NCBI GenBank assembly: GCA_016871315.1
Contig: VFZE01000036.1
Coordinates: 1-58,178 of the forward strand
Direction of reading: 5' to 3'
Source: Acidimicrobiia bacterium
Lineage (GTDB): Bacteria; Acidobacteriota; Terriglobia; Bryobacterales; Bryobacteraceae
DNA length: 58,178 nucleotides
Part shown: positions 1 to 58,178 of the stretch, in pieces
How positions within the stretch are numbered: position 1 is the stretch's first letter
How the letters are laid out: each line of letters opens with the position of its first letter
Translations under genes and position numbers: made by a program
The notes under the pieces: model-generated
Seen by the model: the letters and a program-made list of their open reading frames with translations, nothing else
Told to the model about the DNA's origin: nothing
The model's database searches: none

Positions 1-675
1 AAGGCCGGTGATCCGGCAGTGGCGCTGGTGGAGGGGATGCAGGGGCTGAAGAATGTGCGGTTCGCCGGGATTCAGGCGTATGCGGGCCAGGCGAGCCATG
101 TGACGGGGTTCGAGAAGAGGAAGCAGGTGTCGCGCGATGTGATGGCGACGGCGGTGGAGACGCGGCGGATGCTGGAGAAGAAGGGGATCGCGTGCAGCTG
201 GCTGAGCGGGGGATCGACGGGGACGTACAACATTGATTCCGAGATTGATGGGGTGACCGAGATACAGCCGGGCAGTTTCATGTTCATGGATATCGACTAC
301 AACCGGATCGGCGGCGCGGATGGGAACGCGCATTATGGGGATTTCCGGAATTCGCTGACGGTGATGGCGACGGTGGTGAGCAAGCCTGCCGATTCAACGG
401 CGATCGTGGATGCGGGGTTGAAGGCATTTTCGACGGACCGGGCATTTCCGCCGGAGACGAAGGACAAGATGCCGGTGACGTACGCGTTCGGCGGGGATGA
501 GCATGGGAAGTTGACGCTGGGCGAAGGCGCGTATGCGTTCCAGGTAGGCGACAAGCTGGAGTTCATCATTCCGCACTGCGACCCGTCGGTGAATCTGTAC
601 GACCGGATATTCGCATGCAGGGGGGATCAGGTGGAGGCGGTGTGGGCGGTGGCGGCGCGTGGGATGAGCCAGTAG
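1..675 (+). CDS. D-threonine aldolase / D-serine dehydratase-like PLP enzyme (5' end missing)
   Basis: This is the C-terminal ~224 residues of a DSD1/D-threonine aldolase family protein, a fold-III PLP enzyme that cleaves or deaminates D-hydroxy amino acids in the cytosol. The reading frame is open from base 1, so the gene starts outside the window. Visible family features are the SGGSTGT phosphate-binding loop, the EIQPGSF(M)FMD segment, and HCDPSVNLYDR near the end, whose His-x-Cys pair is the divalent-metal (zinc) site of eukaryotic-type D-serine dehydratases. It ends 12 bases before the convergent stop of the 7-TM gene. D-threonine aldolase and D-serine ammonia-lyase cannot be separated from this fragment. 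Confidence 0.85.
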   Translation, partial: KAGDPAVALVEGMQGLKNVRFAGIQAYAGQASHVTGFEKRKQVSRDVMATAVETRRMLEKKGIACSWLSGGSTGTYNIDSEIDGVTEIQPGSFMFMDIDYNRIGGADGNAHYGDFRNSLTVMATVVSKPADSTAIVDAGLKAFSTDRAFPPETKDKMPVTYAFGGDEHGKLTLGEGAYAFQVGDKLEFIIPHCDPSVNLYDRIFACRGDQVEAVWAVAARGMSQ

Positions 676-687
676 TTACATTGGCCC

Positions 688-1482
688 TTACATGGCGATG
701 ATCGGCTGGCCGGCGACGGCCATGCGGAAGGCGACGACGAAGACGCCAATATAAAGGATGCCGAACAAGGCGAGCAGGCCCATTTGGAGGCTCTTGGAGG
801 AGTTTTTCCAGAGGCGGCTGATGGCGAGGGCGGCGAGCGGGAGCACCTGCATGGCGTGAAGGCCGACGGCGTGGGCGACGCGGAGGTCGCCGGCGTTCGT
901 GGCCCAGTTGAGGAAGGGGAGACCGGGCCCGCCGTCGGGGACGCCGATGGCGTGAGCCTGGTTGAGAACGATGATCATGCCTTCAAGGCTTCCGAACATG
1001 AAGAGGATGAGGCCGAAGCGGATGCCCATGAGGACCGTACGGTCAATGTCGATGAACTCCCAGACGTAGAAGAACAGGAACAAGGCGATTAAGAGTGTGT
1101 TGGCGAGGATCATGAGGCCCATGAGGCCGAAGATGGAGGCGTCGAAGGGCTTGTCGACGTTGAAGTGAGAGGGGACGCCGCGGGCCGATTGGAGGCAGAT
1201 GCAGGCGATTTCGCCGAGCATGAGCAGTGAGACGCCCCAGCGGATGAGACGTTTGACGGCCTTGGGGCCGGGGAGGTGTTCCATGAAGAGAGCGAGCGTC
1301 CAAAGGTAGATGGTGATGGAGGCGGCGAACTTGATGGGCTTGATCCAGGGATTGATGCCGAGGATTTCGCGGGAGTCCCATGGGGCGGCCATGAAGGCGG
1401 CGAACAGGAAGAAGACGTGAATCCAGCCGGTGACGGCGAGGACGGGGTCGGCGCGGTAGATTCTGCCGAGGAGGGATTTCAC
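688..1482 (-). CDS. Conserved 7-TM membrane protein of unknown function
   Basis: A 264-residue protein with about seven hydrophobic segments (roughly residues 15-33, 50-66, 80-97, 116-143, 150-172, 203-224 and 233-253). Polar motifs likely to matter sit at the membrane edge: NPWIKPIKF after helix 1, FNVDKPFD in the second loop, and GDLRVAHAVGLHAMQ with two histidines entering helix 6. I do not recognise the family. Its start overlaps the flavin reductase stop by 4 bases (ATGA), so the two are probably translated together. The histidines could bind heme or metal, but this is speculation. Confidence 0.8.
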   Translation of the reverse strand: MKSLLGRIYRADPVLAVTGWIHVFFLFAAFMAAPWDSREILGINPWIKPIKFAASITIYLWTLALFMEHLPGPKAVKRLIRWGVSLLMLGEIACICLQSARGVPSHFNVDKPFDASIFGLMGLMILANTLLIALFLFFYVWEFIDIDRTVLMGIRFGLILFMFGSLEGMIIVLNQAHAIGVPDGGPGLPFLNWATNAGDLRVAHAVGLHAMQVLPLAALAISRLWKNSSKSLQMGLLALFGILYIGVFVVAFRMAVAGQPIIAM

Positions 1483-1961
1483 GCGAGGCTCCCGTAGGCG
1501 GAGTCAAAGAAGAGAAGCGGTTTGCCGTCGGAGATTTCGGCGCGGACGAGTTCGCCGATGAAGATGGCATGGTCGCCGGCTTCGACGACTTGGGAGACTT
1601 TGCACTCCATGTGAGCGAGGGCGCCGGGGATGAGCGGGACGCCGGTCTGGCCGGGGAGCCACTGGACGCCGGTGAAGCGGTCCTGTCCGCGCGCGGCGAA
1701 GCGGTTGGAGAGATCCTGCTGGTCAGAATTGAGGACGGAGATGCCGTAGTGCGAGGCGGCGCGGAAATGAGGCAGGAGGTTCGAGGAGTAATCGACGCAG
1801 ACGAGAACAAGCGGCGGCACGGCGGAGACGGAGGTGAAGGAGTTGACGGTCATGCCGTGTGGGAGATTGTCGGTGCCGATCAGGGTGGCGATGCAGATGC
1901 CGGTGGCGTACTTGGCGCAGGTGCGGCGGAAGGTTTTGGGATCGATGGTGGAATCGGTCAT
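1479..1961 (-). CDS. Flavin reductase family protein (FMN-binding split barrel)
   Basis: A 160-residue protein of the HpaC/flavin-reductase-like family: FMN-binding split-barrel enzymes that use NAD(P)H to reduce free flavin for a partner monooxygenase, or bind flavin themselves. Family features are an N-terminal YATGICIATL strand, the GMTVNSFTSVSAVPPLVLVCV segment, NLLPHFRAASHYGISVL, and the late DHAIFIGEL strand with LLFFDSAYGSL. Length is normal. It is the first gene of a coupled pair with the downstream 7-TM protein (4-base overlap) and is divergent from the HU gene. No partner monooxygenase is visible here. Confidence 0.85.
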   Translation of the reverse strand: MTDSTIDPKTFRRTCAKYATGICIATLIGTDNLPHGMTVNSFTSVSAVPPLVLVCVDYSSNLLPHFRAASHYGISVLNSDQQDLSNRFAARGQDRFTGVQWLPGQTGVPLIPGALAHMECKVSQVVEAGDHAIFIGELVRAEISDGKPLLFFDSAYGSLA

Positions 1962-1974
1962 TGTGAAGGCGTGC

Positions 1975-2004
1975 TTGACAATAGCGTAAAGCCAATCATA
2001 TCAT
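1975..2004 (+). promoter_or_regulatory. Sigma-70 promoter for the HU gene
   Basis: TTGACA at 1975-1980 and TATCAT at 1999-2004, spacer 18. The predicted start near 2011 leaves a leader of about 67 nt to the GTG start at 2078. This is one of only two sites in the window where both hexamers are close to consensus. Confidence 0.6.
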
Positions 2005-2077
2005 GAGGTTTGCAAAGACGGTCACTGGGAAGTTGCACGACGAAGTTCCACGGCATGGAAATGGATAAGGAGGCAAC

Positions 2078-2344
2078 GTGATTAAGCTGGACATTATCAA
2101 TGAAGTGGTGAACCGAACCGGGATCACCAAGACGAAGGCGGAGATGGCGGTAGAAACCGTCTTTGAAAGCATGAAGCGCGCGCTGGGGAATGGGGAGCGC
2201 ATTGAATTGCGAGGGTTTGGGATTTTCAACGTGCGGCCGAGGAAGACGGGGATCGGGCGGAATCCGCGGACGGGAGCGGAGGTGGCGATACCGCCGGGCA
2301 AGGCGGTGCGGTTCAAGCCAGGCAAGGAGTTGCAGGCTCTTTAA
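2078..2344 (+). CDS. HU/IHF family nucleoid protein
   Basis: An 88-residue HU/IHF-family DNA-bending protein. It has the N-terminal helical pair (LDIINEVVNRTGITKTKAEMAVE), the ERIELRGFGIFNVRPRK saddle strand, the GRNPRTGAEVAIP arm whose Asn-Pro would intercalate at kinks, and AVRFKPGKEL at the C-terminus. It is slightly short but complete. The GTG start is fixed by a strong Shine-Dalgarno, AAGGAGG at 2067-2073, five... four bases upstream, and by the lack of a better in-frame ATG. HU and IHF subunits cannot be told apart with certainty; homodimeric HU is more likely. Confidence 0.93.
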   Translation: MIKLDIINEVVNRTGITKTKAEMAVETVFESMKRALGNGERIELRGFGIFNVRPRKTGIGRNPRTGAEVAIPPGKAVRFKPGKELQAL

Positions 2345-2359
2345 CGGCCTGCATCGACG

Positions 2360-3304
2360 GTGTCTCCCGCGGGACCGTATCCGGCCGCCGCGACCTACTC
2401 CTACTATTCGCGGCCGAGGCGGCGGTCCGTCGCGCTGCATGCCGCGTTGTTGCTGCTGACATTGCTGACGACGACGGCGATGGGGGCGCGGCTGGCGATC
2501 AACTTCGAGCAGAATCTTCCTGCGTTCAGCGATCACGATTTTCAGGCGTTGATGCAGATTGTGCGGAATCCGGCGTTGCTATTGATGGGGCTGCCGTTTT
2601 CGCTTACGCTGCTGACGATACTGATGGCGCACGAGCTGGGGCATTACTTTGCGTGCGTGTACTACCGCGTGGATGCGACGCTGCCGTATTTTCTGCCGGC
2701 GCCGACGCTGATCGGGACGTTTGGGGCGTTTATCAGGATACGGTCGCCGATTTATTCACGGGCGGTGTTGTTCGATATCGGGATCGCGGGGCCGCTGGCG
2801 GGGTTCTTGTTTTTACTGCCGGCGCTGGCAATTGGGTTGGCGAATTCGAAGGTGCTGCCGGGGATCGCTGTGCAGGGGGATTTGATCTTCGGTGCGCCGT
2901 TAATGGAGAGGTGGGTGACGGCGCTGGTGTTTCCGGGAGTGGCGGGGTCGGACGTGTATCTGCATCCGGTGGCTCGTGCGGCGTGGGTGGGGTTGCTGGC
3001 GACGGCGCTGAATTTGTTGCCGATCGGGCAGCTGGATGGGGGACATATTTTGTATGCGTTGCTGGGGAAGCATCATAAGCTGCTGTCGCGTTTTTTTGTT
3101 TTGGTGCTGGTGGTGTTGGGGCTGACGTACAGCTATAGCTGGCTGCTGTGGGCGCTGCTGCTGTTGGTGTTCGGGATGAGGCACCCGGTGATTCATGATC
3201 CGGGGCGGTTAGGGGGTGGGAGGAAACGGCTGGCATTGCTGGCCTTGCTTATTTTTGTTGTTTCCTTTACGGTGTCACCTGTGGAGATCAGCGGATTCCA
3301 GTGA
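2360..3304 (+). CDS. Site-2 protease family (M50) intramembrane metalloprotease
   Basis: A 314-residue polytopic protein. HELGH at residues 91-95 is the zinc-binding and catalytic motif, and LPIGQLDGGH with LDGGH at 225-229 supplies the third zinc ligand; together they define peptidase family M50. The first 25 residues are basic and cytosolic, followed by a helix. There is no visible PDZ domain, so this is a minimal S2P rather than an RseP-type enzyme. It starts with GTG 15 bases after HU and ends in a GTGA overlap with the GT2 gene, so it is coupled to the glycosyltransferase and prepilin peptidase operon. The substrate is unknown. Confidence 0.88.
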   Translation: MSPAGPYPAAATYSYYSRPRRRSVALHAALLLLTLLTTTAMGARLAINFEQNLPAFSDHDFQALMQIVRNPALLLMGLPFSLTLLTILMAHELGHYFACVYYRVDATLPYFLPAPTLIGTFGAFIRIRSPIYSRAVLFDIGIAGPLAGFLFLLPALAIGLANSKVLPGIAVQGDLIFGAPLMERWVTALVFPGVAGSDVYLHPVARAAWVGLLATALNLLPIGQLDGGHILYALLGKHHKLLSRFFVLVLVVLGLTYSYSWLLWALLLLVFGMRHPVIHDPGRLGGGRKRLALLALLIFVVSFTVSPVEISGFQ

Positions 3305-4047
3305 AGATATCGGCGACGATCATCACGCAGGACGAGGAACGGAATATCGCGCGTGCGATGGAGAGCTTGCGCTGCTGCGATGAAATTGTGGTGGTGGATA
3401 GCGGGTCGGCGGACCGGACCATGGAGATTGCGCGGAACTTGGGGGCGCGGGTGGTGGAGTCGCCGTGGCGCGGGTATGCGGGGCAGAAGAATTTCGCCTC
3501 GACGCAGGCGGCGCATGACTGGGTCCTGTCGATTGACGCGGATGAATCGCTGAGCGAGGCGCTGGAGGCGGAGATCTGGCAGATCAAGAAGAACGGGCCG
3601 AAGTATGACGGCTACACGATGCCGCGGCTGGCGCAGTATCTGGGGCGATGGATCATGCATTCGGGCTGGTATCCGGACCGGAAGGTGAGGCTGTTTGACC
3701 GGCGGAAGGCGAAGTGGGTGGGGGATTACGTGCATGAGTCGGTGGAGGTGGAGGGGACGGTGGGGCACTTGCAGTCGAACCTGCTGCACTTCACCTGCGA
3801 TTCGCTTTCGGGGCATTTGCGGACGATGGATAAATACACGACGCTGGCGGCGACGCAGCTGATCGATCAGAAGGGTCGTGTGGGGTGGACGCAGCTGCTG
3901 CTGGATCCGCCGTTCACCTTTTTCCAGAGCTATGTGCTGAAGCGGGGGTATATGGATGGGGTGGAGGGGCTGTGCATCGCCTACATGGCGGCGATGTACA
4001 ACTTTGTGAAGTACGCGAAGGCGAAGTTCATGCAGTCGGGCCGGTGA
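3301..4047 (+). CDS. Family 2 glycosyltransferase (LPS beta-1,4-glucosyltransferase-like)
   Basis: A 248-residue GT2 enzyme like the WaaE/KdtX group that extends the LPS inner core. Seen: the N-terminal nucleotide-binding strand SATIITQDEERNI, VVVDSGSADRT, the DxD-type metal motif in SIDADES near residue 80, and the family-typical GRWIMHSGWYPDRKVRLFDRR block. It starts with GTG inside the protease stop (GTGA) and ends in a GTGA overlap with the GT4 gene. With its GT4 neighbour it probably adds sugars to a lipid-linked envelope glycan at the inner membrane face. The sugar donor is not predictable from sequence. Confidence 0.9.
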   Translation: MKISATIITQDEERNIARAMESLRCCDEIVVVDSGSADRTMEIARNLGARVVESPWRGYAGQKNFASTQAAHDWVLSIDADESLSEALEAEIWQIKKNGPKYDGYTMPRLAQYLGRWIMHSGWYPDRKVRLFDRRKAKWVGDYVHESVEVEGTVGHLQSNLLHFTCDSLSGHLRTMDKYTTLAATQLIDQKGRVGWTQLLLDPPFTFFQSYVLKRGYMDGVEGLCIAYMAAMYNFVKYAKAKFMQSGR

Positions 4048-4943
4048 AGATGCGCATCCTGCATGTGGATATGGGGCGGGAGATGCGCGGGGGGCAGTGG
4101 CAGGTTCTGCATCTGTTGAGAGGGTTGAAGGGGCGGGGGCATGAGTGTGAGTTGGTAACGCGGGCGGGTTCGGAGCTGGGGCCTGTCTTGCGTGGCGAGG
4201 GTTATGTGGTGCATGAAGGCGGGTGGATGGCGGTGCGGAGGCTAACGCGGGAGTTTGATGTGACGCATGCGCATGATGCGCGGGGGCACGCGATGGGGGC
4301 GGTGGCGGGCGCGGAGAAGTTGGTGGTGGCGCGGCGGGTGGCGTTTGCGGTGGGGAAGGGGTGGATGTCGCGATGGAAATACGGGAGGGCAAAAAGGTTC
4401 GTGGCGGTGTCGCAGTATGTGGCGGGAGTGTTGCGGGAGGCGGGAGTGGAGGAATCGCGGATTCGAGTGGTCTATGATGGTGTGCCGTTGCTGGAGATGA
4501 GGGAGTTGGGGAAAGTGATTGTTGCTCCGGCATCGCCTGATCCGGCGAAGGGAACGGACCTGGCGATGGAGGCGGCGCGGATGGCGGGGGTTCAGGTGAA
4601 GTTCTCCCATGATCTGGAGGAGGATTTGCCTGGGGCGGCAGCGTTTGTGTATTTGACGCGGGAAGAGGGGCTGGGTTCGGGGATATTGTTGGCGATGTCG
4701 GCGGGTGTGCCGGTGCTGGCGAGCGCGGTGGGCGGGATTCCGGAGATCGTCGAGGATGGGGTGACGGGACTGCTGACGGGGAATGAGCCGGGGATGATCG
4801 CGGTAAGGTTGACGAGGCTGGTGGAGGATCGGGCGATGGCGCGAACGTTGGGGGAGACGGGCCGAGTTTCGGTGATGGAGCGGTTCACGCTAGAGAGAAT
4901 GGTGGAGGCGACGGAGAATGTGTACCGGGAGGTTCTGGGGTGA
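4044..4943 (+). CDS. Family 4 glycosyltransferase
   Basis: About 299 residues of a GT-B fold GT4 enzyme. The N-terminal domain begins MRILHVDMGREMRGGQW, with the RGGQ acceptor loop; the C-terminal domain has VAVSQYVAGVLREAG, PAKGTDLAMEAA and the donor-binding EEGLGSGILLAMSAGVPVLAS segment followed by GGIPEIVEDGVTGLL. The frame is open further upstream, but GTG at 4044 gives the same GTGA overlap seen at both neighbouring junctions; ATG at 4050 is the alternative. Slightly short for GT4, which usually runs 350 or more. It is probably LPS or exopolysaccharide related given the GT2 neighbour. Confidence 0.87.
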   Translation: MKMRILHVDMGREMRGGQWQVLHLLRGLKGRGHECELVTRAGSELGPVLRGEGYVVHEGGWMAVRRLTREFDVTHAHDARGHAMGAVAGAEKLVVARRVAFAVGKGWMSRWKYGRAKRFVAVSQYVAGVLREAGVEESRIRVVYDGVPLLEMRELGKVIVAPASPDPAKGTDLAMEAARMAGVQVKFSHDLEEDLPGAAAFVYLTREEGLGSGILLAMSAGVPVLASAVGGIPEIVEDGVTGLLTGNEPGMIAVRLTRLVEDRAMARTLGETGRVSVMERFTLERMVEATENVYREVLG

Positions 4944-5749
4944 TGGAAGGCGTGCTGAGTGTCGTCGCGGGGCTGCTGATCGGGAGCTTTCTGAATGTGT
5001 GTGTGTACCGGCTGCCGCGCGACATGTCGGTGACGTGGCCTGGTTCGCGATGCACGACGTGCGGGCACGCGATCGCGTGGTATGAGAATGTTCCGGTGGT
5101 GAGTTATTTGCTGATGCGGGCGAGGTGCCGGCATTGCCGGGCGGGAATTGCGTGGCGGTATCCGGCGGTGGAGGCGGTGACGGCGGCGCTGTTCCTGCTG
5201 GGCTATCTGACGTGGGGGCCGTCGGCGGGCGCGGTGAAGTTCGCGGTGTTCGCGGCGCTGCTGGTGGGGATGATCGTTTCGGACCTGGAGACGCGGATAT
5301 TGCCGGATGAGTTTACCAAGGGCGGGATGGCGGCGGGGTTTGTGGCGTCGTTTCTTGTGCCGATACCCGACAGCGTGATGGCGGTGTTTCTGCCGGGTGT
5401 GGACCGGAGAGTGTCGTCGTTGGTGGAGGCGGGTGTGGCGGCGGGTTTGGCGAGCGGGGCGTTGTGGGGAGTGGGAGTGGTGTACAGCAAGCTGCGGGAG
5501 AAAGAGGGGCTGGGATTCGGGGATGTGAAGATGGTGGCGATGATGGGTGCGTTTCTGGGATTGCCGGCGACACTGGCGGCGGTGATGTTCGGCTGCATCG
5601 CGGGGTCGGTGCTGGGGCTGGGGTATATTTGGGCGACGAAGAAGGACGCGGCGACGTATGAGCTGCCGTTCGGGAGTTTTCTTGGGGCGGCGGCGATAGT
5701 GGTGGGTTTAACAAGCGAGGGAATGCTGCACTGGTACAGAGGCATGTGA
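4940..5749 (+). CDS. pilD: Prepilin peptidase / N-methyltransferase (A24)
   Basis: A 269-residue A24A enzyme that cleaves type IV prepilin or type II secretion pseudopilin leaders and methylates the new N-terminus. The N-terminal GSFLNVCVYRLP motif is followed by the zinc tetrad C38-C41 and C63-C66 of the methylase domain. The aspartyl catalytic residues are D115 in SDLETRILPD and D195 in GFGDVKM. About eight TM segments follow the usual layout. GTG at 4940 overlaps the GT4 stop; ATG at 4943 is an equal alternative. No pilin or secretion gene is nearby. Confidence 0.93.
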   Translation: MMEGVLSVVAGLLIGSFLNVCVYRLPRDMSVTWPGSRCTTCGHAIAWYENVPVVSYLLMRARCRHCRAGIAWRYPAVEAVTAALFLLGYLTWGPSAGAVKFAVFAALLVGMIVSDLETRILPDEFTKGGMAAGFVASFLVPIPDSVMAVFLPGVDRRVSSLVEAGVAAGLASGALWGVGVVYSKLREKEGLGFGDVKMVAMMGAFLGLPATLAAVMFGCIAGSVLGLGYIWATKKDAATYELPFGSFLGAAAIVVGLTSEGMLHWYRGM

Positions 5750-5766
5750 CATAATTTGGAGCAAGA

Positions 5767-6144
5767 ATGGCCAGCACAATTCACACCTACTTCATCAACA
5801 CGGAAGACGTGGTAAAGTCGGCGCCGATTTCGGAAGGAATCGCGACGCCGCGGAAGAAGAAGCCGAAAGAGCTGGCGGTGATCACCGAGTGCTGCACGGG
5901 GTGCGCGGGCTCGCCGGCATGTGTGGAGTACTGTCCGGTGGCCGATTGCATGTACTGGGTGGAGGATCCGGATCATCCGCCGTTCGGGCACATCGAGGTG
6001 GATCCGTTCCTGTGCATCGGATGCAAGAAGTGCACGAGCAAGGGGCCGGACGGCGCGTTCCTGGACGGGTGTCCGTGGGACGCGATCGAGATGGTGCCGA
6101 TCGAGGCGGTGGAGGGGTGGATCGGGCAGACGATGGCGATTTAG
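5767..6144 (+). CDS. Ferredoxin with two 4Fe-4S sites (unusual Cys spacing)
   Basis: A 125-residue soluble electron carrier. Two cluster-binding sets are visible: C43-x2-C46-x5-C52-x3-C56-P, and C83-x2-C86-x2-C89 followed only after 12 residues by C102-P. Classical bacterial 8Fe ferredoxins use CxxCxxCxxxCP twice, so both sites carry insertions. Extra cysteines lie at 42 and 61. A -10-like CATAAT (5750-5755) and GGAG precede the ATG. Its redox partner is not apparent; the next gene is an unrelated TonB receptor. Alternatively it could be an alternative-complex or oxidoreductase subunit. Confidence 0.85.
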   Translation: MASTIHTYFINTEDVVKSAPISEGIATPRKKKPKELAVITECCTGCAGSPACVEYCPVADCMYWVEDPDHPPFGHIEVDPFLCIGCKKCTSKGPDGAFLDGCPWDAIEMVPIEAVEGWIGQTMAI

Positions 6145-6152
6145 CGGGCGAC

Positions 6153-6167
6153 GCTGAAGCCTCGCGC
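6153..6167. repeat. Dispersed REP-like element, copy 1
   Basis: GCTGAAGCCTCGCGC lies just after the ferredoxin stop and recurs exactly at 17623-17637, in both cases followed two bases later by GCTGAA. It has the look of the short GCTGAAGCC-type intergenic repeats of acidobacterial genomes. Here the hairpin arms (GCGACG/CCTCGC) are imperfect. Confidence 0.5.
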
Positions 6168-6254
6168 AAGCTGAAAGTTTGCCCCCGCAACCAACTGTAA
6201 CCCCCTTTCTTTTGGGAATCGGCCGTGATAGGCTCCGGGCGACAAGGGGGTTCT

Positions 6255-9200
6255 ATGCGCAACTTATCGAGAATCATTCTGGGCGGGGTGCTGCTGATGG
6301 CCAGCAGTATTTCCCACGGACAAACGACATTCGCGACCATCACAGGCACTGTGGCGGACAGTTCCGGAGCGGTGATTGCGAACGCCAAGGTGACGGCGAC
6401 GCACTGGGAGACGAACATCCGGACGGCGGCGAGTTCGAACGAGGTGGGCAGTTACACGGTGGCGCAGCTGAAGGAGGGCACCTATTCGGTGCGAGTGCAG
6501 GCGGCGGGTTTCAAGGAGTTCGTGGTGGAGCGGGTGGTGATCACGGCGCGGGATTTGCGGCGCGTGGACGCGATTTTGGAAGTGGGAAGCGTAGAGACGG
6601 CGGTGACGGTGAGCGGCGGGGCGACGCTGATCGAAACGGAGACGGCGCGGATCAACGACACCAAGACAGCGGAGATATTGAAATCGCTGCCGCTGAACAC
6701 GCGGGGGATCTGGGCGTTTCTGGCGCTGGCGCCGAATGTGCTGCAGGCGGGCGGAGGGTCGTCGACGATCCGGTTCGCCGGGAGCCGGTCGAACCAGTCG
6801 AATTGGGCGATTGACGGGGTGACGTTTTCCGACGGGGTTTCGAACACGCAGATCGGGCCGCTGGCCAACTACATCGAGTCGTTCCAGGAGATCAAGATCG
6901 ATATTGCGAACAACACGGCGGAGTTCGGCACGATCGGGCAGGTGACGCTGATTTCCAAATCGGGGACGAACGCTCTGCACGGGAACGTGTTTGATTATTA
7001 TTCGACGCCGTGGTTCCGCGCGCGGAATCCGTTTGCGCTGACTCGGGGAGCGGGGATCGGGCACACCCCGGGAGGGAGCGTGGGCGGGCCGATCGTGTTG
7101 CCGAAGATTTATGACGGCCGGAACAAGACGTTCTTCTTTTTTTCGTTTGAGACATCGCGCGGGAGCCCGGTCAACCAGCTGCTGAATCCGACGGTACCGC
7201 TGCCGGCATGGCGGGAGGGCAATTTTTCCGGACTGAGCGGGGGAGTGGTGATCTATGATCCGCAAAGCGGGAATCCGTTTCCGAATAACCGGATTCCGGC
7301 GAACCGGATGAACGCGGTGTCGACGAAGATTCAGGAGCGGTTCTATCCGCTGCCGAACTTTGGAGCGACGGACACGTTGATCAGCCAGAATTACCGCGAG
7401 AACAAGGTGCGGCCGCGTGATCCGTCCACGTATTGGACGACGCGGATAGACCACCGGATATCGGATAAGGATTCGGTGTTCGGCCGGTTCACATTTCAAC
7501 GGGCGTACAACCGGACATATGAAGGGAATCTGCCGACGATCGGGCGGCGCATCCAACAGCGGGACAACCGGGCGGCGGCGATCGTGCACACGCACACGTT
7601 CCGGCCGACGCTGCTGAACGAGTTCCGGTGGGGTTTCGCCCTGAACAACAATCCGGTGGAGGGGCCGATCAACGGGCCGGAGATGGTGCGCGAACTGGGA
7701 ATCACGGGACTGGCTCCCGATCTGCCGAACATCTCGGGAATCTTCAAGGTGAACTTCGCCGGCGTCGGGCTGACGGGAATCACGCAGCCGGACTATACGC
7801 GGCCGGGATTCCGGAACCATTTGCAGGAGTTTCAGAATCACGTGAGCTGGTTCCGGGGTCGGCACAATATCAAGACGGGATTCCATTTGACGCGGATCGA
7901 GTGGGATTCGCTGTCGGCGAATCCGAACCTTTTTGGGAACGTGACGTTTTCCAACCGGTTCTCCAGCGCGGGGCGTGCAAACCAAGGGCATCCGTATGCG
8001 GATTTTCTGCTGGGGATACCGTCGAATGCGTCGCGCGCGTTTCCGCCGCTGCGAGTGGACCGGAACCGGTGGCAGTACGATTTCTTCTTCGCGGATGATT
8101 TCCGGGTATCGTCGCAGCTGACGCTGAACCTGGGAATGCGGTATGAGTTTCACGCGGGGTGGCGGGAGAATTCGACCCTGACTTCGATGTTCGATGTGGC
8201 GAGCGGGAAGATCGTGATCGAGGATGGAGCGAGCGGGAAGATCAGCCCGCTATTCCCGCGGAATTACGTGGGGATTGTGGAGGCACGGGAACTTGGGCTG
8301 CCTGGACGGACGATCATCCGGAACGACAGGAACAATTTCGCGCCGCGGATCGGGCTGGCTTACCGGCCGTGGGGTAATCAAACGGTGTTCCGTGCCGGGT
8401 ACGGGATCTTCTTTGATGTGGCTCCGCGCAATTTGAACCAGGGCGGAATTCCGTTTGTGCTGAACGAGCCGACGTATACGAATCCCGCAGCCAGTCCGGA
8501 TGTGATCTTCCCGCGGGTGTTTCCTGCGACAGGGCTAGCGGGGCCATCGACGGTGGGGATACCGGCGGCGGTGAATCCAAACCTGAAGATACCGTATTCG
8601 ATGCAGTACAACATGACGGTGGAGCATCAGAGGTGGGACGTCGGGTTTCGGCTGTCCTACATTGGAACGAACACGCGGCAGGGGGACTGGGCGTATGACT
8701 ACAATTCGCCTGTACCGGACACGCGTGCGTTCATTGACAAGCCGCGACCATTTCCGCAGTATCCGGGGATCAGCTATTTCACGAATGGGGCGGGTCACCA
8801 GTATCACAGCCTGACGGCGGAGGCGGAGCGGCAAATGGCGAGCGGGTTGTACTTTCAGGGTTCGTGGACATGGGCGCGGGACATCGGGGATAACGAGCGC
8901 GGCGAGGGGATCGAGAACCCGTTCGACCGGCGGAGAGAACGTGCGGTATGGATGGACATTCCGACGCATCGCGTAACGACGAATGTGCTTTACCAGTTCC
9001 CGGTGGGTAAAGGGAAGAAGTGGCTGTCGAACGCGAACCGGTGGGCGAATCTGGCAGTTGGGGGCTGGGAGATGTCGGGGATCTACAGCCTGTACTCGGG
9101 ACAGTTCCTGACGCCGTTCTGGACGGGGCCCGATCTAACAGGGACGGCATTTACCGCGAGCAGGACGGCCCCAGTGGTGACGAGGCGGCCGGATCATTTG

Positions 9201-9566
9201 CGGGATGCGAACCTGGGTTCGGGGCAGCGGACGGTGGACCGGTGGTTTGACGCAGCGGCGTTTGGCGCGCCGCAAGCGGGTCAGTTCGGGACGTCGGCGA
9301 AGGGCGTGATCAAGGGACCCGGGGTGAATGTTTGGCACCTTGGGTTGTTCAAGAACCTGGTATTCGCGGAAGGCTGGCCGTTGTTGAGGTGGGAGCTGAC
9401 GGCGACGAATGCGTTCAACCACCCGAACTGGTCGAACCCGGCGACGAACATTTCGCAACTGGCGAATGTGGGAGTGATCAGCGGCGTGGGTGGCGTGAAC
9501 GGATCGTCGACAGGGGATCAGCCGGGAGCGCGGTCGTTCCGGATGGGATTCCGCGTGGAGTGGTAG
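6255..9566 (+). CDS. Oar-like TonB-dependent outer-membrane receptor with N-terminal carboxypeptidase-regulatory domain
   Basis: A 1103-residue outer-membrane protein. A signal peptide (MRNLSRIILGGVLLMASSIS, cleaved near HGQ-TTF) is followed by a Cna-B/carboxypeptidase-regulatory-like domain (ITGTVADSSGAVIANAKV, about residues 25-110), a plug domain (about 120-240, with the GSRSNQSNWAIDGV segment), and a long beta-barrel ending in an aromatic residue, GFRVEW. This architecture is strongly expanded in Solibacter-type acidobacteria and is thought to import polymer-derived substrates. AAGGGGG lies five bases before the ATG; an upstream in-frame ATG at 6225 lacks signal-peptide logic. The substrate is unknown. 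Confidence 0.92.
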   Translation: MRNLSRIILGGVLLMASSISHGQTTFATITGTVADSSGAVIANAKVTATHWETNIRTAASSNEVGSYTVAQLKEGTYSVRVQAAGFKEFVVERVVITARDLRRVDAILEVGSVETAVTVSGGATLIETETARINDTKTAEILKSLPLNTRGIWAFLALAPNVLQAGGGSSTIRFAGSRSNQSNWAIDGVTFSDGVSNTQIGPLANYIESFQEIKIDIANNTAEFGTIGQVTLISKSGTNALHGNVFDYYSTPWFRARNPFALTRGAGIGHTPGGSVGGPIVLPKIYDGRNKTFFFFSFETSRGSPVNQLLNPTVPLPAWREGNFSGLSGGVVIYDPQSGNPFPNNRIPANRMNAVSTKIQERFYPLPNFGATDTLISQNYRENKVRPRDPSTYWTTRIDHRISDKDSVFGRFTFQRAYNRTYEGNLPTIGRRIQQRDNRAAAIVHTHTFRPTLLNEFRWGFALNNNPVEGPINGPEMVRELGITGLAPDLPNISGIFKVNFAGVGLTGITQPDYTRPGFRNHLQEFQNHVSWFRGRHNIKTGFHLTRIEWDSLSANPNLFGNVTFSNRFSSAGRANQGHPYADFLLGIPSNASRAFPPLRVDRNRWQYDFFFADDFRVSSQLTLNLGMRYEFHAGWRENSTLTSMFDVASGKIVIEDGASGKISPLFPRNYVGIVEARELGLPGRTIIRNDRNNFAPRIGLAYRPWGNQTVFRAGYGIFFDVAPRNLNQGGIPFVLNEPTYTNPAASPDVIFPRVFPATGLAGPSTVGIPAAVNPNLKIPYSMQYNMTVEHQRWDVGFRLSYIGTNTRQGDWAYDYNSPVPDTRAFIDKPRPFPQYPGISYFTNGAGHQYHSLTAEAERQMASGLYFQGSWTWARDIGDNERGEGIENPFDRRRERAVWMDIPTHRVTTNVLYQFPVGKGKKWLSNANRWANLAVGGWEMSGIYSLYSGQFLTPFWTGPDLTGTAFTASRTAPVVTRRPDHLRDANLGSGQRTVDRWFDAAAFGAPQAGQFGTSAKGVIKGPGVNVWHLGLFKNLVFAEGWPLLRWELTATNAFNHPNWSNPATNISQLANVGVISGVGGVNGSSTGDQPGARSFRMGFRVEW

Positions 9567-9643
9567 GAGTTTCAGGCAAGAGCAAAGAAACGCGCGACTA
9601 AAGCCACCGCTTGCTGACGCGCTGTTCTGTAAAATGGCAGTCC

Positions 9644-10597
9644 ATGGAACGCAGAGGATTCTTGCAGAACACGATCGCGGCGGGCGCGTATGCGCACGCC
9701 GCGCAGAGTCAGACGGCGGAGCCGGTCACGCATGAGGAGCATGGGGGGCTGGTGATAGAGCGGGCCGCCGCAGGGCGCCCGCATGAAGGGAAGGTTCTGG
9801 CGGCGATACAGCCGCATTCCGATGATATTCCGATCTTCGCGGCGGGGGCGGTTTTCAAGCTGATCCACGAGGGGTACACCGCCTACTTGATCCGGGTGAC
9901 GAATGACGATATGGCGGGGCCGGGGAGCATCGCGACGACGGTGTCGGCGAATGAGCGGGACAACAACGCGGTGGCGAAGGTGTTTGGGGTGAAGGGTGTG
10001 TTTGATCTCAACTATGGGAATCACATGATGGACGCGGTGTCGCTACCCGAGCTGCGGGCACGGTTCATTTATTTGTTCCGGCTGCTGAAGGTGGATACGG
10101 TGATCACCTACGATCCGTGGGGGCACTATGAGGAGAATCCGGACCATTACGTGACGTCGGCGTGCGTAGAGGCGGCGTGCTGGATGGCGGCGGGCGGGAA
10201 GGATTATCCGGAACATTTCGCGGCGGGGTTGCGGCCGCATGCGGTGAAGGAGAAGTATTATTTCGCGCGGTTCCAGCAGCGGGTGAACCGGATCGTGGAT
10301 ATCGGTTCTGTGGTGGAGCGGAAGATCGATGTGCTGCTGGAGAACAAGGCTCAGGGTCCGGCGGGGGATCGCGGGGCGCGGCTGAGGGCGCAGCTGGCGG
10401 GGCGCGGGTTGAAGTTGCCGTTGCTGGGGGACAGTGACGAGTCAGCGAACCGGGCCTACATCCGGGAGTTCACGCTGCGGGCGAACCGGGAGTTGGGGAG
10501 GAAGCACGGGCTGGAGTACGCGGAGGCGTATCACTACATCGGGCCTCCCGAGAATGAGGTGGATGATTACGTGAGGAGGAACGCGGTGGCGCTGTAG
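9644..10597 (+). CDS. PIG-L family LmbE-like deacetylase, exported
   Basis: A 317-residue PIG-L/LmbE protein, a zinc-dependent N-acetylglucosaminyl deacetylase family. The metal-binding motif appears as IQPHSDDIP at residues 55-63, where the family norm is PHPDDE, so the usual general-base Asp is kept but the last acid is replaced by Ile-Pro. The downstream HYEENPDHYVTS histidines complete the site. The N-terminus MERRGFLQNTIAAGAYAHA resembles a weak Tat signal with a single RR. TAAAAT lies eight bases before the ATG. It may deacetylate a glycan or glycoconjugate; because of the altered motif, activity is less certain. Confidence 0.85.
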   Translation: MERRGFLQNTIAAGAYAHAAQSQTAEPVTHEEHGGLVIERAAAGRPHEGKVLAAIQPHSDDIPIFAAGAVFKLIHEGYTAYLIRVTNDDMAGPGSIATTVSANERDNNAVAKVFGVKGVFDLNYGNHMMDAVSLPELRARFIYLFRLLKVDTVITYDPWGHYEENPDHYVTSACVEAACWMAAGGKDYPEHFAAGLRPHAVKEKYYFARFQQRVNRIVDIGSVVERKIDVLLENKAQGPAGDRGARLRAQLAGRGLKLPLLGDSDESANRAYIREFTLRANRELGRKHGLEYAEAYHYIGPPENEVDDYVRRNAVAL

Positions 10598-10652
10598 CAG
10601 GTTGGCAAGGGGAGTCTGATAATGGGGTAGAATATAAGGTTTACGCCTGAGC

Positions 10653-11558
10653 ATGCGAAAGAAACTTCTTGTCATAGTGCTTGCGTACGCGATGCTGCTG
10701 GTTCCGGCTTCCACCGCGCCTGTCGTGGAAGATCCGGCAACGGCGATGATTCCTCCAGTGGATGCAGAGATGCAGTATGAGCTGGAGGTGAATCTGCGTC
10801 ATATGGGACTGGCTGCGGCGCTGGAGCAGAAGCGGCTGGCGGTGTCGCTGGTGGACATCACAGATCTGCAAAACCCGCAGTACGCGGGCGTGAACGACCG
10901 CAATATGATGTACGCGGCGAGCCTGCCGAAGATCGCGATCGTGCTGGCGGGCTTTGAGCGGATCAAGGCGGGGCTGATGGATTACACGCCGGCGGTGAAG
11001 GAGATGTTCACGAACCTGATCCGGTTCTCGTCGAACACGGATGCGTCGCGTGCGATACAGAGGATCGGGTTCGGGTTTATCGCGAACGTGCTGACGAGCG
11101 GGGCGTACCGGCTGTATGATCCGTTTCTGAATGGCGGGTTGTGGATCGGGAAGGCGTACGGCGGACCGAACGATTACTGGCGGCGCGATCCGATGCACAA
11201 CATTTCACACGGAGCGACGAGCTTGCAGGTGGCGCGGTTTTTCCTGATGCTGGAGCAGGGGCGGCTGGCGGGTCCGGCGTATAGCGCGGAGATCAAGGAG
11301 ATCCTGTCGAAGCCGGGGATCAATCACAAGTTCGTGAAGGGACTGTCGTCGATTGGGGTTCGGGATGTTTATCGCAAGTCGGGGACTTGGAAGGATGCGC
11401 ATTGCGATGCGGCGCTGGTGGAGCATGACGGGCGGCGATATATCGCGGTGGCGCTGATGAAGGATGACAAGGGCGGGGAAGTGCTGCCGCAGCTGATCGT
11501 GAAGCTGGATCAGATTGTGATGCGGCGGGCGCAGGCTGGGGCGGTGGCGGCGGATTAG
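10653..11558 (+). CDS. Exported class A beta-lactamase-fold serine hydrolase
   Basis: A 301-residue protein with an N-terminal signal (MRKKLLVIVLAYAMLLVPAS). The three penicillin-interacting motifs are present: SLPK at 90-93 (nucleophile Ser and general-base Lys), SSN at 126-128 (SxN) and KSG in RKSGTWKD near residue 247. The usual class A Glu166-type omega-loop acid is not obvious, so a peptidase or esterase role in the periplasm is as likely as antibiotic hydrolysis. A related hydrolase lies at 13063-14301. The stop overlaps the convergent PhoD gene by four bases. Confidence 0.8.
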   Translation: MRKKLLVIVLAYAMLLVPASTAPVVEDPATAMIPPVDAEMQYELEVNLRHMGLAAALEQKRLAVSLVDITDLQNPQYAGVNDRNMMYAASLPKIAIVLAGFERIKAGLMDYTPAVKEMFTNLIRFSSNTDASRAIQRIGFGFIANVLTSGAYRLYDPFLNGGLWIGKAYGGPNDYWRRDPMHNISHGATSLQVARFFLMLEQGRLAGPAYSAEIKEILSKPGINHKFVKGLSSIGVRDVYRKSGTWKDAHCDAALVEHDGRRYIAVALMKDDKGGEVLPQLIVKLDQIVMRRAQAGAVAAD

Positions 11559-13066
11559 GGAGCCGGATCAAGGGATTTGCGGAAGAGGGCGTCGCCGGCG
11601 AGATCGCGGAGGATGACTTCGAGCGCGCCCGATTTGCCGTCGATCGTGACTTCGCCGAAGAACTGCAGGCCGGCGCTGGGAGGGAGGTTGGATTGTCCTT
11701 TTGGCGGGGCCTTTTGAAAGATGACTTGCGGGCCGAAAGTATTGTCGAGTGTGCCGGGGCCGAAGGTGCCGGCGTGGAGGGGGCCGGAAATGAATTCCCA
11801 GAAAGGGTCGAATTCGGTGAACTGCGCTTTGGCGGGGTCGTAGAAGTGGGCGGCGGTGTAGTGCACGTCGGCGGTGAGCCAGACGGTGTTCCGGACGCGG
11901 TCCTGTTTGAGGGATTTCAGTAGCGAGGCGATTTCGAGTTCGCGGCCGAGGGCGGGGCCGTTGGAGTTGGCGCAGTTTTCAAAGCGGGGGCGATTTCGGG
12001 AGTCACCCCCGTCGCCGACGATCAGGCCGATGGGCATGTCGGAGGCGATGACTTTCCAGAGAGCGCGGGAGTTTTTCAGGCCTTGCCGGAGCCATTGCAG
12101 CTGAGGGCGGCCGAGGAAGAGGGTTTCCGGGGATTCGGCTGGCTGGAGATTGTAGGAGTTGGCGGCGCGATAGGAGCGCATGTCGATGACGAAGATGTCG
12201 AGCAGCGGGCCGTAGGGGATGCGGCGGTAAAGGCGGTTGCTGTTGAGGCGGATGGGCGCGTGCTCGAGGAACGCCTGGCGGGCGCGGGTGACGAGCGCGG
12301 CGATGTTCTTTTCCGCGTAACGCTGATCGGTGGCGAGGTCTTTGCCTGGGGACCAGTTGTTAGTGACTTCGTGATCGTCCCATTGCCAGATCTGGGGGAC
12401 TTCGGAGTTGAAGCGGCGGACGTGCTCGTCCATGAGGTTATAGAGGTAGTTGCCGCGGAACTCGTCGAGCGTTTCGGCGACTTTGCTTTTGACTTCGGTG
12501 GTGATGTTGCGCCAGATGTCGCCGGAGGGGAGGCGGATTTCGGCGGGGATGGGATTGTCGGCGTAGATGGTGTCGCCGGAGTGGAGGAAGAAATCGGGGT
12601 TGAGGCGGCGCATGGTTTCGTAGATGCGCATGCCGCCGAAATCGGGGTTGATGCCGTAGCCCTGGCCGGCGGTGTCGCCGGACCACAGGAACCGGATGTT
12701 GGAGGGTCGCGTCGGTGCGGTGCGGAAGGTGCCGTTGACAGGTTCGGAGAGGGTGCGATTGTCGCGGAGATCGAGGAAGCGGACCTGGTAGTGGATTTGG
12801 GCGTTGAGAGGGAGATCGCGGAGATCGAGGCGGGCGGTGAGTCCGGTGGAGGGGAGCGCGTCAAGGCCTTGCATGCGGCGCGAGTTGCGCATGTCCTGGT
12901 GTTGGGACCAATCGACGATCATGCGGGAGGGGCTTTCGGCACGGGACCAGATGATGGCCCGGCCGGGGATGACGTCTCCGGTCTGGACGCCGTAGGGGAC
13001 AGTGGAGCGTGCGTGAAGAAGGGCGGGGGAGGCGGCGAGGGTTCTGAGGAAATTTCTTCGCTTCAT
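11555..13066 (-). CDS. PhoD-like metallophosphoesterase, Tat-type export
   Basis: A 503-residue alkaline phosphatase D family protein. The N-terminus MKRRNFLRTLAASPALLHA is Tat-like (RRNFL). A PhoD N-terminal fibronectin-like domain (about 24-118, with GVQTGDV and IIWSRAE) precedes the catalytic domain with its metal-binding motifs: SGDTAGQG near 129, HSGDTIYAD at 162-170, WDDHEVTNNW at 229-238 and a late ADVHYTAAH. The family hydrolyses phosphodiesters or monoesters in the periplasm using Ca and Fe. It starts 4 bases before the upstream hydrolase stop (ATGA) and is the last gene of a three-gene operon. The longer open frame upstream is rejected because it runs through that hydrolase. Confidence 0.9.
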   Translation of the reverse strand: MKRRNFLRTLAASPALLHARSTVPYGVQTGDVIPGRAIIWSRAESPSRMIVDWSQHQDMRNSRRMQGLDALPSTGLTARLDLRDLPLNAQIHYQVRFLDLRDNRTLSEPVNGTFRTAPTRPSNIRFLWSGDTAGQGYGINPDFGGMRIYETMRRLNPDFFLHSGDTIYADNPIPAEIRLPSGDIWRNITTEVKSKVAETLDEFRGNYLYNLMDEHVRRFNSEVPQIWQWDDHEVTNNWSPGKDLATDQRYAEKNIAALVTRARQAFLEHAPIRLNSNRLYRRIPYGPLLDIFVIDMRSYRAANSYNLQPAESPETLFLGRPQLQWLRQGLKNSRALWKVIASDMPIGLIVGDGGDSRNRPRFENCANSNGPALGRELEIASLLKSLKQDRVRNTVWLTADVHYTAAHFYDPAKAQFTEFDPFWEFISGPLHAGTFGPGTLDNTFGPQVIFQKAPPKGQSNLPPSAGLQFFGEVTIDGKSGALEVILRDLAGDALFRKSLDPAP

Positions 13067-14301
13067 GGGCGGCGTTGGATGAGGCGTTCGATTTCGGTGG
13101 CGATGGTTTGGTGTTCGACGGCGGAGTTGAGGCGGAGAACGTTGGAGGTCATGGCGACCAAGTAGGCTTTGGAGCCGGATTCCACCACGGTGACCGAGTG
13201 CATGAGGTTGGTCTTGTTTCCCTTGTATTGAACGCAGCGGTAACCGGGTTCGGGTTCGCATTGGAAGAGGGAGCCGGATTTGAAGTAGACGGCTGCCTTG
13301 GCCAGGGCGGGGGAGGAGGCGTAGCGGTAGCGGGGGCGGGAGCAATAGAGGAGGCGCTTGAGTTCGAGGCTGGACCAGGCGTCGACAAGTTTGCCTTGCT
13401 CCATTTTGATGAGCCAGCGGAGGAGTTCGCGCGGGGTGGAGTAACTGGCGGTGCCGGGGATGGCCCGAGAGCCGCCGGAGGTGAAGAAGGTGCCGATGCG
13501 GATTTTGGAGGTGTCGAGGCCGGATTCGGTGAGGGCGGATTCGAGGGATTCCAAGGCGAGGTCGCGGAGATCTGTTTTGGAGGGCTCCTTGAAGAATTGC
13601 GCTTCCGCGGCTGGAGCAGGCGGGTAGGCGGCGCCGAACTTGTGGAGCAGCATGGCTTGCTTCCAGGTGGTGGAGGCGGCGGCGTTGGAGCTTTGGCTCA
13701 GCATGTGGTCGAGCCATTCCCAGAGGCTGAACTTGTCGCCGGATTCCAGACGGCGGTTGAGGATGGCGGCGTCGCCGTCGTTGAAGAAGGGGACGGTCTT
13801 GCCGTCGCGATAGACGAAGCTGTCGGCGGTGACGATGGTATCGCGGAGGATTTTTTCGCGGGCGGCGGTGCTCGATGGATGAATGCGGCGTAGGGCGCCG
13901 AAGATGCCGGTGGCGACGAAGAGCTTGCCGACACTGCCGGGGATGCGGCTGACGTCGGGACGGATGGCGGCGTAGCGTGGTAGCGAGGGGTCGGAGATGT
14001 CGAGCAGGGCGAGACTGTAGGAGTCATCGCGTATGGCGAAGATGGCCTGGAGACCGGCTTTGAGGTAGGAATCCTCGGGGGTTGAAGTAGTGATGTCGAA
14101 GTCGCTTCCGGAGAGGCGGATCTTGATTTGATCGGTGTTCCAGAGAGCGCCGGGAGGGAGATTGACGGACTTTTTGATCTTGCCTTCGTGGGCGAGTTTG
14201 TAGGCGGCGAGGCGGCGGATGCCGGTGCGGGCGGCGCCGTCGATCGGATAGGCGTGGGAGGCGAGCGCGCAGAAGAGAATGACGGAGACGAGGCGGATCA
14301 T
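13063..14301 (-). CDS. Exported beta-lactamase-like SxxK serine hydrolase
   Basis: A 412-residue protein with a signal peptide (MIRLVSVILFCALASHA). The active-site motifs are GSVGKLF with SVGK at 123-126, SSN at 204-206 and FKSGSLF near residue 350. The layout parallels the hydrolase at 10653-11558, but with about 100 additional residues. Both use KSG rather than KTG. It is overlapped by four bases at each end (ATGA), between the PEP-synthase-like gene and the PhoD gene, so the three proteins are probably made in fixed proportion. All three carry export signals. A DD-peptidase-like, esterase or regulatory role is possible; I cannot choose. Confidence 0.8.
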   Translation of the reverse strand: MIRLVSVILFCALASHAYPIDGAARTGIRRLAAYKLAHEGKIKKSVNLPPGALWNTDQIKIRLSGSDFDITTSTPEDSYLKAGLQAIFAIRDDSYSLALLDISDPSLPRYAAIRPDVSRIPGSVGKLFVATGIFGALRRIHPSSTAAREKILRDTIVTADSFVYRDGKTVPFFNDGDAAILNRRLESGDKFSLWEWLDHMLSQSSNAAASTTWKQAMLLHKFGAAYPPAPAAEAQFFKEPSKTDLRDLALESLESALTESGLDTSKIRIGTFFTSGGSRAIPGTASYSTPRELLRWLIKMEQGKLVDAWSSLELKRLLYCSRPRYRYASSPALAKAAVYFKSGSLFQCEPEPGYRCVQYKGNKTNLMHSVTVVESGSKAYLVAMTSNVLRLNSAVEHQTIATEIERLIQRRP

Positions 14302-17219
14302 AGCGGCTTGTCCTCGAGACGGACGGTTTGGAGATTGTCGGAAGGGCCTTCGAGACGGCTGAGAGCGTCGAGGGTTTTCCACTCCTGGAAGCGGGCGAGG
14401 GGGCGGATCTGGAAGAGGCGGAGCTGGCCGTTTTCGAAACCGAATTCAATATCCCATGGGAGCAGGGTTCCGGATTCCGAGCGCGCGGGCGGATATCTCT
14501 TTTTGACTTCGGCGACCATGCGCCGGAGCTGGCCTACTTCATCGGTGGTGAGGACGTATTCGCGGCCGGTGGCGGGGACGTTGACGAAGCCGCCATCGGG
14601 TTTGACCATTTTGCGGTAAGTGGCGCGGCATTGCTGGAGGAGGCGGACGTTGCCCGCGGGTTCGAGGAGCAGGGATTCGGCTACACCGCCATCGACAACG
14701 GCGCTGACGCCTTCACTGACGTTGACGGTGATGTAGTTGTCGAGGCCGGTTTCGAGATCTGCGGTGGCGATGACGCCGGATTTTTCGCTGGGCACGGTGC
14801 GCATGACGATGACCGAGGGGTAGACCTTGCCGGTGCCCTTGAGGGCGCGGTTGCGCCAAAGGTAAGCGCGCTCCGTGTAGGGGGAGGCCCAGACGTTCTT
14901 GATGGATTGAAGAATGTGGCGCGCGCCGACCTGGTTGGCGACGGTGAGGTTGAGGCCTGCGCCGGTGAAGCCGGGGAGGTCTTCGGCGTTGGTGTCGCTG
15001 CGGACAAAAACGCCGTAGGTATTGTCGTTGCCGAAGGTTTCTTGAAGTTTTTCCTGAAGCTCGCGCTCGAAGGCGGGGATGAGGGGCATGGATTGAATGG
15101 TGGCGCGGAAATGGGCGAGCTTGGGAGCGATGAAGGTTTGAATGGCGGAGGGATCGGCGCCTGAGTCGCGCATCTGTTCGGCTTGGGCGAGCCCTTCGCG
15201 GATTTGATCGAGGAAGGGCCTGCCGGAGTTGTCGAGGACGCGGAAGACGTGGTCATGGAAGATGCCGAAGGGGATGACGAACCCTGGGGCGACCGTGTCG
15301 GGGAAGAACTGGGCAAGCTGGCCGAGATTGGCGGCCTTGGGACCGACGGTAATGGCGGCGTCGGAGGAGCTGAGTTCGCGGAGGCGGCGGAGGCGTTTAT
15401 CGGTGAGGTTGAGGCGGGAGGTGTCGAGCTCAATGCGGCGTGGAGCGGTGGGTTGCGAGGTCCAGAGTTTGCGCTCCTCTTCGGTCATGGAGGCTTTTTC
15501 CTTGAGGACAACGATGTTGCGGGGCGTGACGGCATAGAACATTTCCATGCCTTTGCGTTTTTCCAGTTCCGGCAGGAGGGAGGAGGGGATCCGGGCGTTG
15601 GGGACGCCGAGGTTGGCGGCGAGCAGCTGTGCGTGAGAGAGCATGTTGCCGGCTTCGAGGGTGAGGATGCCGGCCATGGGTTTCAGTTCGGCGACGGTTT
15701 GAGGGATGAGATAGATGCCGCCGGGATCGATTTTGCCGCCGGGCTTGTCCTCTTCGATGATGCCGAGTTTGCCGATGCCGACGCCGGGGTTGAGTCCGGC
15801 GGCACCGGCGGTGGTGGCGCGGCCGAGGATGGAGTGGCGTATGCCGGCGGCGCGTTCGGCATCCTGGAGAAGCGGATCGAGGCGGTTGGAGAGGGGAAGG
15901 GCGGCGGAGCTGCGGAGAAGATGATCGACAAGACCGGCGGCCAGGGGTTCGACGGCCTGATAGTGGCGGGAGACGGGGCCGAAGTCCTTGGCGGCGGTGG
16001 CGCGGCTCCATTCCGAGGCGCGGGCGAGATAACGGATTGAGGCGCGGTAGGCGGAGGATTCCACCGAGCCGCGGCGTTTGAGCGTGTCGAGTTCCTCTTC
16101 CAGCGCGCGGAACTGGCGCAGAGAGATGAGTCCGGAGCCGGTTGTGACGCGGAGGCAGGAGCGGAGGTTTTCAAGGAGTTGTGCGCGGCTGGCATCGGGT
16201 GAAGGCGTGGCGGCGTGGAATGACATCTCCTGGAGGAGACGGTTAAGGTCCATGAGGGCGAGGTTAAGGCGGCCGTCCTTGGAAGTGGAGACGTGGCGGC
16301 GAATGGCGAGAGAAAGGGAGGCGATGTGCTGGAGGAGTTGGGGTTGGTTGGGTGACTGGAGGGATTGCGCGAGATCGGCGAGGGGTTTTTCGACAGCGGT
16401 TCCGGCGGCGGATTTGCGGGAGCTTTCGAGGGCGGGGATCCAGTTCTGCGGGCTGTACTGTTTTTCGAGGAGGGTGGCGAGTTCCTCGAGGTAGGCTTTG
16501 ACAGGCGGCGACGGGTTTTTGGTTTGGAGAAAGCCGGTGACGGCGGCGGTGTCTTCTGGGCCGGGGTAGGAATGGATTTTGGCGCGGATGCGCTGGAGGC
16601 GGGAGTCTTCATTGGCGGCGGCGGCGGCGAGGGAGCGGACGCGTTTGATGGTGCTGTCGGCGACACCGTGGGGAATGGTGTCCATCAGCTGCATGCCGAG
16701 GTAGTAATTCCGCTCGAGCCATTGGGCGTCCGAGAAAAGTTCGAGGAGGAATTTGCGGCCGGCGCGCTCCTCGTCTTCGACTTGGCGCGCGCCGCGATAG
16801 GAGATCGCGCGGCGGTAGATCCAGCCCTGATCGACTTCGGTGAGGTACTTTTCGAGGACAAGTTCCTTGAGCCAATGATGGTCGCGATCGGCATCGAGCA
16901 AGGAGGTAAAGGGGAGTCCTGTGAGGATGGTGCCGGCGTGGACGTTCCAATCGGCGAGGCGCTTGGCATCCGCGGACAGTTCGGCATGCTGGTGGCCGCC
17001 GCCGAGTTCGCGGCAAGGCGTTCCGGCGGGAGGGTGAATGGAGCCGTCATTACAGAACCAGCGGATGCGGAGGAAGGGGCCGCGCGGGTTTTCCTTGAAA
17101 GAGGAGAGTATTTTGCGGGCTTGCGCGGCTTGGGAATCGGAGAGAGGCGGGATGAGGGAGTCGGCGGGGAGGAGGAGCGGGAGGGAGAGGAGGAGGAGGA
17201 AGCGGGGCATTAAGACCAT
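14298..17219 (-). CDS. Exported PEP-synthase-like protein (PEP/pyruvate-binding ATP-grasp domain, permuted)
   Basis: A 973-residue protein. Residues 1-20 (MVLMPRFLLLLSLPLLLPAD) form a signal peptide. Residues 25-480 are unrecognised and mostly helical. Residues about 500-545 resemble the PEP-utilising mobile domain, with LEAGNMLSHAQ placing a candidate phospho-histidine at H529. Residues about 620-945 match the PPDK_N/PEP synthase nucleotide-binding domain: GPKAANLGQL, FVRSDTNAEDLPGFTGAGL and the closing IEFGFENGQLRLFQIRPL. In canonical PEP synthase the nucleotide domain comes first, so the order here is reversed. ATP is scarce outside the cytosol, which makes the signal peptide odd. ATG at 17210 is an alternative start. 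Confidence 0.8.
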   Translation of the reverse strand: MVLMPRFLLLLSLPLLLPADSLIPPLSDSQAAQARKILSSFKENPRGPFLRIRWFCNDGSIHPPAGTPCRELGGGHQHAELSADAKRLADWNVHAGTILTGLPFTSLLDADRDHHWLKELVLEKYLTEVDQGWIYRRAISYRGARQVEDEERAGRKFLLELFSDAQWLERNYYLGMQLMDTIPHGVADSTIKRVRSLAAAAANEDSRLQRIRAKIHSYPGPEDTAAVTGFLQTKNPSPPVKAYLEELATLLEKQYSPQNWIPALESSRKSAAGTAVEKPLADLAQSLQSPNQPQLLQHIASLSLAIRRHVSTSKDGRLNLALMDLNRLLQEMSFHAATPSPDASRAQLLENLRSCLRVTTGSGLISLRQFRALEEELDTLKRRGSVESSAYRASIRYLARASEWSRATAAKDFGPVSRHYQAVEPLAAGLVDHLLRSSAALPLSNRLDPLLQDAERAAGIRHSILGRATTAGAAGLNPGVGIGKLGIIEEDKPGGKIDPGGIYLIPQTVAELKPMAGILTLEAGNMLSHAQLLAANLGVPNARIPSSLLPELEKRKGMEMFYAVTPRNIVVLKEKASMTEEERKLWTSQPTAPRRIELDTSRLNLTDKRLRRLRELSSSDAAITVGPKAANLGQLAQFFPDTVAPGFVIPFGIFHDHVFRVLDNSGRPFLDQIREGLAQAEQMRDSGADPSAIQTFIAPKLAHFRATIQSMPLIPAFERELQEKLQETFGNDNTYGVFVRSDTNAEDLPGFTGAGLNLTVANQVGARHILQSIKNVWASPYTERAYLWRNRALKGTGKVYPSVIVMRTVPSEKSGVIATADLETGLDNYITVNVSEGVSAVVDGGVAESLLLEPAGNVRLLQQCRATYRKMVKPDGGFVNVPATGREYVLTTDEVGQLRRMVAEVKKRYPPARSESGTLLPWDIEFGFENGQLRLFQIRPLARFQEWKTLDALSRLEGPSDNLQTVRLEDKPL

Positions 17220-17341
17220 GGTAAGAAAAAGGGGCGAAGGGTGCACAGGAATCGTTAAATTAAAGGTTGTGCATTCGACGAGCCTGTAATAGAATCCGGC
17301 GATGGAGGTGTCTATCCACAGGGGAGAGTGGAATCCAGGAC

Positions 17342-17563
17342 TCGTCACCGGTGAGCAAGTATGCGGGAGGCAAAAGCCCGTATGGATGTCACGATATGAG
17401 CGGTAATGTTCGGGAATGGATTGGTGGTGGTGGAGAATACCGGGAGTTGCGAGGGGGCTCGTGGTGCAACTTTCAGCGCGACGCCGCCTGCGCCTACCGC
17501 GGCAGCATCCTCCCAGCGTACCGGGGCGGCAGCATCGGATTTCGCTGCTCCAGGACATTCTAA
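17342..17563 (+). pseudogene. 3' fragment of a formylglycine-generating-enzyme-fold (SUMF1/CLec) gene; possible DGR variable region remnant
   Basis: About 73 codons that match only the C-terminal end of the FGE-sulfatase/SUMF1 fold: SPYGCHDMSGNVREWI, then RELRGGSW, then ACAYRG and a closing SIGFRCSR before a TAA. The N-terminal 200 or so residues expected of this family are absent and nothing like them lies upstream, where the divergent PEP-synthase-like gene begins. The same C-terminal segment is the diversified region of many diversity-generating retroelement target proteins. No reverse transcriptase or template repeat is present in the window. It is probably a non-functional remnant or a relocated cassette. 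Confidence 0.7.
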
Positions 17564-17616
17564 CCCTATTCTCTTTTTCCGTTCACCCTTTTCACTCTCA
17601 CGGGCGAGTTGCCAGA

Positions 17617-17646
17617 GGCGAGGCTGAAGCCTCGCGCGGGCTGAAG
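17617..17646. repeat. Dispersed REP-like element, copy 2
   Basis: It contains GCTGAAGCCTCGCGC (17623-17637), identical to 6153-6167. Here it forms a hairpin: GCGAGG, loop CTGAAG, CCTCGC. It lies between the FGE fragment and the PfkB gene. Confidence 0.5.
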
Positions 17647-17667
17647 AGCCCCCCCACACGGAGGTCT

Positions 17668-17676
17668 TGCTATACT
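17668..17676 (+). promoter_or_regulatory. Extended -10 promoter for the PfkB kinase
   Basis: TG at 17668-17669, one base, then TATACT at 17671-17676, a good TGnTATAAT match. A start near 17683 leaves a 20-nt leader containing CAGGAGA as ribosome-binding site. Confidence 0.5.
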
Positions 17677-17702
17677 GCGTTATTTCACAAGCAGGAGAAC
17701 TC

Positions 17703-18785
17703 ATGAGTTTTGGATTGAATATTCGCAAAGATGCTGCGCTGGATTTTGTTTCGCTCGGGGCGCTGATCCATCGGCTGGATCCGGGGATTATTCCGTTCCG
17801 GAAGGCGACGACGTGCTCGATCCACGTGAGCGGCGGGGAATTCAATGTCGCGGCGAATCTGGCGGATTGTTTTGGGTTGAAGACGGGCATCGCGACGGCG
17901 ATGGTGAGCTATCCGATCGGGGATCTGATCGCGGAGCGGGTGAAGGCGATGGGGGTGACGGCGTTCTATAAGCGGTTTGAGCATGACGGGGTGCAGGGGC
18001 CGAATATGGCGACGGTGTATAGCGACCGGGGGCTGGGGGTTCGCGCGCCGGTGGTGTTTTATAACCGGTCGAATGAGGCGGCGGGGAGGCTGAAGCCGGG
18101 CGATTTTGATTGGAAGGCGATCTTCGGGCAGGGGGTGAAGTGGTTCCATAGCGGCGGGATCTTTGCGGCGCTGTCGGCTACGACCTCGGAGGTGATTATC
18201 GAGGGGATGAAGGCGGCGAAGGCGGCCGGGGCGGTGGTGAGTTTCGACTTGAACTTCCGGGCGAAGCTGTGGAAGATTTCCGGCGGCGAATCCAGGGCGG
18301 CGGAGATACTGAACCGGATCGTCGAGAACGTGGATGTGCTGGTGGGTAACGAGGAAGACCTGCAGAAGGGGTTGGGGATAGAGGGGCAGGACGTGGAGGC
18401 GAAGTCGAAGCTGGATCCGAGCGCTTTCTTCGGGATCATCAATAAGGTGGTGGCGCGGCACAAGCAGGTGAAAGTAGTGGCGACGACGCTGCGCGAGGTG
18501 CATTCCTCGAGCCGGCATAGCTGGAGCGCGGTGGCATGGATCGATGGAAAGACCTACACGGCGCCGACCTGCGAGTTGGATGTGCTGGACCGGGTGGGAG
18601 GCGGGGACGGATTCGCTTCGGGCTTGGTGTATGGGGCGATTGCCGGGGAGAAGCCGGAAGAGGCGTTGAAGCTAGGGTGGGCGCATGGAGCGCTCCTGAC
18701 AACGTTCCCTGGGGATACTACCATGGCTACCCTGGGAGAGGTCAAAGCGTTCGCGCAGGGCGGTTCAGCGCGGATTCAGCGCTGA
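17703..18785 (+). CDS. PfkB family sugar kinase (2-keto-3-deoxygluconate kinase-like)
   Basis: A 360-residue ribokinase-fold kinase. The N-terminal VSGGEFNVAANLADCFG is the sugar-binding GG(x)xxN signature, VSFDLNFRAKLW is the substrate-closing strand typical of KDG kinases, and LDRVGGGDGFASGL carries the catalytic Asp and anion hole (family consensus DTxGAGD, here GGGD). NEED at about 217 fits the phosphate site. CAGGAGA lies six bases before the ATG. It probably phosphorylates 2-keto-3-deoxygluconate or a related acid sugar in the cytosol. No aldolase lies next to it. PfkB members are promiscuous in sequence, so the substrate is tentative. Confidence 0.85.
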   Translation: MSFGLNIRKDAALDFVSLGALIHRLDPGIIPFRKATTCSIHVSGGEFNVAANLADCFGLKTGIATAMVSYPIGDLIAERVKAMGVTAFYKRFEHDGVQGPNMATVYSDRGLGVRAPVVFYNRSNEAAGRLKPGDFDWKAIFGQGVKWFHSGGIFAALSATTSEVIIEGMKAAKAAGAVVSFDLNFRAKLWKISGGESRAAEILNRIVENVDVLVGNEEDLQKGLGIEGQDVEAKSKLDPSAFFGIINKVVARHKQVKVVATTLREVHSSSRHSWSAVAWIDGKTYTAPTCELDVLDRVGGGDGFASGLVYGAIAGEKPEEALKLGWAHGALLTTFPGDTTMATLGEVKAFAQGGSARIQR

Positions 18786-18804
18786 CCTAACAAATACGTT
18801 AGGT
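18785..18804 (+). terminator. Hairpin after the PfkB gene, weak terminator candidate
   Basis: ACCTAAC (18785-18791), loop of six, GTTAGGT (18798-18804). A third copy of GTTAGGT lies at 18819-18825. There is no T-tract, so termination is uncertain; a protein-binding palindrome is equally possible. Confidence 0.35.
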
Positions 18805-18931
18805 GGCTTCGCAAAGCTGTTAGGTCCAAGAGCGGTTTTGGGGTGAGGGCAGAGGTCCGTGAAGCGCTGTCCGGGGCAGATTCTCTTTATTTGCAGTTAG
18901 ATAGGCGATTGCTTTCGCCGTGGAGCGAGTT

Positions 18932-18946
18932 TGGCACGCCTATTGC
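18932..18946 (+). promoter_or_regulatory. Sigma-54 (-24/-12) promoter for the DAPNPPPDPWE-repeat gene
   Basis: TTTGGCACGCCTATTGCA matches the RpoN consensus TGGCAC-N5-TTGC exactly: TGGCAC at 18932-18937, TTGC at 18943-18946, GG-to-GC spacing of 10. The start site would be near 18957, giving a 57-nt leader that contains a GNRA-type hairpin (CGGC-GAAA-GCCG, 18963-18974) and AGAGGA before the ATG at 19014. An inverted repeat GGCGA/TCGCC (18904-18919) just upstream is too close to be a classical enhancer site. Confidence 0.65.
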
Positions 18947-19013
18947 ACTTAGACAGGGCGTACGGCGAAAGCCGGATGGGAATAGAAGAAAAAAAGAAAG
19001 AGGATCAGCACAA

Positions 19014-19274
19014 ATGCTTAACCTAGTCACCACCCGATTCACCAAGGTCATCGCGACGATGGGGATGGCCCTTTTGATCGGCGCCGCCACGACTCCGCAG
19101 TTTGACGCCCCCAACCCGCCACCCGACCCGTGGGAAGTGGCCAACTATGACGCCCCGAATCCGCCGCCCGATCCTTGGGAAGTGGCCGGCTTCGACGCTC
19201 CGAATCCGCCGCCTGATCCCTGGGAAGGTTTTGACGCCCCTAACCCGCCGCCCGATCCTTGGGAAGCGGTCTAA
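19014..19274 (+). CDS. Small exported protein with four DAPNPPPDPWE repeats (novel)
   Basis: An 86-residue protein. Residues 1-26 look like a signal peptide (MLNLVTTRFTKVIATMGMAL, then LIGAATT). The remainder is four tandem units beginning at residues 30, 45, 60 and 73, each (F/Y)DAPNPPPDPWE, with linkers VAN, VAG, G and AV. The mature part is about one third proline, acidic, with one Trp per unit and no Cys. At DNA level seven of the eleven core codons vary among the units, every change synonymous, so the peptide repeat itself is conserved by selection. The gene sits 57 nt behind a sigma-54-type start. I do not recognise the family and propose no function beyond a secreted or periplasmic linear-motif protein. 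Confidence 0.75.
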   Translation: MLNLVTTRFTKVIATMGMALLIGAATTPQFDAPNPPPDPWEVANYDAPNPPPDPWEVAGFDAPNPPPDPWEGFDAPNPPPDPWEAV

Positions 19275-19729
19275 TACAGACGATTCCGGAAGCGGACACG
19301 GTTGGATCGCCTTATTTGAGCGGGGCGTCCAGCCGTGTTTCGTATTTGGGGGTTCATGGGCGTGCGAAGGGCGACCTGGCAACCTTCCGGGGCTAGGGCT
19401 TCCAGCCGGTCGAGCACGGTTTTGCCATCCATGCCGGGGCACATTTTGGCGACCAACCAGTTCTCGGTCTTTTCGCCGCGGTGCAGTTCCAGGCCGTGCC
19501 TGAGCTGAAGAAAGCAGGCTTGCCAGCCGCCGCGAGTTCCTTCGTATTCGTTGTCCCAGCCGGCAGAGTCGCCCAAGCCGGAGTGAACCAAGCGGAGCAG
19601 AGTCTTGCCGCCGGCGGCCGATTCCAGGAAGAAGTCCTGGACGAGGCGGCAAGGGGTCATTTTTTCCTCGACCGGGCTGATGGCGCGATCGCGGATTTCG
19701 GTGAGGCGGAGGTGGCGGTTGGGCTCCAA
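19271..19729 (-). pseudogene. SRPBCC/AHSA1-type domain protein, N-terminally truncated
   Basis: The open frame encodes the C-terminal two thirds of an AHSA1/CalC-type SRPBCC domain: EPNRHLRLTE, then GGKTLLRLVHSGLGD, then WDNEYEGTRGGWQACFLQLRHGLE, which are standard for the family, followed by a C-terminal extension. The first 50-60 residues of the fold are missing: upstream is AT-rich promoter-like DNA with no homology. The only start is TTG at 19729. It is best read as a decayed or 5'-truncated gene. It overlaps the repeat-protein stop by four bases. Confidence 0.6.
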
Positions 19730-19747
19730 CCGGAAAAAGTTAATTTA

Positions 19748-19799
19748 AATTTAGGGTTTAAATTAGGGCTTGACGGTAGACCCACTTAGAGGTAGTATC
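19748..19799 (+). promoter_or_regulatory. Sigma-70 promoter with upstream direct repeats for the second Oar-like receptor
   Basis: TTGACG (19771-19776), 17-base spacer, TAGTAT (19794-19799); the start is near 19806, 93 nt before the receptor ATG. Immediately upstream, AAATTTAGGG (19748-19757) and TAAATTAGGG (19760-19769) form a direct repeat of period 12 in the most AT-rich stretch of the region, a candidate UP element or regulator site. Confidence 0.55.
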
Positions 19800-19898
19800 A
19801 AGCGGATTCGCCCGATTTGGATGGTTGGGCATAGTCTCCGGTAACTTACGGGAGGGGTGTCGAAACCCGCATTGCCGGAGGAAAGGGTATCTGGGTAT

Positions 19899-22800
19899 AT
19901 GTTGAAAAGCTTTCACTTAGTGCAGGTACGCGTGTACCTAGCGGCATTGCTTTTCCCGGTTCTGTTGTGGGGGCAGACGTCCACGACGGCCACAATCGTT
20001 GGCACGATCTCGGATTCGACAGGCGCGGTGATTTCCGGCGCGACCGTGGAACTGGTGGACGTGTCCACCAACCAAAGCCGCAAGGCGGCGAGCAACGATG
20101 CAGGGCAGTATATTTTCCCGAATGTGGTGCCGGGGACGCACAGGCTGACTGCATCGATGCAGGGGTTCCGGCAGGCGGTGATCCAGGACCTGAAGGTGGA
20201 CGTGACGAAGTCGTATTCGTTGAACGTGACGCTGGAGGTGGGCGGCGTGGCGGAAGTGGTGGAAGTGTCGGCAACGGCGGGGGCGGAACTGCAGACGCTG
20301 GATTCGACGGTGGGCGCGGTGCTGAAAGGCGATTCGCTGCTGCGGATGCCGGCGGTGAACCGGAGCGCGGTGGCGCTGCTGTCGATCCAGCCGATGGTGC
20401 AGCCGGCGCGTGGGATCGGGAGCAACGTGAATCAGGGCGGACAGGTTGCGGGAGCGCGCAGCGACCAGAGCACGTTCAACCTGGACGGGACGGATGCGAC
20501 CGACCTGACCTCGGGCACGGGGCAGTATTTTTCCGGAGCGGTTGACTTTTTCTCGCCGTCGCCGTCGGTGCCTGTGCCGCTGGAGAGTCTGGAGGAGTTC
20601 CGGGTATCGACGACGAATCCGAACGCGACGTTCGGGCGGTCGGCGGGCGGACAGATCAACTTTGTGACCAAGCGGGGGACGAATAACCTGCACGGGTCGG
20701 GTTACTGGTATCACCAGAACGACAACATGAACGCGAATTTCTGGCGGTTCAACCGGCTGGGGATCAAGCGTCCGGAGACCAAGGACAACCGGTTTGGGAC
20801 GACGCTGGGCGGGCCGGTGATCAAGAACCGTACGTTTCTGTTCGGGCATTACGAAGGACGGCGGTTCCCGCGCGCGGCCAACGTGTCGCGCATTGTGCCG
20901 ACCTCGACGCTGCGGCAGGGAATCCTGCGGTTCCGCGACGCGGCGGGCAACGTGAACAGCTATAACGTGAGGGATTTTGATCCGCGGCGGCTGGGCCCGA
21001 GCCCGGTGATTACGCGGCTGTGGAACGCGCTGCCTGAGGGCAACGATTCGGCCGGCGGAGCGGTGGACGGATTGAACACGATATTCATCACGGGACCGGC
21101 GGACAACAGCCTGCGGATGGATTTTGGCGTGGCGCGGCTGGACCATCAATTCAACGACAAGTGGCGGCTGTACTCAACCTACCGGTACGCGACGCAGTTT
21201 GTGGCGGACACAGGGCAGATCGATACGGCTGGGCTGACGCCGGGCGCGACGCGCGGGCAACTGTCGCCGACAGCGGGGACGCCGGTGGAGCCGCGGTTCT
21301 TCAGCACGCAGCTGACGGGGACGCTGAGCCCGAACGTAGTGAACGAGCTGAACGTGGGCTACATCCGGAACTTCTGGGCGTACAAGCGGGCGAACCCGTT
21401 CCCACAGGTGCAGGGGACGTCTGCGGCGCTGCTGGTGGCGCACGGGATCATGGATTCGGGGGTGGATTTCGACACGCAGCGCGGGCGGAGCCGGATCTGG
21501 CGGGATCAGACGTACTATTTAAGCAACAATCTGACATGGGTGAAAGGCAAGCACAACCTGCAATTTGGCGGGTCGCTGCGGTTCATGCCGGTATTTCACG
21601 AGCGGGACGATAAGGTGATCGGGTCGCTGACGTACCTGGTGTATGAGGTGAACGCGAACGGCGCCAATGCGAGCGTACCGGCGGGGAACCGTCCGGTGAC
21701 GTGCGGCGCCGGTGTGTCGGCCAATTGCCTGGCCTCGGGCGATGTACAGAGATGGAACGACCTGTTTGCGGCATCGCTGGGGATAGTGGACAAGAGCGGG
21801 ATCGTGATGACGCGGGACACGAACTTGAATCCACTGCCGCTGGGGACGCCGATGCGGGTGTTCGCGCGGTTCAACTCGTATGAGTTTTACGCGAACGACA
21901 TCTGGCGGGTGACGCCGAGCCTGACGGTAACGGCGGGATTGACCTACAACATCCAAACGCCGCCGGTCGATAAGAACGGGTACCAGACGCTGATCACCGA
22001 TTCGGCGAATGGAGAGGTGCTGGATTCCGACAGATTGTTCGGGCGGAGGCGCGAGGCAGCGCTGGCGGGGCGGACCTACAATCCGACGATCGGGTACGTG
22101 CCGATCCGGCAAGCGTCGCAGAAGTACGTATACAACATCGACAAGAACAACTTCGGGCCGCGGATCTCAGCGGCGTGGAATCCGGGGATGCAGGACGGAT
22201 TGCTGGGCAAGTTATTAGGAAACAAGAAGACGGTAATCCGCGCCGGCTATGGGGTGACGTTTGACCGGACCAACGGGGTTGGCGTGGTGATGCTACCGAT
22301 TCTGGGGGTTGGTTTCTCGCAAACGATCACCTGCTTTGCGCCGCGCTCGGACGGGACGTGCGGGATCACTTCCGATCCGGCAAACGCGTTCCGGATCGGG
22401 GTGGACGGATCGACAGTGCCGTCGCCGCCAACGGCGGCGGTGCGTACGCCGATTATCCCGGGGATCGGTGGGGAGTCGATTTCCTCGTCGATCGATCCGA
22501 ACTACCTGGTGGGCCGTTCGCAGAGCATCAACCTAACGGTGCAGCGGGAGGTAGCAGGCAACATGATCGTAGAGGTGGGATACGTCGGGCGGTACTCAAA
22601 CGATCTGCCGGTGAACAAGGAATGGAACTCGGCTCCGTATTTCCACAAGGACTCGGCATCGGGGCAGACGTTTGCGCAGGCCTTTGACGCGGTGGCGGGA
22701 CAGCTGCGCGGCGGCACGCCGGCTGCGCAGGTGGCGGTCCAGCCGTGGTTTGAGAACCAGTTCCGCGGGAACGCCAACTGTGCGCCGAACTGCACGGTGT

Positions 22801-23744
22801 GGCTGGCGGGACGGCAGAGCACGGCGTTTGTTCAGGGGCAGGTCAACAACCTGTTCAACTTCTTCAATGCGCAGAGGCCGAACGATCCGTTCTACAACCG
22901 GCAAGTGCAGAACCTGTTTGTGCGGGCCTCGGGGGCGCTTTCCAATTACAATGCCGGATTCGTGACGGTGACGAAGCGCTTCTCACAGGACCTGCACTTC
23001 ACGGCGAACTACACGTTCTCCCGTACGCTGGATCAGTATGGGCTGAACCAGGAGTACATCGGCGGAGCGTCGTCTCCCTACGATCTGAATCTGGACTACG
23101 GGCCTGCGCTGTTTGACCGGACGCACGTGTTCAATTCGGGAAGCTACTGGGAGCTGCCGGTGGGCCGGTCGAAGCGGTTCCAGACCACGGGCGCGCTGGA
23201 TAAGGTGGTTGGGGGATGGTACCTGTCGGGCATCTTCACGGCGAATTCGGGTTTGCCGTTGCTGGTGAATCAGCATGCGCAGACTTTCGGAGGATCGCAG
23301 CTGTTCGGCGGAATCAGCCCCGGAGTGGTTCCGGCGGCGGCAGGGACCAAGTACAAGAACTCAATGGTGACGGGCGTGGCTGGGTCCGGCGGCGTGGGTA
23401 CGACGTCGGATGCGGCGCGAAACGGCTCGGGGATGAACTTCTTCGCGAATCCGGAAGCGGCTTATAAGAGCTTCCGGCCGCTGCTGCTAAGCCAGGACGG
23501 GCGGCATGGACGCGGGGTGCTGCGCGGGTTCCCGCGGTGGAACTTCGACCTGTCGATCGGGAAGAAGACGACGATCAGCGAGAGCGTGCGGGCGGTCTTC
23601 ACGTTCGACATGATCAACGCGTTCAACCGCGTGGAGTTCGCCGATCCGACGTTCAACTACCTGAACCCGGCATCGTTCGGTGCGATCACGGATCAGTTTG
23701 GGAATCCGCGGCAAATACAAGTTGGGCTGCGGTTCGAATTCTAA
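19899..23744 (+). CDS. Oar-like TonB-dependent outer-membrane receptor with N-terminal carboxypeptidase-regulatory domain
   Basis: A 1281-residue protein with a signal peptide (MLKSFHLVQVRVYLAALLFP, cleaved near LLWGQ-T). The carboxypeptidase-regulatory domain (IVGTISDSTGAVISGATVEL) spans about residues 28-115. The plug region has GARSDQSTFNLDGTDATD near 200-217. A large barrel ends in VGLRFEF. It is a paralogue of the 6255 gene but longer and has its own promoter. The barrel contains cysteine pairs (NCAPNC, CGAGVSANC) that may form loop disulfides. The frame opens at GTG 19857, but the signal peptide fixes ATG 19899. Confidence 0.92.
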   Translation: MLKSFHLVQVRVYLAALLFPVLLWGQTSTTATIVGTISDSTGAVISGATVELVDVSTNQSRKAASNDAGQYIFPNVVPGTHRLTASMQGFRQAVIQDLKVDVTKSYSLNVTLEVGGVAEVVEVSATAGAELQTLDSTVGAVLKGDSLLRMPAVNRSAVALLSIQPMVQPARGIGSNVNQGGQVAGARSDQSTFNLDGTDATDLTSGTGQYFSGAVDFFSPSPSVPVPLESLEEFRVSTTNPNATFGRSAGGQINFVTKRGTNNLHGSGYWYHQNDNMNANFWRFNRLGIKRPETKDNRFGTTLGGPVIKNRTFLFGHYEGRRFPRAANVSRIVPTSTLRQGILRFRDAAGNVNSYNVRDFDPRRLGPSPVITRLWNALPEGNDSAGGAVDGLNTIFITGPADNSLRMDFGVARLDHQFNDKWRLYSTYRYATQFVADTGQIDTAGLTPGATRGQLSPTAGTPVEPRFFSTQLTGTLSPNVVNELNVGYIRNFWAYKRANPFPQVQGTSAALLVAHGIMDSGVDFDTQRGRSRIWRDQTYYLSNNLTWVKGKHNLQFGGSLRFMPVFHERDDKVIGSLTYLVYEVNANGANASVPAGNRPVTCGAGVSANCLASGDVQRWNDLFAASLGIVDKSGIVMTRDTNLNPLPLGTPMRVFARFNSYEFYANDIWRVTPSLTVTAGLTYNIQTPPVDKNGYQTLITDSANGEVLDSDRLFGRRREAALAGRTYNPTIGYVPIRQASQKYVYNIDKNNFGPRISAAWNPGMQDGLLGKLLGNKKTVIRAGYGVTFDRTNGVGVVMLPILGVGFSQTITCFAPRSDGTCGITSDPANAFRIGVDGSTVPSPPTAAVRTPIIPGIGGESISSSIDPNYLVGRSQSINLTVQREVAGNMIVEVGYVGRYSNDLPVNKEWNSAPYFHKDSASGQTFAQAFDAVAGQLRGGTPAAQVAVQPWFENQFRGNANCAPNCTVWLAGRQSTAFVQGQVNNLFNFFNAQRPNDPFYNRQVQNLFVRASGALSNYNAGFVTVTKRFSQDLHFTANYTFSRTLDQYGLNQEYIGGASSPYDLNLDYGPALFDRTHVFNSGSYWELPVGRSKRFQTTGALDKVVGGWYLSGIFTANSGLPLLVNQHAQTFGGSQLFGGISPGVVPAAAGTKYKNSMVTGVAGSGGVGTTSDAARNGSGMNFFANPEAAYKSFRPLLLSQDGRHGRGVLRGFPRWNFDLSIGKKTTISESVRAVFTFDMINAFNRVEFADPTFNYLNPASFGAITDQFGNPRQIQVGLRFEF

Positions 23745-23750
23745 AAGGAA

Positions 23751-25067
23751 TTAGGATTCGCTGAGAGCGGCGGATAAAGAGCGCCGGAGGTCGGCTTCTT
23801 CCTCCGGCGCTACGGTTCGTAGATCGATCAAGAGGCGGTCGTTCTCGATTCTGGCGATGACGGGCGGCTGCTGAGCGCGGAGGCGCTGTTCGACCTTGGC
23901 GGCGTCGCAGCGGATGGAGATGAGCCACGTGGGGAGGCACTGTTCGGGCGTGGAGCCGCCGCCGATGACGGACTGCCCTTCGACGATATCGGCGTGCATG
24001 CCTTCGGCGAGTTCCTCGGCGCGGTGGCGGATTTCGGTGGAGGTCATGGAGATCATGCGCAGAGCGGGGATGCGGTTCCAGCGTTCGAGGAGCGTGTCGC
24101 GGAGAGTGCCGGCGAGGGTGGCGTAGATCAGTTTGTCGGCGCGGAGAGCGCGGAACATGGGGTTGCGCCGGAGACGCGCGATGAGTTGCTCTTCACCGGC
24201 CAAGATACCCGCCTGGGGGCCGCCGAGGAGCTTGTCGCTGCTGAAGGAAACGAGATGGACACCCTGGTCGAGGGCCTCCTGAGGGCGGGGTTCGTCGATG
24301 CCATAGGGGCGGAGGTCGGTGAGGCAGCCGCTGCCTAAGTCCTCATAAACGGGAATCCCGCCCTGGGAGGCGACTTCGACAATTTCGGCGCGTGAGGGCT
24401 TGCCTGCGAAGCCGGCGATGCGGAAATTGCTGGGATGGACGATGAGGATGAGGCGGGTGTTGGGGTTGATGGCGGCGCGGTAGTCATCGGCGCGGGTGCG
24501 GTTGGTGGTACCCACTTCGCGGAGCGTAGCGCCGGAGCGGGTCATGATGTCGGGGATGCGGAAGCCGTCGCCGATCTCGATGAGTTCGCCGCGAGAGACA
24601 ATGACTTCGCCGCCGGAGGCAAGCTCATTGAGTGCGAGGTAGACCGCGGCGGCGTTGTTATTGACAACGATGGCAGGTTTGCCGAGGATTTGTTCCAGGA
24701 GAACGGCGGCGTGGATGTCGCGCTTGCCGCGGCGGCCGGATGTGAGGTCGTATTCGAGGTTCATGTAGCCGCTGGGCGGGGCTTTTTCGGCAAGAGGGGC
24801 GCGGCCGAGGTTGGTATGGAGTACGACGCCGGTGGCGTTGATGACACGCTGGAGGGTGGGGCGGTCTAGTTCCTCCAGACCTTGGCGGACGAGGGTCTCG
24901 GGGTCTGGAATGGGTTGACCGGCCTGGAGGGAGGCGCGGGCTTGCTCGACCGCGGCACGCGCTTTTTTGACCATTAATTCACGGGGAAAGCGCCCGGAGA
25001 TGTCGCCCAATCGCTCGACGAGCTGGTGGACGGAGGGTAAATCCCGTAACTGCTCTTTGGGGCTCAC
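23751..25067 (-). CDS. selA: L-seryl-tRNA(Sec) selenium transferase
   Basis: A 438-residue PLP enzyme that converts Ser-tRNA(Sec) to Sec-tRNA(Sec). The N-terminal domain begins QLRDLPSVHQLVERL; the catalytic core has TGVVLHTNLGRAPL, VNNNAAAVYLALNELA, REVGTTNRT and SFSSDKLLGGPQAGI with the PLP lysine at K279. The start is GTG at 25067, matching family N-termini; the frame extends further but overlaps the divergent kinase gene. TAGAAT on the minus strand (25075-25080) lies seven bases from the GTG. No selB, selD or tRNA(Sec) is in the window; selB may lie elsewhere. Confidence 0.93.
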   Translation of the reverse strand: MSPKEQLRDLPSVHQLVERLGDISGRFPRELMVKKARAAVEQARASLQAGQPIPDPETLVRQGLEELDRPTLQRVINATGVVLHTNLGRAPLAEKAPPSGYMNLEYDLTSGRRGKRDIHAAVLLEQILGKPAIVVNNNAAAVYLALNELASGGEVIVSRGELIEIGDGFRIPDIMTRSGATLREVGTTNRTRADDYRAAINPNTRLILIVHPSNFRIAGFAGKPSRAEIVEVASQGGIPVYEDLGSGCLTDLRPYGIDEPRPQEALDQGVHLVSFSSDKLLGGPQAGILAGEEQLIARLRRNPMFRALRADKLIYATLAGTLRDTLLERWNRIPALRMISMTSTEIRHRAEELAEGMHADIVEGQSVIGGGSTPEQCLPTWLISIRCDAAKVEQRLRAQQPPVIARIENDRLLIDLRTVAPEEEADLRRSLSAALSES

Positions 25068-25074
25068 GGCAACT

Positions 25075-25107
25075 ATTCTAGCGCTCTCAAGAGCCGTGAG
25101 ATATAAT
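25075..25107. promoter_or_regulatory. Divergent selA / kinase promoter region
   Basis: Minus strand: TAGAAT (complement of 25075-25080), seven nt from the selA GTG. Plus strand: a perfect TATAAT at 25102-25107, 13 nt before the kinase ATG. Neither has a recognisable -35 hexamer at 16-18 nt. The two -10 elements are only about 21 bases apart, so polymerases would compete. Confidence 0.5.
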
Positions 25108-25120
25108 TGCTCTGCTCTGT

Positions 25121-27331
25121 ATGTCGCTTCCCGCGGGCACGCTCCTCGGCCATTACGAAATCGTAGGTCCAATCGGTTCCGGCGGCATGGGCGCGGTCTA
25201 CAAGGCTCTTGACACGCGATTGGACAGGGCAGTGGCGGTGAAGCTGATGCACAACAGCTCGCCGGCGTTGAGGGAGCGGTTTTACCGGGAAGCGCGGGCA
25301 ATAGCCACGCTGCAGCATCCGCACATCTGCGCGCTGTTTGACATCGGCGCGCACGAAGGCTCCGACTACCTGGTGATGGAGTACCTGGAAGGGGAAACGC
25401 TGGGATCTCCATTGCCCATAGCCAAGGTTCTCGAATACAGTCTGCAAATCCTCGGCGCACTGGAAGCAGCCCACCACCGGGGAATCGCGCACCGGGACTT
25501 GAAGCCGTCCAACATCCTGGTGACTTCCTCCGGGACGAAGCTGCTGGATTTCGGTCTCGCCAAGACGCTCGGCACGACAGAGACGCGCCAGGAGACGCTC
25601 ACGGCTCCGCTGACGGAAGCGGGCATGATCGTCGGCACCGCGGCCTATATGTCGCCGGAGCAGGCCGAGGGCAAGGCCGTGGATGAGCGCTCGGACGTGT
25701 TCTCCTTCGGGGCGGTGCTGTATGAGATGCTCACCGGACAGCGGGCCTTTCAGCGGGACACCCAAATCGCAACAATCACGGCAGTGTTGCGGGATCCGCC
25801 GGTGCCGATGCCACCGGCGGTTCCCGGCGCGCTCCGTGCGGTGGTGGAACGGTGCTTGCAGAAGGATCCCGAGCGTCGGTTTCCGTCGGCGGGGGAGGTG
25901 GGGGCGGCTATGCGCCAGATCGACCCCCGGCAAACGGCAGCAGAATCGCCTTCCATTGCGATCCTTCCGTTCACCAACCTGAGCGCTGACCGAGACAACG
26001 AGTATTTCAGCGACGGGCTGGCGGAGGAAATCATCAACGCGATCACCCATCTCGGCGGGATTCGGGTTGCTGCGCGCACCTCGGCCTTCGCGTTTCGAGG
26101 CAAGGAGGTTTCCGTGCGGAGGATCGGGGAAGAGCTTGGCGTTTCCACGGTGCTGGAAGGCAGCGTCCGGCGGGCGGGCAACCGAGTCAGGGTGACGGTT
26201 CAGCTGGTGAAGGTGGCCGATGGTTACCAGATGTGGTCGGAGCGCTATGACCGCGAGATGACCGACGTGTTTGCGATCCAGGATGAGATCTCGGCGGCGA
26301 TCGTGGAGAAGCTGAAGGTGCAACTGGGAGAGTCCGGGGCGGCGCCTGCCAGAAAACGGCCGACGGAGAACGTGGAAGCCTATAATTGCTACCTGCAAGG
26401 GCGCTATTATTTGCACCGCTACAACCCGGACAGCCTGCCCAAGTCTTTGGAACGTTTCCGGCGGGCGCTGGAGTTGGATCCGGAATACGCGCTTGCCTAC
26501 GGCGGCATTGCCGACTACCACTACATCGCCACTCTCATTTCGGGGACTGCGCCATTGGAGAGTGTTCAAGCGGCAAGAATGGCCGCGTTGAAGGCAGTGG
26601 AACTGGATGATTCCCTGGCCGACACCCACGGCATTCTTTGCGCGATTGAGGCGATGCACTACAACTGGCCACAGGCGGAGGATTGTGCGAGGCGTGCGCT
26701 GGAACTGGATCCCACCTCGATGATGGGGCGCTACTACCATGCTGCCTGGTTCCTCCGCCCTAGAGGCCGCTTCGAGGAGGCACAAAGGGAGTTGCAGCGG
26801 TTGGTGGAGCAAGATCCGCTCTCACCGCGCTTCGGCTTTGTTCATGCGCTGACTCTGTACAACCTGGGACGGTACGAGGAAGCGCACCAGGAGATCCGGC
26901 GAGTGATCGATTTCGATCAATCCTACGTGCTGGCGCATTGGGTTCACGCGTGGGTGCTGATGGCGTTGGATCGTCCGGAGGAGGCGCTTGCGGCGGCGCA
27001 GGCGTCGGTGGCTCGGGGTCCGAGAGCCTCGATGGCCCTGGGGACGCTGGCCTGTGTGAAGGCTCGGATGGGGTTGCGCGAGGAGGCGCTAGCGATTATT
27101 GAGCAGATGCTGGGAGAGTCCGGCCCGGAAATGTATTGGAGCCGCAGCACGCTCTGCTTCATTTATGTCGAACTGGGCGAGGTGGACAGGGCAATCGAGG
27201 AGTTCCTGGCTGGAGTCGAGAACCGTGAGCCGAATACGCTTCAGTTGATCTGGGATCGGGTGATAGATCCGGTACGGAAACATCACCGGTTCGGAGAGGT
27301 TCTGGCGGCGATGAATCTGCCGGCGGTATAA
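25121..27331 (+). CDS. Ser/Thr protein kinase with TolB-like linker domain and C-terminal TPR array
   Basis: A 736-residue protein. The Hanks-type kinase domain (about 10-270) is complete: GSGGMG at 19-24, VAVKL with K41, HRDLKPSN at 124-131, DFGLA at 143-147 and the MSPEQ activation segment. Residues about 280-400 (PSIAILPFTNLSADRDNEYFSDGL) match the domain found between signalling modules and TPRs in adenylate cyclase/TolB-like proteins. Residues 400-736 are TPR-like repeats with ALELDP signatures. No TM helix is visible, so it is likely cytosolic. It has a tandem paralogue immediately downstream. Confidence 0.92.
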   Translation: MSLPAGTLLGHYEIVGPIGSGGMGAVYKALDTRLDRAVAVKLMHNSSPALRERFYREARAIATLQHPHICALFDIGAHEGSDYLVMEYLEGETLGSPLPIAKVLEYSLQILGALEAAHHRGIAHRDLKPSNILVTSSGTKLLDFGLAKTLGTTETRQETLTAPLTEAGMIVGTAAYMSPEQAEGKAVDERSDVFSFGAVLYEMLTGQRAFQRDTQIATITAVLRDPPVPMPPAVPGALRAVVERCLQKDPERRFPSAGEVGAAMRQIDPRQTAAESPSIAILPFTNLSADRDNEYFSDGLAEEIINAITHLGGIRVAARTSAFAFRGKEVSVRRIGEELGVSTVLEGSVRRAGNRVRVTVQLVKVADGYQMWSERYDREMTDVFAIQDEISAAIVEKLKVQLGESGAAPARKRPTENVEAYNCYLQGRYYLHRYNPDSLPKSLERFRRALELDPEYALAYGGIADYHYIATLISGTAPLESVQAARMAALKAVELDDSLADTHGILCAIEAMHYNWPQAEDCARRALELDPTSMMGRYYHAAWFLRPRGRFEEAQRELQRLVEQDPLSPRFGFVHALTLYNLGRYEEAHQEIRRVIDFDQSYVLAHWVHAWVLMALDRPEEALAAAQASVARGPRASMALGTLACVKARMGLREEALAIIEQMLGESGPEMYWSRSTLCFIYVELGEVDRAIEEFLAGVENREPNTLQLIWDRVIDPVRKHHRFGEVLAAMNLPAV

Positions 27332-27332
27332 T
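27327..27332 (+). promoter_or_regulatory. -10 element for the second kinase gene
   Basis: A perfect TATAAT that overlaps the stop codon of the first kinase (27329-27331) and lies 14 nt before the ATG at 27347. The arrangement copies the promoter of the first kinase (TATAAT, then 13 nt). Confidence 0.45.
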
Positions 27333-27346
27333 CGCTTCTCCGCGAT

Positions 27347-29548
27347 ATGCCACTGGCGCCTGGCGCCCTTCTGGGCCATTACGAAATCATCTCTCTTGTA
27401 GGCTCTGGCGGGATGGGAGAGGTCTACAGAGCACGGGACATGCGGCTGGACCGCACTGTCGCCATAAAGTACCTGACTGGTCCCCATTCGGAGCGTTTCC
27501 GGCGTGAGGCGCGCGCGATTGCTTCCTTGAATCATCCCAACATCTGTGCGCTTTACGACATTGGACCGGATTACCTGGTGATGGAATTTGTGGACGGGCT
27601 TCCGTTGCAGGGGCCTCTACCCGCCGACAAGGCTTTGGCGCTTGCGCTCGAGATCGCCGGCGCGCTGGAGGCGGCGCATCGCAAAGGGATCGCGCACCGC
27701 GACCTGAAGCCGGCCAATATTCTGGTGAATTTCGAGGGTGCGAAGCTGCTGGACTTCGGCTTGGCGAAATCGCTGACCCCTTCAGATCCTGGAATTACGC
27801 TGACAGCGCCGCTGACAGAGGCGGGGATGATTCTGGGCACGGCCCCGTACATGTCGCCGGAGCAGGCCGAAGGGAAGCCGGTGGATGAGCGGAGCGACAT
27901 TTTCTCATTCGGGGCGGTGCTCTATGAGATGCTGACCGGGCGGCGGGCATTCCAGCGCGATACGCCGGTGGCGACCATCGCGGCGGTGGTTCGGGACGAG
28001 GTGCAGCCTTTGCCGGCATCGGTCCCGCAGGCCTTCCGGAGGGTGCTCGCGCGCTGTCTGGAGAAAGAGGCGTCGCGACGGTTGCAGTCAGCCCGGGAGC
28101 TGACGGCGGCGCTGCGGGAGATCGATCTCTCAAAACCGGAGCAGGCCGTTCCCTCGATCGCCGTGCTTCCGTTCCAGGATTTGAGCACGGAAGGCGACCA
28201 GCAGTACTTCAGCGACGGGCTGGCCGAGGAGATCCTGAATGCGCTGGCGCAGCTTCCCGGGCTGCGCGTGGCGGCGCGAACGTCGGCCTTTGCGCTACGC
28301 GGAAAGCAGATGTCTGCTTCGCGCATCGGGGAGGAGCTGGGAGTGGCAACGGCGCTCGAGGGCAGCGTCCGCCGCGCCGGCAACCGGATGCGGGTGACGG
28401 TTCAACTGGTAAGCTGCGCCGAGGGTTCCCAGATTTGGTCGGAACGATACGACCGGGAAATGACCGACGTATTTGCCATTCAGGATGAGATTGCCGCCTC
28501 GGTTGTGGAGAAGCTTCAAGTGCAGTTGGGCCGGGAGGGGACGCGGAGGCGCCCAACCAGCAACGTGGAGGCGTATCAGTATTACCTTCAGGGACGCCAC
28601 TTCCTGCACCAATTCAGCCAGGAGAGCGTGCCCAGGGCGCTGGAGCGTTTCCGCCTCGCGCTGGAGCATGATCCGGAGTACGCGCTCGCCTATGCCGGCA
28701 TTGCCGACTGTTACTACGTGATGGTGATTATTCTCGGCGCCTCACCGCTTGAGAAAATGCCGGCGGCGAGGCAGGCGGCGTTGAAGGCGGTGGATCTGGA
28801 TCCCGAGCTCGCCGAAGGGCATGGAATCCTCAGTGCGATCGAGGCGATGCATTACAACTGGGCCCAGGCGGAATCATTCTCAACCCGGGCGCTGGAACTT
28901 GATCCGGCCTCCGCCATGGCACGTTACTATCGCGCCGTGTGGCTTCAGCGCCCGTTCGGGCGGTTTGAGGAGGCGGCGAGTGAATTGGAGAGTCTGATCG
29001 AGCAGGATCCTCTTTCCTCGCGTCTCCGCTTCATTCACGGTCTGACCTTGCACAGTCTTGGATGCCACGAAGCGGCTGTCCGGGAGATGCGCGGCGTGAT
29101 TGAGTTTGATGCATCCTTTGTTCTTGCGCACTGGGTCCAGGCGTGGGCGCTGCTGGGGGCGGGCCGGTTGGAGGAGGCGCTGGAGGCGGCGGAGGCGACA
29201 GTCGCATTGAATTCTAAGAACTCGCTGGCGGTAGGGGTTCTGGCATGTGTCAAGGCCCGTATGGGAGACCGCGAGGGGGCGATCGCGATCCTGAACCGGT
29301 TGAGGCCCGAAGGCGGTGAGGTCTCCTGGAACCGGGTCATGCATGCCTTCATCTTTACCTCGCTGGGCGAATGGGATCAGGCGATTGAGGAGTATTTGAC
29401 CGCAATCGGCGTGCACCAGCCGAACGCTGTGCAGCTGATCCGGGATCCGTTGCTCAATCCGCTAAGGGCGCATTCACGGTTTCCGGAGCTGCTGGCGGCG
29501 ATGAAACTGCCGGAAATGGCCGAAGCATCAGATTCCGCGTTAAGATAG
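27347..29548 (+). CDS. Ser/Thr protein kinase with TolB-like linker domain and C-terminal TPR array (tandem paralogue)
   Basis: A 733-residue protein with the same layout as its upstream neighbour: GSGGMG, VAIKYL, HRDLKPANI, DFGLAKSL, MSPEQAEGKPVDERSD, the PSIAVLPFQDLSTEGDQQYF linker domain and TPRs. Long stretches are identical (for example SERYDREMTDVFAIQDEI), while the N-lobe and TPR surfaces differ, so the pair arose by duplication followed by divergence of input. The catalytic motifs are intact in both. It begins 15 bases after the first kinase. The substrates are unknown. Confidence 0.92.
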   Translation: MPLAPGALLGHYEIISLVGSGGMGEVYRARDMRLDRTVAIKYLTGPHSERFRREARAIASLNHPNICALYDIGPDYLVMEFVDGLPLQGPLPADKALALALEIAGALEAAHRKGIAHRDLKPANILVNFEGAKLLDFGLAKSLTPSDPGITLTAPLTEAGMILGTAPYMSPEQAEGKPVDERSDIFSFGAVLYEMLTGRRAFQRDTPVATIAAVVRDEVQPLPASVPQAFRRVLARCLEKEASRRLQSARELTAALREIDLSKPEQAVPSIAVLPFQDLSTEGDQQYFSDGLAEEILNALAQLPGLRVAARTSAFALRGKQMSASRIGEELGVATALEGSVRRAGNRMRVTVQLVSCAEGSQIWSERYDREMTDVFAIQDEIAASVVEKLQVQLGREGTRRRPTSNVEAYQYYLQGRHFLHQFSQESVPRALERFRLALEHDPEYALAYAGIADCYYVMVIILGASPLEKMPAARQAALKAVDLDPELAEGHGILSAIEAMHYNWAQAESFSTRALELDPASAMARYYRAVWLQRPFGRFEEAASELESLIEQDPLSSRLRFIHGLTLHSLGCHEAAVREMRGVIEFDASFVLAHWVQAWALLGAGRLEEALEAAEATVALNSKNSLAVGVLACVKARMGDREGAIAILNRLRPEGGEVSWNRVMHAFIFTSLGEWDQAIEEYLTAIGVHQPNAVQLIRDPLLNPLRAHSRFPELLAAMKLPEMAEASDSALR

Positions 29549-29555
29549 GACAACC

Positions 29556-30779
29556 ATGTCAAGACCTCCCCGCAACCCTGATTCCCGACGTCTGTTTATC
29601 GGCAAAGTGGCTACGGGCATCGCCGGCACATTGGCGGCTCCGCCATCGGTGCTGGGTGCGAATGAGAGAATCCGGCTGGGCATCATCGGGCCGGGCGCGC
29701 GGGGGATGCAACTGGTTCGCGAGGCGATCGATTGTCCGAACACGGAGTTCGCGGCGTTCGCCGATGTTTATACCAGGCGGCTGGAGGAGGCAAAGGCGGT
29801 GGTTCCGAACGCGAAGACGTATCTGGACTACCGGTATTTGCTGGAGGACAAGTCGATTGACGCGGTGCTGATCGCCACGCCGCAGCATCTGCATTGCGAG
29901 CATTTCGTGGCCACGCTCGAGGCAGGCAAGCATGTCTATCAAGAGAAGACGATGGCCTTCACGGTGGACCATGCCAAGCGGATGCGGGCGGCGTATCAGA
30001 ATGCGGGCAAGCGGACGGTGCAGATCGGGCATCAGTCGAACTCTTCCGGGCAAGTGACGGATGCGGCGCGGTTTCTGGCATCGGGCAAGGTGGGCAAGGT
30101 GACGGCGATCCATGCGCACATGTACCGGAACACGCCGCACGGCAAACCGCAATGGTCGCGGCCGGTGCACCCGGATATGAGCACGGAGACGGTGATCTGG
30201 AAATCGTTTCTGGGGGAGGCGCCGGCGCGGGAGTTCGATGCGAACCGGTTTATCAATTGGCGCTTCTTTTGGGACTATTCAGGCGGGAACGTGTATGAGA
30301 ACATGTGCCACCAGCTTTCGTTCTGGTACAAGATCATGGGGCTGAAGATCCCGGCGGCGGTGACGATGACCGGCGGGATCTATTTGTGGAAGGACGGGCG
30401 CGAGGTTCCCGATACGATGAACGTGTCGATGGAGCATCCCGAGGAGGTCCTGTTTACGTGGGATTCCGGGTTCGGGAATAATCACTTGGGCAACAGCGAG
30501 GATGTGCTGGGGACGGACGGGACGATCAGCCGGGGGCAGGGGATCCGGTACTCGCCGCAGAAGGTGAATCTGCCGAACGAGGCGGAGCTGGTGGGGGCGA
30601 CAAAGACGCCGCGGCACGCGCACATGCAGAATTTCCTGGATTGCGTGCGGAGCGGGGCGGAGCCGAATTGTCCGTTTGACGTGGGGTACCGGGTGTCGAT
30701 CGCCGCGCGGATGGCGGTGGAGAGCTACCGGCAGCAGCGCACCGTGGAGTGGGACGCCTCGAAGGAGGAAATCGTCTGA
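29556..30779 (+). CDS. Gfo/Idh/MocA family oxidoreductase, Tat-exported
   Basis: A 407-residue NAD(P)-dependent sugar or sugar-derivative oxidoreductase. The N-terminus has a Tat-like signal (SRRLFIGKVATGIAGTLAAP). The Rossmann motif GIIGPGARG is at 42-50; the second family motif, EKTMAFT, lies near 130, and the C-terminal domain carries the HxxxxE-type active-site region (WRFFWDYSGGNVYENMCHQ). Exported members of this family are abundant in Acidobacteria and Planctomycetes. TAAGAT lies nine bases upstream of the ATG. The last codons contain the ribosome-binding site of the next gene. Confidence 0.9.
   Translation: MSRPPRNPDSRRLFIGKVATGIAGTLAAPPSVLGANERIRLGIIGPGARGMQLVREAIDCPNTEFAAFADVYTRRLEEAKAVVPNAKTYLDYRYLLEDKSIDAVLIATPQHLHCEHFVATLEAGKHVYQEKTMAFTVDHAKRMRAAYQNAGKRTVQIGHQSNSSGQVTDAARFLASGKVGKVTAIHAHMYRNTPHGKPQWSRPVHPDMSTETVIWKSFLGEAPAREFDANRFINWRFFWDYSGGNVYENMCHQLSFWYKIMGLKIPAAVTMTGGIYLWKDGREVPDTMNVSMEHPEEVLFTWDSGFGNNHLGNSEDVLGTDGTISRGQGIRYSPQKVNLPNEAELVGATKTPRHAHMQNFLDCVRSGAEPNCPFDVGYRVSIAARMAVESYRQQRTVEWDASKEEIV
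30762..30778 (+). promoter_or_regulatory. Shine-Dalgarno and CTG start for the acyl-CoA dehydrogenase
   Basis: AAGGAGG (30762-30768) lies seven bases before CTG (30776-30778), which overlaps the TGA of the oxidoreductase as CTGA. This fixes a rare CTG initiation codon. Confidence 0.6.
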
Positions 30780-31918
30780 GGTTCGATTACTCCGAGGACC
30801 ACAAGGTCCTCCGAAACGCGGTCCGGGAATTCGCCGAAGCCGAGATCGCACCGCAGGTGATGATCTGGGACGAAGAGCAGATCTTCCCGATGGACTGTGT
30901 GAAGAAGCTGGGGAAGCTGGGCTATCTGGGCGCGGTGTTTCCGGAGTCGCTGGGCGGAGCGGAGCTGGACTACATCTCCTACTGCATCATCATTGAGGAG
31001 CTGTCGCGGGTGGACCCGAGCGTAGGGCTGATCGTGGCGGCGCACACATCATTGTGTGCGAACCATATCTATCTGGCGGGGTCGGAGGAGCAGAAGCAGC
31101 GGTATCTGCCGAGGCTGTCGGCTGGCGAATATATAGGGTGCTGGTCGCTGACGGAACCCGAAGCAGGCTCGGATGCGGCGGGGACGCGGACGAAGGCGGT
31201 GAAGCGCGGGGAATGCTGGGTGCTGGACGGGGCAAAGACGTTCTGCACCAACGCGCATTACGCCGATGTGTGCGTGGCGATGGCGGTGACGGATCGCGCG
31301 GCTTCGCACCACGGGATTTCGGCGTTTATCGTGCCGACCAACGCGGAAGGGTTCCGGTTGGGGAAGAAGGAGAACAAGCTGGGGATGCGGGCGTCGGCGA
31401 CGGGCGAGGTGATTTTCGAAAACTGCGCGCTGCCGGCAACACAGCTGCTGGGCAAGGCGGGGGAGGGGTTTATCGACAGTCTGCGAATTCTGGATGGCGG
31501 GCGGATTTCCATTGCGGCGCTATCCATCGGGATCGCGCAGGGGGCCTATGATGCGGCGCTGAAATACTCCAAGCAGCGGAAGCAGTTCGGACGGTTCATC
31601 AGCGAGTTCCAGGCGATACAGCATAAGCTGGCCGATATGGCGACGTCGATCGACGCGGCGCGGCTGCTGACATACCGCGCAGCGTGGATGCATTCGGCGG
31701 GGAAGAAGGTAAACAAGGAATCGGCGATGGCGAAGCTGTACGCCTCGGAGATGGCGGTGCGGTGCGCCGATGAGGCGTTGCAGATCCACGGCGGGTACGG
31801 GTTCATCAAGGATTATCCGGTGGAGAAGTTCTACCGCGACGTGAAACTGTGCACGATCGGGGAAGGGACGAGCGAAATCCAGCGGCTGGTGATCGCGCGG
31901 CAATTGCTGAAAGACTGA
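30776..31918 (+). CDS. Acyl-CoA dehydrogenase (probable CTG start)
   Basis: A 380-residue FAD enzyme of the short/branched-chain ACAD family that oxidises acyl-CoA to enoyl-CoA. Seen: CWSLTEPEAGSDAAG (flavin and substrate loop), TFCTNAHYADV, RISIAALSIGIAQGAYDAAL, the QFGRFISEFQAIQHKLADM helix, QIHGGYGF, and YRDVKLCTIGEGTSEIQ with the family Glu catalytic position. CTG at 30776 gives a normal N-terminus RFDYSEDHK and follows a perfect ribosome-binding site; the next in-frame alternative, GTG at 30749, has none. It is coupled to the MeaB-epimerase gene (TGATG), which suggests branched-chain or propionate-yielding acyl-CoA catabolism. Confidence 0.92.
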   Translation: MRFDYSEDHKVLRNAVREFAEAEIAPQVMIWDEEQIFPMDCVKKLGKLGYLGAVFPESLGGAELDYISYCIIIEELSRVDPSVGLIVAAHTSLCANHIYLAGSEEQKQRYLPRLSAGEYIGCWSLTEPEAGSDAAGTRTKAVKRGECWVLDGAKTFCTNAHYADVCVAMAVTDRAASHHGISAFIVPTNAEGFRLGKKENKLGMRASATGEVIFENCALPATQLLGKAGEGFIDSLRILDGGRISIAALSIGIAQGAYDAALKYSKQRKQFGRFISEFQAIQHKLADMATSIDAARLLTYRAAWMHSAGKKVNKESAMAKLYASEMAVRCADEALQIHGGYGFIKDYPVEKFYRDVKLCTIGEGTSEIQRLVIARQLLKD

Positions 31919-33015
31919 TGGCGCCGTTGAGCACACGCGAGCTGGCCCGGGCAGCGACCTGGATTGAGAACCGGGACCCGGAGGGGACGAAGTTGCTGGC
32001 GGAGCTGTCTCCGCAGGCGGGCAAGGCGCTGGTGATCGGGGTGACGGGGCCGCCCGGGGCAGGGAAGTCGACGCTGGTTGGGGGCTTGGTGTCGGCGGTG
32101 CGGGCGCAGGCAAAGACGGTGGCGGTGCTGGCGGTGGATCCGTCGAGTCCCTATTCGGGCGGGGCGATTCTGGGAGACCGTATCCGGATGCAGGCGCACA
32201 CGGGGGATCAGGGCGTGTTCATCCGTTCTCTGGCGACGCGCGGGGCGACGGGGGGAGTGTCGCGCGCGGTGGGGGACATGATCACGCTGTTCGACGGAGC
32301 GGGGCGCGATGTGGTGATTGTAGAGACGGTGGGTGTGGGGCAGGACGAGGTGGACGTCGCGCGGCTGGCCGGAGTGACGGTGGTGGTTCTGGTTCCGGGG
32401 ATGGGCGACGATGTGCAGGCGATCAAGGCGGGGTTGCTGGAGATCGCCGATGTGTTTGCGATCAACAAGGCGGACTTGCCGGGGGCGGACCGGCTGGAGC
32501 GGGAGCTGCACGATTTCGACTTGCCGGTGGTGAAGACGGTGGCGACGAAGAATCAAGGTGTGGCCGAACTGCTGGCGGCGGTTCAGGCGGTGACGCCGCG
32601 CCGCAGCGTGTTTGCACAGCCGGCCGAGCTGGATCATCTGGGGATCGCGGTGCGCTCGATTGACCGGGCGCTGGAGTTTTACCGCGATCAGCTGGGGCTG
32701 GCGGCGCCGCACCGGGAGACGGTGGAAGTGGAAAAGGTGCACGTGGCGATGGTGGATCCGCTGATCGAGCTGCTGGAGCCCACCGAGGCCGATTCCGTGA
32801 TCGGGAGGTTTTTGGAGAAGAGGGGCGAAGGAATGCATCATGTGGCACTGCGGATTCCGGAATTCGAGGCAACGATTGAGCGGCTGAAGGCAAGCGGGGT
32901 GCGGCTGTTAAACGAGCCGCGGCGGGGCGCGGGCGGGCACACCTACGTATTTATCCATCCGTCGGCGACGGGCGGAGTTTTGTTAGAACTCATCAGACAG
33001 GAGAACGAGCATTGA
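31918..33015 (+). CDS. MeaB-type GTPase fused to methylmalonyl-CoA epimerase
   Basis: A 365-residue fusion. Residues 1-228 are the G3E GTPase MeaB/ArgK, the chaperone of methylmalonyl-CoA mutase: Walker A GPPGAGKST at 44-52, DPSSPYSGGAILGDR, ETVGVGQDE at 136-144 and NKAD at 183-186. Residues 238-361 are a vicinal-oxygen-chelate domain that begins LDHLGIAVRS and ends TGGVLLELI, matching methylmalonyl-CoA epimerase with metal ligands H240, H308 and E357. The MeaB part lacks the usual C-terminal dimerisation arm. ATG at 31918 overlaps the ACAD stop by one base. The two activities act on consecutive steps of propionyl-CoA metabolism. The mutase is not in the window. Confidence 0.9.
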   Translation: MAPLSTRELARAATWIENRDPEGTKLLAELSPQAGKALVIGVTGPPGAGKSTLVGGLVSAVRAQAKTVAVLAVDPSSPYSGGAILGDRIRMQAHTGDQGVFIRSLATRGATGGVSRAVGDMITLFDGAGRDVVIVETVGVGQDEVDVARLAGVTVVVLVPGMGDDVQAIKAGLLEIADVFAINKADLPGADRLERELHDFDLPVVKTVATKNQGVAELLAAVQAVTPRRSVFAQPAELDHLGIAVRSIDRALEFYRDQLGLAAPHRETVEVEKVHVAMVDPLIELLEPTEADSVIGRFLEKRGEGMHHVALRIPEFEATIERLKASGVRLLNEPRRGAGGHTYVFIHPSATGGVLLELIRQENEH

Positions 33016-33869
33016 CAGCGCAAATCGGGATCATCGGTGGCAGCGGACTTTATTCCATGCCCGGGTTTACGGCACAGCAGGAAGTGAAGCTGGAGACGCC
33101 GTGGGGGGCGCCATCGGACGCCTATGTAGCCGGTGAATTGTCGGGGAAGAAGGTGGCGTTTCTGGCGCGGCACGGGCGTGGACACCGGATCTCGCCGTCG
33201 GAGCTGAACTTCCGTGCGAACATTCATGGGTTCAAGCAGTTGGGGGTGGAACGGATTCTCTCGCTGAGCGCGGTCGGGTCGCTGAAGGAGGAGCACAAGC
33301 CGCTGGATTTCGTGATCCCGGATCAGTTTTTCGACAGGACGCGCGGGCGCGTCTCGACGTTCTTCGGCGAGGGGCTGGTGGCGCACGTCAGCTTCGCCGA
33401 TCCGGTCTGCGCCGAGGTGGCCTTTGTGATGCACAATGCCTGCCGGAAGGCGGGAGTGAACTCGAAGCTGGGCGGGACGTACCTGTGCATGGAGGGACCG
33501 GCGTTTTCGACCAAGGCGGAGTCGAACGTGTACCGGAGCTGGGGCATGGACATCATCGGAATGACGAACTTGCAGGAGGCGAAGCTGGCGCGGGAGGCGG
33601 AGATCTGCTACGCGACGGCGGCGATGGTGACCGATTACGACTGCTGGCACCCGGAGCACGACGCGGTGACGGTGGCCGATATCATCGCGAACCTGACCAA
33701 GAACGCGGAGAACGCGGCGAAGGTGGTGGCGGCGGCGGTGGCCTCGATGCCGCCGGACCGGGGCTGCAAGTGCGGCTCGGCGCTGGCGCATGCGCTGATC
33801 ACGGACCGGAAGGCGATACCGGAGGAGACGAAGAAGAGGCTTGGGCTGCTGGTTGGTAAGTATCTGTAG
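33012..33869 (+). CDS. mtnP: S-methyl-5'-thioadenosine phosphorylase
   Basis: A 285-residue purine nucleoside phosphorylase-type enzyme that splits methylthioadenosine into adenine and MTR-1-phosphate in the methionine salvage pathway. Seen: IGIIGGSGLY (phosphate loop), FLARHGRGHRISPSELNFRANI, GTYLCMEGPAFSTKAES, and the substrate-specifying IIGMTNLQEAKLAREAEICYA followed by VTDYDCW, which favours adenine over guanine substrates. The start is TTG at 33012 in a TTGA overlap, preceded by CAGGAGA. Length is normal. Confidence 0.93.
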   Translation: MTAQIGIIGGSGLYSMPGFTAQQEVKLETPWGAPSDAYVAGELSGKKVAFLARHGRGHRISPSELNFRANIHGFKQLGVERILSLSAVGSLKEEHKPLDFVIPDQFFDRTRGRVSTFFGEGLVAHVSFADPVCAEVAFVMHNACRKAGVNSKLGGTYLCMEGPAFSTKAESNVYRSWGMDIIGMTNLQEAKLAREAEICYATAAMVTDYDCWHPEHDAVTVADIIANLTKNAENAAKVVAAAVASMPPDRGCKCGSALAHALITDRKAIPEETKKRLGLLVGKYL

Positions 33870-33881
33870 TAAGATGTGAGT

Positions 33882-34355
33882 ATGTGGCGTGTCTTGCCGC
33901 TGCTGATGATATGCGCACCCGCCTTAGCGCAGCAGATTGTACAAGTGCAGGCTGTCGGCGGCTATGCCAACTTCCTGGATGACAGCGATCAGAGCCACGC
34001 GGTGGTTGGAGGAAGCGTGCGGCTGCCGTTTTCCCGGGGATGGGCTGTCGAACCGGAGTTTCTGTATTTGTACAGGGACCGGAGTGACGACGACTTCTTG
34101 GTCCAAGGCAACGCGGTGTATACGTTCGGAAAGTCGAGGAAGGCGGAGCCTTACGTTGTTGTGGGTGCAGGGTTACTGGTACACAGAACGCGTTTATTGA
34201 ACTTCGGTTTCACGACCATAAGTGGCACGTTTAGCGGAGGAGGCGGGGTGAGGTTATTCCTGAGCCGAAGGTGGTTCCTTTCTCCGGAGGCCCGGATCGG
34301 GTGGGAGCCAATCGTGCGGGTCACGGCGGGGTTTGGCTACGCTTTCGGACGCTGA
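33882..34355 (+). CDS. Small outer-membrane beta-barrel protein
   Basis: A 157-residue protein with a signal peptide (MWRVLPLLMICAPALA, cleaved before QQ). The mature part alternates polar and hydrophobic residues in about eight strands (for example AVEPEFLYLYR, EPYVVVGAGLLVH, GGGVRLFLSRRWFLSPEARIG), ending TAGFGYAFGR, which is typical of OmpW/OmpX-like eight-stranded barrels. TAAGAT lies six nt before the ATG; GTG at 33876 is an alternative. The last 35 bases overlap the convergent YwaF-like gene. The specific function is unknown. Confidence 0.75.
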   Translation: MWRVLPLLMICAPALAQQIVQVQAVGGYANFLDDSDQSHAVVGGSVRLPFSRGWAVEPEFLYLYRDRSDDDFLVQGNAVYTFGKSRKAEPYVVVGAGLLVHRTRLLNFGFTTISGTFSGGGGVRLFLSRRWFLSPEARIGWEPIVRVTAGFGYAFGR

Positions 34356-35007
34356 TGGGGAGCCAGAGCAGATAGAAGAAGGCGAGTGTGAAGGCTTCTC
34401 CGACGAGGATGTACATAGGCCAGGGGCCGAAGTAGTCGAGTAATGAGGGGTTGGCTGGTTTGCGGCAGAGGTAGAAATAGTTTGTGCCAAGGGCGAGGTT
34501 GAAAAGAGCGATGGCGGCGGCGTAGATGTTGACGAGCGTGAAGCTTCGCCAGACGCAGCCGGGTGTGGGTCGGAGGATGTTCGGGAGGGTGAGGGCGAGC
34601 ACGCAGGCGATGACGGCGCCGTGGGCGAGGAAGAAGTAAACGGTGGGGTAGGAGGGAAATGGTTCCCAAAGGTCGGGAGTAAGGACGGCCATGCTGCTGC
34701 CGCCGACACCGAGAAAGTAGGCTAATTCGTAACTCCACCGGTTAAGTGTGAGTAGCGCGGCCACAGTCAGCCAAACAGTTAGGTCGCAGAGGTTGAGGGG
34801 GAGATTGCCGGGGAAGCTGTACCAGCCTTTGTGGATGTTGAACCAATACCAATAGAGTTCGTTGGCGGCCAGAAGGGCGGCCATGATCCAACGTGCGCGG
34901 CGGGAATGGGCGAGGCGCGATAGGGCGGCGACCGCCAGCGCAATGGCGGCGAGGATGGAGATGTGGACGAGCCCGAAAAGGTCGAAGAACGGTTTGGCGT
35001 CAGCCAT
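34321..35007 (-). CDS. YwaF/TIGR02206-like integral membrane protein
   Basis: A 228-residue protein with about seven TM segments. The family signature around NLPLNLCDLTVWLT and the AANELYWYW segment match the TIGR02206/YwaF family, whose function is unknown. It overlaps ackA by eight bases at its start and is last in an operon with ackA and the TPR gene. Its C-terminus overlaps the beta-barrel gene convergently by 35 bases. Confidence 0.78.
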   Translation of the reverse strand: MADAKPFFDLFGLVHISILAAIALAVAALSRLAHSRRARWIMAALLAANELYWYWFNIHKGWYSFPGNLPLNLCDLTVWLTVAALLTLNRWSYELAYFLGVGGSSMAVLTPDLWEPFPSYPTVYFFLAHGAVIACVLALTLPNILRPTPGCVWRSFTLVNIYAAAIALFNLALGTNYFYLCRKPANPSLLDYFGPWPMYILVGEAFTLAFFYLLWLPISVRKRSQTPP

Positions 35008-36091
35008 CGGCCAAGAGCGCATAGGCGCGGCGCGCGACCACCAGCTCTTCATTGGTGGTCAGCACGACGACGTTGATTTTGGAAAAGTCGCCGGAGATGA
35101 CACGGTCGCCTTCGCCTTTTTCGTTGCGGTCTTCATCGAGGCGGACCTTCATGAAGGAGAGGCCGCGGCAGACGGCTTCCCGAAGGCCGGCGGAGTTTTC
35201 ACCGATGCCGCCGGTGAAGGCGATGCAGTTGAGGCCTTCCATGGCGGCGGCGTAGGCGCCGATGGTCTTGCGGACCTGGTAGGCGAAGACTTCCAGGGCA
35301 TTGACTGCTTCTGAGTTTCCGGCCGCGGCGGCGGCTTCCAGGTCGCGCAGGTCGCCGCCGGGGACACCGGAAAGGCCGGCGAGGCCGCCGGTACGTGTGA
35401 GCTGCTTGCCGGTTTCCTCGAGGCTCCATCCGTTGCGCTGCATCATGTAGAGTACGGCCCAGACGTCAAGGTCGCCGTGGCGGGTGGAGTTTTCCAGACC
35501 CGATTGCGGGGAGAAGCCCATGGTTGTGTCGACCGATTTGCCGTCGAGGATGGCGCAGATGGAGGAGCTGCCGCCGAGGTGGCAGCTAACCAGGCGCGGA
35601 ACGGGTTCGCCAAGCATGGCCGGAACGCGGCGGCTGACGTACTGATGCGAGGCGCCGTGGAACCCATAGCGGTGGATGCCGCTTTCAAGCCAATCCGCGG
35701 GGACGCCGTAGCGGGTGGCGTAATCGGGCATGGTGGCGTGGAACTCGGTTTCGAAGGCGGCGATCAGAGGGACGCCGGGCATCGATTCACGGAAAGCGCG
35801 GATGCCGGCGAGGTAGATGGCGTTGTGCGCTGGGGCGGCAGGAAGGAACTGTTCCAGCGCCGCGATGACGCCATCATCGATGCGGAAGGTGCCGCGATAG
35901 TGGGGGCCGGCGTGGACGGCCTTGAAGGCGACCGCGTGGACGGGGTGCTCGGCGGAAGGGATCTGGCGGATGGCTTCGCGATAGTCGCTGACACGCTCTA
36001 GTTTGCCGCGTGCAAGCACGGATTCCGACGGCATGTCGAGAATCTGGTACTTGAGCGAAGTGGATCCCAGGTTGGGAACCAGGATGTTCAT
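35000..36091 (-). CDS. ackA: Acetate kinase
   Basis: A 363-residue ASKHA kinase interconverting acetate plus ATP and acetyl phosphate. Seen: ILVPNLGSTSLKY (phosphate 1), AFETEFHATMPD, YGFHGASHQYVS, VSCHLGGSSSICAI (phosphate 2), GFSPQSGLENSTRHGDLD, and IAFTGGIGENSAGLRE (adenosine site). The family consensus NxGSSSxK appears as NLGSTSLK, a mild change. It is slightly short against the 395-400 residues usual for AckA. It overlaps the TPR gene by four bases. No phosphotransacetylase is nearby; a role as propionate or other acyl kinase is possible. Confidence 0.9.
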   Translation of the reverse strand: MNILVPNLGSTSLKYQILDMPSESVLARGKLERVSDYREAIRQIPSAEHPVHAVAFKAVHAGPHYRGTFRIDDGVIAALEQFLPAAPAHNAIYLAGIRAFRESMPGVPLIAAFETEFHATMPDYATRYGVPADWLESGIHRYGFHGASHQYVSRRVPAMLGEPVPRLVSCHLGGSSSICAILDGKSVDTTMGFSPQSGLENSTRHGDLDVWAVLYMMQRNGWSLEETGKQLTRTGGLAGLSGVPGGDLRDLEAAAAAGNSEAVNALEVFAYQVRKTIGAYAAAMEGLNCIAFTGGIGENSAGLREAVCRGLSFMKVRLDEDRNEKGEGDRVISGDFSKINVVVLTTNEELVVARRAYALLADG

Positions 36092-37236
36092 CGAATCCGG
36101 TACTGGCTCCGGATGGCGGTGATGTTGCGCTGCGCGTTAGCCTGGTAGGGGCTCTTGATGGCGGCGCACTGCTGGTTGAATTTCAGGGCGTCGAGGATGC
36201 GCTGGGTGTTGGGGCTCTTGGCGCTGTCGCCGAGCCTGTAGTTTGCGAGGCCGAGGTTGAACAGGGCGGCGGCCTTCAACTGGTCGTTGTCATCGACGAA
36301 GGGAAGAGCGTCGCGCAGCACCTGATCGGCAGGACCGAACTTGCTTTGCGCGGCCAGTGACATGCCCTTGAACCAGAGACCGAGTCCGGTGGCGGTGGTC
36401 TTCTTCTTTTCCCAATCGGCGGCGGCGACGCCCTGCGGAGCAGGCTTGGATTTCATGAGCGCCACGAGCTTGTCACCGTAGTCTTGGGTCTTGTCGTAAT
36501 CCTTTTTCTGAAATTGGTAGTCGGCGACGAACAGATAAAGGTCCTCGTTGGTGGAGTTCTTGGCGATGAGGGCTTCGGCGACCTCGACGGCTTTTTCGGT
36601 GTTGTTCAACTGGCGGTAGGACTGGAACTTCACCTCGTCGAGCTGCGCCAGGTACTGGCTTTGCGGATTGCGTTCGGCGAGCTTGTCGATGAGCTGGATT
36701 TTCTTGCCAGGATCAGTAGTCTGCAGAGCGGTGTTGAAGAGGGAGTATTCGGTATAGGTTTCCACCTGTTTGGCGAAGTCGACCTTATGCTTCCAGTTTT
36801 CGACTTCGTCTTCATCCGCGGGCTTCTTCGATGCGACGGCTTTGCGCGCGGCGTCGGAGGTGGCGACGGCCCACTTCAGGATGAGATCAGGATCTTTCTT
36901 GGCTTCGGCGGCTTTGAGAGCGCCATGCGCCATTTCGGCATCGGAGGGGTCGAAGGTGAGGAGCTTTTCGACCACGGGAAAGACTTTGTCATGCTGGCCC
37001 GCCTTGAGGTAAGCGGGCTGAAGCTGACCATAGACCCAGGGCATGCCCGCATGGTTGGAGTACTTGGAAGAGAATTCCTCCAGCAGTGCGACCTTCTTGG
37101 CAGGGTCCTCTTCGGTGCCAATCTGTTGCAGCAACAGCCCTTCCGGGGTTTCCGCATTGATGTCAATCTTGTGGCGCTGGGCCAAGCCCTGCCAGAGGAG
37201 CGCGCCAGCCATCATCGTCAAGACAAGCTTGTTCAT
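36088..37236 (-). CDS. Periplasmic TPR-like helical repeat protein
   Basis: A 382-residue protein with a signal peptide (MNKLVLTMMAGALLWQGLAQ) followed by helical, charged, TPR-like repeats (for example PVVEKLLTFDPSDAEMAHGALKAA reduced in pattern, and AAALFNLGLANYRLG near 320). No catalytic motif is visible. GGGAGG lies five bases before the ATG, and TATAAT (37265-37270, minus strand) provides a promoter. It heads the operon with ackA and the YwaF-like gene. It is probably a scaffold or envelope complex component. Confidence 0.78.
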   Translation of the reverse strand: MNKLVLTMMAGALLWQGLAQRHKIDINAETPEGLLLQQIGTEEDPAKKVALLEEFSSKYSNHAGMPWVYGQLQPAYLKAGQHDKVFPVVEKLLTFDPSDAEMAHGALKAAEAKKDPDLILKWAVATSDAARKAVASKKPADEDEVENWKHKVDFAKQVETYTEYSLFNTALQTTDPGKKIQLIDKLAERNPQSQYLAQLDEVKFQSYRQLNNTEKAVEVAEALIAKNSTNEDLYLFVADYQFQKKDYDKTQDYGDKLVALMKSKPAPQGVAAADWEKKKTTATGLGLWFKGMSLAAQSKFGPADQVLRDALPFVDDNDQLKAAALFNLGLANYRLGDSAKSPNTQRILDALKFNQQCAAIKSPYQANAQRNITAIRSQYRIR

Positions 37237-37264
37237 CACCAGCCTCCCGTCGCTAATCGGGTGT

Positions 37265-37318
37265 ATTATAAAACAGTTTTTCGCGGCTGGGCGCATCGGC
37301 GGATGGGTGGGCTATAAT
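37265..37318. promoter_or_regulatory. Divergent promoters between the TPR/ackA operon and the DMT-type transporter
   Basis: Minus strand: TATAAT (complement of 37265-37270), 28 nt from the TPR gene start. Plus strand: TATAAT at 37313-37318, only 10 nt before the transporter ATG at 37329. No clear -35 hexamers. Confidence 0.5.
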
Positions 37319-37328
37319 CGATTCCTGC

Positions 37329-38369
37329 ATGGCGATTCCAACCACCTATACCGCTGCGGTACTGTTATGCGTTCTCACGATGATTCTATGGGGTTCCTGG
37401 GCCAACATGCTCAAGCTTGGCGGGAAGTGGCGATTTGAGCTTTTCTGTTACGATTTCGCGATTGGTGCGTTGTTGTGTGCGATGATCGCGTCGTTCACCG
37501 TGGGGACTTACGGGAGTGAGATCACGTTCCTAGACAATCTGACGATTGTCCGGAAGACGCAGATCCTGTTCGGATTCGCGGGAGGGGCGGTGTTTACGAT
37601 CGCCAACATGCTGCTGCTGGCGGCGATTTCGGTGGCGGGCTTGTCCGTGGCGTTTCCGATCGGAATCGGGCTGGGACTGGTGATCGGAGTGGTGTGGAAC
37701 TACGCGATCAAGCCGCAGGGGAATCCGCTGTATCTGTTTTCCGGCGCCGCGGTAGTGATGACGGCGATTGTGGTGACGGCGCTGGCGCACCGCATCGCCA
37801 CTCCGAAGGTGAAACGGCCCACGAAGGTGAGTTCGGCCCCGTTGCCTCCACCGGCGCCTTCGGCGCTGAAGGGGATCCTGCTGAGCGTCTTTGCCGGTAT
37901 CCTGATGGGTTCCTTTTATCCGCTGGTGGAGTTGGGCAAGGAGGGCGATATCGAAATGGGGCCCTATCCGATCGGCTTCGTATTCGCGTGCGCCATTTTC
38001 GGGATGACCTTCCTGTTCAACCTCTATTTCCTGAATCTGCCGGTGCAGGGCAAGCCATTATCGATCCTGGATTATTTTTCCGGCACCACGAAGCAGCATT
38101 TGCTGGGTTGGGGAGGTGGGGCGATGTGGTACGGCGGGACGATTTCCAATTTCGTAGCTGCCAGCGCGCCCGCGGAAGCCAACGTCGGACCGGCGGTGAG
38201 TTTCGCGCTGGGGCAGGGCGCGGCGCTGGTATCGACGCTATGGGGATTGCTGGTTTGGAAAGAGTTCGCCAAGGCGCCAGGGAAGGCGAAGAAGTTGATC
38301 TGGCTGGCGGTGCTGCTGTTTGTGGGTGGGCTGGCGCTGATCTCAATCGCGCCGCTGTTCAAGAAGTAG
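37329..38369 (+). CDS. DMT-superfamily transporter (GRP/ureide-permease-like)
   Basis: A 346-residue membrane protein with about ten TM helices arranged as two EamA-like halves joined by a basic, proline-rich loop (about residues 155-180). WGSWANMLKLGGKWRFELFCYDF at the start and GSFYPLVELG at the second half, with GGAMWYGGTISNF, match the bacterial GRP sugar transporter and plant ureide permease groups. The substrate is not predictable; sugars or purine-derived ureides are the main options. It has its own -10 and no operon partner. Confidence 0.8.
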   Translation: MAIPTTYTAAVLLCVLTMILWGSWANMLKLGGKWRFELFCYDFAIGALLCAMIASFTVGTYGSEITFLDNLTIVRKTQILFGFAGGAVFTIANMLLLAAISVAGLSVAFPIGIGLGLVIGVVWNYAIKPQGNPLYLFSGAAVVMTAIVVTALAHRIATPKVKRPTKVSSAPLPPPAPSALKGILLSVFAGILMGSFYPLVELGKEGDIEMGPYPIGFVFACAIFGMTFLFNLYFLNLPVQGKPLSILDYFSGTTKQHLLGWGGGAMWYGGTISNFVAASAPAEANVGPAVSFALGQGAALVSTLWGLLVWKEFAKAPGKAKKLIWLAVLLFVGGLALISIAPLFKK

Positions 38370-38374
38370 GGCAA

Positions 38375-40411
38375 CTACTTGCCGCGGAAGCGGAAGGCGA
38401 GCCCGATGGTGACGTTCACCGGGTAGGCCGGTGTGGCGTGGATGCGGGAGAAGGGCATCTGGCCGGGAAGGCGGGATTCGAAGTAGTTCTGTGTTTCCCA
38501 ATAGGCGCGATTGAGCAGATTGTCCAAAGCAAACTGAAGATCCAGACCACGGCGGATCGAGCGGGAGGCGCCGAAGTCCCATACGGTGTGTCCGGCGGCG
38601 CGGAGTCCGGCATGGAGCGGATCCAGGCGATAGCTATTGATGGCTCTCATGCGGAGTGACCCGCTCCAGCCTTTCCATGCCGATAAAGTTAAGCCTCCGT
38701 TGGCGGTGAAGTGCGGGGCGCGGTCGACGTATTCGCGTGGCGCAGTACCGCGGTAGAAGGCATTCATGACGCGCGTGAAGCCGCCATTGAGGCTGAGGCT
38801 GCGTGTGAGCTGGAGAGAAGTTTTCACTTCATAGCCGTAGGCGCGTGACGGGCCGAGCAGTTCCAGCGAGCCGTCATCGGGGATGTAGACAAGCTCGTTG
38901 GAGCGGTCAATGAAGAACAGGTCAGCCACGACAGAGAGACGGCGGAGGTTGTAGGAGAGGCCGGCCTGGGAGAATCCGGTGGTGGCGAGATGACGCTGGC
39001 CTGGCGAGGAGACGACGCCGCGCGCGTCGAGCGAGCTGATGCCGCGGCCATAGTTGAGGTGAAGCGTAAGCGGCAGACGGAGACTGGGCATGAAGCCGAG
39101 GTTGAACTTGGGCTGGAAGCGGCCGGAATAGCTGGCGCCGGTGAAATCTGTCCCGGCGAGGTCGCGGACGGCGAAGCGGAATATGTCGTAACGGATTCCG
39201 GCCCCGGCTTGCAGGCGTCCGGAGAAAAAGGAGAGATTGTCCTGCAGGTATCCCGCACCATTGGTCACATTCGCGTGGGCAAGTGTTTCGATGGAGGTGG
39301 GGTTGCGGAACTGTCGTGAGTAGAGACCGACCGTGTTCTGGTTGCCGTGGAAGTTGGCGCCGGTGGTGAGCAGCCCCTGGATTCGGGAATGGCGGTGGGG
39401 GCGGAGGTACTGGAGATTGGCGCCCTGCTGGAGCCTGGAATCATGCTGCTGGAAGGCGTCGCCGTTGACAGGGTCGTTGAGGAAGAAGGTGAAATTGGAA
39501 TAGAGATCAAACAGGGATCGTGAGAGGAAGGCGTCGAGTTTCCAAACGGCCTGCGAGGAGGTTTCCAGGCGATAGTAGCCGGCGACGGTCGCGGTGCGGG
39601 CGCGGCCGCCGTCGCCGGGATCGAGAGATCCGAAGCGGTCCAGCCGCCCGGCCTCCACTTCATCCAGAGGAAGCTGGCCGGAAGAATGGAAATCGTTTCC
39701 CGCGGCGCTGAGGCGGAGGCCCAGGGAGCGTGTATCGGTGAGCCTCCGGGTGAGGTTTGCGCTGAGGTTGTCGCGGCGGTAGCCGAGGGGTTTCACGAAA
39801 GGTCCATCGGTGAGCGAGCCGTCGTAGGCGAGGAAGGCGTCCGAGCGCGGCCAGTCCGGGCTCCACGCGAAGAAACCGCGGCGCGCGCCAAAGTTGCCAC
39901 CCTGAATGCGCGCTGTGAATTGACCGGGCAAGGACTCCCGCAGGAGGATGTGAACGACGCCGAGTCCGCTGAAGTCGCCGTATTCGGCGCGGAAAGGGCC
40001 GTTGTGGACATTGACTTCCTTGATGAGTTCCGGGGTGAACCCTTTGAGCGAGCCGAGGTAACCCTGGCCGTGGCCTTGCGTCGTCTGGTTCTGGGGAACA
40101 TCATCGACCAGAACTTTCAGCCCGCCGTTGACGCCGCCGTGATCGAGGTTATAGCCGAAGCGGCGGATCTCAACGGACTTTCCGCCACCTTCATGCTGAC
40201 CGGCGTTAATGCCCGCATCAAGGAGATGGAACACCTGATCATCACGGCCGAATAGGGTGCGCTCAAAGACCTCCTGATTACGGCGGTCAATGACGGGTTC
40301 GATGGGGGAAGCGGTGACGACGATCTTCTCGTAGTGCTTTTGCGGCTGCTGGGCAGTGGTGCACGTGGCGGCGAGGATGAGTAAGATGGAACGGTTGAGC
40401 CAGAAGGGCAT
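38375..40411 (-). CDS. TonB-dependent receptor (classical plug and barrel)
   Basis: A 678-residue outer-membrane receptor. The signal peptide is MPFWLNRSILLILAATCTTA. The TonB-box-like segment YEKIVVTASPI precedes the plug (about 50-170: VEIRRFGYNLDHGGV, VLVDDVPQN, VNVHNGPFRAEYGDFSGLG) and a 22-strand-type barrel ending GLAFRFRGK. It has no carboxypeptidase-regulatory domain, so it belongs to a different group from the two giant receptors. It is divergent from an ECF sigma/anti-sigma pair across an inverted repeat, a common arrangement for regulated uptake. The substrate is unknown. Confidence 0.9.
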   Translation of the reverse strand: MPFWLNRSILLILAATCTTAQQPQKHYEKIVVTASPIEPVIDRRNQEVFERTLFGRDDQVFHLLDAGINAGQHEGGGKSVEIRRFGYNLDHGGVNGGLKVLVDDVPQNQTTQGHGQGYLGSLKGFTPELIKEVNVHNGPFRAEYGDFSGLGVVHILLRESLPGQFTARIQGGNFGARRGFFAWSPDWPRSDAFLAYDGSLTDGPFVKPLGYRRDNLSANLTRRLTDTRSLGLRLSAAGNDFHSSGQLPLDEVEAGRLDRFGSLDPGDGGRARTATVAGYYRLETSSQAVWKLDAFLSRSLFDLYSNFTFFLNDPVNGDAFQQHDSRLQQGANLQYLRPHRHSRIQGLLTTGANFHGNQNTVGLYSRQFRNPTSIETLAHANVTNGAGYLQDNLSFFSGRLQAGAGIRYDIFRFAVRDLAGTDFTGASYSGRFQPKFNLGFMPSLRLPLTLHLNYGRGISSLDARGVVSSPGQRHLATTGFSQAGLSYNLRRLSVVADLFFIDRSNELVYIPDDGSLELLGPSRAYGYEVKTSLQLTRSLSLNGGFTRVMNAFYRGTAPREYVDRAPHFTANGGLTLSAWKGWSGSLRMRAINSYRLDPLHAGLRAAGHTVWDFGASRSIRRGLDLQFALDNLLNRAYWETQNYFESRLPGQMPFSRIHATPAYPVNVTIGLAFRFRGK

Positions 40412-40423
40412 GAAGATCCTGTT

Positions 40424-40450
40424 GTAGCACGAATTTTACTTTGGTGCTAC
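40424..40450. promoter_or_regulatory. Inverted repeat in the TonB receptor / ECF sigma divergent region
   Basis: GTAGCAC (40424-40430), 13 bases, GTGCTAC (40444-40450), a perfect 7-base dyad. The left arm overlaps a minus-strand TACAAC -10-like element nine nt from the receptor start. On the plus strand, CATAAT (40468-40473) and TAAGAT (40479-40484) are possible -10 elements for the sigma gene. Confidence 0.5.
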
Positions 40451-40506
40451 TGCGGTCCGAGAAATCGCATAATGAATCTAAGATACGAGGGAAGCGCGTA
40501 CTTCGG

Positions 40507-41124
40507 ATGATGGCAATGATGAGCGTCGCGGGCGGCTCGGGCTCGGCAAGGTCGCAGCGTGCCTCCGATGCGCATTGGGGGATTTATATCGAGCGTGCGG
40601 CAGCCGGGGAGCAGCAGGCACTAGCGCAACTTTACGATGAGAGTTCGCGGCTTGTTTACAGCGTGGTGGCGCGGATCGTGGGAGATTCCGCCGACGCAGA
40701 GGAAGTGACGCTGGACGTCTATACGCAGGTCTGGCGGATGGCGTCCGACTACAGGCCGGAGCGGGGCAGCCCGTCGACATGGATGATCATGATGGCGCGC
40801 AGCCGCGCCCTGGACCGCGTACGGAGCAGGCAGGGCCGGCAGAAACGCGAGACGGCGATGGAGGATGCCGGAGAGCCGCGCGCGGGAGGAGATGCGCCGG
40901 AAGAAAAGGCGTGGATGAATCAGAGGCGGATCAAGGTGAGGGAGGCAATTGAGACACTGGCCCCGGAACAAAAGCAGGCGATCGAGATGTCGTTCTTTCT
41001 GGGCTACACGCATTCGGAACTGGCCGAGCAGTTGGGCCAGCCTTTGGGAACGGTGAAGACCCGCATCCGGCTGGGAATGTTAAAACTGCGGCAAGCGCTG
41101 GGGAGCGGGGAGGAGTGGCAGTGA
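40507..41124 (+). CDS. ECF RNA polymerase sigma factor (SigK-like)
   Basis: A 205-residue ECF sigma factor. Region 2: LYDESSRLVYSVVARIVGDSADAEEVTLDVYTQVW in pattern, then SPSTWMIMMARSRALDRVRSR. Region 4: LAPEQKQAIEMSFFLGYTHSELAE, then GTVKTRIRLGMLKLR. Several ATGs are available; 40507 is the best compromise with GAGGGA upstream, and the earlier in-frame start at 40441 lies inside the inverted-repeat region. It is coupled to the anti-sigma gene by a TGATG overlap. It probably responds to an envelope or redox signal. Confidence 0.92.
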   Translation: MMAMMSVAGGSGSARSQRASDAHWGIYIERAAAGEQQALAQLYDESSRLVYSVVARIVGDSADAEEVTLDVYTQVWRMASDYRPERGSPSTWMIMMARSRALDRVRSRQGRQKRETAMEDAGEPRAGGDAPEEKAWMNQRRIKVREAIETLAPEQKQAIEMSFFLGYTHSELAEQLGQPLGTVKTRIRLGMLKLRQALGSGEEWQ

Positions 41125-41882
41125 TGGAGCGGGAACTGTTGCGCGAGCAATGTGAGGCCTACGTGCTGGGCGCGTTGGAAGGCCAAGAGCGTTCCGGTCT
41201 GGAAGCGCGGCTGCGGCAAGGCGACGCCGAGATCGAGGAGGCGATGAGAGAGGCGAACCAGATGGCGGCGCAGCTTGCCTATCTGGCGCCAACGCAGGAG
41301 CCGCCGGCGCTGCTGCGTTCCAAGGTGATGGCGAGGATACGTGTGGAAGCAAAACCGGTGCCGGCTCCGCGGCGCAAGTGGGTGGCGCCGGTGGGCTGGG
41401 CAGTGGCCGCGGCGCTACTGATGGTGGCGGCGGTGGAGCGGCAGCAAGTGGAGAAGCTGAGCGCGGATCTGAACGCGGCACGGGGGCTTGTGCAGACGCT
41501 TTCTGAAGATGCGGCGCGGAATCGTCGTGTGTTGCAGATTCTGGTGGCGCGCGATTCGCGGACGATCCGGCTGGCGGGCACGGCGGCGGCGGCTCCCGAG
41601 TTCCGCGCCTATTGGAGCCATGCCGGCGGGCTGGTGCTGGTGGGTTCCAACGTGCCGTCTCCGGCGGTGGGGCGGACGATGCAACTGTGGGTGGTTCCCA
41701 AGCAGGGTAATCCGATCAGCGCGGGGCTGTTTTCACCGGATGAGACAGGCAAGGTGGTGCTGATTGCCGACAGTGTAAGCCGCCTGGAGGATGCGGCGGC
41801 ACTGGCGATTTCCGACGAACCGGCTGGCGGGAGCCCGCAGCCGACGACACAACCGGCGTGGGTGGGCGCGCTAGGCGAATAG
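41124..41882 (+). CDS. RskA-family anti-sigma factor
   Basis: A 252-residue single-pass membrane protein. The N-terminal cytosolic anti-sigma domain begins ERELLREQCEAYVLGALE; it lacks the full HxxxCxxC zinc motif. A TM helix at about 87-104 (VAPVGWAVAAALLMVAAV) is followed by a periplasmic RskA domain (about 130-245: YWSHAGGLVLVGSNVPSP, MQLWVVPKQGNPISAGLF). It is coupled to the upstream sigma gene and would hold it inactive until proteolysis or redox release. Its 3' end overlaps the convergent AlaX gene by 12 bases. Confidence 0.9.
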   Translation: MERELLREQCEAYVLGALEGQERSGLEARLRQGDAEIEEAMREANQMAAQLAYLAPTQEPPALLRSKVMARIRVEAKPVPAPRRKWVAPVGWAVAAALLMVAAVERQQVEKLSADLNAARGLVQTLSEDAARNRRVLQILVARDSRTIRLAGTAAAAPEFRAYWSHAGGLVLVGSNVPSPAVGRTMQLWVVPKQGNPISAGLFSPDETGKVVLIADSVSRLEDAAALAISDEPAGGSPQPTTQPAWVGALGE

Positions 41883-43034
41883 GCGCTGAAGTTCGGCGGA
41901 GATTTCCTCCAGCGCATCGGCGCCGGGCAGACTGCCCTGGGCCATTTGCGCATTGCCGCCGCCGCGGCCTCCCCGGCGTTGGAGCAGAGATTTCAGCGTG
42001 TCCCCAGCTTTGATGCCGCTATCAGCGGATGCGGCGAGCAGCAGAGCGGGCGGCTCGGATGACAGCACGAAACAGATGGCGGCGCCTTGGCCGGCGAAGG
42101 CTTGCGCCTGTACCCTGGTCTCGTCGTCGATGGCCGAGTTCAGGCGGAGGAGGCCGACACGCAGACCGCGTTGGTTAGGCGCGGTCTCTGCGTGGAGTTT
42201 CCGGCCGAGCGCGGAGGCGGCATCGAGAGCCAGTTTGCGACGCGCCTTTTCCGATTCGGCCAGGCGCTCCATCTGGGTCGCGACCAGTTGCGGAGTCTCC
42301 TCGAGCGTGGCGGAGAACTGGCGGGCGATGGCGGAAAGGGTTTCGAAGTCGGCGCGCGCGCGTTTGACCGCTCTTGCTCCGCAGAGAAACTCGATGCGGG
42401 TTTCGGTGCGGATCTTCTCGAGTTTGCGGATCAGTATGGGTCCGATTTCGCCGGTGCAGCGGAGGTGAGTCCCGCCGCAGGCGCTGCGGTCGAGCCCTTC
42501 GATGGAGACGATGCGCAAGGTGCCGGCGCGGGCGGAAGCCTTGCGCAGCTCGACGGGTTCCTGTGGTTCGTGAAAGGAGATCGTGACGGGGCGATTGGCT
42601 ACGACCTGACGATTTGCTTCCTGCTCCAGCTGCCGCACTTGTTCCGGCGTGAGGTTTCCGGTGACGTCCATGGTGGAGAACTGTGTGCCCATATGGACGC
42701 TGATGGTGGGCAGTTTGTAGAGATCCTGAAGAACGGCCGACAGCAGGTGTTGTCCGGAGTGCTGCTGCATGAAATCGAAGCGCCGCTCCCAATCAACCTG
42801 GCAGGAGACGGGACCGGGAGCAAGCGGGGAGGCAAGCTGGTGAGCAATGCGGCCGCCCTGATCGATCACGTCAAGAACTTGGGTACCGTTGATGTCGCCG
42901 GTGTCGTGAAGCTGTCCGCCCGAGGTGGGGTAGAAGGCAGTCTGATCGAGATAAACGGTGTTGGCTTCGGCTTCAACGATGGAGGCTTGAAAGTGAGTGA
43001 GGTAGCAGTCGCCGTAGTAGAGCCGCCGGGTCAT
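41871..43034 (-). CDS. AlaX-type alanyl-tRNA editing protein with DHHA1 domain
   Basis: A 387-residue free-standing editing protein that hydrolyses Ser- or Gly-mischarged tRNA(Ala). The editing-site zinc motifs are HSGQH in FMQQHSGQHLLSAV near residue 92 and CGGTH in RSACGGTHLRC near 186. The N-terminal QTAFYPTSGGQLHD segment is family-typical. The C-terminal half resembles the DHHA1 domain of AlaRS, ending in the GRGGGNAQMAQGSLPG glycine-rich motif, so this is the long AlaX-L type. It overlaps the upstream secreted protein by four bases and the convergent anti-sigma gene by 12. Confidence 0.9.
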   Translation of the reverse strand: MTRRLYYGDCYLTHFQASIVEAEANTVYLDQTAFYPTSGGQLHDTGDINGTQVLDVIDQGGRIAHQLASPLAPGPVSCQVDWERRFDFMQQHSGQHLLSAVLQDLYKLPTISVHMGTQFSTMDVTGNLTPEQVRQLEQEANRQVVANRPVTISFHEPQEPVELRKASARAGTLRIVSIEGLDRSACGGTHLRCTGEIGPILIRKLEKIRTETRIEFLCGARAVKRARADFETLSAIARQFSATLEETPQLVATQMERLAESEKARRKLALDAASALGRKLHAETAPNQRGLRVGLLRLNSAIDDETRVQAQAFAGQGAAICFVLSSEPPALLLAASADSGIKAGDTLKSLLQRRGGRGGGNAQMAQGSLPGADALEEISAELQRLFA

Positions 43035-44773
43035 TCGACGGTGATGAAGACGATGTCACTGGAGGCGGTGTCGAGCAGCAACTGAATGGGAACCTCGCCC
43101 TGCGGAGCGTTGTCAGGGATGACGACGTTGATCTGGTAGAGGCCGACAAAGCCGGGAGTGAGTCCGTTGAAAAGGGCATCGGCGGCGATGCCTGCGCCGA
43201 AAGGGCCGGCGCCGAACAGCACGCGGGAGGAATTGGAGGCGACGCGGGCCAGCGGTTCGGCGGCCGGGGATGCAGCGCCGGTGACGGCGGAAGGATTGGT
43301 GGGACCGAGACCGATGGCGTAGATGACGATGGCTTCGCCGCGGCGCGCGGGTCTGACGTTGAGAATGCCGAAACGGGCGGGAAGGGGGAAGGTGCCGTCG
43401 GAATTGACGGCAATCGCGAAATCGCCGCGGAGGCGCAGAATGCGGGGCACCGAAGGATTGATGTTGACCGAAACGGCGTTGCCGCGCTGGCCGTCGCGAT
43501 CCACGCGAACCAGAGCGCGGCCAGGAGGAGTGGAGTAGGGAATCTGGAAGTTGATCTGGCCGTAGGAAGAGAAGAAGACCGGGGCGGGCTGGTCATTGAC
43601 GAAGACGCGGGCGCCCCCTAGTTCGGTGGGCAGGGGCAGGGAACTGGCAACCGCCGGTTCGCGATAGGAAAGCTGTTCTCCGAAGATGGCGGAGATGCCG
43701 CCCTGGGAAAGGGTTTCCCCGGAAGCGAACGTGGAGTTGTTAACAACGCGCTCGAAGCTGACAACAGGACCCGATTGCGCCACTACGACCAGAGTGACGG
43801 GAACGGTGAAGGGCGAATTGACTGCGTTGGTAGCGACGGTGACCGTGCCCTGATAGGCGCCTGGTGCAACACTGGCGGCACTGGCGCGGACCGACATCAG
43901 GTCCGTCCCGGCGACGCGTTCCACAGTGAGCCACTCGCCGCCGGAAGTGGTGGCGCCTGTGGCGGAGGTGATGGAGAGAGTTCCCAATCCGCGGTTAGAG
44001 AGAACAAGAAATTGCGTGACGGGGATGGAGTTCTGCGCGACGCGGAAATGCAAGCTATTGGTGTTGGAAGTGAGTATCGGCTGCGAGGTGACGCGGAGGC
44101 TGATCTGGACGGACTTCGTGTCGGGGGCAAATGCGGTGCTGCGTGTATCGATGGAGCCGGTGAAAGTACCTTCGTTCATTCCTGGCAGGTGGCGCGCGGT
44201 GACTTTATAAGGAAGCACGAACCGGAAGCTGCCCAGCCCTTCCAGAGCGACGGAAAGCCAGTTGCCGCCGGCCTGCGTGGAAGAGGTCGTGGTGATCGGC
44301 GCATTGGTTGTGATGGTGGCCTCGTCAGAGGAACCGTTGGGAGCGACAAAAAAGGTCAGCCGATCCGGAACGCCACCACCGATTTGCACGGTGACAAGGA
44401 TCTCCTGAGGCGCGTCTACCGCGGCGGAGTCAAGAACACGAACGCGGGCGGTATGGATTCCCGCGGTGAGTTGTTGTGTGTTCAAGGAGACGCGGACGGG
44501 AATGCATTTGCCGCCGCGCGTGGTGCAGTCGCGTTCGGCTTGCGCGGAAGGCACAGCCCAGGGAGCCGAAGAAGCGAAGGTCAAACTGAGCTGGCCGTCC
44601 CCGGCGTTGAAGGCTTCCAGATCCTGCGCGGGCCCCGCTGCTCCTTGCGCGATGGAGACCGGACCGATCACCGTGTTGCTTAAGCGCAGCGCCGCAGCGG
44701 CAAGCGCCGGTGAGGGAATCAGAAGAAGGGAAAAAAACGAGAGGAAAAGTCTCTTGATCGAACTCAAACCCAT
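43031..44773 (-). CDS. Exported protein with Ig-like/BACON-type repeats and Solibacter-type TIGR03437 C-terminal domain
   Basis: A 580-residue protein. The signal peptide is MGLSSIKRLFLSFFSLLLIP (cleaved after ALA). Residues about 30-330 form beta-rich, BACON-like repeats (for example TSGGEWLTVERVAGT, VAPGAYQGTVTVATN). Residues about 340-580 match the TIGR03437 domain described in Solibacter proteins: VVNNSTFASGETLSQGGISA, GQINFQIPYSTPPG, VIYAIGLGPTNP and GLYQINVVIPDNAPQGEVPI. It is likely surface or periplasmic. It overlaps nuoA upstream by ten bases and AlaX downstream by four. The function of the domain is unknown. Confidence 0.88.
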   Translation of the reverse strand: MGLSSIKRLFLSFFSLLLIPSPALAAAALRLSNTVIGPVSIAQGAAGPAQDLEAFNAGDGQLSLTFASSAPWAVPSAQAERDCTTRGGKCIPVRVSLNTQQLTAGIHTARVRVLDSAAVDAPQEILVTVQIGGGVPDRLTFFVAPNGSSDEATITTNAPITTTSSTQAGGNWLSVALEGLGSFRFVLPYKVTARHLPGMNEGTFTGSIDTRSTAFAPDTKSVQISLRVTSQPILTSNTNSLHFRVAQNSIPVTQFLVLSNRGLGTLSITSATGATTSGGEWLTVERVAGTDLMSVRASAASVAPGAYQGTVTVATNAVNSPFTVPVTLVVVAQSGPVVSFERVVNNSTFASGETLSQGGISAIFGEQLSYREPAVASSLPLPTELGGARVFVNDQPAPVFFSSYGQINFQIPYSTPPGRALVRVDRDGQRGNAVSVNINPSVPRILRLRGDFAIAVNSDGTFPLPARFGILNVRPARRGEAIVIYAIGLGPTNPSAVTGAASPAAEPLARVASNSSRVLFGAGPFGAGIAADALFNGLTPGFVGLYQINVVIPDNAPQGEVPIQLLLDTASSDIVFITVE

Positions 44774-45120
44774 TCCAGGGCGCCTTTCTTGTAAGCCCAG
44801 ATGTAGCCGACGATGAGAATCACCAGGAACACTCCCACCTCCGCCACGCCGAACCAGCCAAGCTGCTTAAACCGCACCGCCCACGGAAACAAGAAGATCG
44901 TTTCGACCTCGAAAATCACGAACAGAATTGCAATGATGTAAAAACGGACCGTGTAACGCCCGCGTGCGGAGTCGGCTGCTTTGATGCCGCACTCGTAGGC
45001 CTCGAGTTTGGTCTGAAAGGGCGATGAAGGCCGGATCAGCCTTGCTGCCAGCAAAGTCACAGCCGGAAAAGCGATGGCGATGACCATGAAAAGAAAGATG
45101 GGCAGGTATCCGTCAGGCAT
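44764..45120 (-). CDS. nuoA: NADH-quinone oxidoreductase subunit A
   Basis: A 118-residue, three-TM complex I subunit. The diagnostic loop EAYECGI (with Ser/Cys loop conserved) and RFYIIAILFVIFEVETIFLFPWA are nearly invariant in NuoA/ND3. Length is normal. Unusually, the next genes are a secreted TIGR03437 protein and AlaX, not nuoB-N, which are absent from this window. TATGAT (complement of 45130-45135) lies nine nt before the ATG. Confidence 0.93.
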   Translation of the reverse strand: MPDGYLPIFLFMVIAIAFPAVTLLAARLIRPSSPFQTKLEAYECGIKAADSARGRYTVRFYIIAILFVIFEVETIFLFPWAVRFKQLGWFGVAEVGVFLVILIVGYIWAYKKGALEWV

Positions 45121-45192
45121 TGACTGCCCATCATAACACGGCCGGAGAGCGGTTCCGCCGTCAGTACCTCGCGCGCCGTGGTTTGTAAGGGG

Positions 45193-45228
45193 TTTTCGAA
45201 AAACGGGTGCGGTATCGCGATTTTCGAA
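45193..45228. promoter_or_regulatory. Paired TTTTCGAA sites upstream of the astacin-like gene
   Basis: TTTTCGAAAA (45193-45202, a perfect palindrome) and TTTTCGAA (45221-45228), centres about 27 bases apart, in the 190-bp divergent region between nuoA and the protease gene. A candidate operator pair; no regulator can be assigned. Confidence 0.3.
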
Positions 45229-45309
45229 TCGACCTTGTTTACTTATCCACTTGCGGCATAGCCAAACCGATCCTCAAGTATCGAACATCCGTTTTGGAGG
45301 TTTTTCAGA

Positions 45310-47241
45310 ATGTGGTGCAGAATTCTCGTTGCGATGTTGCTTGCCGGGCCGCTGTGTGCGCAAGCCGTGCCGGATCTGCAAGAAGATCAGATCATCTCCG
45401 GAGAAAGGGATGGCAAATGGACTTTGTCGGTGAAGCTCTCCCGCGAAGGCGCGGCCGGTCTACAGTTTGAGTTCGAGGATTTCCGGTTGCCAGCAGGAGC
45501 CAAGCTGCTTCTCCGGAAGGTGGATGCCAGCGGACAGGCAGGCGAGGTTGTTGCGGAGTATGAGAATGGGGGGCCCCTGGAGAGTGGACAGTTCGTCTCC
45601 GACGCGGTGCCAGGTACGGAAGCGGTGCTGGAGGTGGTGTTCGAGGACGGCGAGGCGAGCAATCTGCCGTTCCGGATCTCGCGGATGCGCCGGCTGAGCC
45701 GGGAAGATCTGAATGAGATCACGCCGCGGGCGGAGTTTCTGCCGGAGCGGCCGGAGCTGGAAGGGGCCAGCGGCACGGCGCTGTTCCGGGGCATCGAGGT
45801 CAGCTATCGCGTGGTGGAAGGGATCGCCGTGATGGAGGGCGACATCATGCTGGGGCGTGTGGAGGAACTGATCCCGGCGACAGGAAAATCGAAAGACAAT
45901 GCGCGCCAGGCGATGGGGATTACGAGCACGTCGTATCGCTGGCCGGGGGGAGTGATGCCCTACGTGATCGACGAGGCGGTGCCGAATCAGGCTCGCATCA
46001 CCGACGCCATCGCGCATTGGAACAACAACCTGGGTAACACGGTGCGTCTGGCGCCGTGGACGAATGAAGCCTATTACGTGCGCTTCGTACGGCCGAGTTC
46101 GGCGGGGACCTGCTCCTCCTATGTGGGCATGATCCGCGTGGCGAATCAGGCCATCAACATCGGAGACTACTGCGGCACGGGGAACGTGATTCACGAAATC
46201 GGGCACGCGTTCGGACTGTTTCACGAGCATACGCGCGAGGACCGGAACAGCTTTGTGACGATCATGTTCGAGAACATCAACCCATCGGCGACGGGCAATT
46301 TCAATCAGCAGATTGCCACTTCCGACGACATCGGCGCATATGACTACGGTTCGATCATGCACTACGGCGCGACGTCATTCTCGATCAACGGACAGCCGGC
46401 CATCGTGACGATCCCGCCGGGGATTCCGATCGGGCAACGAAGTGCATTGTCGCCGGGCGACATTGCCGGCGCCAAGGCGATGTACAACGGGGTGGCCCCG
46501 CCGCCACCGCCGTCCCCGACGACGGTGTCGATCACGCTGACCTCCAATCCGGGCGGGCGGCAACTGGTAGTGGACGGCGCAACCATCACCGCTCCGATGA
46601 CCTATCCATGGACGGTGGGGAGCGTGCACACGATCTCGGCTCCTTCGTCGACAGCGGGTAACACGCGCTATCTGTTTTCCAGTTGGAGCAACGGTGGCGC
46701 GCAGACGCAGACGATCACGACACCATCCAGCGCAACCACCTATACGGCCAACTTCACCAAGCAGCACAAGGTGACAGGGGCGAGCAACAACACCTCTTTG
46801 GGGACGGTGTCGGCATCGCCGGCGCCTGCCGATGCCTTCTACAACGAAGGCAACAGCGTAACGGTGACGGCGACGCCGGCTTCCAGCGGCGCGTGCCTGT
46901 CCAGTTGGACGGGAATCACGGCGCCGCCGGCTTCGCCGTTACAGGTGAGCGTCAGCCAGCCGTACTCGATCACCGGTAATTTCGGGCAGGGCGCGGTAAC
47001 AGCGTCACCGACGTCGTTCAGCTTTTCGGCCAGCGGCGGAACGGGAACGATCCACGTGACGGCCAGCGCCGGCTGCAGCTGGACGGCGACCGATAACAGG
47101 AGTTGGATTACGCGGCAGTCCAGCTCGGGAACCGGATCCGGAGTTGTGAAGTTCACGGTCAACCGGAACAACAGCGGGTCATCCAGAAGCGGCACGATTA
47201 CGATCGGCAATGTGCAGGTGACGATTCAGCAGGCCAGGTAG
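45310..47241 (+). CDS. Exported astacin-like (M12A) metalloprotease with C-terminal BACON domain
   Basis: A 643-residue secreted protein. The signal peptide is MWCRILVAMLLAGPLCAQA. Residues 25-190 form a probable propeptide or beta domain. The catalytic domain (about 200-393) has ITSTSYRWPGGVMPYVID at its start, the zinc motif HEIGHAFGLFH at 295-305 and the Met-turn SIMHY at 348-352. A proline-rich hinge (VAPPPPPSPTT) leads to two bacterial Ig-like stretches and a BACON-like domain (about 560-643). GGAGG (45296-45300) serves as ribosome-binding site. It may degrade extracellular protein or process surface proteins. Confidence 0.9.
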   Translation: MWCRILVAMLLAGPLCAQAVPDLQEDQIISGERDGKWTLSVKLSREGAAGLQFEFEDFRLPAGAKLLLRKVDASGQAGEVVAEYENGGPLESGQFVSDAVPGTEAVLEVVFEDGEASNLPFRISRMRRLSREDLNEITPRAEFLPERPELEGASGTALFRGIEVSYRVVEGIAVMEGDIMLGRVEELIPATGKSKDNARQAMGITSTSYRWPGGVMPYVIDEAVPNQARITDAIAHWNNNLGNTVRLAPWTNEAYYVRFVRPSSAGTCSSYVGMIRVANQAINIGDYCGTGNVIHEIGHAFGLFHEHTREDRNSFVTIMFENINPSATGNFNQQIATSDDIGAYDYGSIMHYGATSFSINGQPAIVTIPPGIPIGQRSALSPGDIAGAKAMYNGVAPPPPPSPTTVSITLTSNPGGRQLVVDGATITAPMTYPWTVGSVHTISAPSSTAGNTRYLFSSWSNGGAQTQTITTPSSATTYTANFTKQHKVTGASNNTSLGTVSASPAPADAFYNEGNSVTVTATPASSGACLSSWTGITAPPASPLQVSVSQPYSITGNFGQGAVTASPTSFSFSASGGTGTIHVTASAGCSWTATDNRSWITRQSSSGTGSGVVKFTVNRNNSGSSRSGTITIGNVQVTIQQAR

Positions 47242-47245
47242 CTGT

Positions 47246-48016
47246 TCACTGTTTGGAAGGCAGAAAGCGCCGGATGCCCTGGTCAAAAGCCAGGGCGCCG
47301 GCGAGTCCTCCGAGCAGGGGTCCTAGGATGGGAACCCAGTAGACGCCGGAGCCGTCAGTTAAGCCGTTGTTGGGGAATCCGGCCAGGACGGTGAACAGGC
47401 GCGGGCCGAAATCGCGCGCCGGGTTGATGGCGTAGCCGTGCATGCCGCCGAAGCTCATGCCGATGGCAACGACGACAAGTCCGATCAGGATGGGACCGAG
47501 GTTACCTACCGGATGGTTTCTCTCGTCGACGATGGCGAGAATCAGCATCACCAGCAGCGCGGTGCCGAGGACCTGGTCGAACAATCCGGCCATCGGGGCA
47601 GCAGGGAAGGCCGGGAAGGTGGCGAATACCCCGGCGGTTTTTTCGAGTGTGGGATCCACGGCGAAAAACGCGGGCCGGTAGTTGAGGAAGACAATGGCCG
47701 CGCCGGCGAAGGCGCCCGCGGTTTGCGCGATGGAGTACGGGATCACCTTTCTCCAGGGGAAGCCGCGGAAGGCGGCAAGCGCGACGGTGACGGCGGGATT
47801 GATGTGCGCGCCGGAGACACGGCCGGCTACATAGATGCCCATGGTGACAGCCAGGCCCCATCCGACGGTGATGTTCGTGTATCCGCCCTTGACGACCTCA
47901 CCGGGCACGCCGAAGCCGAACAGCACCGTCATGGCGACGACCCCGTCGCCGAACAGGATCAGCACCATGGTGCCGAGAAACTCCGCGATCAGTTCACCCC
48001 AAATTGAGTTTTTCAT
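47246..48016 (-). CDS. Aquaglyceroporin (MIP family)
   Basis: A 256-residue channel with six TM helices and two half-helices. The two signature boxes are SGAHINPAVT and GYAINPARDFGPRL. The Asp after the second NPAR is the residue that marks glycerol-conducting GlpF-type channels rather than water-only AqpZ. It overlaps the FHA/PP2C gene by four bases and is the last gene of a Fur / FHA-PP2C / channel operon. No glycerol kinase is nearby, so other small solutes are possible. Confidence 0.92.
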   Translation of the reverse strand: MKNSIWGELIAEFLGTMVLILFGDGVVAMTVLFGFGVPGEVVKGGYTNITVGWGLAVTMGIYVAGRVSGAHINPAVTVALAAFRGFPWRKVIPYSIAQTAGAFAGAAIVFLNYRPAFFAVDPTLEKTAGVFATFPAFPAAPMAGLFDQVLGTALLVMLILAIVDERNHPVGNLGPILIGLVVVAIGMSFGGMHGYAINPARDFGPRLFTVLAGFPNNGLTDGSGVYWVPILGPLLGGLAGALAFDQGIRRFLPSKQ

Positions 48017-49692
48017 GGTTGAAATTGTGCGACCACCAGCGTGATGTCATCCTGCTGCGGGATGCCTCCGGTGAACTGCTCCACGGCATGCAACACGGCG
48101 GCATGAAGAGCGGCGCAATCCATGGACGCGGAGGCGCTCAGCACTTCCATCAGGCGGGCGGAGCCGAAATAGTCGCCGTTTTCGTTTTGGGCCTCGCTGA
48201 GGCCGTCGCTGAAGAGGATGATCTTGTCTCCAGGCTGAAGCGAGGTGGACTGGACCGGGAATTCCATCCCTTCCAGCATTCCCAGGGGAACGCTGAGGGA
48301 AGGCAGACGCCGGACGGCGGCATCGGTCCCCAGCAGGACCGGCTCACAGTGCCCGGCGTTGCTCCAGTGCATTTGACCATTCCTTGTCACGGCGGAATAG
48401 AAAAGCGTAGCGTATTTTTCGCCTTCCGTGCGCTCGTACAAGTAACGGTTCATGCGCGCCAGCATCTGCTGGATCTGTTCCGGCTCTTCCCCGGCGGTGA
48501 GGAATGCGCCTTGCAGCAGGGCGGCCAGGAGAGCGGAACTGACCCCCTTGCCGCTGACGTCGGCGACGACAAGGGCCCAACAATCCGGATGAAGTTCCAG
48601 CAGATCAAAGTAGTCGCCACCGACTTGTTGAGAGGCGGTGCTGGATCCCGCGACTCGGTACCAGCCGGTTTGAGGCAAGCGCCTTGGCTGGAGGCTGTGC
48701 TGGATTACGCGGGCGATGCGCAGCTCCTCTTCCAGGCGCTGCTTTGCCCGCTCCTGTTCCAGCAGGCGGGCGTTTTCCAACACGGTGGAGGCTTCCAGGG
48801 CAAGGGTCTGGAGCAGTTCCCGGTTGCCGCTGGAGAGATCCGCCAGATCGCTGCGGGAGTCCAAATAGAGGAGGCCGACCGTTTCGTTGAGGGCGCCGTG
48901 AATGGTTTCGGTAGTGTTGACCATGCGGACGCGGACGAGCGGAACACAGACGACGCTGCGCAGTTCGAGGTTGGCCACTGACATATCCGGCGATACGCCG
49001 CCTTCGGTGTTCGGATCAAAGTGCATGCTGAGCAGCTCGCGCCTTTCGCGAAGCGCTTTGGAGATCAGCCGGGAGGGGACTCGCAGGTCCTGTTGAGTAA
49101 GTGGCGCGCCGGTGCGGTCGCGCGCCACCTGCACCTCGAGTTCCTCGCCCTGTTTGAGCATCAGGAAGCCGCGCTGCGATCCGGTGACGGCAAGCGCGGC
49201 GTCGACCACCGATTCCAGCACTTCCTGGATGGAGAATGCGCCCTGCAGCGCGCGGGCTACTTCCACCAGCGCGCGAAGCTTGGCCAGATTGCTGCCGGCG
49301 CCGGAGGCGGCGCGGGAGGTTTCGGCCACCTGGGCGGCCAAGCGGTCCAGGCCGGGCTCGCCAAGCAGGAAGATGAGCTGGTAGCCGTCGGGGAAACCGT
49401 AAGTGATGGCGTCGGAGGAGGCCAGGATGCGCCGGCCTTCGATGCGTTCGCCGTTGACGAAAACGCCGTGGCGGCTTTGCAGATCTTCGATGATATAGTT
49501 GCCGCCCTCGACATCGATACGGGCATGCACGCGCGAGACGCGGTTATCGCGGAGTACTAACTGGTTGTCCGGCTGGCGGCCGATGTGATGAGGAAACTGG
49601 TTGAGCGCGATGCGGCTGCGATGACCGCTGGGATTGACGATGGCGAGAAGGGCGGGTTTGAGGCCGCCGGTTTGCTCCGTAGCCGACGCCAT
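48013..49692 (-). CDS. FHA-GAF-PP2C (RsbU/SpoIIE-like) phosphatase
   Basis: A 559-residue cytosolic signalling protein. An FHA domain (about 15-110) has GRQPDN, SRVHA and the final NGERI typical of phosphothreonine binding. A GAF domain covers about 145-310. A SpoIIE-type PP2C phosphatase domain covers about 345-559 with GGDYFD (358-363), DVSGKG (378-383), SDGLSE (495-500) and QQDDIT (546-551), which are the Mn-binding aspartates. Such proteins dephosphorylate anti-sigma antagonists in partner-switching pathways. The FHA domain could read the Ser/Thr kinases of this genome. Start ATG at 49692 is two bases after the Fur stop. Confidence 0.92.
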   Translation of the reverse strand: MASATEQTGGLKPALLAIVNPSGHRSRIALNQFPHHIGRQPDNQLVLRDNRVSRVHARIDVEGGNYIIEDLQSRHGVFVNGERIEGRRILASSDAITYGFPDGYQLIFLLGEPGLDRLAAQVAETSRAASGAGSNLAKLRALVEVARALQGAFSIQEVLESVVDAALAVTGSQRGFLMLKQGEELEVQVARDRTGAPLTQQDLRVPSRLISKALRERRELLSMHFDPNTEGGVSPDMSVANLELRSVVCVPLVRVRMVNTTETIHGALNETVGLLYLDSRSDLADLSSGNRELLQTLALEASTVLENARLLEQERAKQRLEEELRIARVIQHSLQPRRLPQTGWYRVAGSSTASQQVGGDYFDLLELHPDCWALVVADVSGKGVSSALLAALLQGAFLTAGEEPEQIQQMLARMNRYLYERTEGEKYATLFYSAVTRNGQMHWSNAGHCEPVLLGTDAAVRRLPSLSVPLGMLEGMEFPVQSTSLQPGDKIILFSDGLSEAQNENGDYFGSARLMEVLSASASMDCAALHAAVLHAVEQFTGGIPQQDDITLVVAQFQP

Positions 49693-49694
49693 GT

Positions 49695-50246
49695 CTACTT
49701 CCGGCTGGCGCGTTTCCGAATGTGCTCGCTTCCGGCGATGGCGGGTTCCAGGTCGGCAGCGGCGGAATGCTCGCGCGCGCGCAGTGTCTGGCAGTGGGCG
49801 CAATAGCCGCCGACTTCGGTGCGCGCGATGAGGACGTTGAATCCGAAATGGCTCTCTATCTGCCGGCGCAGCCGCTGCAACGGCTCGCCGAAAAACTCCT
49901 CGACGCGCCCGCAGCGCAGGCAGATCACGTGGGCGTGTTCCTGCTTGAGCCGGGTCTCGTAGTAATGCTGATCGCCGCCCAGGTGCATGAGGTCCAATTC
50001 ATCCACGAGGCCGCTTTGCTTCAGCAGCTTCAGCGTGCGGTAGACGGTGACGCGATTGAGCTTGGGATCCTTTTTCCGTGCGAGCTGGTAGAGGCTTTCG
50101 GCGTCCAGATGCCGGCCGGACTGATCGATGAGTTCCAGGAGAATCTCGCGCTGACGCGTCAGCCGGATGCCGCGTTCCTTGAGCGAACCTTTAATTCCTT
50201 GACTGGCCAATCGTGGAATCTCCGCGAACCTCTTTGAATCTACCAT
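49695..50246 (-). CDS. Fur-family metal- or peroxide-responsive repressor
   Basis: A 183-residue Fur/PerR/Zur-type regulator. The winged-helix domain (about 17-92) contains RLTRQREILLELI and NRVTVYRTLKLLKQSGLV. The dimer domain has HLGGDQHYYE and HAHVICLRCGRVEEF, and two CxxC pairs (C109-C112 and C149-C152) that hold the structural zinc. A basic tail of about 30 residues follows. The frame continues upstream through the divergent carboxylase gene, but ATG at 50246 gives the normal N-terminus. It heads an operon with FHA-PP2C and the channel gene. The metal specificity is not predictable here. Confidence 0.92.
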   Translation of the reverse strand: MVDSKRFAEIPRLASQGIKGSLKERGIRLTRQREILLELIDQSGRHLDAESLYQLARKKDPKLNRVTVYRTLKLLKQSGLVDELDLMHLGGDQHYYETRLKQEHAHVICLRCGRVEEFFGEPLQRLRRQIESHFGFNVLIARTEVGGYCAHCQTLRAREHSAAADLEPAIAGSEHIRKRASRK

Positions 50247-50297
50247 GTAAGTAGAAGTTTTATCCAGATTCGGGCGCGCATCCACAAGCGCGGCTGC

Positions 50298-50303
50298 TAC
50301 AAT
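50298..50303 (+). promoter_or_regulatory. -10 element for accC, leaderless arrangement
   Basis: TACAAT ends six bases before the GTG start at 50310, so transcription would begin at or within one base of the start codon. No Shine-Dalgarno precedes the GTG. Confidence 0.5.
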
Positions 50304-50309
50304 TTCGAT

Positions 50310-51812
50310 GTGTTCGGGAAAGTGCTTGTCGCCAATCGTGGCGAAATCGCGGTGCGCGTGCTGCGGGGATTGCGGGAGGCCGGCATCGCCGGCGTGGCTG
50401 TCTATTCGGAGGCGGACCGTGCATCGCTGCATGTGCGGGTGGCCGATGAGGCGGTTCCAATCGGTCCGGCGGCAAGCTCGGAGAGCTACCTTTCCATGGA
50501 CCGTGTCCTGGAAGCGGCCACTGCCACCGGGGCTGATGCGATTCATCCCGGCTACGGATTTCTGAGCGAGAACGCGGAATTCGCGGCGCGCTGCCGTCAG
50601 GCCGGGCTGGTGTTTATCGGACCGGGCGCGGAGGCGATCCGTAGCATGGGGCTGAAAACGGAGGCGCGGCGGGTAGCGATGAAGGCGGGCGTGGCGGTGG
50701 TGCCGGGAACGGAGGAACCGGTTTCGGGCGCCGAGCAGGCGCGGCGAATTGCGGCCGGGTTCGGCTATCCCGTGATGCTGAAGGCGGCGGCCGGCGGCGG
50801 CGGCAAAGGCATGCGGCGCGTGGACAATGAAGCGGCGCTGGAGGCGGCCTTGCGCGACGCAACCAGCGAAGCGGAGCGGAGCTTCCGCGATGGCTCGGTC
50901 TACATGGAGAAGCTGATCGAGCGGCCAAGGCACATCGAGATTCAGGTGCTGGCGGACCATCACGGCAATGCCGTTCATCTCGGGGAACGGGAATGCTCGA
51001 TCCAGCGGCGGCATCAGAAAGTGATTGAGGAGTGCCCGTCTCCGCTGATGCGGGAGGATCCGGATTTGCGGCGCCGGATGGGGGAAGCTGCCGTGCGGAT
51101 CGCCAGGGCGGCCGGTTACGTGAACGCGGGAACGGTGGAATTCCTGGTGGATGAGGAGCGGAACTTCTATTTTCTGGAGATGAACACGAGGCTGCAGGTG
51201 GAGCACCCGGTGACGGAACTGGTGACCGGGCGCGACCTGGTGCGGCTGCAACTCGAGATCGCCGCCGGGCAGCCGCTTGCCTTCACGCAAGAGGAGGTGG
51301 AATGGAATGGCGCCGCGATCGAGTGCCGTGTTTGCGCCGAGGATCCGGAGCGGCAGTTTCTGCCCTGCCCGGGCAAGATTACTTCGATGAGCGTGCCGCT
51401 GGGGCCGGGTGTACGGCTGGATTCGGGAGTCTATCCGGGCTGGACGGTGCCGATGGAATATGATCCGCTGCTGGGCAAGCTGGTGGTGTGGGCCGAAACG
51501 CGCGAGCAGGCGGGGAGGCGGCTGGTGGCCGCGCTGCGCGAGTTCAGCATTACGGGAATTCCCACCAATCTGAGTTTCTTCCGCGATGTCTTGGAGGACG
51601 AGGAGTTTCTCGCCGGGCGGCTGCATACGGGTTTTATCGAGGAGCTTTTCCGGCGCAGGCAAAAAGCGCGGACGTCGTTGAGCGAGGAGATTCGCGCGGT
51701 GGCCGCGGTGGCGGCGGCGCTGCATTGGAACGCCGGCAAGAGTGTTCCCGTGGCTCCTCCAACAGACCATTCGGTTTGGCGCACGGATGGCCGCGCGAGG
51801 AATCTGCGATGA
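50310..51812 (+). CDS. accC: Biotin carboxylase subunit of an acyl-CoA carboxylase
   Basis: A 500-residue ATP-grasp enzyme that carboxylates carrier-bound biotin. Seen: KVLVANRGEIAVRVLR, DAIHPGYGFLSENAEFA, the glycine loop KAAAGGGGKGMR, GERECSIQRRHQKVIEE, and FLEMNTRLQVEHPVTE with the metal-binding Glu and Asn. A C-terminal extension of about 50 residues beyond the usual 450 is rich in Arg and Ala. It is followed by a 4-base-overlapping biotin carrier gene. The carboxyltransferase is not present; with the MeaB-epimerase fusion 17 kb away, propionyl-CoA is a plausible substrate, but acetyl- or 3-methylcrotonyl-CoA cannot be excluded. Confidence 0.92.
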   Translation: MFGKVLVANRGEIAVRVLRGLREAGIAGVAVYSEADRASLHVRVADEAVPIGPAASSESYLSMDRVLEAATATGADAIHPGYGFLSENAEFAARCRQAGLVFIGPGAEAIRSMGLKTEARRVAMKAGVAVVPGTEEPVSGAEQARRIAAGFGYPVMLKAAAGGGGKGMRRVDNEAALEAALRDATSEAERSFRDGSVYMEKLIERPRHIEIQVLADHHGNAVHLGERECSIQRRHQKVIEECPSPLMREDPDLRRRMGEAAVRIARAAGYVNAGTVEFLVDEERNFYFLEMNTRLQVEHPVTELVTGRDLVRLQLEIAAGQPLAFTQEEVEWNGAAIECRVCAEDPERQFLPCPGKITSMSVPLGPGVRLDSGVYPGWTVPMEYDPLLGKLVVWAETREQAGRRLVAALREFSITGIPTNLSFFRDVLEDEEFLAGRLHTGFIEELFRRRQKARTSLSEEIRAVAAVAAALHWNAGKSVPVAPPTDHSVWRTDGRARNLR

Positions 51813-52336
51813 AGCTGCGCGTGAGTGTGGACGGCTGGTCCGGGGATTTGGATTTGATGCCCAACGGCAATCCACATGGGTTCCGGTTCGCATCGGAGGG
51901 CGTCCGCGTGGAAGGGGAAGCGTCAGTGGTGTGTGTGGAGCCGGGCGCCTACTCCGTGTTAGTCGGTGGGCGCTCGTATCAGGTTCGGGTGTGGCTGGAA
52001 GATAATGAAGGCCGGGTAGAGATTGATGGGCGTAGCGTGCCGGTGGTCATCGAAGATCCGAGGGAGTTGGGAGGCTCCGGTTCGGCCGCCGCCGTGAGTG
52101 GCAATTATAACGTCACTGCGGCGATGCCAGGGCGCGTGATCCGGGTTCTAGTAGAGGAAGGGCAGGCCGTGGAGGCGGGGCAAGGCATTCTGGTGGTCGA
52201 GGCCATGAAGATGCAAAACGAAATGCAGTCACCTAGCGCGGGCACGGTGAGCTCGATCCAGGTAAAAGCCGGGGCGGCGGTGGCCGCCGGCCAGGTTCTG
52301 GCGACGGTGGAAGCCGGGGAGCCGAGCGGTGGCTGA
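51809..52336 (+). CDS. Biotin carboxyl carrier protein
   Basis: A 175-residue protein. Residues 1-95 form a beta-rich, family-specific N-terminal domain; residues 100-170 are a biotinyl domain with TAAMPGRVIRV and the biotinylation motif EAMKMQNE, where K134 carries biotin. The long N-terminal region and lack of the AccB thumb fit carriers of propionyl- or methylcrotonyl-type carboxylases. ATG at 51809 overlaps the carboxylase stop (ATGA); the 3' end overlaps the DnaC-like gene by eight bases. Confidence 0.9.
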   Translation: MKLRVSVDGWSGDLDLMPNGNPHGFRFASEGVRVEGEASVVCVEPGAYSVLVGGRSYQVRVWLEDNEGRVEIDGRSVPVVIEDPRELGGSGSAAAVSGNYNVTAAMPGRVIRVLVEEGQAVEAGQGILVVEAMKMQNEMQSPSAGTVSSIQVKAGAAVAAGQVLATVEAGEPSGG

Positions 52337-53093
52337 TCCGGCGGCTTGCGCGGTTTGTGGCGGTTCCGGCTGGAAGATCGTCGAAAGAGACGGGTTGTCG
52401 GGAGCCGAGCCTTGCGATTGTATGCTCTCGGGGCGCGCCAAGCGGATGCTGGCGAATGCGGCGATCCCCCCGCTGTTCCGCCAGGCGTCGTTTGAGAACT
52501 TCAACACACTGCCGGATAATCCGGTGGCCCATAAGAGGCTGCAGGCGGCGATGAGCCTGGCTGGATCCTATGCCCGCGAGTTTCCTTACGGCACCAAGCA
52601 GCAAGGCCTGCTGTTCATCGGCGACCCCGGAACGGGCAAGACGCATCTGGCCGTGGCGGTGTTAAAGCGGTTGGTGGCGCGCGGATTCGAGTGTCTTTTC
52701 TTTGATTACCAAAATCTGCTGGAGCGGCTGCGGAGCAGCTATGACCAGGCATCCGGGGCCGCACACCGGGAGGCATACCAGTCAGCGCTGGACTGCGATG
52801 TGCTGTTGCTGGATGACCTGGGCGCGCATCGCGTCACGGACTGGGTGGAAGACACAATCACTTCGCTTATCACGCACCGCTACAACCACAACAAAGCGGT
52901 CATCGCCACGACCAACTTGCGGGATCCTGAGGCAGGAGATGCGCCCATTCCCTCGGGGATCGCGGGCGACAGCAGTTCGCGCTACTACCTGACCGAACGG
53001 ATCGGTTCACGGGCGCGCTCGCGTCTGTTTGAGATGTGCCGTGTGATTTCCACGCGTGGCGTGGAGGATTACCGGATGAGGAAAGGCCGCTGA
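52329..53093 (+). CDS. DnaC/IstB-like AAA+ ATPase with N-terminal zinc finger
   Basis: A 254-residue AAA+ protein. A four-cysteine finger (C7, C10, C29, C31) precedes the ATPase: Walker A GDPGTGKTH at 98-106, Walker B VLLLDDLGAHRVTDW near 158-172, a sensor-1 VIATTNL near 192, and an arginine-finger region (ERIGSRARSRLFEM). The best-known relatives load replicative helicase or assist transposases. There is no transposase next to it, so a chromosomal helicase-loader role is more likely than an IstB relic. It starts with GTG in an 8-base overlap with the biotin carrier gene. Confidence 0.88.
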   Translation: MADPAACAVCGGSGWKIVERDGLSGAEPCDCMLSGRAKRMLANAAIPPLFRQASFENFNTLPDNPVAHKRLQAAMSLAGSYAREFPYGTKQQGLLFIGDPGTGKTHLAVAVLKRLVARGFECLFFDYQNLLERLRSSYDQASGAAHREAYQSALDCDVLLLDDLGAHRVTDWVEDTITSLITHRYNHNKAVIATTNLRDPEAGDAPIPSGIAGDSSSRYYLTERIGSRARSRLFEMCRVISTRGVEDYRMRKGR

Positions 53094-53099
53094 TTCCGG

Positions 53100-54800
53100 G
53101 TGGACGGACTGCTGCTGTTACTGAAAGAAGCGTTCGGGCCCCGGATGCGCCTGGAGTTGCTGATCGCGGCTGCGTTGGTGGCCATTGGGTGTCTGGTGCG
53201 GAGGGAACGGCCGCGGATTGGGGTGGTGGTGATCGAGGCGTTCCAGCGTCTGGCCGCCAGGCCGGTTCTTTCCTTGTTCGTTGCCGGGCTGGTTCCCCTT
53301 CTGCTGCGTTTCGCATGGCTGCCTTGGCGGCCTGTTCCTGATCTTATCGGGCACGATGAGTATTGCCACCTGCTGGTGGCGGAAACGTTGCTGGGAGGGC
53401 GGCTGGCGAATCCGGCGCATGCGTTCTGGCAGTATTTTGAGGCGCCCTATGTGCTGCAGCAGCCGGCCTACGCCAGCAGTTACCCTATCGGGATCGGCGC
53501 GATCCTGGCCGTGGGAATGTTGCTCACCGGCCATGCATGGGCAGGCGTGTTGCTATCAATTGGATTGATGAGCGCGGCCATCTGCTGGATGCTTCGTGCA
53601 TGGCTTACGCCAGCTTGGTCATTGCTTGGTGGTCTACTTTCCGGCATCACCTACGGCGTTGCGACCTATTGGGTGGACTCCTATTGCGGGGGCGGACTTG
53701 CGGCCGCGGCGGGCGCGGTGCTGTTCGGAGCGCTGGCGCGGTGGAAGGACGAGCCGCGGTTCGGCTACTTGGCGCTCGCCATCGCAGGAGGGTCCGTGTC
53801 GGCGCTGATTCGGCCGTTTGAGACTGCCTGCGTGTCGCCGGCGGTCGCCGTCTTCCTTTTGTGGAATGCGCGCGTGCGGCTGCCGCGTCTGATTCTACAG
53901 GTGGCCATTCTGTCCATGCCGTTCGTGGCGCTTACGGCCTTGCACAACTACAGGGTCACGGGATCGCCGCTGAAACTTCCCTATCAGCATTCCCAGGAAA
54001 GGTACGGTGTGCCGCCACCGATGACCATTCAGGAACCGGTCACGGCGCCAGGGCGCCGGCAAGACAACGTCAAGCGGGTGCAGGAATGGCAAATTAAGGG
54101 CGATCAAAAGCTGCGCGGCTCGCGGACGTTCTTTGTTCTTTGGGCGTTTCGCAAAGCCTACATGGTCACGGGATTCTTTCTCGATTATTATTTCCTGGTT
54201 CCCTTCCTGCTGTTTCCTGCCGCCAGACTGCGGCATATAGGACTTGTGGCGGGATCGCTATTGTGCGTTTCCGGAGGAAACCTGATCTATCCAGGTTTAA
54301 GCGCACATTATCTGGCGCCGATAACGGCCCTGTTCATCCTGGCCGCGCTATCCGGCCTGCGTAGAATCATGCAGTGGCGTTTTGGAGTTCCGATTGTGGC
54401 CGTCCTGCTGGTCTGTGCTTCCATGCGGACAATTCGCCCCTACATGCGGGATCAGTTCCATCCACCGCTGCAATGGGCGTATCTGCACCGTTCGCTGGCG
54501 GAGGAGGCTTTGAAGACCGTACCCGGATCACATCTCGTTTTTGTGCGTTATCAGGAGCGGCATAACTTCCATTTCGACTATGGCTACAACGCCGCCGCGA
54601 TCGACTCGTCGCCGATCGTGTGGGCGCAGGAAATCGAACCCCAGCGGGATGCGGAGTTGATCCGCTATTTTCGCGGTCGCCATGTCTGGGTGCTTGAGGT
54701 AGCCGAGGGCGTTCTTCGCTTGCGTCATTACTTCCCCGGTAAAACCGCCAGCTTAGGCGTACCCCCGATACAGAGGTCCATCAAGCCGCGGCTGTACTGA
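53100..54800 (+). CDS. GT-C fold membrane glycosyltransferase (GT39/GT83-like)
   Basis: A 566-residue protein with about 12 TM helices. The first periplasmic loop holds the GT-C metal/base motif in LIGHDEYCHLLVAE (Asp-Glu), followed by the HAFWQYFEAPYVLQQPAYAS loop typical of lipid-linked sugar transferases. A soluble C-terminal domain (about 440-566) follows. It would transfer a sugar or other group from polyprenyl phosphate in the periplasm. The GTG start is seven bases after the ATPase. The acceptor is unknown. Confidence 0.78.
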   Translation: MDGLLLLLKEAFGPRMRLELLIAAALVAIGCLVRRERPRIGVVVIEAFQRLAARPVLSLFVAGLVPLLLRFAWLPWRPVPDLIGHDEYCHLLVAETLLGGRLANPAHAFWQYFEAPYVLQQPAYASSYPIGIGAILAVGMLLTGHAWAGVLLSIGLMSAAICWMLRAWLTPAWSLLGGLLSGITYGVATYWVDSYCGGGLAAAAGAVLFGALARWKDEPRFGYLALAIAGGSVSALIRPFETACVSPAVAVFLLWNARVRLPRLILQVAILSMPFVALTALHNYRVTGSPLKLPYQHSQERYGVPPPMTIQEPVTAPGRRQDNVKRVQEWQIKGDQKLRGSRTFFVLWAFRKAYMVTGFFLDYYFLVPFLLFPAARLRHIGLVAGSLLCVSGGNLIYPGLSAHYLAPITALFILAALSGLRRIMQWRFGVPIVAVLLVCASMRTIRPYMRDQFHPPLQWAYLHRSLAEEALKTVPGSHLVFVRYQERHNFHFDYGYNAAAIDSSPIVWAQEIEPQRDAELIRYFRGRHVWVLEVAEGVLRLRHYFPGKTASLGVPPIQRSIKPRLY

Positions 54801-54802
54801 AC

Positions 54803-55267
54803 TCAGCGCTGCAGCACGAAGTCGGTTTCGTAAACCAGGTAGGCGGTTTTCGTCATGCCCATCTTTTCGTAGACGCGCTGGGCGCGGCCGTTGTGCTGTT
54901 CCACGTAAAGCCTGATGCCGCACACGCCGTCCTGTTGCTGCGCCATCTCGACTACCCTTTCATGGAGCCGCTGGTACACGCCCTTGCCGCGGTGGCCGGG
55001 CTCGACGTAGACGCTCTGAATCCACCAGAAATTGCCGTTGCGCCAGTCGCTCCATTCGTAGGTGATCATCAGCTGCCCGATCAGTTTGCCATCGGCTTCG
55101 GCCACCAGGTAGAAGCCGCGGTCCGGTTCCCGCAGCAGGGTGAGGACTCCTTGGCGCGTGCGGCCGGCTTCCAACTGCATCGCTTCGGTTTCCAGGGCCA
55201 TGGCCACATTGTAGGCGGCGATGGTTGCCTCATCGCCTGCCATGGCCGAGCGGATCGTCAATTCCAT
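54803..55267 (-). CDS. GNAT family N-acetyltransferase
   Basis: A 154-residue GNAT protein. The fold is visible as MELTIRSAMAGDE (strand 1), FYLVAEADGKLIGQLMITYEWS, WIQSVYVEPGHRGKGVYQRL (acetyl-CoA pyrophosphate loop R/Q-x-x-G-x-G/A as HRGKGV) and IRLYVEQHNGRAQRVYEKMGM. GAGAGG abuts the ATG directly, too close for a normal ribosome-binding site, so the message may be leaderless. It is convergent with the GT-C gene, with two bases between their stops. The substrate is unknown. Confidence 0.88.
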   Translation of the reverse strand: MELTIRSAMAGDEATIAAYNVAMALETEAMQLEAGRTRQGVLTLLREPDRGFYLVAEADGKLIGQLMITYEWSDWRNGNFWWIQSVYVEPGHRGKGVYQRLHERVVEMAQQQDGVCGIRLYVEQHNGRAQRVYEKMGMTKTAYLVYETDFVLQR

Positions 55268-55303
55268 CCTCTCATTTTCCCATTCCGCGACCTGCGCTGA
55301 GGC

Positions 55304-55309
55304 TATACT
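55304..55309 (+). promoter_or_regulatory. -10 element for uppS
   Basis: TATACT, 16 nt before the ATG at 55326; the leader would be about 10 nt. No clear -35. Confidence 0.45.
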
Positions 55310-55325
55310 ATAGAGAATCTTCCCG

Positions 55326-56153
55326 ATGAAGGCCCTTTTGGATTCCTTGACGCCGGACCATCCGGACTGGCCGCTGGCGCGTGCCATCGATCCGGACAGG
55401 TTGCCTGCGCATATCGCCATCATCATGGACGGCAACGGCCGCTGGGCGCGCAAGCGCAGTCTGCCGCGTGTGGCCGGGCACAAGGCGGGTATCGATCCGG
55501 TAAGGGACACCGTGGAATGTTGCGCCCGTCTGGGGATTCAGGCGCTGACGTTATATGCCTTTTCCGTGGAGAACTGGAAGCGTCCGCGCTCGGAGGTGGA
55601 AACGCTGTGGCGTCTTCTGCGCTACTACCTGCGGCAGGAGCTGCCGAAGCTGATGGCGAACGGAATCCGGCTGCGCCCGATCGGGCGTCTGGACGGGCTG
55701 CCATTCAACGTACGGAGGGAACTGGAAGATGTTGTGCACCTCACCTCCGCCAATCTGGGTCTGCAAGTGAACCTGGCCATCAACTACAGCGGGCGCGCCG
55801 AACTTGTCGATGCGGTGAACCGGCTGGTAAAACAGGCGCAGGCCGTTCATGCGGATGAGCCGTTCGAGGTGACGGAGGACAGCCTGGCAGCGGAGCTGTA
55901 CACATCCGGTCTCCCCGATCCCGATCTGCTGATCCGGACTTCCGGGGAAATGCGCATCTCCAACTTTCTTCTCTGGCAAATCGCTTACGCGGAACTTTAC
56001 GTCACGGAAACCTTGTGGCCCGATTTCCGCCAGCCTGATCTGCTGCGCGCCATCCTGGAATATCAAAAGCGCGATCGCCGGTTCGGCGGCCTGACTGCAT
56101 CCCCTACCGTTGCCTCACGGACGGAGCCACTGGCGGTCGCTCGCATCAAATGA
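55326..56153 (+). CDS. uppS: Undecaprenyl diphosphate synthase (cis-prenyltransferase)
   Basis: A 275-residue cis-prenyltransferase making the C55 lipid carrier for peptidoglycan and other envelope glycans. Seen: HIAIIMDGNGRWARKRSLPR with catalytic D35, GHKAGIDPVR, LTLYAFSVENWKRP, NLAINYSGRAELVDA, and PDLLIRTSGEMRISNFLLWQ-type C-terminal motif with the final ELYVTETLWPDF. All family residues are intact; a tail of about 20 residues is variable. It overlaps cdsA by four bases. Confidence 0.95.
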   Translation: MKALLDSLTPDHPDWPLARAIDPDRLPAHIAIIMDGNGRWARKRSLPRVAGHKAGIDPVRDTVECCARLGIQALTLYAFSVENWKRPRSEVETLWRLLRYYLRQELPKLMANGIRLRPIGRLDGLPFNVRRELEDVVHLTSANLGLQVNLAINYSGRAELVDAVNRLVKQAQAVHADEPFEVTEDSLAAELYTSGLPDPDLLIRTSGEMRISNFLLWQIAYAELYVTETLWPDFRQPDLLRAILEYQKRDRRFGGLTASPTVASRTEPLAVARIK

Positions 56154-56929
56154 AGCGGGTGCTGACGGCCGCCCTGCTGGCGCCTCCCGTCGTCTTCGTC
56201 ATCTTCGAAAGCCATCGCTTTCTGTTCCTGGCCGTGGTCGGCCTGGTGGCGATTCTCTGTTTCCGCGAATTCGCTGCCATGGCCGACGCGCATGGACTGG
56301 AGATAGAAGGTCCGCTTGGCTATGCAGCCGGTGTGGTTTTGTTGCTGCTACCTTCGGTGGACCCGGTTGTTCTCGTTTTGGTTGCCATGGCGGCGATGGC
56401 ACTCTCGATTCGCAGCGGCGGGCTATCCATCGCGATGGCGCAATCGGGCGCCTGGGTGCTCGGGGTGATCTACATCTTCGGCGCATGGCGCTGTGCGGTG
56501 GGTCTGCGCGAGATCAATCCTCATTGGCTGCTGTTTGCGCTCGCGCTCAATTGGGTGGGTGATATCGCAGCTTACTATGTTGGCTCCCTGACCGGAAAAC
56601 ACAAACTGGCGCCACGGATTTCGCCCGGCAAGTCCTGGGAGGGTTCCTTCGCCGGCATGGCGGCATCGGTCTGCTTCGGAGCGATTTATCTCGGACGGTT
56701 TCTCCCCCAAGTGCCCCTTTTCGAAGCTGTGTTGCTGACTGCCCTGGCCAACGCAGCCGGGCAGCTGGGCGATCTCAGCGAGTCGGCCTTCAAGAGGGGA
56801 GCCGGTATGAAGGATAGCGGGAACCTGCTGCCGGGCCACGGTGGGTGGCTGGATCGGGTGGATTCCAGTCTTTTCAGTCTCCCGTTGGTTTACTTCTGGC
56901 TGACTCGTTCCTCGATGTCGCTAAACTGA
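56150..56929 (+). CDS. cdsA: Phosphatidate cytidylyltransferase
   Basis: A 259-residue membrane enzyme that makes CDP-diacylglycerol from phosphatidate and CTP. About seven TM helices are present, with PRISPGKSWEGSFAGM and the C-terminal signature SAFKRGAGMKDSGNLLPGHGG followed by WLDRVDS, containing the metal-binding aspartates. The ATGA overlap with uppS is the arrangement found widely in bacteria, although the usual next genes (dxr, rseP) are missing; an M50 protease lies at 2.4 kb instead. Confidence 0.95.
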   Translation: MKRVLTAALLAPPVVFVIFESHRFLFLAVVGLVAILCFREFAAMADAHGLEIEGPLGYAAGVVLLLLPSVDPVVLVLVAMAAMALSIRSGGLSIAMAQSGAWVLGVIYIFGAWRCAVGLREINPHWLLFALALNWVGDIAAYYVGSLTGKHKLAPRISPGKSWEGSFAGMAASVCFGAIYLGRFLPQVPLFEAVLLTALANAAGQLGDLSESAFKRGAGMKDSGNLLPGHGGWLDRVDSSLFSLPLVYFWLTRSSMSLN

Positions 56930-56954
56930 AGACCCGACTGACGTAGGAAAACCC

Positions 56955-56977
56955 CCTTAGCAAGCCTAGGATTTTTT
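56955..56977 (+). terminator. Probable intrinsic terminator after cdsA
   Basis: CCTTAG, short loop, CCTAGG-like arm with one bulge (56955-56970), followed by six Ts (56972-56977). A modest stem, but it is the only hairpin with a T-tract noted in the window. Confidence 0.4.
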
Positions 56978-57035
56978 CGTTACTTCACTAAAGTGGTCGC
57001 CTGCAATGGCCGATGAAGTTGTTTGGAGTCTGATT

Positions 57036-57599
57036 ATGGCCAGCACCACCCTTCACGACCTTTCCATCAGCCGTCAGCCTGAATCCGGTTATTCCCAGCC
57101 CGCCCGCGCTGTTGCCCCCGCCCCGCCCGCGATCGGCCACCGTCAGATTCTGACCGTCTCCATCGTCATTTCGCTCATGTCGGCCCTGGTTGCCACCGTG
57201 TCCTTCGCCGCCGGCAGAATGACGGCCAATGACAGGCTTCCTGCTTCCAGGGTGGAATCGCCGCAGCAGGCTGTACCGGAGCAGATCATCCTGGTGGAGC
57301 CGGTGAAACCAGCTGTACCTGCGCTCGTTCCGCAACGGGCTGCCGCAGGCCGCGGGGACTTGTATTTTCAGATCTCGGCCGTCGATCGGGGAATGGCAAA
57401 CGTTACCATCGAATACTTACGGCGCTTGGGATTTCCGGCCAGCGCAACGCCCGGCGACACACAGGGTATCTTCCGCGTCTTGGTGGGTCCGCTTCAAGAT
57501 CCCGCGGAAACCGCCAAATGGAAAGGTGAACTGATGGCGGCAGGGTTCCAACCCTTCACCCGGCGCGTAGCGGCCTCCACCTCGACATCACAGCCATGA
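57036..57599 (+). CDS. SPOR-domain membrane protein
   Basis: A 187-residue bitopic protein. A short cytosolic part rich in Ala and Pro (1-36) is followed by a TM helix (about 38-60, ILTVSIVISLMSALVATVSF), a periplasmic linker, and a SPOR domain (about 115-178: YFQISAVDRGMANVTIEYLRRLG, then FRVLVGPLQDPAETAKWKGEL). SPOR domains bind denuded peptidoglycan strands at the division septum. The start is placed at 57036, where GGAG sits seven bases upstream; ATG 57006 is possible. It is convergent with the peptide array. Confidence 0.85.
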   Translation: MASTTLHDLSISRQPESGYSQPARAVAPAPPAIGHRQILTVSIVISLMSALVATVSFAAGRMTANDRLPASRVESPQQAVPEQIILVEPVKPAVPALVPQRAAAGRGDLYFQISAVDRGMANVTIEYLRRLGFPASATPGDTQGIFRVLVGPLQDPAETAKWKGELMAAGFQPFTRRVAASTSTSQP

Positions 57600-57655
57600 G
57601 GGTGCACGCGCAACTCTAGTTCCGTGCGGCGACGGTTGCCACAATCAGCGAGGAA

Positions 57656-57775
57656 TTAGCGGACGTCGTCCGGACAAGGCCAGCACTGCGGGAACGGGAT
57701 CTCGGCAGTGGCGACATTGGCGATGGCGCCGAACTGCAGCGCCAGGATCAGGGCGATAGCAAATCTCTTCAACAT
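57656..57775 (-). CDS. Exported 39-residue Cys/Pro/Trp peptide, array copy A
   Basis: A 39-codon gene ending TAA. Residues 1-24 form a signal peptide (MLKRFAIALILALQFGAIAN plus VATA) with an AxA cleavage site. The mature product would be EIPFPQCWPCPDDVR: 15 residues, three Pro-x steps, a CxxC (CWPC), one Trp, net negative. A strong ribosome-binding site (AAAGGAGA, eight bases from ATG) is repeated before copies A to C. Relative to copy B it has seven codon differences plus a different stop codon, all silent. I do not recognise the family. The copy is the most 3' of the array and also the most diverged at DNA level. Confidence 0.8.
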   Translation of the reverse strand: MLKRFAIALILALQFGAIANVATAEIPFPQCWPCPDDVR

Positions 57776-57800
57776 TTCTGTGTTCTCCTTTTTCCTTTAA

Positions 57801-57920
57801 CTAGCGGACGTCATCCGGGCAGGGCCAGCATTGTGGGAACGGGATTTCGGCAGTGGCGACATTGGCGATGGCGCCGAACTGCAGCGCCAGGATCAGGGCG
57901 ATAGCGAATCTCTTCAACAT
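57801..57920 (-). CDS. Exported 39-residue Cys/Pro/Trp peptide, array copy B
   Basis: Identical in protein sequence to copy A, with a TAG stop. DNA differs from copy C by one synonymous base (GAC/GAT at Asp37) and the stop codon. The signal peptide is 24 residues and the mature part EIPFPQCWPCPDDVR. Confidence 0.8.
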   Translation of the reverse strand: MLKRFAIALILALQFGAIANVATAEIPFPQCWPCPDDVR

Positions 57921-57944
57921 TTCTGTGTTCTCCTTTTTCCTTAC

Positions 57945-58064
57945 TTAGCGGACATCATCCGGGCAGGGCCAGCATTGTGGGAACGGGATTTCGGCAGTGG
58001 CGACATTGGCGATGGCGCCGAACTGCAGCGCCAGGATCAGGGCGATAGCGAATCTCTTCAACAT
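57945..58064 (-). CDS. Exported 39-residue Cys/Pro/Trp peptide, array copy C
   Basis: Identical in protein sequence to copies A and B, with a TAA stop. The mature-part DNA is identical to that of copy D, which marks C and D as the most recently homogenised pair. Confidence 0.8.
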   Translation of the reverse strand: MLKRFAIALILALQFGAIANVATAEIPFPQCWPCPDDVR

Positions 58065-58088
58065 TTCTGTGTTCTCCTTTTTCCTTAC

Positions 58089-58178
58089 TTAGCGGACATC
58101 ATCCGGGCAGGGCCAGCATTGTGGGAACGGGATTTCGGCAGTGGCAACGCTGACCGAAACATTGGCGACGGCGGCAAA
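58089..58178 (-). CDS. Exported peptide, array copy D (5' end outside window)
   Basis: The visible 29 codons encode FAAVANVSVSVATA followed by the same mature EIPFPQCWPCPDDVR and TAA. Relative to A-C the signal peptide has substitutions (G/A, I/V) and a four-codon insertion (SVSV) just before the ATA cleavage site, while the mature part is identical down to the DNA of copy C. The start lies beyond the window. Confidence 0.75.
   Translation of the reverse strand, partial: FAAVANVSVSVATAEIPFPQCWPCPDDVR

Follow-up and report, generated by a model that had tools for sequence, protein, structure and literature searches.

The 58,178-nucleotide stretch of DNA analysed here (the window), from the genome of a soil bacterium in the Bryobacteraceae (Acidobacteriota), ends in a tandem array of genes that carry the same 15-residue tail behind an export-type N-terminus, and in relatives such arrays sit in a conserved locus with the gene for F5, a protein modelled with seven membrane helices. 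That the array makes, in many copies, a secreted peptide signal sensed by F5 as its receptor is a reading to which we give an even chance. The genes, their copy number, purifying selection on them, the conservation of the locus and the linkage to F5 in relatives are established at the level of sequence.

The array comprises three complete gene copies, arranged head to tail on the minus strand, and the 3' part of a fourth (Table 1). Each complete copy encodes the same 39-residue protein, MLKRFAIALILALQFGAIANVATAEIPFPQCWPCPDDVR, whose N-terminus is built of Lys/Arg and hydrophobic residues, ends in ATA and is followed by the tail EIPFPQCWPCPDDVR; the protein is called exported from this N-terminus, as judged by eye and by script. 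A strong Shine-Dalgarno sequence, AAGGAGAA, lies 8–15 bases 5' of the ATG in the three complete copies, and the fourth shares the C-terminal 15-mer with a different sequence preceding it. The repeat is reported by TRF with a period of 144, 96% matches and a score of 894, and the copies follow one another in steps of 144–145 bp. The spacers between them measure only 24–25 bp, so the copies probably share one transcript. The original prediction had counted at least four back-to-back genes, each with its own Shine-Dalgarno. Three are complete and preceded by this sequence; the fourth is truncated, its start and Shine-Dalgarno falling outside the window, and a copy on another contig, C8, supports a number of at least four. 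The same mature 15-mer, as had been claimed, is encoded by all copies in the window.

Table 1. Features at the 3' end of the window, with window coordinates
Feature	Coordinates	Strand	Basis
Peptide gene, most promoter-distal copy: signal peptide + EIPFPQCWPCPDDVR	57656..57775	-	ORF; synonymous-only differences from the other two
Spacer with Shine-Dalgarno (AAGGAGAA) of the distal copy	57776..57800	-	
Peptide gene, next copy, protein identical	57801..57920	-	
Spacer with Shine-Dalgarno	57921..57944	-	
Peptide gene, third copy, protein identical	57945..58064	-	
Spacer with Shine-Dalgarno	58065..58088	-	
Promoter-proximal copy, 3' part, cut by contig end; likely full form opens contig C8	58089..58178	-	
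SPOR-domain protein, convergent with the array	57006..57599	+	

Contig C8 of the same genome opens with a copy that has the same 15-mer tail and a different preceding sequence, like the fourth copy of the window, and the array probably extends there beyond the contig end. By reading, the C8 copy has a GTG start after GGGAGG and looks like the window's promoter-proximal copy. In two other genomes, G118 (L050) and G119 (L049), the array lies within one contig and is flanked by F1 and by genes read as cdsA/uppS. Of these two flanks, the window's contig (C36) carries cdsA/uppS and C8 carries F1, so the two contigs are probably adjacent in the window's genome, in which the copy number is at least four. 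The promoter that had been sought at this end did not emerge, as a scan of the C8 end gave two weak sites, neither positioned before the peptide gene.

The arrays of G118 and G119, with steps of 142–145 bp, are internal to contigs of 17.2 kb and 125.7 kb, respectively. Among the three complete copies of the window, codon differences summed over pairs amount to 16 synonymous and 0 non-synonymous. An assembly artefact, which the original prediction had named as a possible refutation, is ruled out by the contig-internal arrays together with the synonymous-only differences; the latter, along with homologous arrays that other genomes carry at this locus, also argue that the array is not due to chance. 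Because the copies differ only synonymously, selection preserves the encoded peptide. A comparison of 31 arrays, drawn from this genome and others, gave a pN/pS of 0.044 for the last 16 codons against 0.153 for the remainder, and the predicted mature peptide is the most strongly constrained part. The draft genomes G017, G059, G120 and G133 each have peptide copies close to the ends of at least two different contigs; contigs therefore probably break within the array, and copy numbers from short reads are probably underestimated.

Homologous reading frames, for which a search in relatives had been suggested, occur at the same locus across the Bryobacteraceae. With the 39-residue protein as query, matches were obtained in 166 of 237 family genomes at a loose E of 1, many of them weak, and a profile of 20 peptide sequences matched in 120 of the 237 at E ≤ 0.001. 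Clustering of neighbouring genes gave the order pheA, ubiX, F0, F1, peptide genes, F5, F3, in which F5 and F3 are usual members and the names pheA and ubiX were assigned by reading. F1, the locus marker, is present in 193 of the 237 genomes and in 66 of 76 genera. Of the 120 F1 loci retrieved and scored, 82 have, at most 1.3 kb from F1, a C.PC peptide, which in 77 cases follows the pattern P.P.C.PC. The cores in the family are mostly PxPxCxPC and come from one to five tandem peptide genes or from one precursor with two to nine cores. One gene with one core accounts for 53 of the 82 C.PC loci, and tandem genes or multi-core precursors for 29. Tandem sets of two to five genes are exemplified by L046 and L048, single ORFs with two to nine cores occur at L040–L043, L071, L072, L084, L141, L146, L147, L149 and L153, and L045 combines tandem genes with a multi-core precursor. 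That the core is multiplied by two different genetic routes argues for the short repeated unit as the product. The 38 F1 loci without a C.PC peptide include many with a variant Cys spacing, some at which the sequence ends near F1 and some that show nothing by the criterion used. Spacings found at loci of the same kind include CYPFC, CGAAENPC, CPLTGC and CAPDDPNAC.

F0 adjoins F1 (in L009 at 811–1590 on the minus strand), and in most loci its 3' end overlaps F1 tail to tail. A representative of F0 gave weak Pfam matches to helix-turn-helix domains at its N-terminus, both below the cut-off (HTH_31, E 0.016; HTH_19, E 0.26), with no other Pfam domain at E 1, no TPR recognised, no PDB sequence match at E 0.1 and no match in an NCBIfam scan of this single representative. 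By reading, the F0 C-terminus may be an S24-like domain without the conserved catalytic Ser. F1 has no convincing match in Pfam or NCBIfam (a single representative in both) or in PDB by sequence; its model is all-helical (pLDDT 88), and the best VIA-align score, a Z of 5.3 to TENT5/FAM46 proteins, is not interpretable. The earlier statement that the peptide belongs to no recognised family agrees with our searches, which returned no NCBIfam match and a best Pfam E of 0.088, below the cut-off. In the libraries tried, the peptide, F1, F3 and F5 are all without a convincing match.

F5 was detected near the array in 90 of 121 loci and not found in 31, the window's own genome included; 15 of these 31, again including the window's genome, hold at most 1.31 kb of sequence beyond F1. 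The window's genome has its F5, which shares 34% identity with the L048 query, together with F3 on contig C75, and its peptide genes elsewhere. F5 is encoded on the peptide strand in all 89 loci that hold F1 and F5, and F3 on the F5 strand in 77 of 78. The SPOR-domain protein next to the window's array has a similar convergent neighbour in the other genome of the genus (G001); given that F5 is the gene near the array in most loci, it is probably a mere neighbour outside the system. The search for neighbouring genes that the original prediction had proposed thus turned up the partners F0, F1, F5 and F3 beyond the window, and no modification enzyme was recognised. That prediction could not take account of these partners or of the multi-core precursors.

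The AlphaFold2 model of F5 from L048 (pLDDT 92) contains seven helices of 19–31 residues and a C-terminal helix; F5 is accordingly modelled with seven membrane helices. Positive charges, which are more numerous on the predicted cytoplasmic side, favour an N-out/C-in topology. Of the 20 most conserved positions in residues 1–222, 16 are predicted to be cytoplasmic, and the four on the outer side include the start Met. Membrane residues vary more on the outer side than on the inner one (entropy 2.62 vs 2.21, permutation p 0.0001). F3 appears, by reading, to have one membrane helix and a soluble part. There is no Pfam match at E 0.01 in any of 59 aligned F5 members and no convincing one among 45 F3 members, neither protein has a convincing PDB match by sequence, and no Pfam kinase domain occurs in the 59 F5 members, the 45 F3 members or the F0 and F1 representatives. 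In a VIA-align comparison of F5, the best rows are class B and adhesion GPCRs with a Z of 12.2 (for example, 3.9 Å over 196 residues), a value within the range that helical bundles can reach without relation. Foldseek gave no significant fold match (best E 0.35), the top query TM-score among the rows shown being 0.47 to a bacterial rhodopsin. That a PDB fold family is missing from these rows does not count against it. In view of the insignificant Foldseek E and the caveat on Z, we claim seven helices and not GPCR homology.

Across 45 loci, peptide-core distance is correlated with F5 distance when F1 and F3 are held constant (partial r 0.175, p < 0.001), in agreement with an earlier analysis of 57 loci that left out F3. 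The corresponding values are 0.024 (p 0.33) for F3 with F1 and F5 held constant and 0.010 (p 0.42) for F1 with F5 held constant, both over 45 loci. The outer half of F5 tracks the peptide hardly better than the inner half (0.149 vs 0.138), and the signal peptide also tracks F5 (0.206) and F3 (0.212), about equally. The covariation effect is small and lends weak support to a pairing of peptide and F5.

In a sample of 396 genomes from the whole phylum, 41 contained relatives of F5; of these, 38 belong to the same class, including two from the family. The F1 profile matched 10 of the 396, and six of these belong to f2, another family in the class. At five of the six f2 F1 loci, a small ORF with predicted export lies beside F1 (for example, with CDPTVTKNC or CPLTGC), with F5 relatives beyond it; no such peptide lies beside F1 at L172 and L173, from two f18 genomes, or at L178, one of the six in f2. 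When the F1 and F5 profiles were run on sixteen further genomes from the order and class, F5 turned up in three and F1 in four; two of these genomes, G650 and G652, have a CFPC peptide and a Cys-less two-core peptide located between F1 and F5. F3 was undetected by profile beside F5 outside the family (L172–L204). At E ≤ 0.01 the peptide HMM matched 25 of the 396 genomes, including two from the family, and the out-of-family matches listed cover 14–32 of 38 positions or sit in long frames.

We examined 64 F5-like loci (60 in f2, one in the family and three elsewhere in the phylum), three of which had too little upstream sequence. A predicted small exported ORF lies within 350 bp upstream of the F5-like gene in 48 of the other 61 loci (46 of 57 in f2), whereas such an ORF precedes 7 of 225 control genes taken from 400 kb of f2 genomes and 2 of 194 taken from Bryobacteraceae loci; many of the F5-like loci come from one genus (g79) and are non-independent, so the Fisher p of this contrast is too small. 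Seven of the 13 loci missed by the criterion have a peptide ORF by eye, including multi-core precursors (L201, L215), and six of the 61 have no upstream peptide even by eye. Outside the family, the peptides that precede F5 relatives frequently come in tandem or multi-core form, and some lack Cys: among the 48 first-listed F5-linked peptides (47 of the 48 loci being outside the family), two Cys follow residue 22 in 31 and none in 14. Cys-less multi-core precursors lie directly upstream of out-of-family F5 relatives at L201, L215, L238 and L242, with SPSAPQPIPPAGDSF, SPMVVPPNPFPQPQPKG, ANMPVFPTPPAVKTA and SSIPMSPIPVGRVV repeats. In another F5-linked class, also Cys-less, a GxxPxP motif precedes a hydrophobic stretch at the C-terminus (L186, L187, L192, L216, L219, L227, L231, L234, L236 and L241).

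The window also holds a second multi-core precursor (19014–19274, plus strand), in which a signal-like N-terminus is followed by four DAPNPPPDPWE repeats without Cys. A paralogue with four HGIVPPPDPWEL repeats lies on contig C13 of the same genome (L351), and the other genome of the genus has a related precursor with six HGILPAPDPWEL repeats (L347). The sole F5 found in the window's genome is on C75, and thus none lies beside the DAPNPPPDPWE precursor.

We propose the following model. The array product would be a Sec-exported peptide signal of about 15 residues, the dose of which is raised by tandem amplification. Signal peptidase I would cleave after ATA (VATA/EIPF), a disulfide within Cys-Trp-Pro-Cys probably closes the mature peptide, and the peptide would act from the periplasm or from outside. 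The receptor would be the seven-helix F5 in the inner membrane, which may bind the peptide and relay the signal through its conserved cytoplasmic side, perhaps with F3; control of the locus probably falls to F0 and F1. The original prediction had put forward a small exported product encoded in many copies, with a pheromone as one option, and both fit the evidence. Extended to the class, each F5-type protein would be the dedicated receptor of a fast-diverging exported peptide encoded just upstream, its dose raised by tandem genes or by core repeats in one precursor; we hold this peptide-hormone reading tentatively, as somewhat short of an even chance.

The adjacency of hypervariable peptides with predicted export to a polytopic membrane protein would also be expected if the peptides were small bacteriocin-like antagonists and F5 the self-immunity membrane protein, and immunity proteins are often polytopic. 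We regard this as unlikely, given that F1 is widespread in the family and not patchy, that the conserved F5 positions are mostly on the cytoplasmic side and that the conserved neighbours include no recognised exporter or modification gene; furthermore, the very small Pro-rich cores differ from typical bacteriocins. Gene order and strand shared with F5 and F3, together with the modest covariation with F5, are consistent with the peptide being a stoichiometric subunit or periplasmic regulator of an F5/F3 complex, a microprotein partner and not a diffusible signal. Tandem amplification and precursors with two to nine repeats, however, suit a released dose better than a fixed ratio, which makes this reading quite unlikely.

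A secreted dithiol with redox or metal activity, required in large amounts in the envelope, would account for the CxPC motif, which is invariant in the 20-sequence alignment (sequences picked from matches to the window peptide). It would also suit the 96 of 100 single-core family peptides with no further Cys after residue 22, a set selected for C.PC and therefore with two Cys by construction. Cys spacing nevertheless varies at orthologous loci, and Cys-less peptides hold the same place before F5 relatives. The CxxC redox or metal role that had been offered as one function is thus disfavoured as a general one, and we consider it improbable. Enzyme-modified RiPP precursors, raised earlier as well, would fit the multi-core precursors and tandem precursor genes, both known in RiPPs, but the Sec-type N-terminus (by eye) and the failure to recognise a modification enzyme among the conserved neighbours F0, F1, F5 and F3 leave this proposal unsupported and highly improbable.

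Most of what is known of peptide signalling in bacteria concerns histidine kinases and intracellular receptors. If the receptor reading of F5 is true, the system would be a bacterial counterpart, probably convergent, of the peptide/seven-helix-receptor signalling of fungi and animals. The pairing of F5 and peptide would provide the Acidobacteriota, which are abundant and difficult to culture, with a communication system testable with synthetic 15-mers, and would offer a bacterial setting for the co-evolution of peptide ligands and seven-helix receptors. No published description of these peptides was among the matches listed in searches of the open PMC literature.

The well-known Gram-positive peptide quorum-sensing systems are AgrD/AgrC, ComC/ComD and the RRNPP regulators. 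The present system resembles them in that a small exported peptide is encoded beside a membrane or regulatory protein. It differs in that F5 has no recognised kinase domain, unlike AgrC and ComD, that the peptides have plain Sec-like N-termini and are multicopy, and that F0, compared with RRNPP regulators, combines a weak HTH match with an S24-like C-terminus (by reading) and no recognised TPR. With peptide GPCRs and microbial rhodopsins, F5 shares seven predicted helices and a probable N-out/C-in topology, whereas its best Foldseek E is 0.35 and none of the 59 members has a Pfam match. In fungi, the yeast MF-alpha precursor reportedly contains four tandem copies. The likeness to alpha-factor/Ste2 lies in a short peptide present in tandem copies within a precursor and in a seven-helix partner, ste2 proteins being described with seven TM domains in PMC10569646. 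No sequence relation was found between the two systems, and no G protein is known here. The system described here is bacterial, its peptide genes adjoin the membrane-protein gene, and many of its loci have separate one-core genes.
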